Numbered from the stretch's first letter, positions 1 through 40,732 are shown. The stretch is 40,732 nt of DNA from Flavobacterium sp. (GCF_029242675.1 NZ_JAQWTM010000077.1:1-40732), one strand, 5' to 3'. A program made the numbers and translations. Notes: a model not told the origin generated them from the sequence alone.

Positions 1-2
1 AT

Positions 3-2729
3 GTAGTGGTTAGTGATCCAATGGTAGGATTGACGTTCTCGAAAAGCACTTTAGCTTCGTTAGCTGCAGGAACTACGAACTCCACTATTACTGCCAGCTA
101 CACCATAACACAAGCAGATATCGATGCAGGAAAAGTGACCAATAGTGCAGTGGTTTCAGCTAAAGATCCTGCTGGTACTACTTTTTCAGATGTTTCTGGA
201 ACAGCAACTACAAATGATTTACCAACAGTTGTGGCGGTAGATCAGAAGTCTTCAATCGCCCTTGTTAAGACGGCAAGTGTTGATGGAAACGCAGGTTTGG
301 GAGATACGATTACTTACACTTTTGCAATAACGAATACAGGAACAACTACCTTAAATTCTATATCAGTTACTGATCCGATGGTGGGACTAGTGTTAAGTGG
401 TAATGCTATTGCAACTTTGGCTCCAGGCCAAACTAATTTGTCTATATCTGGAACATATACGATCACACAAGATGATGTAAATGCAGGTAAAGTAACCAAT
501 TCAGCTGTCGTTAATGGAAAAAATCCGCAAGGAAATGCCGTTTCAGATGTTTCAGGAACCGCGATTACTAACAATGACCCTACTGAAACTCCAATCGGGC
601 AGAGAGCTACAATCGCTCTAGTTAAAACAGCATCAGTAAGCGGAAGTGGAGCCGTTGGAGATATTATAACATATAGTTTTCAAGTTAAGAATACAGGTAC
701 AACGACCTTAACAGCCATAAGTATTTCTGACGATATGGTAGGTTTAGTATTTTCAGGAAATTCAATTTCTTCATTAGAACCAGGTGAAACTAATGCTACT
801 ATTTCGGCAACATATCAAATTAAGCAAAGCGATATTGATTTAGGCAAAGTGTCTAATTCGGCTTTAGTTAAAGCGAAAGACCCATCGAATAATGATGTTA
901 CAGATATATCAGGTACAACTTTAGGAACCAATGATCCAACTGAAGTAATTCTCAATCAACGACCTTCGATTACATTGGTTAAAAAATCCAATTACCCAAA
1001 TGCTGCACAAAACGCAACAGTTGGGGATAAAATAACCTATACTTTTGAAATTACCAATAATGGAAATGTTACACTAAAAAACATAGTGATAAACGATCCT
1101 AAACTAGAAATTAGTTCGGTAATGGTTGGTTCAGGAACATTACTGCCTTTAGAGATGATTGTAATTGAGAGAGATTATTTTATTACCCAAGCCGATATCG
1201 ATGCAGGTAAAGTAACGAACAGTGCTTTGGTAAAAGAACAAGATCCAAAAGGGAACGATGTAACAGATGTTTCAGGTACGGCAATTACAAACAACACACC
1301 AACCGAAACACCAACCTCGTTTAACCCGAGTATTGCCTTGGTGAAAACAGCTACTGTATCAGGTACAGGAGCAAGAGGCGATGTGATCACCTATACATTT
1401 GCAGTAACCAATACAGGAAATACCACTTTGAGTAATGTAGTGGTTAGTGATCCAATGGTAGGACTAGTGCTAACAGGTAACCCAATTGCGACACTAGCAG
1501 CCGGTGCGACCAACAACAGCATCAAAGGAACCTACACGATTACCCAAGCTGATGTTGATGCAGGCAAAGTAACTAATAGCGCTTTGGTAAAAGCACAAGA
1601 TCCAAAAGGGAATGTTGTAACAGATATTTCAGGTACGGCGATAACAAATAATACAGTTACTGTGGTTGATTTAGGTCCTAAATCGGCAATAAGCATCACG
1701 GCAGATGGTATTTATGTTGATACTGATGGAAATGGTGTTACCAATGTTGGTGATCATGTAAAATATGTCTATGTAGTGACTAACACTGGGAATACAGTTC
1801 TTACCGATGTTAAAATTTTTGATAACAAAGCAATTGTAAATGGTGGACCCATCAGCTCTTTAGCTCCAGGTCAATCCAATAGTACAGCATTTACAGGACT
1901 GTACGCTATTACCTTACAAGATATTGCTGATGCAATTGTTTATAATCTAGCAACTGTTGAAGGAAAAAATCCACTAAACTTAAAGGTAAGTAATACCTCT
2001 ACCGATCCTACACCTTGCACATCCTGCGCAATCAAGCCCGATTGCTTGACCTGTACTATGACACCGCTCGTTCAAAGCCCAAAAATTACTTTGCTCGTGA
2101 GTGCCGAAATCATGAATAAAAACGATAATGGTCAGGTACAAGTTGGTGATAAAATTTTATACACCTTTAATATCACGAATTCGGGAAATACTATGTTATC
2201 CAATATTCGTTTAGAGGATGTTATAACGGGTAAAATCGATCTACCTTATACAGCTCCTCTTCAAATGAAAGAAAATATGATTTTTTCAGTTGCTTACTCC
2301 CTTACTAAAGAGGATATAACTGTTGGAAAAGTTGTAAAACAAGCGAGAGCTTTTGGTACAAGTCCAAAAGGAGTAGAGGTCACTGATTTATCTGATGCGA
2401 CAGTTTTAGTTTTAAGTGGCTGCGATGTTAGGGTTTACAATGCGGTTTCTCCGGATGGGGACGGGAATAATGACTTTTTATTTATTGAAGGATTAGAATG
2501 TTACACAGAGAATACAGTTGAAATATTTGACCGTTGGGGCGTGAAAGTATTTGGTGTTGACGGATATAACAATACCTCCAAAGCATTCCGAGGAATGTCA
2601 GAAGGAAGGGTTACAGTCAATCAATCAAAAGGATTACCTACAGGTACTTACTTTTATGTGGTTAAATATAAAAATGCAGACGGGAATGGAAATAGTACAT
2701 CAGGATATTTGCAATTAATCAACGATTAG
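3..2729 (+). CDS. Giant DUF11/DUF7507-type repeat surface protein with T9SS type B sorting domain (5' truncated by window)
   Basis: The reading frame is open to the left edge of the window, so the true start and signal peptide lie outside; the GTG at 6 in the ORF track is internal. The visible part is a chain of repeats of about 110-120 residues, starting near residues 80, 198, 317, 438, 556 and 691 of the track protein. Each has the pattern 'IALVKTA...GDxITYTFxVTNTGxTTL' followed later by 'AGKVTNSA' and 'VSGTA'. This is the Ig-like repeat seen in long bacterial adhesins. Residues about 806-907 ('SPDGDGNND', 'EIFDRWG') match the gliding-motility-associated C-terminal (CHU_C) domain, a type B T9SS sorting signal, so the protein is probably exported by T9SS and held at the cell surface. 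A short cysteine-rich insert (CTSCAIKPDCLTC, about 670-683) interrupts the last repeats. The next two genes on the same strand are a typical partner pair. Its ligand is unknown. Confidence 0.9.
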   Translation, partial: VVVSDPMVGLTFSKSTLASLAAGTTNSTITASYTITQADIDAGKVTNSAVVSAKDPAGTTFSDVSGTATTNDLPTVVAVDQKSSIALVKTASVDGNAGLGDTITYTFAITNTGTTTLNSISVTDPMVGLVLSGNAIATLAPGQTNLSISGTYTITQDDVNAGKVTNSAVVNGKNPQGNAVSDVSGTAITNNDPTETPIGQRATIALVKTASVSGSGAVGDIITYSFQVKNTGTTTLTAISISDDMVGLVFSGNSISSLEPGETNATISATYQIKQSDIDLGKVSNSALVKAKDPSNNDVTDISGTTLGTNDPTEVILNQRPSITLVKKSNYPNAAQNATVGDKITYTFEITNNGNVTLKNIVINDPKLEISSVMVGSGTLLPLEMIVIERDYFITQADIDAGKVTNSALVKEQDPKGNDVTDVSGTAITNNTPTETPTSFNPSIALVKTATVSGTGARGDVITYTFAVTNTGNTTLSNVVVSDPMVGLVLTGNPIATLAAGATNNSIKGTYTITQADVDAGKVTNSALVKAQDPKGNVVTDISGTAITNNTVTVVDLGPKSAISITADGIYVDTDGNGVTNVGDHVKYVYVVTNTGNTVLTDVKIFDNKAIVNGGPISSLAPGQSNSTAFTGLYAITLQDIADAIVYNLATVEGKNPLNLKVSNTSTDPTPCTSCAIKPDCLTCTMTPLVQSPKITLLVSAEIMNKNDNGQVQVGDKILYTFNITNSGNTMLSNIRLEDVITGKIDLPYTAPLQMKENMIFSVAYSLTKEDITVGKVVKQARAFGTSPKGVEVTDLSDATVLVLSGCDVRVYNAVSPDGDGNNDFLFIEGLECYTENTVEIFDRWGVKVFGVDGYNNTSKAFRGMSEGRVTVNQSKGLPTGTYFYVVKYKNADGNGNSTSGYLQLIND

Positions 2730-2786
2730 AAAACAGATTAGAAAGCAAATTAGCGATCTATTTTAGTAAAATTTAAAGTTAATAGT

Positions 2787-3698
2787 ATGAAAACAACTCC
2801 AATAGTAATACTGCTGTTATTCGTAATGCTGTCATCATTTGCTCAGCAAGACTCTCAATATACTCACTATATGTATAATACCATCAATATTAATCCAGCG
2901 TATGCTGGTAGTAGAGGTGTCACTAGCATTTTTGGTCTTCATCGTACCCAGTGGGTTGGTCTAAACGGAGCACCAACGACCAATGCCTTTTCGATTAATA
3001 CACCTATCGAAAATTCACAAATTGGACTCGGCTTATCATTTGTAAACGACAAAATTGGCGCTTCGGATCAGAATAATATATCAATTGACATGTCCTATAC
3101 CATCATCATGTCAAGGGACTTTGATTTATCTTTTGGAATTAAAGCTTCGGGAGATTTATTAAATGTTGATTATACCAAGTTAGATCGGTACAATCTGAAT
3201 GACCCGAAATTTCAAAATAATATCGACAATGCTTTTACTCCCAATATTGGAGCTGGAATCTATTTGCATTCAGATCGAATGTATGCAGGTATTTCTGTTC
3301 CTAATTTCCTCACGAATAAGCATTTTGATGATAATTCATCAGCTGCCATAGCTGAAAGATTGCATTATTATCTAATTGGAGGTTATGTTTTTGATTTAGG
3401 CCCAAATTTAAAATTAAAACCAAGCTTCTTAACTAAAATGGTGGCTGGTGCTCCATTACAAGTGGATGTGTCCACTAATCTCTTGATTCAAGAAAAATTT
3501 ACTATCGGACTATCGTGGCGTTGGAGTGCAGCAGCAACTGCTATGGCTGGAATTCAGATTACAAACGGGATGTTTGTTGGCTACAGCTATGACTTCGAAA
3601 CCTCTAACTTGTCAAATTACAATTCAGGTTCCCACGAAGTCTTTTTGCGTTTTGATTTATTTAATAAAAAACAAATCGTAACACCACGATTTTTCTAA
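2787..3698 (+). CDS. PorP/SprF family type IX secretion-associated outer membrane protein
   Basis: The 303-residue protein has a signal peptide (MKTTPIVILLLFVMLSSFAQQ) and then the family hallmark 'QYTHYMYNTININPAYAGS' near residue 25. The rest is consistent with a small outer-membrane beta-barrel, with alternating aromatic and glycine segments and a C-terminal 'FLRFDLF' strand. PorP/SprF proteins are known to work with T9SS; SprF of F. johnsoniae is needed for export of the adhesin SprB. The gene lies 57 bp after the adhesin and 10 bp before the OmpA/PD40 gene, so the three probably form one operon and this protein probably serves the upstream adhesin. Many paralogues exist per genome, so I give no specific symbol. 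Confidence 0.92.
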   Translation: MKTTPIVILLLFVMLSSFAQQDSQYTHYMYNTININPAYAGSRGVTSIFGLHRTQWVGLNGAPTTNAFSINTPIENSQIGLGLSFVNDKIGASDQNNISIDMSYTIIMSRDFDLSFGIKASGDLLNVDYTKLDRYNLNDPKFQNNIDNAFTPNIGAGIYLHSDRMYAGISVPNFLTNKHFDDNSSAAIAERLHYYLIGGYVFDLGPNLKLKPSFLTKMVAGAPLQVDVSTNLLIQEKFTIGLSWRWSAAATAMAGIQITNGMFVGYSYDFETSNLSNYNSGSHEVFLRFDLFNKKQIVTPRFF

Positions 3699-3708
3699 AT
3701 TAGTGATT

Positions 3709-5646
3709 ATGAAAAAGTATTATATAGTAGTTCTAATAAGCATTTGTCATATACAGATTCAAGCTCAAACAGAACCTAAAAGAGAAAAAGAGTTTGATAG
3801 ATTTGCCTATATTGATGTAATCAATACCTATCAGCGTTTATTTGACAAAGGGGTAAAATCTCCAACCACCTTGCTAAAATTAGCCAATGCCTATTATTAT
3901 AACGGTAAATTGGATAGTGCAGCAAAATATTACAAGGAATTATTTGCAAGCACCTCAGACATCAGTCCGGAATGCTACTATCGTTTTTCTCAAAGTTTAA
4001 AAGCAATCAATGAATATGAGGAAGCAGATAAAATGCTCCTAAAGTTCAATCAAGAGAATGGAAATGATAGAAGAGCAAAGTTAGCAGCTAGTCAAAGAGA
4101 TTATCTCTCCATAATTAAACAAAATTCAGGAAGATATACAATTAAGAATGCACCAATTAATTCCCGATTTTCTGATTATGGTAGCTCATATTATAACGGA
4201 AATTTGGTTTTCGCATCTAGTAGATACGTTGGTAACAGTTTAAAAAATAGGGACCCTTGGACAGGGGAAGGATTTACTAACTTATACCTGTCAAAAATTA
4301 ATGATGATGATCAATTATCTAAAGTTTCACAGCTTTCAAAAGACCTTAATTCTAAGTTTCACGAATCGACACCAGCATTCACTAAAGATGGCAAAACAGT
4401 CTATTTTACCCGAAACAATTACAATAAAGGTAAAAGAGGGATGGATAATGATCGAACCACATTACTTAAGATTTACAGAGCTAACTTTAGCAATGGCTCT
4501 TGGCATAATGTAGTTGAATTACCGTTTAACAGCGATAACTATAGCGTGGCCCATCCTTGTCTTAGTGCCGATGAAAAAACATTATATTTCGCCTCCAATA
4601 TGCCGGGAACTCTCGGTCAGTCGGATCTTTTTAAAGTAGCGATTAATGGTTATGATAGCTATGGAAAACCGGAAAACCTTGGTAAAGAGATTAATACGGA
4701 AGGCAGGGAAACTTTTCCATATATCACGGATAAAAATGAATTGTATTTTGCTTCAGATGGGCATCCTGGTCTTGGCGGAATGGACGTTTTTGTTTCTAAA
4801 CCTAATCTAAATGGTTCTTATACCGAGGTCGTTAATGTAGGAGAACCAATCAACAGCTCTAAAGATGATTTTGCCTTTTTAATTGATACTAAAAGCAAGA
4901 CAGGCTTTGTAACTTCCAATCGAGAAGGTGGAAAGGGAGGAGATGATATTTATCAAATAAGAGAGAAAATGGAAATACAAAGTCCATGTGAGCAGTTTTT
5001 ATCGGGAGTAATACTGGATGAGCAAACACAACAAGCTGTTCCGGCTGTAAAAGTTGTTTTGTATGACAGCAATTACAAACTTATTCAATCATCTCAATCA
5101 AATAGTAGAGGTGAATTTAATGTTGGGAAGGTAGATTGTGGAGCAAAATATTATATCCGATGTGAGAAAGAATCATATGATTCTGAAGAGGTAACATCTG
5201 AAGTTATGTCAACAAGTGGGAACACGTTCATCACGGTATTTTTAGAGCCTACTATTAAAAAATTAGCTATAGGAGATGATATTGCCAAGGGATTGGGACT
5301 TAAAAGAATCTATTTCGATCTTTACCAATACAATATTCGACCGGATGCAGCCCTTGAGTTAGCTAAAGTATACGAGGTAATGATACAAAATCCAAAAATT
5401 AAAATTGAGATTAGATCACATACTGATAGTAGGCAAGACGATATGAGCAATATCGTGCTTTCGCAAAGACGAGCAGACTCTACCAAAGATTGGTTGGTGG
5501 CAAACGGCATAGATAAATCAAGATTAACTACAAGGGGATTTGGCGAAACACAATTATTAAATAGATGTGCTGATAATGTCCCTTGTACTGAGGAAGAGCA
5601 TCAAGCCAATAGGCGTAGTGAATTTATCATCACTTCCATAGATTAA
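3709..5646 (+). CDS. OmpA family protein with PD40 repeats and carboxypeptidase-regulatory-like domain
   Basis: I chose the ATG at 3709 rather than the GTG at 3703 in the track because it directly begins a signal peptide (MKKYYIVVLISICHIQIQAQ). Domains in order: TPR-like helices (about 30-130), a PD40/WD40-like beta-propeller region (about 150-415, with 'FTKDGKTVYFTRN' and 'LSADEKTLYFASN' blades), a carboxypeptidase-regulatory-like Ig fold (about 430-520), and a C-terminal OmpA peptidoglycan-binding domain (about 525-645). The OmpA domain keeps 'HTDSR', 'LSQRRADS' and 'ANRRSEF'. The protein likely sits in the periplasm or outer membrane and ties the adhesin/PorP machinery to peptidoglycan. 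The same architecture commonly follows PorP/SprF genes in Flavobacterium. It is the last gene of the cassette and is followed by a strong hairpin. Confidence 0.92.
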   Translation: MKKYYIVVLISICHIQIQAQTEPKREKEFDRFAYIDVINTYQRLFDKGVKSPTTLLKLANAYYYNGKLDSAAKYYKELFASTSDISPECYYRFSQSLKAINEYEEADKMLLKFNQENGNDRRAKLAASQRDYLSIIKQNSGRYTIKNAPINSRFSDYGSSYYNGNLVFASSRYVGNSLKNRDPWTGEGFTNLYLSKINDDDQLSKVSQLSKDLNSKFHESTPAFTKDGKTVYFTRNNYNKGKRGMDNDRTTLLKIYRANFSNGSWHNVVELPFNSDNYSVAHPCLSADEKTLYFASNMPGTLGQSDLFKVAINGYDSYGKPENLGKEINTEGRETFPYITDKNELYFASDGHPGLGGMDVFVSKPNLNGSYTEVVNVGEPINSSKDDFAFLIDTKSKTGFVTSNREGGKGGDDIYQIREKMEIQSPCEQFLSGVILDEQTQQAVPAVKVVLYDSNYKLIQSSQSNSRGEFNVGKVDCGAKYYIRCEKESYDSEEVTSEVMSTSGNTFITVFLEPTIKKLAIGDDIAKGLGLKRIYFDLYQYNIRPDAALELAKVYEVMIQNPKIKIEIRSHTDSRQDDMSNIVLSQRRADSTKDWLVANGIDKSRLTTRGFGETQLLNRCADNVPCTEEEHQANRRSEFIITSID

Positions 5647-5662
5647 TGTTGTTATTTGGGAG

Positions 5663-5702
5663 AAAGCACAAAAACCTACTTTATAGGTAGGTTTTGTGCT
5701 TT
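5663..5702. terminator. Bidirectional rho-independent terminator
   Basis: A long stem (AAAGCACAAAA-CCTAC / GTAGG-TTTTGTGCTTT with a short TTTATAG-like loop) lies 16 bp after the OmpA gene. It is nearly symmetric with A/T-rich flanks on both sides, so it can end transcription of both the OmpA gene and the convergent glycosyltransferase gene. Confidence 0.8.
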
Positions 5703-5726
5703 ATAGTTTAAAATAAAAGAGAGGTT

Positions 5727-6791
5727 TTATTCGAATAGTTCAAATAGTTCCTTCCAGTTTATGCTTGTTTTTTGACTAGTTATCGTTTTGTAATTAACAG
5801 TTCTATTGAGGTCAGAGATTTTAAATTCCTCTTGCAATGAGAAAGGTGCTATGCCTTCTTTTTGTAGTTTTTCAGCAAGATAAAGCTGTTCATATTGTCC
5901 TGGAGTCGGTATAAAAAAAGCTTTTTTCTCCAATTGCGCTAAGTCCATTATGGTCGTATAACCGGAGCGGCACAGTACTAATGCACTTTCATTAAATGCT
6001 TGTTCTAGTTGTTTGCTATTCATGTAATTGTAATACGTAATCTTGCCTAGTTGCTTTTTTTTCTGTTCTTTTTCGATAATTCCTCGTATGAATATCACGT
6101 TCTGAGAGTAAGTATCTAGTTCGGTTTTTAATCGCTCTTCCAGCAAAGTTCGTTGTGGCTCTGGCCCCGATAGGATAATCATCAAGTCATACGCAATAGT
6201 AACCTCTTTTTTGTGCATGCGGCTCAAAGGCCCGATGTATTTTAAATTTAATTTCTTTCTCTTACAATGACTTAATTCGCCCGCTAAATTAGGCGTTCCT
6301 TCAAAGTCTGGAATCCAGCAGCTATTAAATTTATTGATGATGTATTGGTGCATTTTGCTTGTGAGCCAAGTGGTGTTTCCTGTCATAACATTCAACTGAT
6401 GCGTGATAAAAACAGAAGGCACTTTTTTACTAATAACACCAAGTCTGTTGTCAGAAATGATGGCATCAATATCGTGATCGACAATCCACTGCTGAACCAT
6501 TTTTTTCTCCCTTACGATAGCGCGGATCATTTTAGGCAAACTTTTTAAAAGCTTCCACTTAAAATGCTTGCCATTTTTAGCATATTCAATTTGGTATGAA
6601 GGCAAAGCTAATGCTTTGATATACGGAAACTCTTTTCGAAGTAAGTCTAATGCGATTCCATCTGAGGCGATGATGGGAATGTAATTATTTTCTTGTAAAG
6701 CTCTTATTATTGGAATGCATCGTGTTGCGTGACCAAGTCCCCAATTCAAGGGAGCTATTAAAATATTTTTGGGGCTTTGGTTCGAATTCAT
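5727..6791 (-). CDS. MurG-like (GT28-type) glycosyltransferase
   Basis: The protein begins at the internal ATG at 6791 (MNSNQSPKNILIAPLNWGLG), which puts the first beta strand close to the N-terminus as in the family; the track start at 6818 adds nine unlikely residues. The N-terminal domain has the nucleotide-sugar transferase glycine loop 'NWGLGHATRC'. The C-terminal half has the GT-B donor-site pattern 'LCRSGYTTIMDLA' followed by 'IPTPGQYEQ', as in MurG and related UDP-GlcNAc transferases. The length (354 residues) fits. There is no signal peptide, so it is cytoplasmic or membrane-peripheral. True MurG lies in the mur/fts cluster, which is absent here, so this is a paralogue, probably for a glycolipid or surface glycan. 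The acceptor is unknown. It may be co-transcribed with the large outer-membrane gene upstream on the same strand (about 85 bp gap). Confidence 0.8.
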   Translation of the reverse strand: MNSNQSPKNILIAPLNWGLGHATRCIPIIRALQENNYIPIIASDGIALDLLRKEFPYIKALALPSYQIEYAKNGKHFKWKLLKSLPKMIRAIVREKKMVQQWIVDHDIDAIISDNRLGVISKKVPSVFITHQLNVMTGNTTWLTSKMHQYIINKFNSCWIPDFEGTPNLAGELSHCKRKKLNLKYIGPLSRMHKKEVTIAYDLMIILSGPEPQRTLLEERLKTELDTYSQNVIFIRGIIEKEQKKKQLGKITYYNYMNSKQLEQAFNESALVLCRSGYTTIMDLAQLEKKAFFIPTPGQYEQLYLAEKLQKEGIAPFSLQEEFKISDLNRTVNYKTITSQKTSINWKELFELFE

Positions 6792-6875
6792 TGTTTTATC
6801 TACCGTTTGAATAAGCAAGATACATAAAGTGTTTTCAGCTACTTAAAGATCGATATTATCAAACTATTAATTTAT

Positions 6876-9800
6876 TTAAAAGTAGGCTCTAAGTTGAATG
6901 TTTCCGGTGTGAATCGTTTGCGATAATTCACCTTTTCGACCCTGATAATTGAGGTTGATGTCCATGAATTGGGTGATGTTTTTTTGCAAAAGCAATCTCC
7001 ATGTTAAATTTTGCCCTTGCTGCAGTCCTTCAAGCATTTGAAAGCCTACTGAGGAAAACGGATCGCCATTAAATTTGTTTTGATAAAAAGAGATTTCTCC
7101 ATTTACCGTTATTTTTTTCTCCCCTGCATAGGAAAAGGAGGTGCCAAATCTGTTTTGAGATAGTGTTTCGGCGCTCCCTGTTTTGTTTTCTTTATTTTGT
7201 AGTTCATAAAACAAATCCCAGCTTGTACTTTTTGAAAATAAGTAACTAATCTTTGGCGCGATTTGATAACCTGAGATTGAATAGTTTTTTTCTGGGTAAT
7301 TTTCAGAGCTAATGGCGGTTTGAATCGTTTTGGTCAAAAATCCAAAAAGCCAACTTTTTTGATACAAATGCGCGTATTGCAACTGATGTGAATTGTTTTT
7401 AGATTCTTGCGAACCTACCGATAGTAAGCTTTTTACTTGGTTTTGAATGTAAGTGTAGGTTACCGAATGGGATTGTTTGCCGCGGTTGTAAAACAGACTG
7501 TTTCTAAAACTTGAGGTTAGTCCTAAAACATCAGTTTGCGAGGGACTAAACGGATTCAGTTCAAAATTACTTCCGTCGTTCTTGGTTTTTCTATCGATTA
7601 AGTAAGCGGTTTGATTGTAGAAATAAGATAACAACTTTCTTAATCCGATTTCATTTTGCCATTGAACAGGATTTAAAATTATCGACTGCGAAAATTTAGT
7701 TTGATGTGTTTTTACAAAAATCCGATTGGGCAAAAATACCCTAATGTATTTCGCTTGATCAATAAATGGAGCTATTTCAAATTCTTGCAATTCTTGAATA
7801 CCATTGTTGTTGTAGTCATTCCAAGTATACACACCTTGGCCTATTGGCACTTCTAGATAGGTGAATTCTTGCTGCGCAATTGATCCTGAATTGGTTTCGT
7901 AAGCACTGTTACTTTGTACCAATTGATTAAAAAAGCGGTCATTATATAGTATTCTTGAGTTTAAAGAGGGTTCTTTTCTTTTAGTTCTGTTTTCAAAATC
8001 CAATACCCTGTAATTGGCATAGACCGATAGATCACTTTTATCTGTTTGTATTAACTTTGATTTTAAATAAAAGGTTTGCGATTGGTTTACCCTTTGTAGT
8101 TGCCCGTTTTGGATACTGTCATTTGTACGTTTTAATAGTCCTACTTCCATATACACTCGCGTGCTGTCTCCACGCCCAATTGCGAGCCCATATTCCGAAA
8201 ATCGTTGGCTAATATCCAGCAATTGGTTGGTGCTTTTACTTTTTTTCTGATTGTCCTCTATTCTTTGACTTGTGCTAATCCAGTTGCTGTTAAAATTATA
8301 TTTTACTTGCGCTTGGTTTCTAATAAAAGTCGAACTATCGACTGGATCACTGCTGCTTAAGTAACTACCTTGATTAGCGACAGTCCAATTTTTAGTGGTG
8401 AACTTACCGTTTATGACATGTCGGTTTCCTGAAAAGGAATCAGTAAAATCTAATTTCTCAAATTGATAGGCTATGAGTCCGCGATTTGTATTAGTTGACT
8501 TGGGATTCATTTGTAAAACTAGTCCTGTTGTCAATAAACTTTGATTTCCAGTTACTATCGTATTTAAATTCCAATCCCGGTCAAACTCAATATTAAAAAT
8601 CCGCTCTACAGACCTAAAGGACTGCTGTATAAATTGATAGTTAGTGATGGCGTCTAGGTTCCAACTTTTGGTAAACAAGCGTTGTTTTGCATTTAATTTT
8701 GCACTAACACCGGTATTGTTGGCGTCATCAAGTGTCGAAAATAAGTTTTTGTCGTTGTTACTTGCCGCAATTTCTAGGTCAACCACCGTTTTATCTGTGG
8801 AGGCATACTTACCCATAAAAGTGGCGATTTGAATTTTATCAGGAGCAATGAGTTGAATAATGGGAGCGAAACTTCCTTGCGGAATTCCATTTATTGGAGG
8901 AACATACTCATAGATTCGTGTAATACTGTTTTCGTTTTTAATCCTGTAATCTCCCTTGTTAGTGCCTACCGCGGTGAAACGAACATTGAACAATTCAGCT
9001 TGCGGATTATTAGTGTATTCAAAAAAGGTAATTCCGTTGAGTTGCACTTTTTGATACAAGATTTTATTATCAGAATAACTGTCGCTAAAAGCAGAAGGTG
9101 CTATCATTAAACTAGTGTCGTCACCAGCATTAGCTAAGATTAAAGCTTGGTCAGTCGAAAGATTTTGCTGAAGCGGTTGGTTTTTGATATCATTTTCCGA
9201 ATAAACGTAACTGCCAAATTTCCATTTTTTATTCTCATGAGTTACGCCTGCATAGGTTACAAACCGACTATAGTTGCGATCAGTGTATTGATATTCAATT
9301 GCAATTCGCATTTCGGATGTTATAGTAAAAAGTGGTGTAAACACAATTTCGCCTGCATTATAGTCAATTGTGTAGTCGTTGTTTTCGCCCCTTTTTAATA
9401 AATTACCGTTAACGTAAACTCGCTCCGAGCCCGAGATTACAAGAACATACAACTCACCATTTTGACCTTTTAATTTATAAGGACCTTGATTGCCTTCGAC
9501 TCCAGTAAAACTACTTTTTGCATATTGTCCGCGCACCAAGGCTGCTGAGGTAAAAACATTCGTTTTATTATCAGTTGTTCCAAAATCGAATGAGGTGCTA
9601 ATACCTTGCACTTTTTTGCTAAAGTTGAGGAATTTGGAGTTTCGGTTTTCTAAAAAGAGATCACCGCCGCGAATGTTCCAGCGATCACTAAATAGTTCCA
9701 TGAAAATATTGTCAAACTGATCTAGTTTTTGCGAATAACCTCCATCTTGAAGCGGAATATTACTATCCTGTAAAGAAGCCCGAATGCTAACCTTATCCGA

Positions 9801-10304
9801 TAGTTTCCCTGTGATTTGAAGATCGAGATTGGAATTTAAAACACTGTTTTGATTGTTTCCTACCGTCACTCCACGGGTAATGCTGCCGGAGGTACTTAAA
9901 CCGTCAAAAGGGACGTTTTTTTCGGCAGATTTAGTCTCTATTTTATAAATTCGATCTGTATTAATGTCACTACTTACCACGGTAATGTTATCATTACGGT
10001 ACACCTTCGTTAAAATATCTGGAAACTTTAAGTAATTAACTGTTAAGGAATCAGTGGTTGTAAATAAATTGGAATCGAGGATGAGATAGCCTTTTTCGAA
10101 GTTAATTTGGTATAAGTTTTCGGAAAGTGCAGCGCCTTTACTATTAAGAATTTTAAAAAAAGAGTTGTTTAAACTTTCTTTTTCTAAATAGATAGTGTCC
10201 GTACTGACTTTTATTTTTTTGGTCTTGTATAGCGTGTTATTTTCCTGGGCATGAAGCCCAGAAAAATAAAATAGCAACGCTAATAGCAATACTTTTTTCA
10301 ACAT
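6876..10304 (-). CDS. Large outer-membrane beta-barrel protein of unknown function
   Basis: The 1142-residue protein has a signal peptide (MLKKVLLLALLFYFSGLHAQ), so it leaves the cytoplasm. Residues about 20-130 look like a beta-rich periplasmic domain. A glycine/asparagine-rich section follows ('SGSITRGVTVGNNQNSVLNS', then 'LSDKVSIRASLQDSNIPLQ'), and after it some 900 residues of alternating polar/aromatic strands typical of a big barrel. The last residues (IQLRAYF) end in an aromatic residue, as many barrel proteins do. I do not recognise a named family. The strand pattern loosely recalls SprA-type T9SS translocon proteins, but it is half the length of SprA and I see no convincing SprA motif. 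It lies between aspartokinase and a glycosyltransferase. The several ORFs called on the opposite strand here are shadows. Confidence 0.8.
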   Translation of the reverse strand: MLKKVLLLALLFYFSGLHAQENNTLYKTKKIKVSTDTIYLEKESLNNSFFKILNSKGAALSENLYQINFEKGYLILDSNLFTTTDSLTVNYLKFPDILTKVYRNDNITVVSSDINTDRIYKIETKSAEKNVPFDGLSTSGSITRGVTVGNNQNSVLNSNLDLQITGKLSDKVSIRASLQDSNIPLQDGGYSQKLDQFDNIFMELFSDRWNIRGGDLFLENRNSKFLNFSKKVQGISTSFDFGTTDNKTNVFTSAALVRGQYAKSSFTGVEGNQGPYKLKGQNGELYVLVISGSERVYVNGNLLKRGENNDYTIDYNAGEIVFTPLFTITSEMRIAIEYQYTDRNYSRFVTYAGVTHENKKWKFGSYVYSENDIKNQPLQQNLSTDQALILANAGDDTSLMIAPSAFSDSYSDNKILYQKVQLNGITFFEYTNNPQAELFNVRFTAVGTNKGDYRIKNENSITRIYEYVPPINGIPQGSFAPIIQLIAPDKIQIATFMGKYASTDKTVVDLEIAASNNDKNLFSTLDDANNTGVSAKLNAKQRLFTKSWNLDAITNYQFIQQSFRSVERIFNIEFDRDWNLNTIVTGNQSLLTTGLVLQMNPKSTNTNRGLIAYQFEKLDFTDSFSGNRHVINGKFTTKNWTVANQGSYLSSSDPVDSSTFIRNQAQVKYNFNSNWISTSQRIEDNQKKSKSTNQLLDISQRFSEYGLAIGRGDSTRVYMEVGLLKRTNDSIQNGQLQRVNQSQTFYLKSKLIQTDKSDLSVYANYRVLDFENRTKRKEPSLNSRILYNDRFFNQLVQSNSAYETNSGSIAQQEFTYLEVPIGQGVYTWNDYNNNGIQELQEFEIAPFIDQAKYIRVFLPNRIFVKTHQTKFSQSIILNPVQWQNEIGLRKLLSYFYNQTAYLIDRKTKNDGSNFELNPFSPSQTDVLGLTSSFRNSLFYNRGKQSHSVTYTYIQNQVKSLLSVGSQESKNNSHQLQYAHLYQKSWLFGFLTKTIQTAISSENYPEKNYSISGYQIAPKISYLFSKSTSWDLFYELQNKENKTGSAETLSQNRFGTSFSYAGEKKITVNGEISFYQNKFNGDPFSSVGFQMLEGLQQGQNLTWRLLLQKNITQFMDINLNYQGRKGELSQTIHTGNIQLRAYF

Positions 10305-10387
10305 ATAAAGGATAACGTCTAGATGTCAAAAGTAGTGTATTCTAAAGAATTATACTGAAAAGGGGCGAGCGGCTTTGAGAACTAATT

Positions 10388-11644
10388 TTAATTTTCTAGC
10401 GTCACGATTTGCATCGTTTCTGTACTTATTTGTTTTAAAAGAACATTCTTTCCTTCTTCAACCGTTTGTGCTGCAGCATCTGTAAAATGGCGTATCGTGT
10501 ACAACGTCACATTCTCGCTAAAATCAACCTTGAATTTCTTTGATAAAATGGCATTTAAATCTGTGAAATTATCAAACTTGTCTTCCACACAAACAGAAAA
10601 ACTAATTGCCGAATTCTGAATTAAATTTACCTTCAATTTGAATTGGTGAAACAAAGCAAAAATCTCGCTTATGTTTTCTTCCATTATAAAAGAGAAGTCA
10701 ATCGATGATAACGAAATCAAAAGTTGGTTTCTTTTTACAATAAAACAAGGCATAAATGGCTCTAGAGCTACTCCTTTAGAAACACTGGTGCCTTTTAACA
10801 ACGGATTGATAAATGATTTTACATACAAAGGAATTTCCTTTTTCTGCAAAGGTTGTAACGTTTTTGGGTGGATAACAGTGGCGCCATAAAAAGCTAATTC
10901 GATGGCTTCACGATATGAAATCTGGTTCAATAAACTTGCGTTTTCAAAATACCTTGGATCGGCATTCATAACCCCTGGTACGTCTTTCCATATTGTAACA
11001 CTTTCGGCATTTAAGCAGTATGCAAAAATAGCAGCAGTATAATCCGATCCTTCACGACCTAAGGTTGTTGTGAAATTATTATAGTCAGATCCTAAAAATC
11101 CTTGAGTAACATTAAGCATTTTTCGTTTGACATTTTTAGCAATATTTTGCTGTGTCAATTCCCAATTTACTTCAGCATCTCTGTAGTTAGAGTTGGTTTT
11201 AATGAAGTTTCTAACATCAAGCCACTGTGTTTGGATTCCGCGGTAATCCATATAATGACTTAAAATAGTTGTCGAAATTAACTCACCATAACTTACAACT
11301 TGATCGTAAACAAAGTTGTAGTTAGGAGATTTGTTGTGTGCCAGGAAATACTCTAAATCTGCAAACTGAGCTTTCACTGCAGTAAAAACAGCATGATTTT
11401 CGTCCTCGAAAAGATCCATCAAAATTTGATTGTGGTATTTTTTTATCTCTTGTACTGATGATTGTAACGCTGCTGATTTATCAAAGTAATCTTTAATAAC
11501 TACTTCGAGCGCATTGGTTGTTTTACCCATTGCTGAAACAACAAGAAGCACATCCTCATATCCTACTTTTTCTAAAACGTCGTACACGTTTTTAATTCCT
11601 GCGGCATCTTTTACTGATGCACCTCCAAATTTGAATACTCTCAT
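10388..11644 (-). CDS. Aspartate kinase (monofunctional)
   Basis: The enzyme phosphorylates aspartate to aspartyl-phosphate, the first step toward lysine, threonine and methionine. The N-terminal 'VFKFGGASV' (residues 3-11) is the amino-acid kinase signature, and 'TTLGREGSDYTAA' (about 195) is the substrate-site loop. 'GATVIHPKTLQPL' near residue 260 is also characteristic. The C-terminal 120 residues are ACT-like but diverged, so allosteric control cannot be predicted. At 418 residues it is a stand-alone kinase, not fused to homoserine dehydrogenase. It starts 24 bp after the GNAT gene on the same strand, so the two are probably co-transcribed from the promoter facing fbp. Whether it is the lysC or thrA-type isoenzyme cannot be decided from sequence alone. 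Confidence 0.93.
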   Translation of the reverse strand: MRVFKFGGASVKDAAGIKNVYDVLEKVGYEDVLLVVSAMGKTTNALEVVIKDYFDKSAALQSSVQEIKKYHNQILMDLFEDENHAVFTAVKAQFADLEYFLAHNKSPNYNFVYDQVVSYGELISTTILSHYMDYRGIQTQWLDVRNFIKTNSNYRDAEVNWELTQQNIAKNVKRKMLNVTQGFLGSDYNNFTTTLGREGSDYTAAIFAYCLNAESVTIWKDVPGVMNADPRYFENASLLNQISYREAIELAFYGATVIHPKTLQPLQKKEIPLYVKSFINPLLKGTSVSKGVALEPFMPCFIVKRNQLLISLSSIDFSFIMEENISEIFALFHQFKLKVNLIQNSAISFSVCVEDKFDNFTDLNAILSKKFKVDFSENVTLYTIRHFTDAAAQTVEEGKNVLLKQISTETMQIVTLEN

Positions 11645-11668
11645 ATCTATCTAACAAAAATTGTAATT

Positions 11669-12169
11669 CTATTTTAATTTATTAGCAACAAAGTCGGCAA
11701 TACCTGCTTCGTCCATTTGTACAACATACCAATCTCTGAGTACCTTGGCACCTGATTTTTCATAAAAGTCAATGGCAGGAGTATTCCAGTCTAGGACATT
11801 CCATTCTACCCTACGCACTTGGTCTTTTTTACCTTGCTTTATGATTTCAGAGTACAACGCATAGCCCAATCCTGTGCCACGCATACTTTCTTTTACGACC
11901 AAGTCCTCTAAGTGAATCGTTTTGCCTTTCCAAGTCGAAAAACGGTAGTAATACAATGCAATTCCAACAATTTCCTTATTGTTGGGGCTATTTTCGGAAT
12001 CTATTTCAGCAACAAAAACATTAAATAATGGTTTAGGTCCAAAACCATCGCGAACCAAGTCTTCTACAGTAACTAAAACCGCATCAGGTTCTTTCTCAAA
12101 AATCGCTAATTCTTGTATCAGACCTAAAACAGCACCCATGTCCTCCGGTTGTCCCTTACGAATATTCAT
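11669..12169 (-). CDS. GNAT family N-acetyltransferase
   Basis: I use the ATG at 12169 (MNIRKGQPEDMG) because the track start at 12187 is a TTG and GNAT proteins usually begin right at this 'IRxGxxED' strand. The acetyl-CoA loop appears as 'LVVKESMRGTGLGYALYSEI' (around residues 95-115), followed by 'VEWNVLDWNTPAIDFYEKSGAK', the diamine-acetyltransferase-like C-terminal motif. By resemblance it could acetylate a small amine such as a polyamine or thialysine, but the substrate is not shown by the sequence. It is a cytoplasmic protein of 166 residues and the first gene of a probable two-gene unit with aspartokinase. Confidence 0.88.
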   Translation of the reverse strand: MNIRKGQPEDMGAVLGLIQELAIFEKEPDAVLVTVEDLVRDGFGPKPLFNVFVAEIDSENSPNNKEIVGIALYYYRFSTWKGKTIHLEDLVVKESMRGTGLGYALYSEIIKQGKKDQVRRVEWNVLDWNTPAIDFYEKSGAKVLRDWYVVQMDEAGIADFVANKLK

Positions 12170-12237
12170 TTTTTCCTTTTTTAACAATTGATAACTTAAA
12201 TTAAAGATTTTAAATAAAATAAAACCTTTTTTAGGAA

Positions 12238-12245
12238 CAAATATA
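12238..12245 (-). promoter_or_regulatory. -7 element (TATATTTG) for the GNAT-aspartokinase unit
   Basis: On the minus strand TATATTTG is a perfect match to the Bacteroidota -7 consensus TAnnTTTG, about 70 bp upstream of the chosen start. I see no good TTG at -33, so the call rests on the -7 box only. Confidence 0.4.
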
Positions 12246-12272
12246 CAATAGTGATAAACTAAGTAAATTTTA

Positions 12273-12305
12273 TTGAAACCAATTTCACAAAAAACACGAT
12301 ATTTG
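12273..12305 (+). promoter_or_regulatory. Promoter of fbp (TTG-N22-GATATTTG)
   Basis: TTG at 12273-12275 and GATATTTG at 12298-12305 (7 of 8 to TAnnTTTG) are 22 bp apart, within the range known for Bacteroidota. The implied 5' UTR is about 30 nt before the ATG at 12341. It is back to back with the GNAT promoter. Confidence 0.45.
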
Positions 12306-12340
12306 TGACTTCAAACTAACTAAACTACAACGATATCGGA

Positions 12341-13360
12341 ATGGAAGAACGCAACAAAACCCTTGGGGAATTTATTATTGAAAACCAAAATGCCTTTCAA
12401 TACTCGTCAGGAGAATTATCTAGAATCATCAACTCAATACGATTAGCAGCCAAAGTTGTGAACTACAAAGTGAATAAAGCTGGGTTAGTTGATATTGTAG
12501 GGGCAGCAGGTGAGCAAAACATACAAGGGGAAGACCAACAAAAATTAGATGTTTATGCTAATGAGGTGTTTATCCAAACGTTAATCAATCGAGAAATTGT
12601 ATGCGGAATTGCTTCTGAAGAAAATGATGAATTCATTACAGTTGAAGGTAGCGACAATAGCCACAATAATAAATATGTTGTTTTAATGGATCCGCTTGAT
12701 GGCTCCTCAAATATTGATGTAAATGTATCTGTAGGAACTATTTTTTCAGTGTATAGAAGGATTACCCCAATTGGAACGCCAGTAACGATTGAAGATTTTT
12801 TACAACCGGGGATTAATCAAGTAGCTGCTGGATATGTTATTTATGGAACTTCTACCATGATCGTGTATACGACTGGTCATGGAGTGAATGGATTTACTTT
12901 GAACCCTGCTATTGGAACATTTTATTTATCGCATCCTGATATGCAGTTTTCAAAAGACGGAAATATTTACTCTATTAACGAGGGTAACTATGTTCACTTT
13001 CCGCAAGGCGTAAAAAATTATATAAAGTATTGCCAATCCGAAGAAGGAGATCGACCATATACTTCTCGATATATAGGAAGTCTAGTGTCGGATATTCATA
13101 GAAACATGATTAAAGGTGGAATTTACATTTACCCTACAAGCTCAAAGGCGCCAAAAGGTAAATTGAGATTATTGTATGAATGTAATCCAATGGCTTTTAT
13201 TGTAGAGCAAGCTGGTGGTAAAGCTTCAGATGGATTTGGTAGAATTATGGAAATCGAACCTAAAGAACTGCACGAAAGAGTACCGTTTTTCTGCGGAAGC
13301 TATAATATGGTTGAAAAGGCTGAAGCATTCATGCTTGAAGCAAAACTAAGTAAATACTAG
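12341..13360 (+). CDS. fbp: Fructose-1,6-bisphosphatase class I
   Basis: The enzyme removes the 1-phosphate from fructose-1,6-bisphosphate, the committed step of gluconeogenesis. The metal and phosphate site is clear: 'SEENDEF' near residue 90 and '[12 protein letters not shown]' starting at residue 117. The substrate-binding stretch '[14 protein letters not shown]', the sugar-phosphate motif '[17 protein letters not shown]' and '[14 protein letters not shown]' follow in the expected order. The length of 339 residues is typical. The gene stands alone with its own promoter and terminator and is divergent from the GNAT-aspartokinase unit. It is a cytoplasmic enzyme with a confident assignment. 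Confidence 0.97.
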
Positions 13361-13383
13361 TATCTGCGACTTAGATAAAATAA

Positions 13384-13419
13384 AAAAAGCTTCCTAATTT
13401 TTACACTAGGAAGCTTTTT
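13384..13419. terminator. Bidirectional terminator between fbp and the TerB-like gene
   Basis: A perfect 13-bp stem (AAAAAGCTTCCTA / TAGGAAGCTTTTT) with a 10-nt loop has T-tracts on both strands. It lies between the convergent fbp and TerB-like genes. Confidence 0.85.
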
Positions 13420-13423
13420 GTTA

Positions 13424-13864
13424 TTATGAATTTAATTTCTCAACTTTTTCAATTTCTTCAAGAAAAGTATCAAGGTCTGCTTTTTTATCTGCTAATTCAA
13501 GTGCTTTGGTAACCACAGCGTGAACATTTTCAGGTGTGAAACCAATTCCTAAACTTAGTTTGTGCAACATCACTTCTTGATTATCTCCTAAATGGTGATC
13601 AATATTTACCATTCTGGCCAAGTCATATAAACGCTCAATTCTTTGTGCATTTAAATAAGGAGGGTTGATTGGATATTTGGTTGGGTTCTCTAAAATTTCT
13701 TCGTATTCCGCAGCCGAGATCTCAAGTCTAATTGCTAGTTTGTCTAAAAAAGCGCGCTCTTCGGGTGCAAAAACTCCGTCTGCAAGTGCTAATCTAACAA
13801 TAGAAGAGAAATGACCTTTGTTTCTTTGTTTGAATTCGCTATCAAATAAATCTGAAAATGACAT
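13424..13864 (-). CDS. TerB-like helical protein
   Basis: I choose the ATG at 13864 (MSFSDLFDSEF); the track start at 13891 adds nine residues with no family support. The 146-residue all-helical protein has the TerB-type pattern 'VRLALADGVFAPEERAFLDKLA', with acidic residues that bind metal in TerB of tellurite-resistance clusters, and further helices ending in 'LEEIEKVEKL'. It lacks a signal peptide and is probably cytoplasmic. No other ter genes are nearby, so a role in tellurite resistance is not implied. Its function in Flavobacteria is unknown. It is convergent with fbp and divergent from the HupE-like gene. Confidence 0.8.
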   Translation of the reverse strand: MSFSDLFDSEFKQRNKGHFSSIVRLALADGVFAPEERAFLDKLAIRLEISAAEYEEILENPTKYPINPPYLNAQRIERLYDLARMVNIDHHLGDNQEVMLHKLSLGIGFTPENVHAVVTKALELADKKADLDTFLEEIEKVEKLNS

Positions 13865-13940
13865 AGTTATTGTTTTTATTTTATCTCGCAAAGATAATTC
13901 AATTTTTAAATTTATAATTTTAATTTTCTTTTTATTTAGT

Positions 13941-13958
13941 TCGATATTTTAGTATCGA
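13941..13958. repeat. Short inverted repeat TCGATA-N6-TATCGA
   Basis: A perfect 6-bp stem with a 6-nt loop lies in the gap between the divergent TerB-like and HupE-like genes. It could be a regulator-binding site or chance; nothing else supports either. Confidence 0.35.
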
Positions 13959-14048
13959 TTTTTTAACGTAGGATTTAAGGCGAGTACTACAGCATTTTCA
14001 AAATTAATCGTAAGTTTACAAACCCATTATCAACTAATTTTTGTACCC

Positions 14049-14642
14049 ATGTCAGAGTTTTGGATTTACTTTCAAATAGGATTAAAACACGTTTTAGATA
14101 TTTACGCTTACGACCATGTTTTGTTTTTAATTGCGTTGTCAATTCCGTTTTCGTTTAAAGATTGGAAGCGTATTGTGCTTTTAGTGACCCTCTTTACAAT
14201 TGGTCATACGGTAGCGTTAGTTCTATCTGTTTTTGGAATTATTGCAGTAAAAGTAAATGTGGTAGAGTTGTTGATACCAATAACAATATTACTTACGGCT
14301 CTTTTTAACTTGTTTACGGCAGGTAAGTCAAGTAAAAAAGAGAGTATAAACTTGGTGTTTTTTATCACTTTGTTTTTTGGAATTATCCATGGATTAGGCT
14401 TTTCTAATTATTTCAAAACCATACTTGGAGGATCACCATCATCTAAGCTATTGCCTTTAGGGGAGTTTGCTTTAGGGATTGAGGCAGCACAAATAGTTGT
14501 GGTATTCGTAGTATTAGTATTGTCCTACATTGTGCAAACGGTCTTTAGGTTTTCTAAAAGAGATTGGACTTTAGTAATGTCGGCGTTTATAATAGGAGTA
14601 GTGATACCATTAATAATAGCAAGTGAAATTTGGGGAAGATAA
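14049..14642 (+). CDS. HupE/UreJ family membrane protein
   Basis: The 197-residue protein has about six hydrophobic segments and histidines at positions typical of the HupE/UreJ_2 family: 'GLKHVLDIYAYDHVLFL' near the N-terminus, 'TIGHTVALVLS' (about 55) and 'GIIHGLGFSNYFK' (about 115). Some relatives carry nickel or cobalt, while in Bacteroidota the substrate is unknown; no urease or hydrogenase genes are nearby. It is an inner-membrane protein. Only one base separates its stop from the dCMP deaminase start, so the two are co-transcribed and perhaps translationally coupled. Confidence 0.85.
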   Translation: MSEFWIYFQIGLKHVLDIYAYDHVLFLIALSIPFSFKDWKRIVLLVTLFTIGHTVALVLSVFGIIAVKVNVVELLIPITILLTALFNLFTAGKSSKKESINLVFFITLFFGIIHGLGFSNYFKTILGGSPSSKLLPLGEFALGIEAAQIVVVFVVLVLSYIVQTVFRFSKRDWTLVMSAFIIGVVIPLIIASEIWGR

Positions 14643-14643
14643 T

Positions 14644-15072
14644 ATGGAAGCGAAAAAATTAAATAAATACGACAAAGCCTATCTAAGAATCGCAACTGAG
14701 TGGGGTGCATTGTCCTATTGTGAGCGTAAAAAAGTAGGTGCTATTATTGTAAAAGACCGCATGATAATATCTGATGGTTACAATGGTACGCCCTCCGGTT
14801 TTGAAAACTGCTGCGAAGATCAGGAAGGATTGACTAAATGGGATGTTTTACATGCTGAAGCAAATGCTATTCTAAAAGTGGCTCGCTCTACGCAGTCCTG
14901 TGAAGGTGCTACGTTGTACATCACGCTTTCGCCTTGCAAAGAGTGCAGTAAATTAATTCATCAATCCGGAATAAAAAGAGTGGTGTATCACAATGGATAT
15001 CGCGATGACTCGGGGATTCAATTTTTATTGAAAGCAGGAGTCGAAGTAGAGCATATTCCAGAACTAAACTAA
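14644..15072 (+). CDS. dCMP deaminase family protein
   Basis: The start is the ATG at 14644 (MEAKKLNKYDKAYL), immediately after the HupE stop; the track start at 14623 would overlap it. The zinc-dependent deaminase site is complete: 'HAEANAI' with HAE at residues 70-72 and 'PCKEC' at 97-101. The N-terminal 'YLRIATEWGALSYCERKKVGAIIV' and 'DGYNGTPSGF' are typical of deoxycytidylate deaminase (ComEB-like). It would convert dCMP to dUMP for dTMP synthesis, in the cytoplasm. At 142 residues it is of normal length. It is followed two bases later by the S41 peptidase, so all three genes form one operon. A different cytidine-type substrate is possible but less likely. Confidence 0.92.
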   Translation: MEAKKLNKYDKAYLRIATEWGALSYCERKKVGAIIVKDRMIISDGYNGTPSGFENCCEDQEGLTKWDVLHAEANAILKVARSTQSCEGATLYITLSPCKECSKLIHQSGIKRVVYHNGYRDDSGIQFLLKAGVEVEHIPELN

Positions 15073-15074
15073 TA

Positions 15075-16646
15075 ATGAAACCAAACCCAAAATATCTTCC
15101 AATGCTTTTTGGTGCAACCCTTGCATTAGGAATAATTGTGGGTGGATGGTTAAGTACTCCTATTGATAGCAAATTGCTAGTCAACAACAGTTCTAAGGTT
15201 AAACTAAATAAACTAATAGACTTTATCAATAATGAGTATGTTGATAATGTCAATGCAGACTCAATTGTGAATCTCACCGTTGATAAAATTCTTGGGCAAT
15301 TGGATCCACATTCTGTCTATGTTCCTCCCACTGAGCAGGCGGAGGTTGCCGAAAGCATGAGAGGTGATTTCGTAGGTATTGGAGTTAGCTTTTATATGTA
15401 TAAAGATTCGGTAGCGATTATTAAACCAGTAGCTAATGGTCCTTCGGCCAAAGCAGGAATTAAAGCTGGGGATCGTATTTTGTACGCAGATCAAACCAAG
15501 CTATACGGTAGAAAACTACCTTCTGATAGTTTGTTTTCAAAACTAAAAGGAGAAAAAGGTTCCGAAGTAAAATTAGTTGTTTATAGAAAATCAGAGAACA
15601 GAAAGCTAACCCTTAAAGTGAAACGGGATGTCATTCCTTTAAATAGTGTTGACGCTTCCTTAATGCTTACAAAAAACACTGCCTACATAAAAATCAATCG
15701 TTTTGCAGATACAACCTATGAGGAGTTTCATAAAGCATTGCTTAAGCTAAAAAAGCAAGGAGCAACTGCAATTGTGATTGATTTAAGAGATAATGGAGGT
15801 GGTTATATGGAAGAGGCCATTGCCATTGCTGACGAATTATTGAGAGACAAACAATTAATTGTTTTTACGAAAAATAAAAAAGGGAGTACTCAAAAAACGT
15901 TTGCTACTGCAAAGGGAGATTTCCAAAACGGAAAAGTTTTTGTACTAATAAATGAAAATAGTGCGTCTGCTAGTGAAATTCTAGCGGGTGCAATTCAGGA
16001 CAATGACCGAGGAACAATTGTGGGTCGTCGCTCTTTTGGGAAAGGCTTGGTGCAACGCGAAATGAATTTTGAAGATGGATCAGCTGTCCGATTAACAGTT
16101 GCAAGATATTACACACCTACGGGAAGATCTATTCAAAAACCCTATATAAAAGGAGATGCCGAAGCTTACTTTAAAGATTCAGAAGATCGATTGACTAGTG
16201 GTGAGTTGTATGAAAAAGATAGTATTAAGGTCGTAGATAGTTTAAAGTTTAAAACGCCTAAAGGGAAAATAGTATATGGTGGCGGCGGAATCGTGCCTGA
16301 CGTATTTATTCCGTTGCAACTAGAGCAGGGGAATGAAAATACTTTGTATTTGATGCAATCAGGATTGGTTGGGAATTTTGTTTTTGAACAATTAGACCAA
16401 GACCGAACCGTTTTTAAGGGAATTAATTTTGATGCCTTTTTGACAAAAATGAATAATACAGAGTTGTACTATAAAAACTTTAAAACGTTTCTAACTAAAA
16501 ATGGTTTGGATCCTAAACTATTAAATAACAAAGAAATTGTGAAGCGGTACCTTACTGCTGAATTTGCTCGACAATTGTTTGGGGAGCAAGCCTATTACGA
16601 AATCGTGTTAAAAGAAGATGCTATGATTAAAGGGATCCTTAAGTAA
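15075..16646 (+). CDS. S41 family C-terminal processing peptidase
   Basis: The N-terminus has a signal anchor ('YLPMLFGATLALGIIVGGWL'), placing the enzyme in the periplasm. A PDZ domain follows (about residues 90-165, 'GDFVGIGVSF...GIKAGDRILYAD'). The catalytic tail-specific protease domain shows 'VIDLRDNGGGYMEEA', the serine region 'ENSASASEILAGAI' (about 294-307) and the lysine region 'GRRSFGKGLVQ' (about 317-327), the Ser-Lys dyad of CtpA/Prc. At 523 residues it has normal length for Bacteroidota. It is the last gene of the HupE-dCMP deaminase operon. It likely trims the C-termini of envelope proteins; the actual substrates are unknown. Confidence 0.95.
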   Translation: MKPNPKYLPMLFGATLALGIIVGGWLSTPIDSKLLVNNSSKVKLNKLIDFINNEYVDNVNADSIVNLTVDKILGQLDPHSVYVPPTEQAEVAESMRGDFVGIGVSFYMYKDSVAIIKPVANGPSAKAGIKAGDRILYADQTKLYGRKLPSDSLFSKLKGEKGSEVKLVVYRKSENRKLTLKVKRDVIPLNSVDASLMLTKNTAYIKINRFADTTYEEFHKALLKLKKQGATAIVIDLRDNGGGYMEEAIAIADELLRDKQLIVFTKNKKGSTQKTFATAKGDFQNGKVFVLINENSASASEILAGAIQDNDRGTIVGRRSFGKGLVQREMNFEDGSAVRLTVARYYTPTGRSIQKPYIKGDAEAYFKDSEDRLTSGELYEKDSIKVVDSLKFKTPKGKIVYGGGGIVPDVFIPLQLEQGNENTLYLMQSGLVGNFVFEQLDQDRTVFKGINFDAFLTKMNNTELYYKNFKTFLTKNGLDPKLLNNKEIVKRYLTAEFARQLFGEQAYYEIVLKEDAMIKGILK

Positions 16647-16807
16647 GGAGAATGATAAGTCTGAAACAAAGGTTGAGATGGAAATACTGGGTTAAAAACC
16701 GTTTTCAATACAATGTACTGTATTCAGTGCGTAATTTAAAAGCATTCTCGTGGCCTGTTTACTGCTACGGTTAGGGTAATGGAATTAAAAGGAAAAGCAA
16801 ATTGATA

Positions 16808-17011
16808 TTACAATTTGTTATTCATTCTCTCTTCTATCTTTTTAGACGTTTTAAAAATCAACAGAATTAAAACAGCGCAGAAAGAAGCGAAGATTCCAAT
16901 AAAAGCAACTACGCTATCTCCCTGGAAAGGATGTTTGAAATCAAGTAAACTGATGTTGAAGATAATAAGGGCTACTGCAAGAACCACTAATACGTTAGTA
17001 AAGATTTTCAT
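16808..17011 (-). CDS. Small two-helix membrane protein of unknown function
   Basis: The 67-residue protein has two hydrophobic segments ('VLVVLAVALIIFNISLL' and 'VVAFIGIFASFCAVLILLIF') and a basic C-terminus ('KTSKKIEERMNNK'), so it is a small inner-membrane protein. I do not recognise a family. It lies about 120 bp beyond the MarC stop in the same direction, so it could be the tail gene of the MarC unit or independent. The overlapping plus-strand ORF 16815-17120 is a weaker candidate. Confidence 0.6.
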   Translation of the reverse strand: MKIFTNVLVVLAVALIIFNISLLDFKHPFQGDSVVAFIGIFASFCAVLILLIFKTSKKIEERMNNKL

Positions 17012-17129
17012 AATAGATTTTTTTATCTGTTGGCTGCTTATGGTTTTTTGGACAAAAATGTTTAGACAAGTAGTCGAACCTTGTTGTGGCCTCAGATTTA
17101 ATTACTGCGTAAATTTATAAAAATTTTTA

Positions 17130-17705
17130 TTATACAAACAAACCTTTAACATTAGCTGCAAATAATTTAACAGCTATGGCCAATAATACCACTCCAAATG
17201 TTTTTCTAATAACGCCTAAGCCGTTTTCTCCCAACATTCGCTCGATTTTTGACGAAGATTTCAATACGATATAAACCAATATAATATTAAGTACAATAGC
17301 GATAATGATGTTGATAGTATGAAATTGTGACTTTAAAGATAGTAGAGTAGTCATTGTTCCTGCTCCGGCAATTAAAGGAAATGCAAGCGGAACGATCGAG
17401 GCCGAACTGGCTTCTTCATCTTTATAAATTCGGATTCCTAAAATCATTTCGAGGGCTAAAAAGAAAAGTACAAAAGCTCCCGCTACAGCAAAAGAGGCTA
17501 CGTCGATTCCGATAAGTTTAAGGATTTCCTCTCCTACAAACAAAAACACGATCATAATGGCTCCAGAAGTTATCGAGGCCTTGCCCGACTCTAAATGTCC
17601 GAATTTTGATCGTAAATCGATAATGATTGGAATAGAGCCAATGATATCGATTACTGCAAAAAGTACCATTCCTACTGTGATTATTTCTCTTAAATCGAAC
17701 TGCAT
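17130..17705 (-). CDS. MarC family integral membrane protein
   Basis: The 191-residue protein has six predicted membrane segments, starting 'EIITVGMVLFAVIDIIGSIP' and including 'VPLAFPLIAGAGTMTTLL', the most conserved MarC motif. MarC proteins were once linked to multidrug resistance but that link was not upheld, and the transported substrate is unknown. It is an inner-membrane protein. It diverges from the DUF3109 gene and has a good -7 element just upstream. Confidence 0.9.
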   Translation of the reverse strand: MQFDLREIITVGMVLFAVIDIIGSIPIIIDLRSKFGHLESGKASITSGAIMIVFLFVGEEILKLIGIDVASFAVAGAFVLFFLALEMILGIRIYKDEEASSASIVPLAFPLIAGAGTMTTLLSLKSQFHTINIIIAIVLNIILVYIVLKSSSKIERMLGENGLGVIRKTFGVVLLAIAVKLFAANVKGLFV

Positions 17706-17722
17706 AGCTAAAAATTTAGCCG

Positions 17723-17730
17723 CAAAGGTA
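17723..17730 (-). promoter_or_regulatory. -7 element (TACCTTTG) of the MarC gene
   Basis: On the minus strand TACCTTTG matches TAnnTTTG perfectly, 18 bp before the MarC start codon. The -33 half is not clear. Confidence 0.45.
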
Positions 17731-17817
17731 AGTTAAAAGCGTAGAAATTGAGCTAAATGCTCGTGGTAATAGTAAATGTGGTTGTTTAGAGTAAAGGATC
17801 AGGAGTTGAAGCTCCTT

Positions 17818-17851
17818 TTGTTTTCTAGTTGTGGCTTTGTTTCGCTATCTT
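17818..17851 (+). promoter_or_regulatory. Promoter of the DUF3109 gene (TTG-N23-TATCTTTG)
   Basis: TTG at 17818-17820 and a perfect TAnnTTTG box (TATCTTTG, 17844-17851) are 23 bp apart. The start codon is 29 bp further on, giving a short leader. Confidence 0.55.
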
Positions 17852-17880
17852 TGCCTAAAATAATTTAGTACCTCAATAGC

Positions 17881-18447
17881 ATGTTTCAGTTAGGAAAAAC
17901 CATAGTTTCAGAAGATATTTTAAGTAAGGATTTTGTTTGCAATTTATCAGCCTGCCATGGCGCATGTTGTGTAGATGGCGATGCAGGAGCGCCTTTGACT
18001 TTAGAAGAAACTAAAATTTTAGAAGACATATATCCTAAGGTTAAACCTTTTTTACGTAAAGAAGGTATAGCAGCTATTGAAGCACAAGGAACTTGGACCA
18101 ACGGAACTGACGGTGATTTAGAAACGCCATTAATCGATAATAAGGATTGTGCGTATGTCATTTTTGACGGTAAAACGGCTCTCTGCGGTATTGAACAAGC
18201 GTACAATCAAGGAATAGTTGATTGGAAAAAACCTGTTTCTTGTCATCTTTATCCTATTCGTGTAAAAGATTATACGGAGTTTGCGGCGGTAAATTATGAC
18301 AAATGGGACATTTGCGATGCAGCCTGCTCTTTAGGTCAAGAACTAGAAGTTCCAGTGTATAAATTTGTCAAAGAAGCATTGATTAGAAGGTTTGGCGAAG
18401 ACTGGTATTTAGAGCTTGAAAAGGTTGCTGAAGAGCTGAAAAAATAA
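17881..18447 (+). CDS. DUF3109 family cysteine-rich protein
   Basis: The 188-residue cytoplasmic protein carries clustered cysteines: 'CNLSACHGACCVDGDAGAP' near residues 21-39, then single cysteines in 'KDCAYVIF', 'TALCGIE', 'VSCHLYPIR' and 'DICDAACSL'. This spacing is that of DUF3109, related to YkgJ-type proteins thought to bind zinc or an iron-sulfur cluster. The biochemical role is unknown. It is widely kept in Bacteroidota as a single gene and has its own promoter here, with nrdB following in the same direction after a 266-bp gap. Confidence 0.88.
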   Translation: MFQLGKTIVSEDILSKDFVCNLSACHGACCVDGDAGAPLTLEETKILEDIYPKVKPFLRKEGIAAIEAQGTWTNGTDGDLETPLIDNKDCAYVIFDGKTALCGIEQAYNQGIVDWKKPVSCHLYPIRVKDYTEFAAVNYDKWDICDAACSLGQELEVPVYKFVKEALIRRFGEDWYLELEKVAEELKK

Positions 18448-18651
18448 ATAAAAAAATAAGTATTTTTTACTTGCTTCCTATTTAATAATTCCTATATTTT
18501 ACGGCACTTCCCGTTCTTTTTGTTCTTTTAAAACGTTGATTTTTAATATTTTGTATTTTTGGTTGTAAATCTACTGTTTTTTAACCGTTGTTAAAAACTA
18601 GGGCATATTGTGGATAAGTTTGACTTTCAATTCCGGCAATATTTCACAATC

Positions 18652-18681
18652 TTTGTAATTCGCAGAATGAACCTTATTTTG
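18652..18681 (+). promoter_or_regulatory. Promoter of nrdB (TTTG-N18-TTATTTTG)
   Basis: TTTG at 18652-18655 and TTATTTTG at 18674-18681 (7 of 8 to TAnnTTTG) are 18 bp apart, about 32 bp before the nrdB start. A perfect TATTTTTG at 18554-18561 further upstream is an alternative, but its TTG spacing is too short. I could not recognise an NrdR box in the 266-bp gap. Confidence 0.45.
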
Positions 18682-18713
18682 CTGGATTTTCATAATAAAA
18701 AAACAACAATACA

Positions 18714-19691
18714 ATGTCGCAAATAGAACCAATTTTACAAGAAAATAAGAACCGTTTTGTTATTTTTCCAATCAAACACCATGATATTTGGGAGTGGTAC
18801 AAGAAAATGGAGGCTAGTTTTTGGACTGCCGAAGAAATTGACCTTTCACAAGATCTAAACGATTGGAATAATAAGCTGAACGATGAAGAGAAATATTTCA
18901 TAAAACACATTTTAGCGTTTTTTGCTGCCTCTGACGGAATCGTGAATGAGAACTTAGCTGAGAACTTTGTAAATGAAGTACAATATGCGGAAGCTAAATT
19001 CTTTTATGGTTTTCAAATCATGATGGAGAACATTCATAGCGAGACGTACTCTTTACTTATCGATACTTACGTTAAGGACGAGGCTGAAAAAGATGAATTG
19101 TTCAATGCATTAGAAGTTTTTCCTGCAATCAAGAAAAAAGCAGACTGGGCGTTGAAATGGATCGAATCTGATTCGTTTGCAGAACGTTTAATTGCATTTG
19201 CAGCAGTAGAAGGAATTTTCTTTTCGGGAGCGTTTTGCTCGATTTACTGGTTGAAAAAACGTGGTTTAATGCCAGGATTAACATTTTCTAACGAGTTAAT
19301 CTCTCGTGACGAAGGAGTTCACTGTGATTTTGCAGTGCACTTGCACAACCACCACTTGATTAACAAAGTGCCAAAAGAAAGAATCAGAAGTATTATTGTT
19401 GATGCCTTGAATATCGAAAGAGAATTTATTACGGAGTCATTGCCAGTAAGTTTAATAGGTATGAACGCTTCGTTAATGACGCAATACCTAGAATTTGTTG
19501 CTGATAGATTGTTAGTAGAATTAGGATGTGATAGAGAGTACAATACTTCTAACCCATTTGATTTTATGGACATGATTTCGCTACAAGGAAAAACAAACTT
19601 CTTTGAGAAAAAAGTGGCTGAATACCAAAAATCAGGTGTTATGAATACCGATGGTGAAGCACAGAAAATTTCATTTGACGCTGACTTTTAA
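18714..19691 (+). CDS. nrdB: Ribonucleoside-diphosphate reductase, small (beta) subunit, class Ia
   Basis: The beta subunit holds the diiron centre and tyrosyl radical used to reduce ribonucleotides. The ligands are visible: E105, H108 and the radical tyrosine Y112 in '[11 protein letters not shown]' (equivalent to E115, H118 and Y122 of E. coli), an acidic ligand in 'EEIDLS', and the second-half ligands in '[15 protein letters not shown]' and '[10 protein letters not shown]'. The C-terminal acidic tail ([14 protein letters not shown]) is the part that docks into the alpha subunit. At 325 residues it is a normal Bacteroidota NrdB. The beta gene comes before alpha, with a repeat element between them. 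Confidence 0.97.
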
Positions 19692-19721
19692 TCAAATTAT
19701 TTTTATTCACCTACTGAGTTT

Positions 19722-19825
19722 TTAGCCCAGATAGTAGTGGAAATCCTTTTTTAAAATTTGTCATACTGAGCTTGTCGAAGTACAAATTTTAAAAAAGATT
19801 GCAACGGATAGCTGGAAACAGCTCC
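19722..19825 (+). repeat. Dispersed palindromic repeat, copy A (between nrdB and nrdA)
   Basis: The 104-bp element reads TTAGCCC...AAATCC, then a 50-bp imperfect hairpin core (TTTTTTAAAATTTGT...ACAAATTTTAAAAAA with a CTTGTCGAAG-containing loop), then GATTG...AGCTCC. It is about 91% identical by eye to copy B in the opposite orientation (nine differences, only one in the core). The outer arms are shared with copies C and D. It fills most of the 198-bp nrdB-nrdA gap and could terminate, attenuate or stabilise the mRNA. Confidence 0.85.
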
Positions 19826-19846
19826 AAAAAAAATTACAAATAAATA

Positions 19847-19872
19847 AAAACAGCGAAGGGATTTTCTGTTTT
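19847..19872 (+). other. Weak stem-loop just upstream of nrdA
   Basis: AAAACAG and CTGTTTT can pair across a 12-nt loop in the nrdA leader, 17 bp before the start codon. It is short and AT-rich, so a regulatory role is only possible. Confidence 0.3.
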
Positions 19873-19889
19873 AAAAAAACAAAAAAAGT

Positions 19890-22340
19890 ATGTACGTAGT
19901 AAAAAGAGATGGCCGCAAAGAACCTGTAATGTTTGACAAAATCACAGATAGAATTAAAAAACTATGCTATGGTTTGAATGATTTGGTAGATGCAGTTAAG
20001 GTAGCAATGCGAGTAATTGAAGGGCTTTATGATGGGGTTTCTACGTCAGAATTAGATAATTTAGCTGCAGAAACAGCAGCATCAATGACCATTGCGCATC
20101 CTGATTACGCACAATTAGCAGCAAGGATCGCGATTTCGAACTTGCACTCGAATACAACAAAATCGTTCTCAGAGACGATGACTGAAATGTTTAACTATGT
20201 AAACCCAAGAAACGGTCAATATGCTCCGTTAATTTCGGATGAGGTTTACAAAGTAATTGTTGATAATGCAGAGTTTTTAGACTCACATATCATTTACAAT
20301 AGAGATTTTAATTACGATTATTTCGGTTTCAAAACATTAGAACGTTCTTATTTGCTTAAGATAAACGGGAAAATTGTTGAGCGACCACAACATATGTTAA
20401 TGCGTGTATCAGTAGGGATTCACTTAGATGATCTTGATGCTGTTTTAGAAACCTACGACTTAATGTCTAAAAAGTTCTTTACACACGCAACGCCAACCTT
20501 ATTCAACGCAGGAACTCCAAAACCTCAAATGTCATCTTGCTTCCTTTTATCAATGCAAGACGATAGTATTGACGGAATTTATGATACGTTGAAACAAACG
20601 GCAAAAATTTCGCAATCAGCAGGCGGAATTGGTTTAGCAATTCACAACGTCCGTGCTACAGGATCGTATATTCGTGGTACAAACGGAACTTCTAACGGAA
20701 TCGTTCCTATGTTACGTGTGTTTAATGATACGGCGCGTTACGTAGATCAAGGTGGAGGAAAACGTAAAGGTAGTTTTGCTATTTATATCGAAACTTGGCA
20801 TGCGGACATCTTTGATTTCTTAGACTTGAAAAAGAATACAGGAAAAGAGGAAATGCGTGCAAGAGATTTATTCTTTGCAATGTGGACCTCTGATTTATTC
20901 ATGAAACGTGTGCAAGAGGACGGAAACTGGACTTTAATGTGTCCTAACGAGTGTCCGGGATTGTACGATGTTTATGGAGACGAATTTGAAGCACTTTATG
21001 AAAGCTACGAGAAAGCTGGAAAAGGAAGAAAAACAATAAAAGCACATGAATTATGGGAGAAAATTCTAGAATCTCAAATCGAGACTGGAACGCCATACAT
21101 GTTATATAAAGATGCGGCTAACCGTAAATCAAACCAAAAGAATTTAGGAACAATTCGTTCTTCTAATTTATGTACGGAGATCATGGAGTACACTTCTCCT
21201 GATGAGGTTGCGGTTTGCAATTTAGCATCACTTTCGTTACCAATGTTTGTTGAAAACGGGAAATTTGATCACGATACTTTTTACACGGTTACCAAGCGCG
21301 TGACTAAAAACTTGAACAAAGTAATTGATAGAAATTACTATCCAGTTAAGGAAGCTGAAAATTCTAACAAACGTCACAGACCAGTAGGTCTTGGGGTGCA
21401 AGGATTAGCAGATGCTTTTATCATGTTGCGTTTACCATTTACCTCAGACGAGGCTAAAAAACTAAACCAAGAAATTTTTGAAACCTTATACTTTGCTGCC
21501 GTAACTGCTTCTATGGAAATGGCAAAAGTAGAAGGACCGTATTCTAGTTTTGAAGGTTCGCCAATGTCAAAAGGAGAATTCCAGTTTAACATGTGGGGAA
21601 TGAAAGACGAAGAATTGTCAGGTCGTTGGGATTGGGCATCGTTGCGTAAAGAGGTAATGGAGCATGGTGTTCGTAACTCTTTATTAGTAGCGCCTATGCC
21701 AACTGCATCGACTTCTCAAATTCTAGGAAACAACGAAGCGTTTGAGCCATACACGTCTAATATCTATACCCGTCGTGTACTTTCAGGTGAGTTTATCGTG
21801 GTAAACAAACATTTATTGAACGATTTAGTAGAGCTAGGATTGTGGAATGAAACATTGAAACAAGAATTGATGCGTAACAACGGATCGGTTCAAGATTTAA
21901 ATATCCCGCAAGACTTGAAGGAATTGTACAAAACAGTTTGGGAAATGTCTATGAAAGATATTATTGATATGTCACGTCAGCGTGGATATTTCGTAGATCA
22001 ATCACAATCATTGAACTTGTTCATGCAAAATGCTAACTACTCTAAACTAACCTCAATGCACTTTTATGCATGGCAATCAGGTTTGAAAACGGGAATGTAT
22101 TACTTGAGAACAAAAGCAGCTGTTGATGCGATTAAGTTTACCTTAAACAATGATAAAGCGGCAGCGCCTATCGAAGTGAAAGAGCGAGTACAAGTACAAG
22201 CCTCTGCAAGATTAGAGTCGATTGCAACTTTGAATGAGCCAGTAGCTGTAGGAGTAGAGATGACTGCAGATGAATACAAAGCCATGATCGAATTAGCAAA
22301 AAATGCTGGTCCTGATGAGTGCGAAATGTGTGGGTCTTAA
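19890..22340 (+). CDS. nrdA: Ribonucleoside-diphosphate reductase, large (alpha) subunit, class Ia
   Basis: This is the catalytic subunit partnering NrdB. An ATP-cone allosteric domain forms the N-terminus ('[20 protein letters not shown]', about residues 1-90). The first active-site cysteine is in '[11 protein letters not shown]'. The radical cysteine with its asparagine and glutamate is in '[10 protein letters not shown]' (about 425-433). '[15 protein letters not shown]' is the conserved phosphate-binding loop, and the C-terminal 'CEMC' is the redox pair that is reloaded by thioredoxin. At 816 residues it is complete. It follows nrdB and is followed by a strong terminator. Both sides are bounded by inverted copies of the same repeat. 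Confidence 0.97.
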
Positions 22341-22343
22341 TAT

Positions 22344-22382
22344 AAAAAAAAAGACTTCAATTGCAGTTGAAGTCTTTTTTTA
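22344..22382 (+). terminator. Rho-independent terminator of nrdA
   Basis: A perfect stem (AAAAAAGACTTCAA / TTGAAGTCTTTTTT) with a 6-nt loop and a T-tract lies just after the nrdA stop codon. Confidence 0.85.
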
Positions 22383-22515
22383 AATTTAAATATAGATAAT
22401 AGATTTGAAGTTCTATTCTATAGCCAAACGTTTTATTTGTATTAACACTTCAAAAGTAAAATATTTTGGTAAACTAAAGGACTTCTTTATTGTTAAATTT
22501 TAATATTTTTCAAAT

Positions 22516-22641
22516 ATGAGTCCAAAACAGGATGATAATTGTGAGTATATTTTTAGAAAATGTATCACAACCAGAAATGGAAGAAGAATTTGCAAAACAG
22601 ACGGAAGTTGTTTTAAAATTCGAATCAAAAAGAATGACTAA
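22516..22641 (+). CDS. Small cysteine-containing basic protein (41 aa), unrecognised
   Basis: This ORF is too short for the track. It starts MSPKQDDNCEYIF, continues 'RKCITTRNGRRIC' and ends 'FKIRIKKND', with four cysteines and a basic C-terminal half. The reading frame is clean, has no overlap with other genes and is directly followed by its own hairpin terminator, which argues for a real transcription unit. The 'ITxxNGxxI...FKIRIK' pattern resembles short proteins I associate with Flavobacterium genomes, but I cannot name a family. It has no signal peptide. A nucleic-acid or zinc-binding role is a guess. Confidence 0.55.
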   Translation: MSPKQDDNCEYIFRKCITTRNGRRICKTDGSCFKIRIKKND

Positions 22642-22647
22642 TATTTA

Positions 22648-22685
22648 AAAGAAACAGCTATCAATTTATTTTGGTAGCTGTTTTG
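22648..22685 (+). terminator. Terminator after the 41-aa ORF
   Basis: AAACAGCTATCAA pairs with TTGGTAGCTGTTT (one G-T pair) across a 6-nt loop and is followed by TTTTG. It starts seven bases after the small ORF's stop. Confidence 0.75.
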
Positions 22686-22691
22686 TTATTA

Positions 22692-22795
22692 GGAGCTATT
22701 TCCTGCTTTACGTTCCAATCTTTTTTAAAATTTGCACTTCGACAAGCTCAGTATGACAAATTTTAAAAAAGGATTTCCACTGCAATCAGGGCTAA
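22692..22795 (-). repeat. Dispersed palindromic repeat, copy B (after nrdA)
   Basis: The 104-bp element reads GGAGCT...CAATC, hairpin core, GGATTTCC...GGGCTAA on the plus strand, which is the reverse complement of copy A with nine differences. The core contains CACTTCGACAAGCTCAGTATGAC, a short motif that I recall as occurring in many bacterial genomes. Its arms differ from copy C by only about three bases although the cores are unrelated. Confidence 0.85.
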
Positions 22796-22836
22796 AAAAA
22801 GAATGAGAGTAGATTTACGTTTTCTATTCTAAGAGG

Positions 22837-22888
22837 TTTTATAGGATTTAGTCGAAATCTCATAATACTATCTAAAAATCCTATAAAA
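22837..22888. repeat. 13-bp perfect inverted repeat upstream of ORF 22937
   Basis: TTTTATAGGATTT and AAATCCTATAAAA form a perfect 13-bp stem around a 26-nt loop, about 50 bp before the next start codon. It has no T-tract on either strand, so a simple terminator is less likely than a structured leader or a protein-binding site. Confidence 0.6.
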
Positions 22889-22936
22889 GTTAACGTCTTC
22901 ATCGAGAGTATATTTGTTAAATCAAATAACATCGTT

Positions 22937-23278
22937 ATGAAGGCAATTCAATATACAAAGCAAATAATCAAAAAAAGTATTCATTTAGTTTATGCTACTT
23001 GTACGAATGATTTAATTATTTATTCGAAACAAGCGAGTAATATTGAGTTGTTTATCCTTGCCTTTTTTATAGAGTTCAACCGACTTTTTATTGCAGATAC
23101 CGCTCTAATGAATGCAATTCAAAAGCAAGTTTTGGGCAAATTAATAACCTCATATCGCTTGCATTTAAGTTTGGCTCAGGTGAATTGGATTGAGATTAAA
23201 AATGCTATCGCTGAACTGTTTGTAGGTAACAATGAATTTGCTAATCAATACAACGAGGAAACGATGCTCAATCAATAA
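22937..23278 (+). CDS. Hypothetical protein (113 aa)
   Basis: The 113-residue product (MKAIQYTKQIIKKSIHLVY...) is predicted mostly helical with one hydrophobic stretch ('IELFILAFFIEFNRLFIADT'). I recognise no domain. The gene stands alone between repeat copy B and a convergent gene and is preceded by a long inverted repeat. Composition resembles the neighbourhood. It may be a lineage-specific orphan; a spurious ORF cannot be excluded. Confidence 0.45.
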   Translation: MKAIQYTKQIIKKSIHLVYATCTNDLIIYSKQASNIELFILAFFIEFNRLFIADTALMNAIQKQVLGKLITSYRLHLSLAQVNWIEIKNAIAELFVGNNEFANQYNEETMLNQ

Positions 23279-23326
23279 TAGGTGTCTTTGTTAATTTGTT
23301 GCTATTTCCTAAAAACGTACGGACTA

Positions 23327-24070
23327 TTAGTTGTTTATTACATCAATAAACGGATTAACGCCTTTGTTGATCTCTTCTATCGATTGCCCAATTTTTACAT
23401 TCTCTAGTTTTAAGTCAAATAACCCTTTGTGATTTGTTGCAATTTTTACGCCATTAGAGTATGTTTCCCAATCCTCCCAACTCGTTTCTATGCCACCAAC
23501 GGGAATAATACTTACCCACATTCTCCATGCTTTTGGAACATAATTTTTATCTACAAGCCAAACATACGAATCTCCGGGAGTACTGCCGCCAGAGGCATAA
23601 GTAATCATCAAGGCTTCTTGATTGTCCTGCATGACAAGGCTTCGAGTGGTTCCTGCGTCACGCAGTTTAAAAGGGGCAATTAACCAAAACGAATCATTAT
23701 TAAAATAATTATTTCCCTTTTTTATAGCGTCTGCTTTATCAGATTCAGTAAGAGGTTTGTCATTTTTATAAGCTAGACCTTGCAATGTTTTAGTATTGTA
23801 CATCACTTTAGTTTCACCCCATTTTACTTGAACCAAGTTGTTCTTTTTATCCCAAAGGTAATGATGACTACCTCTAAAAGTGAAAGCAACCGCGGCGGTC
23901 GAGTCCCAAGCTTTTTGATTGATTGCTTCTTGAATTTTATCAGTAAGTATTTCGGCTTTGCTTCCCGAATCTCCTTTTGGTAGCGGCTTACTCGTGAAAT
24001 AGACTAACGAACCTAAAACAATGGCAAGAACTACAATAATGGAAGCAGTTATTTTGAAGAATTTTTTCAT
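23327..24070 (-). CDS. Membrane-anchored or exported protein of unknown function
   Basis: The 247-residue protein starts with a basic tip and a hydrophobic segment ('ITASIIVVLAIVLGSLVYF'), a signal anchor or signal peptide without a lipobox cysteine. The remainder is a soluble beta-rich domain with many tryptophans ('SHHYLWDKKNNLVQVKWG', 'DSYVWLVDKNYVPKAWRMWV', 'SWEDWETY'). The arrangement faintly recalls LolA/LppX-like folds that bind lipids, but that is only an impression. A long inverted repeat separates it from the upstream YHS gene, so it is probably not part of the thiol-stress operon. Confidence 0.7.
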   Translation of the reverse strand: MKKFFKITASIIVVLAIVLGSLVYFTSKPLPKGDSGSKAEILTDKIQEAINQKAWDSTAAVAFTFRGSHHYLWDKKNNLVQVKWGETKVMYNTKTLQGLAYKNDKPLTESDKADAIKKGNNYFNNDSFWLIAPFKLRDAGTTRSLVMQDNQEALMITYASGGSTPGDSYVWLVDKNYVPKAWRMWVSIIPVGGIETSWEDWETYSNGVKIATNHKGLFDLKLENVKIGQSIEEINKGVNPFIDVINN

Positions 24071-24159
24071 TACAAAAACGATTTATTTACTATCAGTTTG
24101 TCAAAAGTACCAAAAAAACAGCATTTTCTGAAAGTATTCTCTGCTTTATTCCCATACAA

Positions 24160-24193
24160 CAAAGGGTTTAGCTAATTAAAGCGAAACCCTTTG
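24160..24193 (-). terminator. Likely terminator of the thiol-stress operon
   Basis: CAAAGGGTTT and AAACCCTTTG form a perfect 10-bp stem with a 14-nt loop, about 40 bp past the YHS stop codon on the minus strand. The T-tract after it is poor, so it might act as a pause or mRNA-end structure rather than a strong terminator. Confidence 0.55.
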
Positions 24194-24230
24194 TGTCCAA
24201 TTTTGTGGTGGTATATAATTGTGGTATTTA

Positions 24231-24692
24231 TTATTTGATCGCATCCCATTTTTTATCGATCATTCCCAGGTATTTGGCTTCGTCTTTATTCCAGATATCA
24301 AGCGTATTGACTTGTGTTCCATTAAAATCGCCATTAAAAAATAAATACAATTTGTTATCTACAATTTTAAAAGTCTCAGGATTGATAGAGAATTTAGAAT
24401 CTTTTTCAGCTACACCCCAAGCGCAGTAACCGTTTACTTGTGGTACGTATTTTTTAGGGTTTGCTTTAAAAGCTTTTGCATTTTCTTTAGATGCAAAGTA
24501 ATAAGTAACCTTTTCGTTTTGTTCTGCAAATTTAGCGCTTCCTTTCATTGCTTTGTGGTCTTTTTGGTAAGAGACTACATCGTAACCACCTATTGCTAAA
24601 CCTGTTTTGTCAATAGCATCTATTTGTGCAAATACTCCGTTTGAAAATAAAGCAATAAATGCTACTAGTAATGTTGATTTTAAATTTTTCAT
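24231..24692 (-). CDS. Exported YHS domain protein
   Basis: A signal peptide (MKNLKSTLLVAFIALFSNGVFAQ) sends the 153-residue protein to the periplasm. The YHS domain follows: 'GLAIGGYDVVSY', 'GSAKFAEQNEKVTYYFASKENAKAF', 'PKKYVPQVNGYCAWGVA', with one cysteine in 'GYCAWG'. YHS domains are small metal-associated modules found with copper and mercury proteins; this secreted form has unknown activity. It is the last gene of the small ORF-AhpD-thioredoxin-OsmC run, 50 bp after OsmC, so a link with redox or metal stress is plausible from context. Confidence 0.85.
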   Translation of the reverse strand: MKNLKSTLLVAFIALFSNGVFAQIDAIDKTGLAIGGYDVVSYQKDHKAMKGSAKFAEQNEKVTYYFASKENAKAFKANPKKYVPQVNGYCAWGVAEKDSKFSINPETFKIVDNKLYLFFNGDFNGTQVNTLDIWNKDEAKYLGMIDKKWDAIK

Positions 24693-24742
24693 GTTTTTGA
24701 TTTTAATTATTTCTATGTGTAAGTTTGTATTTCTGTTGTATG

Positions 24743-25171
24743 TTAAGCTGTAACCGCTTCGGTAATTAGCTCTTGAGTATTTTCAATATTCCACTCGCCT
24801 TCAATCATGCGGTGTACGTAGCAAGCGTCGGCTTGTTTTAACAATTCTGCTTTTTGTTCAGCAGTTAGGTCACCTTCAATTTTAATTTTTGCAGTAACGT
24901 TTGAGGTCAGTTTTCCTCCTTCGCCACGTTTCACATTAAGTTCGAATTCGCCGTCTACTTCGCCTATCGTCCAGTTGTTTTTTCGAGCAATGTATCGCAC
25001 CGTTGCCACTTTGCACATTGCAATACTAGATAGGATTAAGTCCTCTGGTGAGAATCCTAGATCTGTTCCTTTGCTATTTGTAGGTTCGTCACCTACAATC
25101 GCATGTCTACCGTTTGTTATCAAAGAGTGGTATCCCGTAGGTAGGTTTTTGATGTTTATTTTCTTTCCCAT
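24743..25171 (-). CDS. OsmC family protein (peroxiredoxin-like)
   Basis: The 142-residue protein has the OsmC fold pattern: N-terminal beta strands ('GYHSLITNGRHAIVGDEP'), the peroxidatic-cysteine helix 'GFSPEDLILSSIAMCKVATVRYIA' (C53) and 'KADACYVHRMIEGEW' with the second cysteine near residue 122. OsmC/Ohr proteins reduce organic hydroperoxides with two cysteines and a thiol donor. This form is closer to the general OsmC/YhfA group than to classical Ohr, and its substrate is not certain. It is separated from the thioredoxin stop by only four bases, which suggests a functional pair in the cytoplasm. Confidence 0.88.
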   Translation of the reverse strand: MGKKINIKNLPTGYHSLITNGRHAIVGDEPTNSKGTDLGFSPEDLILSSIAMCKVATVRYIARKNNWTIGEVDGEFELNVKRGEGGKLTSNVTAKIKIEGDLTAEQKAELLKQADACYVHRMIEGEWNIENTQELITEAVTA

Positions 25172-25175
25172 TTTC

Positions 25176-25496
25176 TTAGCTTTTTATAATGTTTTGAAGG
25201 TGACTTGTCATTATAGACTTGCTTTGTACACCGTTTTGAGTACCTACAATTTCTCCATTTTTAAAGTAGAATAAAGCAGGAATGCTTCTTACTTTAAATT
25301 GAGCTGCAAGCTCTGGTTGTTCGTCAACATTGATTTTCGAAATAACCGCTTTACCATCAAAATCAGTTGCTAATGCTTCAAGAGCTGGATGCAAAGCCTT
25401 GCATGGTCCGCACCAGTCTGCGAAAAAGTCTACTAGTACGACATCGTTACTATTAATGGTTGCTTCAAAATTGTTTTTGTTTAAATGTTGTATCAT
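25176..25496 (-). CDS. Thioredoxin
   Basis: The 106-residue protein has the active site 'WCGPC' (C29 and C32), the following 'KALHPALEALA' helix, 'VDEQPELAAQFKVRSIPALFYF' with the cis-proline, and the final helix. No signal peptide is present, so it is cytoplasmic. It sits between an AhpD-like protein and an OsmC protein and is a likely electron donor for both. It may be a dedicated stress thioredoxin and not the housekeeping TrxA. Confidence 0.93.
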   Translation of the reverse strand: MIQHLNKNNFEATINSNDVVLVDFFADWCGPCKALHPALEALATDFDGKAVISKINVDEQPELAAQFKVRSIPALFYFKNGEIVGTQNGVQSKSIMTSHLQNIIKS

Positions 25497-25524
25497 TTTA
25501 ATGGTTTTTAGGATTAATTAAAAA

Positions 25525-26058
25525 TTATAGTGCTGGTGCAAGTGGAAAATCAATTGCAAAATCAGCTAGATTGTGAATGTAATTGCTAATGATTTTGTCA
25601 CCTACTACTACCACTACGTCAATCATGTTTACTTCAGTATAACCAGCTTCAAAAAATGCTGTTTTAGATGCTGCAGTTGCTTTTCCTCTGTTTTCAACCA
25701 CTGACGCTGTGAATTTTACTAAAGCGTCTAGTTTACTATCAAATGCAGCAGATCCTCTGCGTAATTCTAGTACTTGGTCATCCGTAAAGCCATTCATTTT
25801 TCCTATAACAGTATGAGCCGACTGGCAATAATTACAACCATTTATTTGGCTAGTGATCAAGTTTACTACTTCTCTTTCTTTAGCTTTTAAGCTACTTTTT
25901 CTGTTTTGAAGTGCTAAATAGTCACCTAAAGCCGTTTCGCTTTTTGCGAAATAAGCATATAAATTAGGAACAAAACCTAACCCTTTTTCTAGGTTATCAA
26001 AAATTGCTTGATTGTTTGATGATACTTCTTCTCTTGTTGGTACGTTGAAATTTGACAT
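25525..26058 (-). CDS. Carboxymuconolactone decarboxylase family, AhpD-like peroxidase-related protein
   Basis: The 177-residue protein has the AhpD-type catalytic motif 'CNYCQSAHTV' (C75, C78, H82) in the middle of a helical CMD fold and a second half ('VVVVGDKIISNYIHNLADFAIDFPLAPAL') typical of the uncharacterised peroxidase-related subgroup. Such proteins carry out thiol-disulfide exchange and support alkylhydroperoxide reduction. It begins 28 bp after the 52-aa ORF and ends 28 bp before thioredoxin in the same direction. The exact substrate is unknown. Confidence 0.88.
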   Translation of the reverse strand: MSNFNVPTREEVSSNNQAIFDNLEKGLGFVPNLYAYFAKSETALGDYLALQNRKSSLKAKEREVVNLITSQINGCNYCQSAHTVIGKMNGFTDDQVLELRRGSAAFDSKLDALVKFTASVVENRGKATAASKTAFFEAGYTEVNMIDVVVVVGDKIISNYIHNLADFAIDFPLAPAL

Positions 26059-26086
26059 AATTTTTTATTTTTTTGTGAATTAATAT

Positions 26087-26245
26087 TTATATAAATAAGT
26101 TGCTTTCGTTACAGTAGTAATCTGTGATTGCCATATTCTGACAAAAATCTGCTTGAGTTACTGCAATCAATTGCGGTGATTTTTTTGTTTGGTTCAGGTT
26201 AAAAGCGTTTTTAAATCCTGTAATAAGTGTTTGTATTGTTCTCAT
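26087..26245 (-). CDS. Small protein (52 aa) heading the thiol-stress operon
   Basis: This ORF is too short for the track. It begins MRTIQTLITGFKNAF, has a stretch 'PQLIAVTQADFCQN' and ends 'DYYCNESNLFI', with two cysteines. The frame is open from a good ATG to a TAA, starts about 26 bp after a -7-like box and ends 28 bp before the AhpD-like gene, the same spacing as between AhpD and thioredoxin. That makes a real gene or leader peptide likely. I recognise no family and no signal peptide. Confidence 0.6.
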   Translation of the reverse strand: MRTIQTLITGFKNAFNLNQTKKSPQLIAVTQADFCQNMAITDYYCNESNLFI

Positions 26246-26270
26246 AATTGGTTGTTTCAGTTTGATGGTA

Positions 26271-26278
26271 CAAAGGTG
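26271..26278 (-). promoter_or_regulatory. -7 element (CACCTTTG) of the thiol-stress operon
   Basis: On the minus strand CACCTTTG matches TAnnTTTG at 7 of 8 positions, about 26 bp before the 52-aa ORF. A clear TTG at -33 is absent, consistent with a regulated, weak or activator-dependent promoter. Confidence 0.4.
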
Positions 26279-26309
26279 CGACGAAAGAAGGCCTTGAAGT
26301 TAGGTCGCA
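26277..26309. promoter_or_regulatory. Candidate operator: TGCGAC-N21-GTCGCA inverted repeat
   Basis: Perfect 6-bp inverted half-sites flank a 21-bp spacer that itself contains the palindrome AAGGCCTT. The site covers the region from the predicted -7 box to about -33 of the 52-aa ORF operon, where a regulator would be expected to bind. The nearby AraC-type gene is a candidate binder, but AraC proteins usually use direct repeats, so another regulator is possible. Confidence 0.4.
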
Positions 26310-26381
26310 TTTCCCGTTGAGTTGTTCATTCTTCCCTTTTGGTGTTTTTATGAGTAAAAAACGAGCTTTTTGATAGTTTTA

Positions 26382-26486
26382 GGAGCAGAAAGTGAAGTGC
26401 TTTCAAGAAAATCCGTCCCGCTTTACGTTGCAATCTTTTTATTCGCCGCGGCGAATAAAAAGGATTTCCACTGCAATCGGGGCTAA
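26382..26486 (-). repeat. Dispersed palindromic repeat, copy C
   Basis: Clear homology runs from TCCCGCTTTACG (26416) through a perfect 28-bp palindrome CTTTTTATTCGCCG/CGGCGAATAAAAAG to GGATTTCCACTGCAATCGGGGCTAA (26486). The outer GGAGC end is at 26382 but is separated by about 29 extra bases, so this copy has an insertion or rearranged left arm. The arms match copy B almost exactly while the core is unrelated. Confidence 0.75.
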
Positions 26487-26654
26487 GTGACGGCGTTTTG
26501 TCTTTGCCGATTACAATTCAGAATGGGAGTGAGTGCCAAGCACGAAGCAATCACACTCATTTGAAGGTATAAAGACTACTAGTTGTCTTTACATGATTTG
26601 ACTTTTTGACGATCGAAAAAAATATAACAATAGCAAATAATGTGAGCAACGGCT

Positions 26655-26680
26655 GAGATTCCTCCTTCGTCGGAATGACA
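26655..26680. repeat. Short dispersed-type motif GAGATTCCTCCTTCGTCGGAATGACA
   Basis: The stretch GATTCCTCCTTCGTCGGAATG is an imperfect palindrome (ATTCC...GGAAT). I recall such sequences as scattered intergenic motifs in many genomes, similar in style to the CTTCGACAAGCTCAG motif inside copies A and B. It is the only copy I noticed in this window. Confidence 0.4.
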
Positions 26681-26815
26681 AAGACGCGGTATTTTGATAT
26701 TAGATTATCAAAAGTAAATTTTAGCGGAGTAAAGAACCAATATCAAATCTTGACTCTGCTCGATCTGACAAATTAGGAAATGAAAAGCAGATGTGATCGA
26801 AAGAAAAAAACGTCC

Positions 26816-26890
26816 TAGCCCGGATAGAAGCGGCATCCTTTTATGCTGGGGTTCAGCATAAAAGATAGAGCGGATAGCCGGATTGGCTCC
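26816..26890 (+). repeat. Dispersed palindromic repeat, copy D (next to the AraC-type gene)
   Basis: The 75-bp element reads TAGCCCGGATAG...ATCC, hairpin TTTTATGCTG/CAGCATAAAA around a GGGTT loop, then GATAGAGCGGATAGCCGG...GGCTCC. The same arm order as copy A shows it is the same family, with a third kind of core. It ends 14 bp from the AraC-type stop codon and may act as that gene's terminator. Confidence 0.75.
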
Positions 26891-26903
26891 TGAAAAAACA
26901 GAT

Positions 26904-27725
26904 TTATAAAGCCTTTTTAAAATCGGATGGGGAAACGCCCTCTGCTTTCTTGAAAAAGCGGCTGAAGGACTGAATGTCTTCATAGCCTATTTCGTAAGCG
27001 ATTTCTTTGATGCTTTTGTCTGAATAGCGCAATAGTCGGCGTGCTTCAAGGATGGTGCGGTCTTGAATGATTTGCAAAGGTGACTTTTCGTTGTATTTTT
27101 TGAATAAATTCGATAAGGTTTTCGGACTTTTATTCAGCATTGCGGCGTAATCAGCGACTTGGTGTTTGGTTTTGAAATTGCTTTCGACTAAGTAGTTGTA
27201 TTCGCGAACAATATCCAATTGGTTTTTGTCGAATGTTGTTAACTCCGTTTGCTCTTTGTACACGCGGGTACATAATATGAGTAGGCGTTTGAGCATCATT
27301 TGTAACATATCGTTTTGCAAATCGTCTTTAGAAACCATTTCGATGGCAAACATTTTCCAAAGAATCTCGAATTTTTCTAATTCGGCATCAGGAATGGCAA
27401 TTTTTGGAAATTGTGACGCTCCAAAAAACAAAATCCCCTTGCAACCAACTTCGCTATCGTGATCTGCAATGCAGTAAAACGCTCTATTGAACCGAATTAA
27501 TCGCGCACTGTTTACGCTTAAAACTTCTACTTTATGGTACTCAGTTAAAAACAAAACCGTATTGGTCGGGAAAGTATGCTCGCTCCCGTCTACTTTAATT
27601 TTTAATTCGGCCAAAGCCCAAATAACCGTCAAACCATCTGTGATTTTTTCTTTGAGTAAATCACAATTGGTATTATCAATTTCGGCTAAACGTATGAATT
27701 CATTGAGTTGACCTGTGTAGAGCAT
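26904..27725 (-). CDS. AraC family transcriptional regulator
   Basis: The 273-residue protein has a C-terminal AraC/XylS double helix-turn-helix domain (about 175-273): 'AAMLNKSPKTLSNLFKKY' is the first HTH and 'SIKEIAYEIGYEDIQSFSRFFKKAEGVSPSDF' the second, with the classic final motif. The N-terminal 130 residues look like a cupin-type sensor ('HTFPTNTVLFLTEYHKVEVL'). It likely binds a small ligand and activates nearby genes. The thiol-stress operon downstream on the same strand, about 660 bp away, is the most obvious target, but no direct evidence links them. Confidence 0.92.
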   Translation of the reverse strand: MLYTGQLNEFIRLAEIDNTNCDLLKEKITDGLTVIWALAELKIKVDGSEHTFPTNTVLFLTEYHKVEVLSVNSARLIRFNRAFYCIADHDSEVGCKGILFFGASQFPKIAIPDAELEKFEILWKMFAIEMVSKDDLQNDMLQMMLKRLLILCTRVYKEQTELTTFDKNQLDIVREYNYLVESNFKTKHQVADYAAMLNKSPKTLSNLFKKYNEKSPLQIIQDRTILEARRLLRYSDKSIKEIAYEIGYEDIQSFSRFFKKAEGVSPSDFKKAL

Positions 27726-27746
27726 AATGGGTTGTTAAATATTAAT

Positions 27747-27768
27747 TCTTCCTAGTTGTATGGGAAGA
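27747..27768. repeat. Small inverted repeat TCTTCC-N10-GGAAGA in the AraC-type gene leader
   Basis: A perfect 6-bp pair of half-sites lies about 22-43 bp upstream of the AraC-type start codon, between it and a perfect TATCTTTG -7 box on the minus strand (27800-27807). It could be an autoregulatory site or a leader hairpin. Confidence 0.3.
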
Positions 27769-27799
27769 TTATTTAAAAAATGGTAACAGTTATTAAATA

Positions 27800-27807
27800 C
27801 AAAGATA
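27800..27807 (-). promoter_or_regulatory. -7 element (TATCTTTG) of the AraC-type gene
   Basis: A perfect TAnnTTTG match on the minus strand lies 75 bp before the start codon. The TTG partner is not evident. Confidence 0.4.
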
Positions 27808-27875
27808 GGTCGTTTTGGCGTAATTGTTCGCTTGATAAATAATGTGAAAGCTATTTTATCTTAGGGCTATTTCTT

Positions 27876-27883
27876 TATCTTTG
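27876..27883 (+). promoter_or_regulatory. -7 element (TATCTTTG) of dgt
   Basis: A perfect TAnnTTTG match lies 37 bp before the dgt start codon. The -33 region (TATTTTATC) is weak. Confidence 0.45.
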
Positions 27884-27920
27884 AAAAATAGTCTAATTAT
27901 TCAAATTCGAAAACAACAGC

Positions 27921-29267
27921 ATGAACTGGGAACAACTTTTATCACTAAAACGCCAAGGCGACACAAGTAAACGATTACGTATTGAGCAAGATGACACCCG
28001 TTTAGGATTTGAAGTAGATTACGACCGTATTATTTTCTCGGCAGCTTTTAGAAGTTTGCAAGACAAAACACAGGTGATTCCGCTTTCTAAAACCGACTTT
28101 GTACACACCCGTTTGACGCATAGTTTGGAGGTTTCTGTGGTAGGAAGATCATTAGGGAGGCTTGTAGGTAAGAAGATAATTGAAAAATATCCTCATTTAC
28201 AAGAGGTTCATGGTTATCAAATGAATGATTTTGGCGCTATCGTTGCGGCGGCCTCTTTGGCGCATGATATTGGAAATCCTCCTTTTGGCCATTCTGGAGA
28301 AAAAGCAATTGGAGAATATTTCTCTATTGGTAAGGGTAAGAAATACAAGGAACAGCTTTCAAGCAAAGAGTGGCAAGATTTAATCGATTTTGAGGGAAAT
28401 GCGAATGGATTTACTGTTTTAACGGGAAGCCGACCAGGAATTGAAGGAGGTCTAAGGATTTCATATGCCACACTTGGCGCTTTTATGAAGTATCCTAAAG
28501 AAAGTTTACCAAAGAAGCCAACGAGAAACATTGCTGATAAAAAGTATGGTTTTTTTCAAATTGACAAACCGTTTTTTCAAGAGGTTGCTGATGATATGGG
28601 ATTGATTCCTAATAAAACAGGAAATGATATTGGATATGAAAGACATCCTCTGGCCTACCTTGTAGAAGCCGCCGATGATATTTGTTATACGATTATTGAT
28701 TTTGAAGACGGGATTAATTTAGGATTGGTGTCTGAGGATTTTGCCTTAGAGTATTTGATTAAGTTAGTGAAAGATAGCATCGATACCTCTAAATATAAGT
28801 CATTAGAGACAAAGGAGGATCGAATTAGTTACTTGCGTGCTTTGGCTATTGGGAGTTTAATTAGTGATGCAGTAAAGGTTTTTACTGAAAATGAAGAGGC
28901 TATTTTAGCAGGGAAATTTCCTTTTGCATTAATGGATAAGAGTAAGTACAAAGCACAAATGGATGATATTATTAAAATTAGTGTTAATAATATCTACCAA
29001 AGTAGAGAGGTAGTAGAGAAAGAAATTGTGGGTTATCAAATTATTCAGACTTTGCTGGATACATTTATCACTGCATACGATAATAAGTACAACGACAATG
29101 CTTCGAATTACGATGCTTTAATTTTAAAGTTATTACCTGAAAAGCATCATCTTGAAAAAGAGAATCTTTATGAAAGACTTTTGCACATCTGCCATTATAT
29201 TTCATTACTAACAGATGGAAATGCATTAGAATTATTTGAGACCATCAAAGGAAGAAAGAAAGAGTAG
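27921..29267 (+). CDS. dgt: dGTP triphosphohydrolase (dNTPase)
   Basis: The enzyme splits dGTP or other dNTPs into nucleoside and tripolyphosphate. The HD-domain metal ligands are visible in 'VHTRLTHSLEVSVVGRSLG' and 'ASLAHDIGNPPFGHSG' (H115, D116), with a further acidic ligand in 'LVEAADDICYTIIDFEDG'. The N-terminal 'RLRIEQDDTRLGFEVDYDRIIFSAAFRSLQDKTQV' is the family signature. At 448 residues it fits the shorter, non-enterobacterial type, which often acts on several dNTPs. It is cytoplasmic, with its own promoter, divergent from the AraC-type gene. Confidence 0.95.
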   Translation: MNWEQLLSLKRQGDTSKRLRIEQDDTRLGFEVDYDRIIFSAAFRSLQDKTQVIPLSKTDFVHTRLTHSLEVSVVGRSLGRLVGKKIIEKYPHLQEVHGYQMNDFGAIVAAASLAHDIGNPPFGHSGEKAIGEYFSIGKGKKYKEQLSSKEWQDLIDFEGNANGFTVLTGSRPGIEGGLRISYATLGAFMKYPKESLPKKPTRNIADKKYGFFQIDKPFFQEVADDMGLIPNKTGNDIGYERHPLAYLVEAADDICYTIIDFEDGINLGLVSEDFALEYLIKLVKDSIDTSKYKSLETKEDRISYLRALAIGSLISDAVKVFTENEEAILAGKFPFALMDKSKYKAQMDDIIKISVNNIYQSREVVEKEIVGYQIIQTLLDTFITAYDNKYNDNASNYDALILKLLPEKHHLEKENLYERLLHICHYISLLTDGNALELFETIKGRKKE

Positions 29268-29306
29268 CTATTTAACATTTTAATAGACAAAAGCGTCGCT
29301 TTATAG

Positions 29307-29337
29307 TTGCTAAATCGAGTGAAAATCAGTAATTTCG
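29307..29337 (+). promoter_or_regulatory. Promoter of the M36 peptidase gene (TTG-N20-TAATTTCG)
   Basis: TTG at 29307-29309 is 20 bp before TAATTTCG (7 of 8 to TAnnTTTG), giving a leader of about 30 nt before the ATG at 29371. Confidence 0.45.
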
Positions 29338-29370
29338 CTTTTATAATTATTTATAACTAGTATACATCAT

Positions 29371-32046
29371 ATGAGAAAAATTACTCTAATTGCTTTTTTA
29401 TTGATTTCTGTGTTAACATTTTCGCAGTCAAATAAAGACGTAATCCAAAATTATTTAAATTCAAACACATCTAAATTTGGTCTATCCAAAAATGATGTCC
29501 AAGATTGGTTTATTCAAAGTGAAGCGACATCAAGTAGTACCAACATAAATAGCAATTATGTAATTCAAAGATACAACGGAATTGAAATTTTTAGGGCGGT
29601 AACTAATTTCGCTATAAAGGACAAGAAAGTAGTAGATACGGATAAGAAATTTATTGCGAATGTCTCAGGAAAGATAAACGGGGTAACTCCCAAACTATCA
29701 GCAGTGGCCGCATTGTCTAAAGCATATTCGATACTGGGAATTACTGAGGTAAACACGAGTGCAGCTGTTGAAAAAGTAAGTCAAAATAAGTTTAAAATTA
29801 ACGATAAGGTAACGAATCATGAGCCAATTGAAGTGAACTTGGTATACCATCAAGCGGCCGATGGTAAATTAATGCTAGCTTGGGATTTGACAATCGAAAC
29901 TCCTAAGCATGATCATTTATGGAGTGTTAGAATTGATGCATTGAATGGAGCTCTTTTAGAGAAAAACGATTTAGTTATATCATGCCAATTTGATACAGCA
30001 GGTGCTTTAAATCAAACTAGCGAAACTGCAAGCAGTTCCTTACTTAATTTTGATAATTCATACAAGCAGCTATTCTCTCCTGCTGCAACTGCAGTTGTTG
30101 GCGGAGGGTCGTATCGAGTGATTCCGTTTAATTATGAAAGTCCAAATCATAGTAGTAGACAACTTGTTACAGACCCTGCGAACAGCAAAGCTTCACCTTT
30201 TGGATGGCATGATGTCAATGGAGTTGCTGGGGCTGAATACACTATTACCAGAGGTAATAATGTTTGGGCTAAAGATGATTTTTTTGGGACTAGTAGAGAC
30301 GAAGGATCAAGCCCAGACGGAGGATCAGGGTTATTGTTTGATTTTCCTTACGGAGGAACTAGCGTTGCAGCTTCTTCGTATATCAATGCTGCAACCACTA
30401 ACTTGTTTTATATGAGTAATGTGATGCATGATGTTTGGTATCAATATGGTTTCAATGAGGCAAGTGGTAATTTTCAACAGAATAACTATGGTCTTGGAGG
30501 AGCTGCTGAGGATTATATTGATGCTGAAGCTCAGGATGGATCTTTGGCTGATCCAATTAGTCTTAACAATGCAAATTTTTCTACTCCAAGAGATGGAAGT
30601 AGAGGTAGAATGCAAATGTTTTTATGGAATAGAGCGGCTCAAATTAAGCCAATCATTGTGAATTCCCCCTCTAGTATAGCAGGCAGCTATGTTGCAACTC
30701 AAAATTCTTTTAATCCAGGACTAGTGGCCTTACCTGTGACACCACAATTTATACAATCTGATTTGGTACTTTATCTGGATAGTACAGGTGGTACTTCTCA
30801 AGCTTGTGTTTTACCTAGTAATGCTGAAGCTATGAATGGTAAAATTGTAGTAGTTAGAAGAGGAACTTGTCCTTTTGTTGATAAAGTGAAGGCAGCCCAA
30901 AATGCGGGGGCGATTGCTGTTATTGTTGTCAATACTGAGCAAACAAATATTACAATGTCAGGTGGTGATGCAGCTATTGTTATACCTGCAATTAGCGTTA
31001 CTAATAGCATTGGTGAAGCTTTAATTAATCAAATGAAAAGCGGATTGGTAAATGTTAAGTTACAAGTAGAGTCTGATCCCTTTATTAACAGTGATGGTGA
31101 TTTTGATAATGGAATTATTGCACATGAATATGGGCATGGTATTTCTACTCGACTAGCAGGCGGACGTCTTAATTCAAGTTGCTTGAATAACACAGATCAA
31201 ATGGGCGAAGGATGGTCTGATTGGTTTGCATTAATGATGCAGTTGAAACCAGGAGATGTGGGAACTGCTAAAAGAGGTATTGGAACCTTTGTGTCAGGTC
31301 AAACAACTGATGGATTGGGAATTAGAAGTTATGTTTACTCAACAGATAGATCCCTAAACCCAATGACCTATGCCTTCACAAATAATTTTCAATTCTTAGA
31401 TGAAGATGATGTTGAGCAAACATCGGTTCATGGTGTAGGGTCTGTTTGGGCGACAATGTTGTGGGACTTAACATGGGCTTACATAAATAAATATGGATAC
31501 AATGACAATAAGTATACGGGTAACGGTGGAAATAATAAGATAATGCAATTGGTTATAGATGGCTTAAAAATGATGCCTTGTAGTCCAACTTTTGTTACAG
31601 CACGTAATGCTTTAATTGCTGCTGATCAAGCAACTACGGGTGGTAAAGATTTTTGTATGATATGGGAGGTTTTTGCTGCCAGAGGACTAGGTGTAAATGC
31701 ATCTGCTGGTGATGGAAACATTGGTAACGATCAAGTAGAGGATTTTACAAGACCTGTTGCTGGTGCTAATTGTACGACTCTTGGAATAACTGATTTTGAT
31801 AACGAGGACGTGATGAAGGTTTATCCAAATCCTTCAAATGGAATTGTAAACATTCAAATTAATAAATATTTTGGAACTGTAGACGTTCAGCTAATCGATA
31901 TTACTGGAAAACAGATTTACAGTGCTAAAAATGTTGATTTTAATGGTCAAAAAAGTATTGATTTAAGTGCTATCACTTCAGGAATTTACCTTCTTAAGGT
32001 AACAGGAGAATCATTAAACTTTGTTGAGAAAATTATTCTTAACTAG
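29371..32046 (+). CDS. Secreted M36 (fungalysin-like) metallopeptidase with PA domain and T9SS type A sorting domain
   Basis: A signal peptide (MRKITLIAFLLISVLTFSQ) is followed by an FTP-like inhibitory propeptide (about 25-200). The M36 catalytic domain carries the zinc motif 'HEYGHG' near residue 585 with the third ligand in 'EGWSDWFAL' about 30 residues on. A protease-associated (PA) insert occupies roughly residues 440-565 ('VVVRRGTCPFVDKVKAAQNAGA'). The last 75 residues ('VYPNPSNGIVNI'... 'GIYLLKV') are a type A T9SS C-terminal signal. It should be exported, activated by propeptide removal, and digest external protein. At 891 residues it is complete. It is probably a single-gene unit between a promoter and a strong terminator. 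Confidence 0.95.
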   Translation: MRKITLIAFLLISVLTFSQSNKDVIQNYLNSNTSKFGLSKNDVQDWFIQSEATSSSTNINSNYVIQRYNGIEIFRAVTNFAIKDKKVVDTDKKFIANVSGKINGVTPKLSAVAALSKAYSILGITEVNTSAAVEKVSQNKFKINDKVTNHEPIEVNLVYHQAADGKLMLAWDLTIETPKHDHLWSVRIDALNGALLEKNDLVISCQFDTAGALNQTSETASSSLLNFDNSYKQLFSPAATAVVGGGSYRVIPFNYESPNHSSRQLVTDPANSKASPFGWHDVNGVAGAEYTITRGNNVWAKDDFFGTSRDEGSSPDGGSGLLFDFPYGGTSVAASSYINAATTNLFYMSNVMHDVWYQYGFNEASGNFQQNNYGLGGAAEDYIDAEAQDGSLADPISLNNANFSTPRDGSRGRMQMFLWNRAAQIKPIIVNSPSSIAGSYVATQNSFNPGLVALPVTPQFIQSDLVLYLDSTGGTSQACVLPSNAEAMNGKIVVVRRGTCPFVDKVKAAQNAGAIAVIVVNTEQTNITMSGGDAAIVIPAISVTNSIGEALINQMKSGLVNVKLQVESDPFINSDGDFDNGIIAHEYGHGISTRLAGGRLNSSCLNNTDQMGEGWSDWFALMMQLKPGDVGTAKRGIGTFVSGQTTDGLGIRSYVYSTDRSLNPMTYAFTNNFQFLDEDDVEQTSVHGVGSVWATMLWDLTWAYINKYGYNDNKYTGNGGNNKIMQLVIDGLKMMPCSPTFVTARNALIAADQATTGGKDFCMIWEVFAARGLGVNASAGDGNIGNDQVEDFTRPVAGANCTTLGITDFDNEDVMKVYPNPSNGIVNIQINKYFGTVDVQLIDITGKQIYSAKNVDFNGQKSIDLSAITSGIYLLKVTGESLNFVEKIILN

Positions 32047-32055
32047 AAATAGAAT

Positions 32056-32097
32056 AAAAAGGCCGGTTTTGTACTACTACAAAACCGGCTTTTTTTT
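32056..32097. terminator. Bidirectional terminator between the M36 peptidase and DUF3078 genes
   Basis: GGCCGGTTTTGTA pairs with TACAAAACCGGCT around a short CTAC-type loop, with A-tract on one side and an eight-base T-tract on the other. It serves both convergent genes and overlaps the DUF3078 stop codon. Confidence 0.85.
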
Positions 32098-33064
32098 AAA
32101 ATTGATAAACAACACCTACGCCTAACATTTGTTTGAACTGTGTTTTAGCGCCTAAGGTTACTTGTTCTCCGTCGATATTTTTTTTGGATTTAATATCGTC
32201 ATCATAAATAACATGAAGACCTATATTTGTTCGAATGTATTCATTAACAACTAAATCAAAGGCCACATTATAATCCACATCGATATTACCAAAATTATTA
32301 ATGTAATCAGAGTATAAACTCAAACGATTCTCCATAATTACATTTTTAACGACTTGCTTCTTATAATATCCGGTTAATAAAAAGCCGAGTTCTATTTTTG
32401 ATTTTTCTCCCTCTTTATTCAAACTTCCATCGGTATTGTAAATTGCTTTGGTTACTCCAAAAGCCCCTTGATTGGCTAATCTTTGGTCTAGAACAAAGGT
32501 CATTTTAGAGGTAAAAGGCGATAGATATAATAATTCATCTTTTTTCTTTGAGGCGTACTCAGCTCCTAATCCTATGAAAACATAAGCTGGAGCAAATGGA
32601 CTCGAAATCGTTTTTTCCGTATTTGGATAAGCGTATCCATTAGTGAATTGCGTGTTGAAATTAAACTTAGCTGTATGATACCAATTTGACAAGGTGTCCT
32701 TTCTATACCCAAAAGCAGAACTAAATAAAAAAACGTCGTCACTTTTTCTAAGTTCGACTCCGTCTTGCTTATTAAGTCCATAACGCATTATGAGTTCATT
32801 TGACCAATTGTAATTGCTTGTTGTATATATTCGGCTGAATTTTGTTTTTAACAATCCTGAAACCGAGCTAGTACCCCCTGCATTCCAGTTAACAAAAGCG
32901 ATTTCGCTTATATCAAATCCAATCGTGTTTTTTTTTGCCCAATGGGAGACTGTATCTTTTGGTTGCTTTAAAGAACCTTCTAGAGTGGTGATTATTTTTT
33001 GGGAGAATAAATTAGTGGAAAAAAGGGATATGATTAGTAGGGAAGTAATAGGTATAAATTTCAT
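32096..33064 (-). CDS. DUF3078 family outer-membrane protein
   Basis: The 322-residue protein has a signal peptide (MKFIPITSLLIISLFSTNLFSQ) and then a beta-barrel-like body with the DUF3078 features 'WAKKNTIGFDISEIAFVNWNAGG' near residue 43 and 'NYNWSNELIMRYGL'. The C-terminus ends in 'GVGVVYQF', an aromatic terminal residue as in outer-membrane barrels. The function is unknown in all members I know of. It is 39 bp downstream of dxs in the same direction and may be co-transcribed with it. Confidence 0.88.
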   Translation of the reverse strand: MKFIPITSLLIISLFSTNLFSQKIITTLEGSLKQPKDTVSHWAKKNTIGFDISEIAFVNWNAGGTSSVSGLLKTKFSRIYTTSNYNWSNELIMRYGLNKQDGVELRKSDDVFLFSSAFGYRKDTLSNWYHTAKFNFNTQFTNGYAYPNTEKTISSPFAPAYVFIGLGAEYASKKKDELLYLSPFTSKMTFVLDQRLANQGAFGVTKAIYNTDGSLNKEGEKSKIELGFLLTGYYKKQVVKNVIMENRLSLYSDYINNFGNIDVDYNVAFDLVVNEYIRTNIGLHVIYDDDIKSKKNIDGEQVTLGAKTQFKQMLGVGVVYQF

Positions 33065-33103
33065 TATGACTCTTTTTTTAACGTCTTTTGGTGATTGGTT
33101 GTT

Positions 33104-34870
33104 TTAGTTAGAAAGCAGTAATTCTAATGAATTAACGTCGATTTTACAAAATTGTTGTTGTTCTAATATGGTTCCTTGCTCGATATAAGAATCAGGAACA
33201 CCTAATGTTAGAAGTTGCGCTTTGTAATTGTATTGAGTAGCAAATTCAGCTATAGCGCTACCAAATCCGCCTATAATGGTTCCGTCTTCAATCGTTATGA
33301 TTTTTTTAAAAGCACGGAAAATGCGGTGTAGTTCTTCTTCATCTAGTGGTTTTACGAATGCAAAATCGTAATGGGCTACGGTATTTGGATGTCCTAAATT
33401 AGCTATTGCAAGTGAAACATTATTGCCTATTGGTCCATTGGACAGCACGGCTGTTTCAGTACCGTGAACTAGGCAATTTGCTTTTCCAATTGTAATGATT
33501 TCATAAGGTTGTATCCAATTAACAGTAACGCCTCTTCCGCGGGGGTATCGTATTGCGATTGGATGATTTAAGCCTAGCTGGGCCGTGTATAGAATATTTC
33601 GAAGCGCTATTTCGTTTAGAGGCGAGTAGATTATTAAATTAGGAATACAACGTAAATAAGCGATATCATACAGCCCGTGGTGTGTTGGACCATCTTCGCC
33701 CACAAGACCTGCGCGATCCAAACAAAAAATTACTGGTAAATTTTGTATTGCAACATCATGAATTACTTGGTCATAAGCGCGCTGCAAAAAAGTCGAGTAA
33801 ATATTGCAATAAACGATCATTCCTTGGGTGGCCATTCCAGCAGCTAGGGTTACTGCGTGCTGTTCCGCTATACCCACATCAAAAGCGCGTTCAGGCAAGG
33901 CTTCCATCATGAATTTTAGAGAGCTACCCGATGGCATTGCGGGTGTTATTCCAATTATTTTTTTGTTCGTTTTGGCTAAATCTAAAATGGTAAGACCAAA
34001 TACGTCTTGGTATTTTGGTGGAAGGTTTTCTTCTGATTTAGAGTGAATTTCTCCTGAAATTGGGTCAAATTTGCCGGGAGCGTGGTATTTCACTTGATCT
34101 TCTTCAGCTTGTTTTAGTCCTTTCCCTTTGGTTGTGATAATATGAAGAAACTTAGGTCCTTTGATCTTTTGTAATCGTTTTAACTCTTTGATGACAGCAT
34201 GAATATCGTGTCCGTCTATGGGTCCTGAATAATCAAAATTCAAGGACTTAATCATGTTGTTTTGTCTCGGATTGGTACCCGTTTTTACAGCAGTCAAGTA
34301 ATTTTTTAAAGCGCCTACACTTGGATCAATTCCTATTGCGTTGTCGTTTAGAATTACTAGTAAATTGGCATCAGTAACTCCAGCGTGGTTTAGACCTTCG
34401 AATGCCATTCCTGCAGCTATGGAGGCATCTCCAATTACTGCAATATGTTGCTTATCGTAATCGCCATTTAAATTAGAAGCAATTGCCATTCCTAGTGCTG
34501 CTGATATGGCGGTAGAAGAGTGGCCTACGCCAAAAGCATCGTATTCACTTTCACTTCTTTTTGGAAAACCAGAAATACCATTGAGCTGCCTGTTCGTGTC
34601 AAATTTTTCTCTTCGGCCTGTTAAAATTTTATGACCATAGGCTTGATGGCCTACATCCCAAATCAAAAGATCTTTAGGAGTGTTAAAAACATAGTGTAAA
34701 GCGATGGTAAGTTCGACTACTCCTAGACTAGCGCCAAGATGTCCTTCTTTTGCTGAAACAATATCAATAATAAAATCACGTAATTCTTTAGCTAACTGAG
34801 GAAGTTGCCATTCGTCAAGTTGGCGTAAATCGGTTGGGTTGATGATAGTAGATAGCAGGTTATTCTTCAT
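33104..34870 (-). CDS. dxs: 1-deoxy-D-xylulose-5-phosphate synthase
   Basis: The enzyme condenses pyruvate and glyceraldehyde-3-phosphate, the first step of the MEP isoprenoid pathway. Typical motifs are present: 'AKEGHLGASLGVVELTIALH' near residue 40, 'GHQAYGHKILTGRR', the thiamine-diphosphate motif beginning 'GDASIAAGMAFEGLNHAG' and continuing to 'LNDNAIGI', then 'GPIDGHD' and 'DVGIAEQHAVTLAAGMA'. At 588 residues it is somewhat shorter than the enterobacterial enzyme (about 620). I see no missing catalytic part. It is cytoplasmic and forms a minus-strand run with the TonB-like gene upstream (27-bp gap) and DUF3078 downstream. Confidence 0.96.
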   Translation of the reverse strand: MKNNLLSTIINPTDLRQLDEWQLPQLAKELRDFIIDIVSAKEGHLGASLGVVELTIALHYVFNTPKDLLIWDVGHQAYGHKILTGRREKFDTNRQLNGISGFPKRSESEYDAFGVGHSSTAISAALGMAIASNLNGDYDKQHIAVIGDASIAAGMAFEGLNHAGVTDANLLVILNDNAIGIDPSVGALKNYLTAVKTGTNPRQNNMIKSLNFDYSGPIDGHDIHAVIKELKRLQKIKGPKFLHIITTKGKGLKQAEEDQVKYHAPGKFDPISGEIHSKSEENLPPKYQDVFGLTILDLAKTNKKIIGITPAMPSGSSLKFMMEALPERAFDVGIAEQHAVTLAAGMATQGMIVYCNIYSTFLQRAYDQVIHDVAIQNLPVIFCLDRAGLVGEDGPTHHGLYDIAYLRCIPNLIIYSPLNEIALRNILYTAQLGLNHPIAIRYPRGRGVTVNWIQPYEIITIGKANCLVHGTETAVLSNGPIGNNVSLAIANLGHPNTVAHYDFAFVKPLDEEELHRIFRAFKKIITIEDGTIIGGFGSAIAEFATQYNYKAQLLTLGVPDSYIEQGTILEQQQFCKIDVNSLELLLSN

Positions 34871-34897
34871 TGTTTTTCAAAAGACAAAATTACATTT

Positions 34898-35860
34898 TTA
34901 ATGTGTAAACATGTAGTTTTCGTACTTTGTAATTTGTTTAATTTCTATAGAGTCAATTTTGGTTAAAATTTGGGTTCTAAAAAAAGACTTTTTAATAGTG
35001 TCTGGTTTAATACTGACTGATAATTGAAATTTGCAATTTCTTTTTTTACCATTTTGTTCTCCAGGATACCACTCAGGTGATGACTTCAGTACTCTTATCA
35101 ATTCTTGGTTGATCGTGCTATTTAGTCCTTTAATAATGGTTACATCATTTAAGGTTCCATTTTGGTCAATTTCAAAAGTAGCTTCAATTTCTCCTTTTAA
35201 GCTTTTATTATTGATAACTTGTTTGTAATTATCTTTAATAAAGGAATAGAATTTGGCAATACCTCCCTTGTAATCTGGATAGACGCTAAGTCCAATAACG
35301 CCATAAGTAGTGTTATCTTCGTAAATTACCTTTTCATCATTTATTGATTGCTCTTTTTTCGATAATGGTTCGTTATAAGTTGTAGCTCTATGTTTTTTGA
35401 ACTTTGCTTGTGGTGTTTTTTTTGACAGGGGTGTTTTATTTTGCAACGAATCAGCAGATTTTGGAGTAAGTGAAGGTATGGTTTCACTGCTTACGATGTC
35501 GTTCGTAATTTCGATTTTATCAATCTTTTGCTTTGTACCATCGTCGTTTTTGCAACTAAATAGCATAGTTCCCATAGTAATGAATAGAGCTAATAAGAAC
35601 AATTTGTTATACTGTGTTTGACTGTATAAAGTTTGTATTGGAATATGAATTGTAATTGAATTCAATTGAGAGCTCTTGAATCTTCCACAAACGTTTGTGT
35701 TTTTTTGAAAATAGTGCGCTATTTCATCGGGCAGCATTGTAGTAAAATCAACAACAGTCTTAGCGCAGCTAGTACAAAACTTTCCATTATTAGTTGGAGT
35801 CATTTTGTTCCAATCTTCGTTGCAAGGTTCAGGAATATTGATTTTATATGTTCGTTCCAT
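34898..35860 (-). CDS. TonB C-terminal-like protein with N-terminal CxxC domain
   Basis: The 320-residue protein starts with a short cytoplasmic domain containing 'KFCTSCAKTVVDFTTMLPDEI' (C29 and C32), then one membrane segment ('LFLLALFITMGTMLFSC', about 87-103), a low-complexity lysine/serine linker and a C-terminal domain near residues 195-300 with the TonB-like pattern 'EIEATFEIDQNGTLNDVTIIKGL' and 'PEWYPGEQNGKKRNCKFQLSVSI'. Such proteins are annotated as energy transducers in Bacteroidota. The N-terminal CxxC module is a known Bacteroidota addition of unknown role. No exbBD genes are nearby. The dxs gene follows 27 bp later. Confidence 0.8.
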   Translation of the reverse strand: MERTYKINIPEPCNEDWNKMTPTNNGKFCTSCAKTVVDFTTMLPDEIAHYFQKNTNVCGRFKSSQLNSITIHIPIQTLYSQTQYNKLFLLALFITMGTMLFSCKNDDGTKQKIDKIEITNDIVSSETIPSLTPKSADSLQNKTPLSKKTPQAKFKKHRATTYNEPLSKKEQSINDEKVIYEDNTTYGVIGLSVYPDYKGGIAKFYSFIKDNYKQVINNKSLKGEIEATFEIDQNGTLNDVTIIKGLNSTINQELIRVLKSSPEWYPGEQNGKKRNCKFQLSVSIKPDTIKKSFFRTQILTKIDSIEIKQITKYENYMFTH

Positions 35861-35877
35861 TTTTGAATTTCAATATT

Positions 35878-35916
35878 TAAAAGTACTAAAAAATAAATTG
35901 TAAAGCGCTACTTTTG
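35878..35916. promoter_or_regulatory. Back-to-back -7 elements for tadA and the TonB-like gene
   Basis: TACTTTTG (35909-35916, plus strand) is a perfect TAnnTTTG box, and TACTTTTA (35885-35878, minus strand) is 7 of 8. The two form an inverted repeat AAAAGTA/TACTTTT. The plus-strand box ends only four bases before the annotated tadA ATG, so tadA may be leaderless or start further in. Confidence 0.45.
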
Positions 35917-35920
35917 CCAT

Positions 35921-36364
35921 ATGGAAAATATTTTCACGGACGAATACTTTATGAAAAAAGCTTTGCAAGAAGCTGAAATGGCTTTTGAAAAAGGTGAGAT
36001 CCCAGTAGGTGCAATTGTTGTTGTCAACAATACGGTTATTGCAAGATCTCATAATTTAACGGAGCTATTAAATGATGTAACTGCTCATGCTGAAATGCAA
36101 TCCATAACCGCTGCAGCCAATTACTTGGGCGGAAAATATTTGAAAGAGTGTACGCTATATGTGACTTTGGAACCTTGCCAAATGTGTGCTGGAGCCTTGT
36201 ATTGGAGTCAAATTACCAAAATAGTTTTTGGTGCTCGAGATGAACAAAGAGGTTTTATAAAAATGGGAACGCAGCTACATCCTAAAACTACTGTTGTGTC
36301 CGGAATTATGGCTGAGGAAGCTTCTAGTTTAATGAAGCGATTTTTTGTTGAGAAGCGGAAATAG
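35921..36364 (+). CDS. tadA: tRNA-specific adenosine deaminase
   Basis: TadA converts adenosine to inosine at the wobble position of tRNA-Arg(ACG). The zinc site is complete: 'HAEMQ' with H56-A57-E58 and 'PCQMC' at residues 85-89, with the family stretch 'EKGEIPVGAIVV' and 'ALYWSQITKIVFGARDEQRG'. The length of 147 residues is normal. The start at 35921 matches the usual N-terminus ('FTDEYFMKKALQEAEMAF'); the internal ATG at 35951 would remove part of the first helix, but the promoter position makes it worth checking. It is cytoplasmic. Confidence 0.93.
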   Translation: MENIFTDEYFMKKALQEAEMAFEKGEIPVGAIVVVNNTVIARSHNLTELLNDVTAHAEMQSITAAANYLGGKYLKECTLYVTLEPCQMCAGALYWSQITKIVFGARDEQRGFIKMGTQLHPKTTVVSGIMAEEASSLMKRFFVEKRK

Positions 36365-36384
36365 TAGGTAACTAAAGCGTCGTT

Positions 36385-36954
36385 TTAATACAAGTATAAA
36401 ATGCACAAGCATAAAAATAAAAGAAATGAATTCAGGCAGATAATATTATAAAAGGAATTCTCTCCTATATTCTTTTTTGTATGTAAAATTATTAGGCTGC
36501 ACACTATAGAAAATAAAAAACCATCAAACAAATAGAGTAATACACCTGTTAATCCTGACGATATTTTTTTTGAATAATCTGTTTTTGAAGAGTACACTTT
36601 ACTATTGTTTTTAAATAGGGATGTAAATTCTATAGTGATATCATTTTCTTCGATGAATGTTTTTTCAGTTGTAAAAGAATGCCCTTTTGCAGTAAAGAAC
36701 CGATAGGCAACCGCCGTTCTACTGCTTCCTGCTTTATTTCTCACGTACTCGATACGATAGTGAGTTATCTCATCATTTACAGTAGTTTTTGGTAAAAAGT
36801 AAAAATCGATTAAAACACTTGATACTACAATTCCAACTACAATAAGTAGCGCTTCGACTAGTTTTCTGTATTTTGTGACGAACTCATTGCTTTCTTCAAG
36901 TAGGATATCATTTCCCAGATTGAGTTGTGATGTATTCCTGTTTTTAGGTGTCAT
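36385..36954 (-). CDS. Membrane protein of unknown function (189 aa)
   Basis: The protein has about three hydrophobic segments ('LLIVVGIVVSSVLIDFYFLP' near 45-65, 'LLYLFDGFLFSIVCSLIIL' near 140-158, and 'ICLNSFLLFLCLCILYLY' at the end), with a soluble beta-rich loop between the first and second. I recognise no family. It is convergent with tadA and about 80 bp downstream of the ion-channel gene in the same direction, so the two may share a transcript. Confidence 0.65.
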   Translation of the reverse strand: MTPKNRNTSQLNLGNDILLEESNEFVTKYRKLVEALLIVVGIVVSSVLIDFYFLPKTTVNDEITHYRIEYVRNKAGSSRTAVAYRFFTAKGHSFTTEKTFIEENDITIEFTSLFKNNSKVYSSKTDYSKKISSGLTGVLLYLFDGFLFSIVCSLIILHTKKNIGENSFYNIICLNSFLLFLCLCILYLY

Positions 36955-37034
36955 TATTTAATAGTAAAAGTTGTGGCTTGTTTAAAAGTATTATTTGTTT
37001 GTCCATACGATTATTTTACGATCGCACCTCCTAA

Positions 37035-38075
37035 TTAACTAATCTGCTCAATTACGATCTCGTGATTATAAGTGCCGCATTGTAAGTCAGTCCATTCCCA
37101 TCCATCGTCATTAATTAAGGATAAAAGTAATCTCCGTCTAGTAGTAAGTTTCATGTATTCCAAGTCAATTGCAGTTCCTGACAAGATGGGAATTCCTTGA
37201 TTCTCCAAGTCAGTTAATAGCTGAATGGGAGGCGTTTTTTTGCCAGGGGTTATAAAAGTGGCTGGTAAAGTAACTAAATAGCTTGATATTGCTTTTCTAA
37301 GCCGAATTAAAACATTGTAGGAAGGCTGTTGGTCTTTTGGAATATTATAAAGTAATACGGTAATTACCTCGTCTAGATTAGTAATATTAAGTACAAATGC
37401 TTCTTTCTTGTCTGACGAATGAAAAAAATGTAAAACCGAATAGGCTTTGTGGTTTTGCGCATGTAAAATTATGGAGTCAATTAGAGGTATAAATGGTTGT
37501 TCTAGTTCTTTAAAATTACTTCCGTTCCAGTAATTCAACAATATTTCTTGAACCGACCCGCCTAAAGTGTTGATGTTGACACTTATTTTTCGTTTTGTAA
37601 TCTCAGCCGACACTACCGGAATCAAATAGGTAATGGCTATTGAAATTAGTATAAGGCCCGTAAATGATAGTATTGCCGTAAGGATATCCCAAAAATTCCC
37701 TTCGGGTTCTATATCACCTAGTCCCAAAGTTGAAAGGGTATAGCCTGTAAAAAATATTTTGTTAACTATCGTTGTGGTGGTATTTGTTTCTACATTCATC
37801 AACGACTTGGGCTCACTAATAAATAATAAACTAGCCGAAATCCAAATTAGCAACAACCAGTTAATCAAGATAGAAACTAAGATTATAGCACCGCCAAATT
37901 GCAGTACTTTTCGGCGTCCCATTTTTTTATTGATTCTCAACAAGGCACTCCAAATAGACTTAGAAAGTCGTCTTGTTAAAAAACCGGCTCCTCTAACAGA
38001 TAGTGAAGTGTTAATTAAGTCGGTAGCTGTAATTACTAAAAGTATAACGCCTAGGATAAATATAAAGTAGTTCAT
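37035..38075 (-). CDS. Two-pore-helix ion channel family protein (potassium-channel-like)
   Basis: The 346-residue protein has three N-terminal hydrophobic segments (about 3-18, 62-86 and 131-152), with a pore loop 'TGYTLSTLGLGDIEPEG' between the last two (about 110-126). This matches the Ion_trans_2 pore; the filter is TLGLGD (residues 116-121), not the canonical TVGYGD, so potassium selectivity is not certain. The C-terminal 190 residues form a cytoplasmic domain without an evident RCK nucleotide-binding signature; its ligand is unknown. It is an inner-membrane protein. It is a single gene or shares a transcript with the small membrane protein downstream. Confidence 0.82.
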   Translation of the reverse strand: MNYFIFILGVILLVITATDLINTSLSVRGAGFLTRRLSKSIWSALLRINKKMGRRKVLQFGGAIILVSILINWLLLIWISASLLFISEPKSLMNVETNTTTTIVNKIFFTGYTLSTLGLGDIEPEGNFWDILTAILSFTGLILISIAITYLIPVVSAEITKRKISVNINTLGGSVQEILLNYWNGSNFKELEQPFIPLIDSIILHAQNHKAYSVLHFFHSSDKKEAFVLNITNLDEVITVLLYNIPKDQQPSYNVLIRLRKAISSYLVTLPATFITPGKKTPPIQLLTDLENQGIPILSGTAIDLEYMKLTTRRRLLLSLINDDGWEWTDLQCGTYNHEIVIEQIS

Positions 38076-38446
38076 AAGTTTTATTTAGCAACTATTTGTA
38101 ATTTGAATAACCACATTGTATGCAGTTTTTCACGGTGGTCTAATATAGTTATTAAAAATATAACGAGTGGGTACCTTTATTTATTTGTTGCGATGAATGG
38201 GTTTGATTGTATTACTATCGATAGGATTTGTGATAATGGAATAAAAAATTATTGTTGCAATCATGCAATTTTATGTTGGTTCAATGCCTGTGACTTGTAT
38301 TATAAAAGAGAAACAATATATAAAAAGTTGCATGCTCATCATGTTATTATTTGGCAAATGAAGTTTCTTTGATGGAATTGTAAATTGATTCGAGCTGGAA
38401 TTTGGGTACAAAAAAACCGCTAATCTTGCGAAAAGCGGTTTGATGT
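38076..38446. other. Intergenic stretch without a supported gene
   Basis: This 371-bp gap lies between RNase G and the channel gene. It contains only the plus-strand ORF 38103-38372 (starting at TTG, low-complexity, rich in Cys/His/Tyr/Ile without domain signal), which I consider spurious, and the RNase G terminator near its end. Confidence 0.55.
38414..38441 (-). terminator. Terminator of the RNase G gene
   Basis: On the minus strand an AAACCGCT/AGCGGTTT stem with a 12-nt loop is followed by a T-tract (TTTTTTGT), six bases after the RNase G stop codon. Confidence 0.75.
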
Positions 38447-39991
38447 TTAGTCTTTTATAGCATTTCCTTGTTTATCAAAGAAATGATATTCTAAATACGT
38501 GTAAGCGTCACGAGGTATAATTTTCACCCATTTTTTATGTTCAAGAAACCATTTTGAACGTAATGATGGAAAACCTTTGGTAAGGTATGCGGCCACAAAA
38601 GGGTGTACATTAAGTACCACTTTTTTATGGTTTTTTAATACTCCTTCTAGATCAGATATGATTTTGTCGATGATAATTATTGGCGCTTCAATTTCGCCAT
38701 TTACATCGTTTGGATCTTCTTCTCTAGTTTTTATATTTCTTTCGGGTCTTACTCTTTGTCGTGTGATTTGGACTAATCCAAATTTACTAGGAGGTAAGAT
38801 TTTGTGTTTTGCTTTATCGTCGCTCATTTCTTCCCGCAGGAATTCGAACAATGTTTTGCGGTTTTCGGGATTAGACAAGTCGATAAAATCAACTACAATT
38901 ATTCCGCCCATATCTCGTAAACGCAATTGTCTAGCGATTTCAGCAGCGGCAATCATATTGACTTCCATGGCAGTGTCCTCTTGATTGGAGGCTTTATTAG
39001 AACGGTTTCCGCTGTTTACGTCTATAACGTGCAAAGCTTCAGTATGTTCAATAATAAGATAAGCCCCTTTACTCATGGATACTGTTTTTCCAAAAGAAGT
39101 TTTGATTTGTCTCTCAATGTTGTATTTCTCAAAAATAGGCGTATCATTTGACTGATAAAACTTTACAATTGATTGTTTGGATGGTGCAATTTCTTGCAAG
39201 TAATCCTTTGTTTGGTTGTACAACTCTTCATCATCAATTTGAATACTCGTAAAAGTATCATTAAACACGTCTCTAAGGATAGAAGAAGCTCTATTGAGTT
39301 CCCCTAGAACCTTTGACGGATGATGAGCAGTTGGTAATTTTTTACACATTGCAGTCCATCTGCTAAGCAGGTTCTGCAAATCTTTTTCTAATTCGGCTGT
39401 ATTTTTGCCTTCGGCTACTGTACGAACAATAACACCAAATCCTTTTGGTTTGATGGATTGTACAAGTTTTTTGAGTCGGTCTTTTTCTTTACGATCTTCT
39501 ATTTTTTGAGAAATAGAAACCCGATCAGAGAAAGGAACTAAAACAATAAACCTACCGGCAAGAGAAAGCTCAGCGCTAATTCTTGGCCCTTTGGTTGATA
39601 TTGGTTCTTTTACTACTTGTACTAAGATAGATTGATTGGCGTTTATTACCTCGGTAATGGTTCCATCTTTGTCTATCTCTTTTTCAAACTGAAAGTTTTT
39701 TAGGGAGAAATCTTTTATTTTACCTGCGCTTACAAGTTTTATGAATTTCAACTGAGAAGTTAAATTAGGACCTAGATCATGATAGTGTAAAAAGGCATCT
39801 TTTTCGAAGCCTACATTTACAAAAGCAGCGTTAAGTCCAGCAACGGGTTTTCGTATTTTGGCAATAAAAATATCACCTACTTGAAAGTTGCTTTTTTCTT
39901 CTTCCTTGTGTAATTCAATTAGTTTTCCATCTTTTAATAAGGCAAAATCTACGAAATCAGAACTAGATCTAATGATTAATTCTTTATTCAT
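38447..39991 (-). CDS. rng: Ribonuclease E/G family endoribonuclease
   Basis: The 514-residue protein is the short RNase G type. An S1-like RNA-binding region lies near the N-terminus ('FQVGDIFIAKIRKPVAGLNAAFVNVG', then 'DAFLHYHDLG'). The catalytic DNase-I-like domain has the metal-binding aspartates in 'HVIDVNSGNRS' (about residue 324) and 'IIVVDFIDLSNPENR' (about 366-369). 'KFGLVQITRQRVRP' is also diagnostic. It processes rRNA and mRNA in the cytoplasm. The gene order HU, small basic protein, rng on one strand is common in Bacteroidota. It lacks the long RNase E scaffold tail. Confidence 0.95.
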   Translation of the reverse strand: MNKELIIRSSSDFVDFALLKDGKLIELHKEEEKSNFQVGDIFIAKIRKPVAGLNAAFVNVGFEKDAFLHYHDLGPNLTSQLKFIKLVSAGKIKDFSLKNFQFEKEIDKDGTITEVINANQSILVQVVKEPISTKGPRISAELSLAGRFIVLVPFSDRVSISQKIEDRKEKDRLKKLVQSIKPKGFGVIVRTVAEGKNTAELEKDLQNLLSRWTAMCKKLPTAHHPSKVLGELNRASSILRDVFNDTFTSIQIDDEELYNQTKDYLQEIAPSKQSIVKFYQSNDTPIFEKYNIERQIKTSFGKTVSMSKGAYLIIEHTEALHVIDVNSGNRSNKASNQEDTAMEVNMIAAAEIARQLRLRDMGGIIVVDFIDLSNPENRKTLFEFLREEMSDDKAKHKILPPSKFGLVQITRQRVRPERNIKTREEDPNDVNGEIEAPIIIIDKIISDLEGVLKNHKKVVLNVHPFVAAYLTKGFPSLRSKWFLEHKKWVKIIPRDAYTYLEYHFFDKQGNAIKD

Positions 39992-40195
39992 TTGTAAATT
40001 TTTATCCGAACTTTTTGGCGTTGGGCTTTAGGCCACAAGCTAATTGTAGGGATGGATTAAACAATAATTTAACAGGCATTGTACCCGGGGAAAACTAGCT
40101 GGCAGTTTTGTAAAAGTAATGATCAGCGGGCTGAATACTACTAACGGCTGACTGTGTGCTAATTTTCAATTTCAATGAACGTTTACGTTTAAAAA

Positions 40196-40222
40196 GAAAA
40201 AAGTAGTTAAAAACTACTTTTT
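40196..40222 (-). terminator. Terminator overlapping the end of the 30-aa gene
   Basis: AAAAAGTAGTT and AACTACTTTTT form an 11-bp stem with a short AAA-type loop and continue into TTTTTTC on the minus strand. The stem includes the stop codon of the small basic gene. Confidence 0.7.
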
Positions 40223-40306
40223 CTTTTTGTGACGGTTAGCTCTCGCTCTTTTTTTTCTTTTGTGCGTAGCTACCTTATGTCTCTTTCTTTTTTTACCACT
40301 TGGCAT
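40214..40306 (-). CDS. 30-aa very basic protein, possibly ribosome-associated
   Basis: The product starts MPSGKKRKRHKVATHKRKK and ends 'RANRHKKKK'; over half its residues are Lys, Arg or His. I recognise it as a short protein type that recurs in Bacteroidota between HU and rng, often left unannotated. The composition fits an RNA-binding or ribosomal protein; a Bacteroidota-specific ribosomal protein (bL38) is known from the Flavobacterium ribosome structure, but I cannot tell whether this is it. The frame is clean, the ATG follows the HU gene by 28 bp, and a terminator overlaps the stop. It is too short for the ORF track. Confidence 0.75.
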   Translation of the reverse strand: MPSGKKRKRHKVATHKRKKRARANRHKKKK

Positions 40307-40334
40307 AATCGTTTAGATTTTATGATTAATAATA

Positions 40335-40625
40335 TTATTTTGCTTCGTTATTTGTTTTTACTCCTTCTACAAAAACTTTTGCAGGTTTAAATGCAGGAAT
40401 GTTGTGTGCAGGTATTTTGATAGTTGTATTTTTAGAAATATTTCTACCTGTTTTTTCAGCTCTTGTTTTCACGATGAAACTTCCAAAACCTCTTAAATAT
40501 ACATTGTCTCCAGTCTCTAATGAATTTTTAACTTCATTCATAAAAGTCTCTACTGTTGCTTGAACATCACCCTTTTCAAGACCTAATTTTTCTGAAATTT
40601 TTGCTACGATATCTGCTTTCGTCAT
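40335..40625 (-). CDS. HU family DNA-binding protein
   Basis: The 96-residue protein is a normal HU/IHF monomer: helices 'TKADIVAKISEKLGLEKGDVQATVETF', the 'LRGFGSFIVKTRAEKTGRNISKNTTIKIPA' beta arm and 'PAFKPAKVFVEGV' at the end. 'RNISKNTTIKIPAHNIPAFKP' has the DNA-intercalating proline. It organises the nucleoid in the cytoplasm as a homo- or heterodimer. It heads a likely HU-small basic protein unit, with rng following in the same direction, and has a textbook promoter upstream. Confidence 0.95.
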   Translation of the reverse strand: MTKADIVAKISEKLGLEKGDVQATVETFMNEVKNSLETGDNVYLRGFGSFIVKTRAEKTGRNISKNTTIKIPAHNIPAFKPAKVFVEGVKTNNEAK

Positions 40626-40668
40626 TTTCTTCCTTATTTATTATATTGTAATAATTTTTTTGAGTTTG

Positions 40669-40700
40669 CAAATATAGGAATTTAAAAAACAATTATTCAA
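40669..40700 (-). promoter_or_regulatory. Promoter of the HU gene (TTG-N21-TATATTTG)
   Basis: On the minus strand TTG (40700-40698) and a perfect TATATTTG (40676-40669) are 21 bp apart. The start codon is about 43 bp downstream. This is the best complete promoter in the window. Confidence 0.6.
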
Positions 40701-40732
40701 GCTAATTCATTAAATTTTAATCACATAAACTT

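Follow-up and report, generated by a model that had tools for sequence, protein, structure and literature searches.

The window analysed here is a 40,732-nucleotide stretch of DNA from Flavobacterium sp. (GCF_029242675.1 NZ_JAQWTM010000077.1:1-40732). On its minus strand, five open reading frames run head to tail from 26245 to 24231 and encode a 52-aa protein (the mini-protein), an AhpD-like protein of the CMD family, a thioredoxin (Trx), an OsmC-like protein and an exported YHS-domain protein. Identities were assigned by Pfam and NCBIfam domain scans. An initial annotation had described five same-direction genes with small gaps at this position, and all five were recovered, with intergenic gaps of 28, 28, 4 and 50 nt. 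The features of the locus, in the order in which they would be transcribed, are:

27725-26904, minus strand, upstream of the 52-aa gene: AraC-family regulator, 273 aa (HTH_18, 8e-24)
26336-26299, minus strand: operator-like element GGGAAGAATGAACAACTCAACGGGAAATGCGACCTAAC, two direct GGGAA half-sites 21 bp apart
26278-26271, minus strand: promoter -7-like box CACCTTTG, ~25 nt 5' of the first start codon, of inferred Bacteroidota type
26245-26087, minus strand: 52-aa mini-protein gene, first gene of the unit (C35-x9-C45; D42, Y44)
26058-25525, minus strand: AhpD-like CMD-family protein, 177 aa (Pfam CMD, 3e-14; E63-x11-C75-x2-C78-x3-H82)
25496-25176, minus strand: thioredoxin with WCGPC (Pfam Thioredoxin, 3e-29; TIGR01068, 110 bits, cut-off 96.8)
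25171-24743, minus strand: OsmC-like protein, 142 aa, with C53 and C117 (Pfam OsmC, 3e-14)
24692-24231, minus strand: exported YHS-domain protein, 153 aa (NF041384, 113.8 bits, cut-off 70)
24196-24156, minus strand: hairpin 3' of the YHS gene (-21 kcal/mol; z -3.5 versus shuffles)
24070-23327, minus strand: 247-aa exported protein beyond the hairpin, no Pfam match; a syntenic neighbour in relatives

The tight gene order and the hairpin after the YHS gene are consistent with the single unit that the initial annotation had proposed. The hairpin probably marks the end of the transcription unit; a similar sequence was found after the OsmC gene in genome G019. Although the 247-aa exported protein occupies the same place, at 66-80% identity, in most loci of the clade, the stability of the hairpin suggests that its gene lies outside the unit. 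This protein possibly resembles a lipoprotein encoded between two AraC genes at another locus (L056). Neither a scan for T-run terminators nor one for sigma-70 promoters gave an excess over shuffled sequence. The region between the AraC gene and the mini-protein gene also contains an intergenic repeat (26400-26520), of which ~30 partial copies, some inverted, occur in the genome, for example at 22766-22795 and 19722-19751 in the window.

The encoded proteins and the mini-protein family

The three middle proteins had been described as redox-active with cysteine pairs, and these pairs proved invariant or nearly so. The closest solved structures to the CMD protein are AhpD proteins (PDB 6e8l, 8e-26), and among 31 orthologs its AhpD site is complete: E63, C75 and C78 are present in all, and H82 in 30, the last having one undetermined base. 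Trx carries WCGPC, and the OsmC-like cysteines, 64 residues apart, are kept in 62/62 (C53) and 61/62 (C117) orthologs. Ohr-type catalytic residues of the OsmC-like protein are poorly kept by comparison, with E43 in 20/62 and R22 in 29/62, the latter count being indicative as the Arg position differs between Ohr and OsmC. The protein also falls well below the equivalog cut-offs for Ohr (TIGR03561, 19.4 versus 88.85 bits) and OsmC (TIGR03562, 12.7 versus 85.8 bits). It is better called YhfA-like, after a subfamily of unknown activity (PMC5962072), and the organic-hydroperoxide peroxidase implied by the initial annotation is not supported.

The last protein of the unit has a signal-peptide-like N-terminus and a single Cys, within a GYC motif at the GxU/GxC position, that is present in all eight aligned orthologs. 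Mycobacterial AhpD is reduced by lipoylated proteins. The same holds for Ohr (PMC5962072), so the proposal that Trx donates electrons to its neighbours, though plausible, departs from the known chemistry of these families. The CMD, OsmC and YHS families have selenocysteine (Sec) members elsewhere (PMC13188914); all three proteins have Cys here, which led us to reject a selenoprotein assignment and supports redox-active cysteines only. Homologs of the CMD protein (55-61% identity) are also found on plasmids in Proteobacteria and Aureibacter. The Aureibacter homolog sits between a helix-turn-helix gene and Trx, and one Paraburkholderia homolog follows a DUF417 gene.

The 52-aa ORF has kept its length and first position in ~15 Flavobacterium genomes at 35-96% identity, and codon changes indicate purifying selection, strongest in the C-terminal half (pN 0.12 versus pS 0.44); it is thus not a chance ORF. 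It is a real gene, at the divergent edge of a small-protein family that lacks annotation. The operator search described below led to a 52-aa ORF in the equivalent position in a different genus (L177). With an alignment-based search (E <= 1e-3), members were detected in 63 of 331 Flavobacteriaceae genomes, about a fifth, and in 0 of ~285 genomes outside the family Flavobacteriaceae; in the class sample of 295 genomes, in which a few others were Flavobacteriaceae, only the window's own matched. Among 39 inspected loci, CMD was present in 36, the AraC gene in 36 and at least one of the two in 38, the usual order being AraC, mini-protein (45-58 aa), CMD and a cupredoxin-like exported protein (Pfam Cupredoxin_1).

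Family members share the motifs C-x9-C and D-[YF]-Y-C, and an alignment of 30 sequences shows no variation at C35, D42, Y44 or C45. A typical member reads SIFNLIEIFR...ISPKTHCEQKHHHDFYCDAEKPF, with histidines that are present in most relatives, whereas the window type (FCQNMAITDYYCNESNLFI) has kept the cysteines and lost the histidines. The protein at L218 (DYYCETNDMFI; CMD 75%) is intermediate between the two, and the length of the C-terminal tail varies among relatives. No Pfam or NCBIfam family scored above cut-off for window or canonical members. A sub-threshold match to MgrB (E 0.55) was rejected, and AlphaFold gave no confident fold for the family (pLDDT 59). In four relatives (L188, L195, L199, L200) the top-scoring operator-like site falls in the gap that separates the mini-protein gene from CMD, such that the two may be switched on separately. 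The association of the mini-protein with CMD is strong, and its context and conserved residues are the ground for the role proposed for it below.

The AraC regulator and its putative operator

What the initial annotation lacked, and what we consider the decisive element of the locus, is the AraC regulator (27725-26904) together with its operator (26336-26299). Orthologs of the regulator with 40-98% identity adjoin the same genes in relatives, and two cysteines within the motif FNR-x-FYC...EVxC are nearly universal among them (C85 in 54/54, C95 in 52/54), which makes the C85-x9-C95 pair a candidate redox or metal sensor.

In 17 aligned genomes, each a species, the region 5' of the 52-aa gene contains the pattern GGGAA-N16-GGGAA-N6-CCTAACT followed by a TTTG promoter box. 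CTTTG of this box is aligned in 16 of the 17, and TTTGTA or TTTGCAT occurs at the equivalent place in distant loci. Elements of the same form were recognised by eye before CMD in Cytophagales, Algoriphagus, Mesonia and other Flavobacterium operons, before Trx in Saprospiraceae and a Kapaibacterium, and before OsmC in other Saprospiraceae and genome G553. A weight matrix trained on the 17 clade sites only, with which whole loci were scored on both strands, placed its best site less than 400 bp upstream of, and on the same strand as, CMD, Trx, OsmC or the mini-protein gene in 45 of 69 other loci, which overlap partly with those inspected by eye. The operator and a Bacteroidota-type promoter thus precede the first gene, whichever it is: mini-protein, CMD, Trx or OsmC.

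A 23-base version of the pattern, allowing up to 3 mismatches, was searched against 396 Bacteroidota genomes. All five matches lie before AraC-linked CMD operons, with the AraC linkage of one, in the clade member G569, assigned by operon orthology as its AraC gene is outside the stretch; the reversed control pattern gave three scattered matches in the same genomes. The search brought to light only AraC-CMD operons and no wider regulon in the 396 genomes, and a BLAST search for a regulon with the whole 93-bp promoter gave convincing matches to copies of the operon only. Paired direct half-sites that are separated by two helical turns and immediately precede a promoter are an arrangement established for activators of the AraC family. 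From the linkage of gene and element, we infer that this AraC protein binds the GGGAA half-sites. At four loci (L046, L047, L048, L051), an FAD-dependent amine-oxidase-like gene that is absent from the window lies directly upstream of the AraC gene.

Modular variation across Bacteroidota

The neighbourhood, whose conservation the initial annotation had proposed to check, is conserved beyond close strains and across Flavobacterium species. The 52-aa protein was found in 13 of 400 Flavobacterium genomes searched, and all but one of these matches start such an operon, directly before CMD or Trx; the exception is a poor match with internal stops. Three of the Flavobacterium genomes lack CMD and some lack YHS. 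In otherwise close operons, the CMD slot holds either a >87% identical protein or one of ~55-56% identity (L111, L112, L113, L046), which suggests in-place gene replacement. In Flavobacterium sp. ALD4 (L049/L117), CMD is present twice, Trx occurs once intact and once as a 46-aa remnant, and a gene for an isochorismatase-like hydrolase has been inserted; the layout looks like the scar of duplication and replacement. These losses and replacements indicate that the unit is modular, with Trx-OsmC a nearly constant pair in the clade. In F. muglaense, two operons coexist in one genome (L114 and L171), one of the mini-protein/Trx/YHS type and one of the AraC-CMD-OsmC type, each with its own operator.

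For a wider survey, one degenerate-pattern scan based on an OsmC alignment was run against the genomes of 84,980 species. It gave 61 named loci, nearly all from Bacteroidota and biased towards close relatives. CMD or Trx lies within 1.5 kb of 43 of the 61 orthologous OsmC genes; for 47 OsmC paralogs of the same phylum, the number is zero. An AraC ortholog (at least 40% identity) lies within 3 kb on the same strand at 23 of the 61, others being further off or in another orientation. As some loci come from close relatives and lack independence, these counts should not be read as probabilities. The core of the module, AraC-CMD and/or Trx-OsmC, recurs across Bacteroidota with accessory genes swapped, and the window operon is a local version of this Bacteroidota-wide module.

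Swapped accessories include DoxX (L149, L150, L162), an isochorismatase-like hydrolase (L134, L166) and YHS (L141, L148). Beside AraC, CMD and OsmC, genome G553 (L108) encodes a DUF417 protein homologous to E. coli RclC (54% identity), as well as a PIG-L/BshB1-like deacetylase, an ABM-like protein and two copies of the operator. Its OsmC ortholog has an in-frame TAA and is probably a pseudogene or a sequencing error. At L135, in a metagenome-assembled genome labelled as an alphaproteobacterium (Thalassovita sp. NP30), the CMD (78%) and OsmC (67%) genes are Bacteroidota-like; they were probably mis-binned, or else transferred.

Proposed thiol-oxidant defence, its alternatives and known systems

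We favour, with moderate confidence, the view that the locus is a self-contained, regulator-linked operon for defence against thiol oxidants sensed by AraC. The tight gene order, the conserved operator, the proximity of CMD or Trx to orthologous OsmC genes, the complete AhpD motif, the OsmC-like cysteines, the AraC cysteine pair and the precedents of RclR-RclX and PfAR-1 make this the best reading. Points against it are the sensor half of the AraC protein, which does not resemble RclR, the poorly kept Ohr-type Arg/Glu of the OsmC-like protein and the low-confidence fold of the mini-protein. The AraC protein would be present constantly and become activated when C85-x9-C95 is oxidised or loses a metal. 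The trigger would be a powerful thiol oxidant, of which hypochlorous acid and hypothiocyanous acid are examples, or else some other electrophile that reacts with sulfur; the activated regulator would then switch on the operon. The AhpD-like enzyme, with its complete E/C/C/H site, may reduce the oxidant or the oxidant's thiol adducts, Trx and the two-Cys OsmC-like protein may re-reduce oxidised protein and small-molecule thiols, and the exported YHS protein would act in the periplasm. The mini-protein, with its two invariant cysteines, may serve as a small partner, redox-active or metal-binding, either to the AhpD-like enzyme or to its regulator. Overall, the operon would work like RclR-RclX of P. 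aeruginosa, with cargo that overlaps the allicin-tolerance clusters. Accessory genes of the module are likewise redox-related (DoxX, isochorismatase-like hydrolase, cupredoxin, RclC homolog), and as they vary, the substrate may vary too. Both the substrate and the role given here to the mini-protein are proposals drawn from gene content and conserved residues. No Flavobacteriaceae transcriptome naming the operon genes was found in the open literature.

General hydroperoxide defence, with AhpD and OsmC peroxidases fed by Trx, was the proposal of the initial annotation, and the complete AhpD motif, the OsmC cysteine pair and the adjacent Trx would suit it. We consider it improbable, however, as there is no AhpC partner and no adjoining OhrR, OxyR or PerR gene, the OsmC Arg/Glu are not conserved, the known donors of the AhpD and Ohr families are lipoylated proteins, and in RclR-RclX, functionally the nearest counterpart, the rclR mutant shows no sensitivity to H2O2 or t-BuOOH (PMC7950407). 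Equally unlikely is a thiosulfinate or organosulfur tolerance operon, a Bacteroidota relative of alt/PfAR-1 in which AhpD, Trx and OsmC undo S-thioallylation and AraC replaces the TetR regulator AltR. The AhpD-Trx-OsmC trio is common to PfAR-1 clones that confer allicin resistance (PMC7119367), but DsbA-like, OYE/alkene reductase, SDR, TetR/AltR, Gor and KefFC genes are missing from the operon and none was recognised by eye in the relatives' layouts; in addition, CMD-only and mini-protein-cupredoxin versions occur without OsmC and Trx, and no association of the carrier bacteria with Allium appears in the records.

A stress response centred on copper or another metal seems less probable still. 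In such an operon, copper would be handled by the Cys/His mini-protein and, in the typical version, by the cupredoxin, whose place YHS would have taken in this clade. The canonical mini-protein motif HCEQKHHHDFYCDAEKP does look metal-binding, a cupredoxin-like protein follows it, and copper takes part in E. coli HOCl defence through RclA (PMC7464077); the mini-proteins of the window clade have lost their histidines, though, and no copper efflux gene or copper regulator was seen nearby. The initial annotation had also called the 52-aa ORF a leader gene. Its first position, the short distance to the next gene and the lack of a known domain would fit a translated leader (attenuator) before otherwise unrelated stress genes, but we give this very little credence in view of the family-wide internal motif, the variable C-terminal tail and the purifying selection. 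The second operator-like site, before CMD in four relatives, also argues against a mere leader, and the ORF is better described as encoding a member of a small-protein family conserved in Flavobacteriaceae.

Returning to thiol-oxidant defence, we put forward a tentative and more speculative extension: that the mini-protein represents a novel type of partner dedicated to AhpD-like enzymes. It would be a ~50-aa, Flavobacteriaceae-specific redox or metal switch, supplying or anchoring the enzyme and the C-x9-C AraC protein or sensing on their behalf, and together with the operator it would define a Bacteroidota-wide oxidant regulon missed by annotation. Little of the oxidant sensing of Bacteroidota, a phylum prominent in water, soil and the gut, has been mapped. 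The locus offers a defined regulator with its operator, an AhpD-like target that is conserved and an unannotated small-protein family with invariant cysteines, along with an operator pattern that predicts members from DNA sequence alone. What the AraC-AhpD module senses outside Proteobacteria is now directly testable in natural, non-pathogenic carriers; F. frigidarium DSM 17623 is one natural carrier.

The initial annotation had suggested a distinct system, yet AhpD with Trx and OsmC is known from allicin clusters (PMC7119367), and an AraC regulator acting on an AhpD-like gene is known from RclR-RclX (PMC7950407). In P. aeruginosa, AraC-family RclR activates the AhpD-like gene rclX in response to HOCl/HOSCN; deletion of either rclR or rclX sensitises the bacterium to both, and H2O2, t-BuOOH, NEM and diamide reveal no such sensitivity in the rclR mutant (PMC7950407). 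As there, an AraC-family gene adjoins an AhpD-like CMD gene with CxxC, RclX being compared via the literature. The window AraC protein nevertheless resembles RclR only at HTH residues 190-271 (BLASTP), with no detectable homology in the sensor half; C21, the position of one member of the RclR Cys21/Cys89 pair, is a cysteine in just 16/54 orthologs, the conserved pair being C85/C95, and the operon adds the mini-protein, Trx, OsmC, YHS and its own operator. With a different cysteine pair and no detectable homology to RclR outside the DNA-binding domain, the operon is not an RclR system. E. coli rclR-rclABC likewise has an AraC regulator, and its RclC family (DUF417) is represented in one relative locus, that of G553, but RclA and RclB are missing, the cargo is CMD/OsmC, and the match of the window AraC to RclR is 21% over 82 aa in the DNA-binding part only.

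In the PfAR-1 allicin cluster, the allicin resistance conferred by a clone that also carries osmC depends on ahpD and trx, and ahpD::Tn insertions in PfAR-1 clones abolish nearly all of it (PMC7119367). Compared via the literature, PfAR-1/alt clusters (PMC7119367, PMC13178969) and the operon both have AhpD-like, Trx and OsmC-like genes under a dedicated regulator; here, though, this is AraC rather than TetR/AltR, a mini-protein and YHS are added, and with the other defining genes missing the operon is not an alt cluster. The mycobacterial AhpD-AhpC and Ohr-OhrR systems share the AhpD active-site quartet and an OsmC-family Cys pair 64 residues apart, but the operon has no AhpC or OhrR and the OsmC Arg/Glu are not conserved. 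In Burkholderia cenocepacia, CMD and OsmC-like genes are up 37-75-fold with HOCl (PMC7464077). The operon would resemble RclR-RclX in its working, and it shares three components with the allicin-tolerance clusters while belonging to neither: regulator-linked AhpD/OsmC thiol defence is of a known kind, and the small-protein family and the operator are new.
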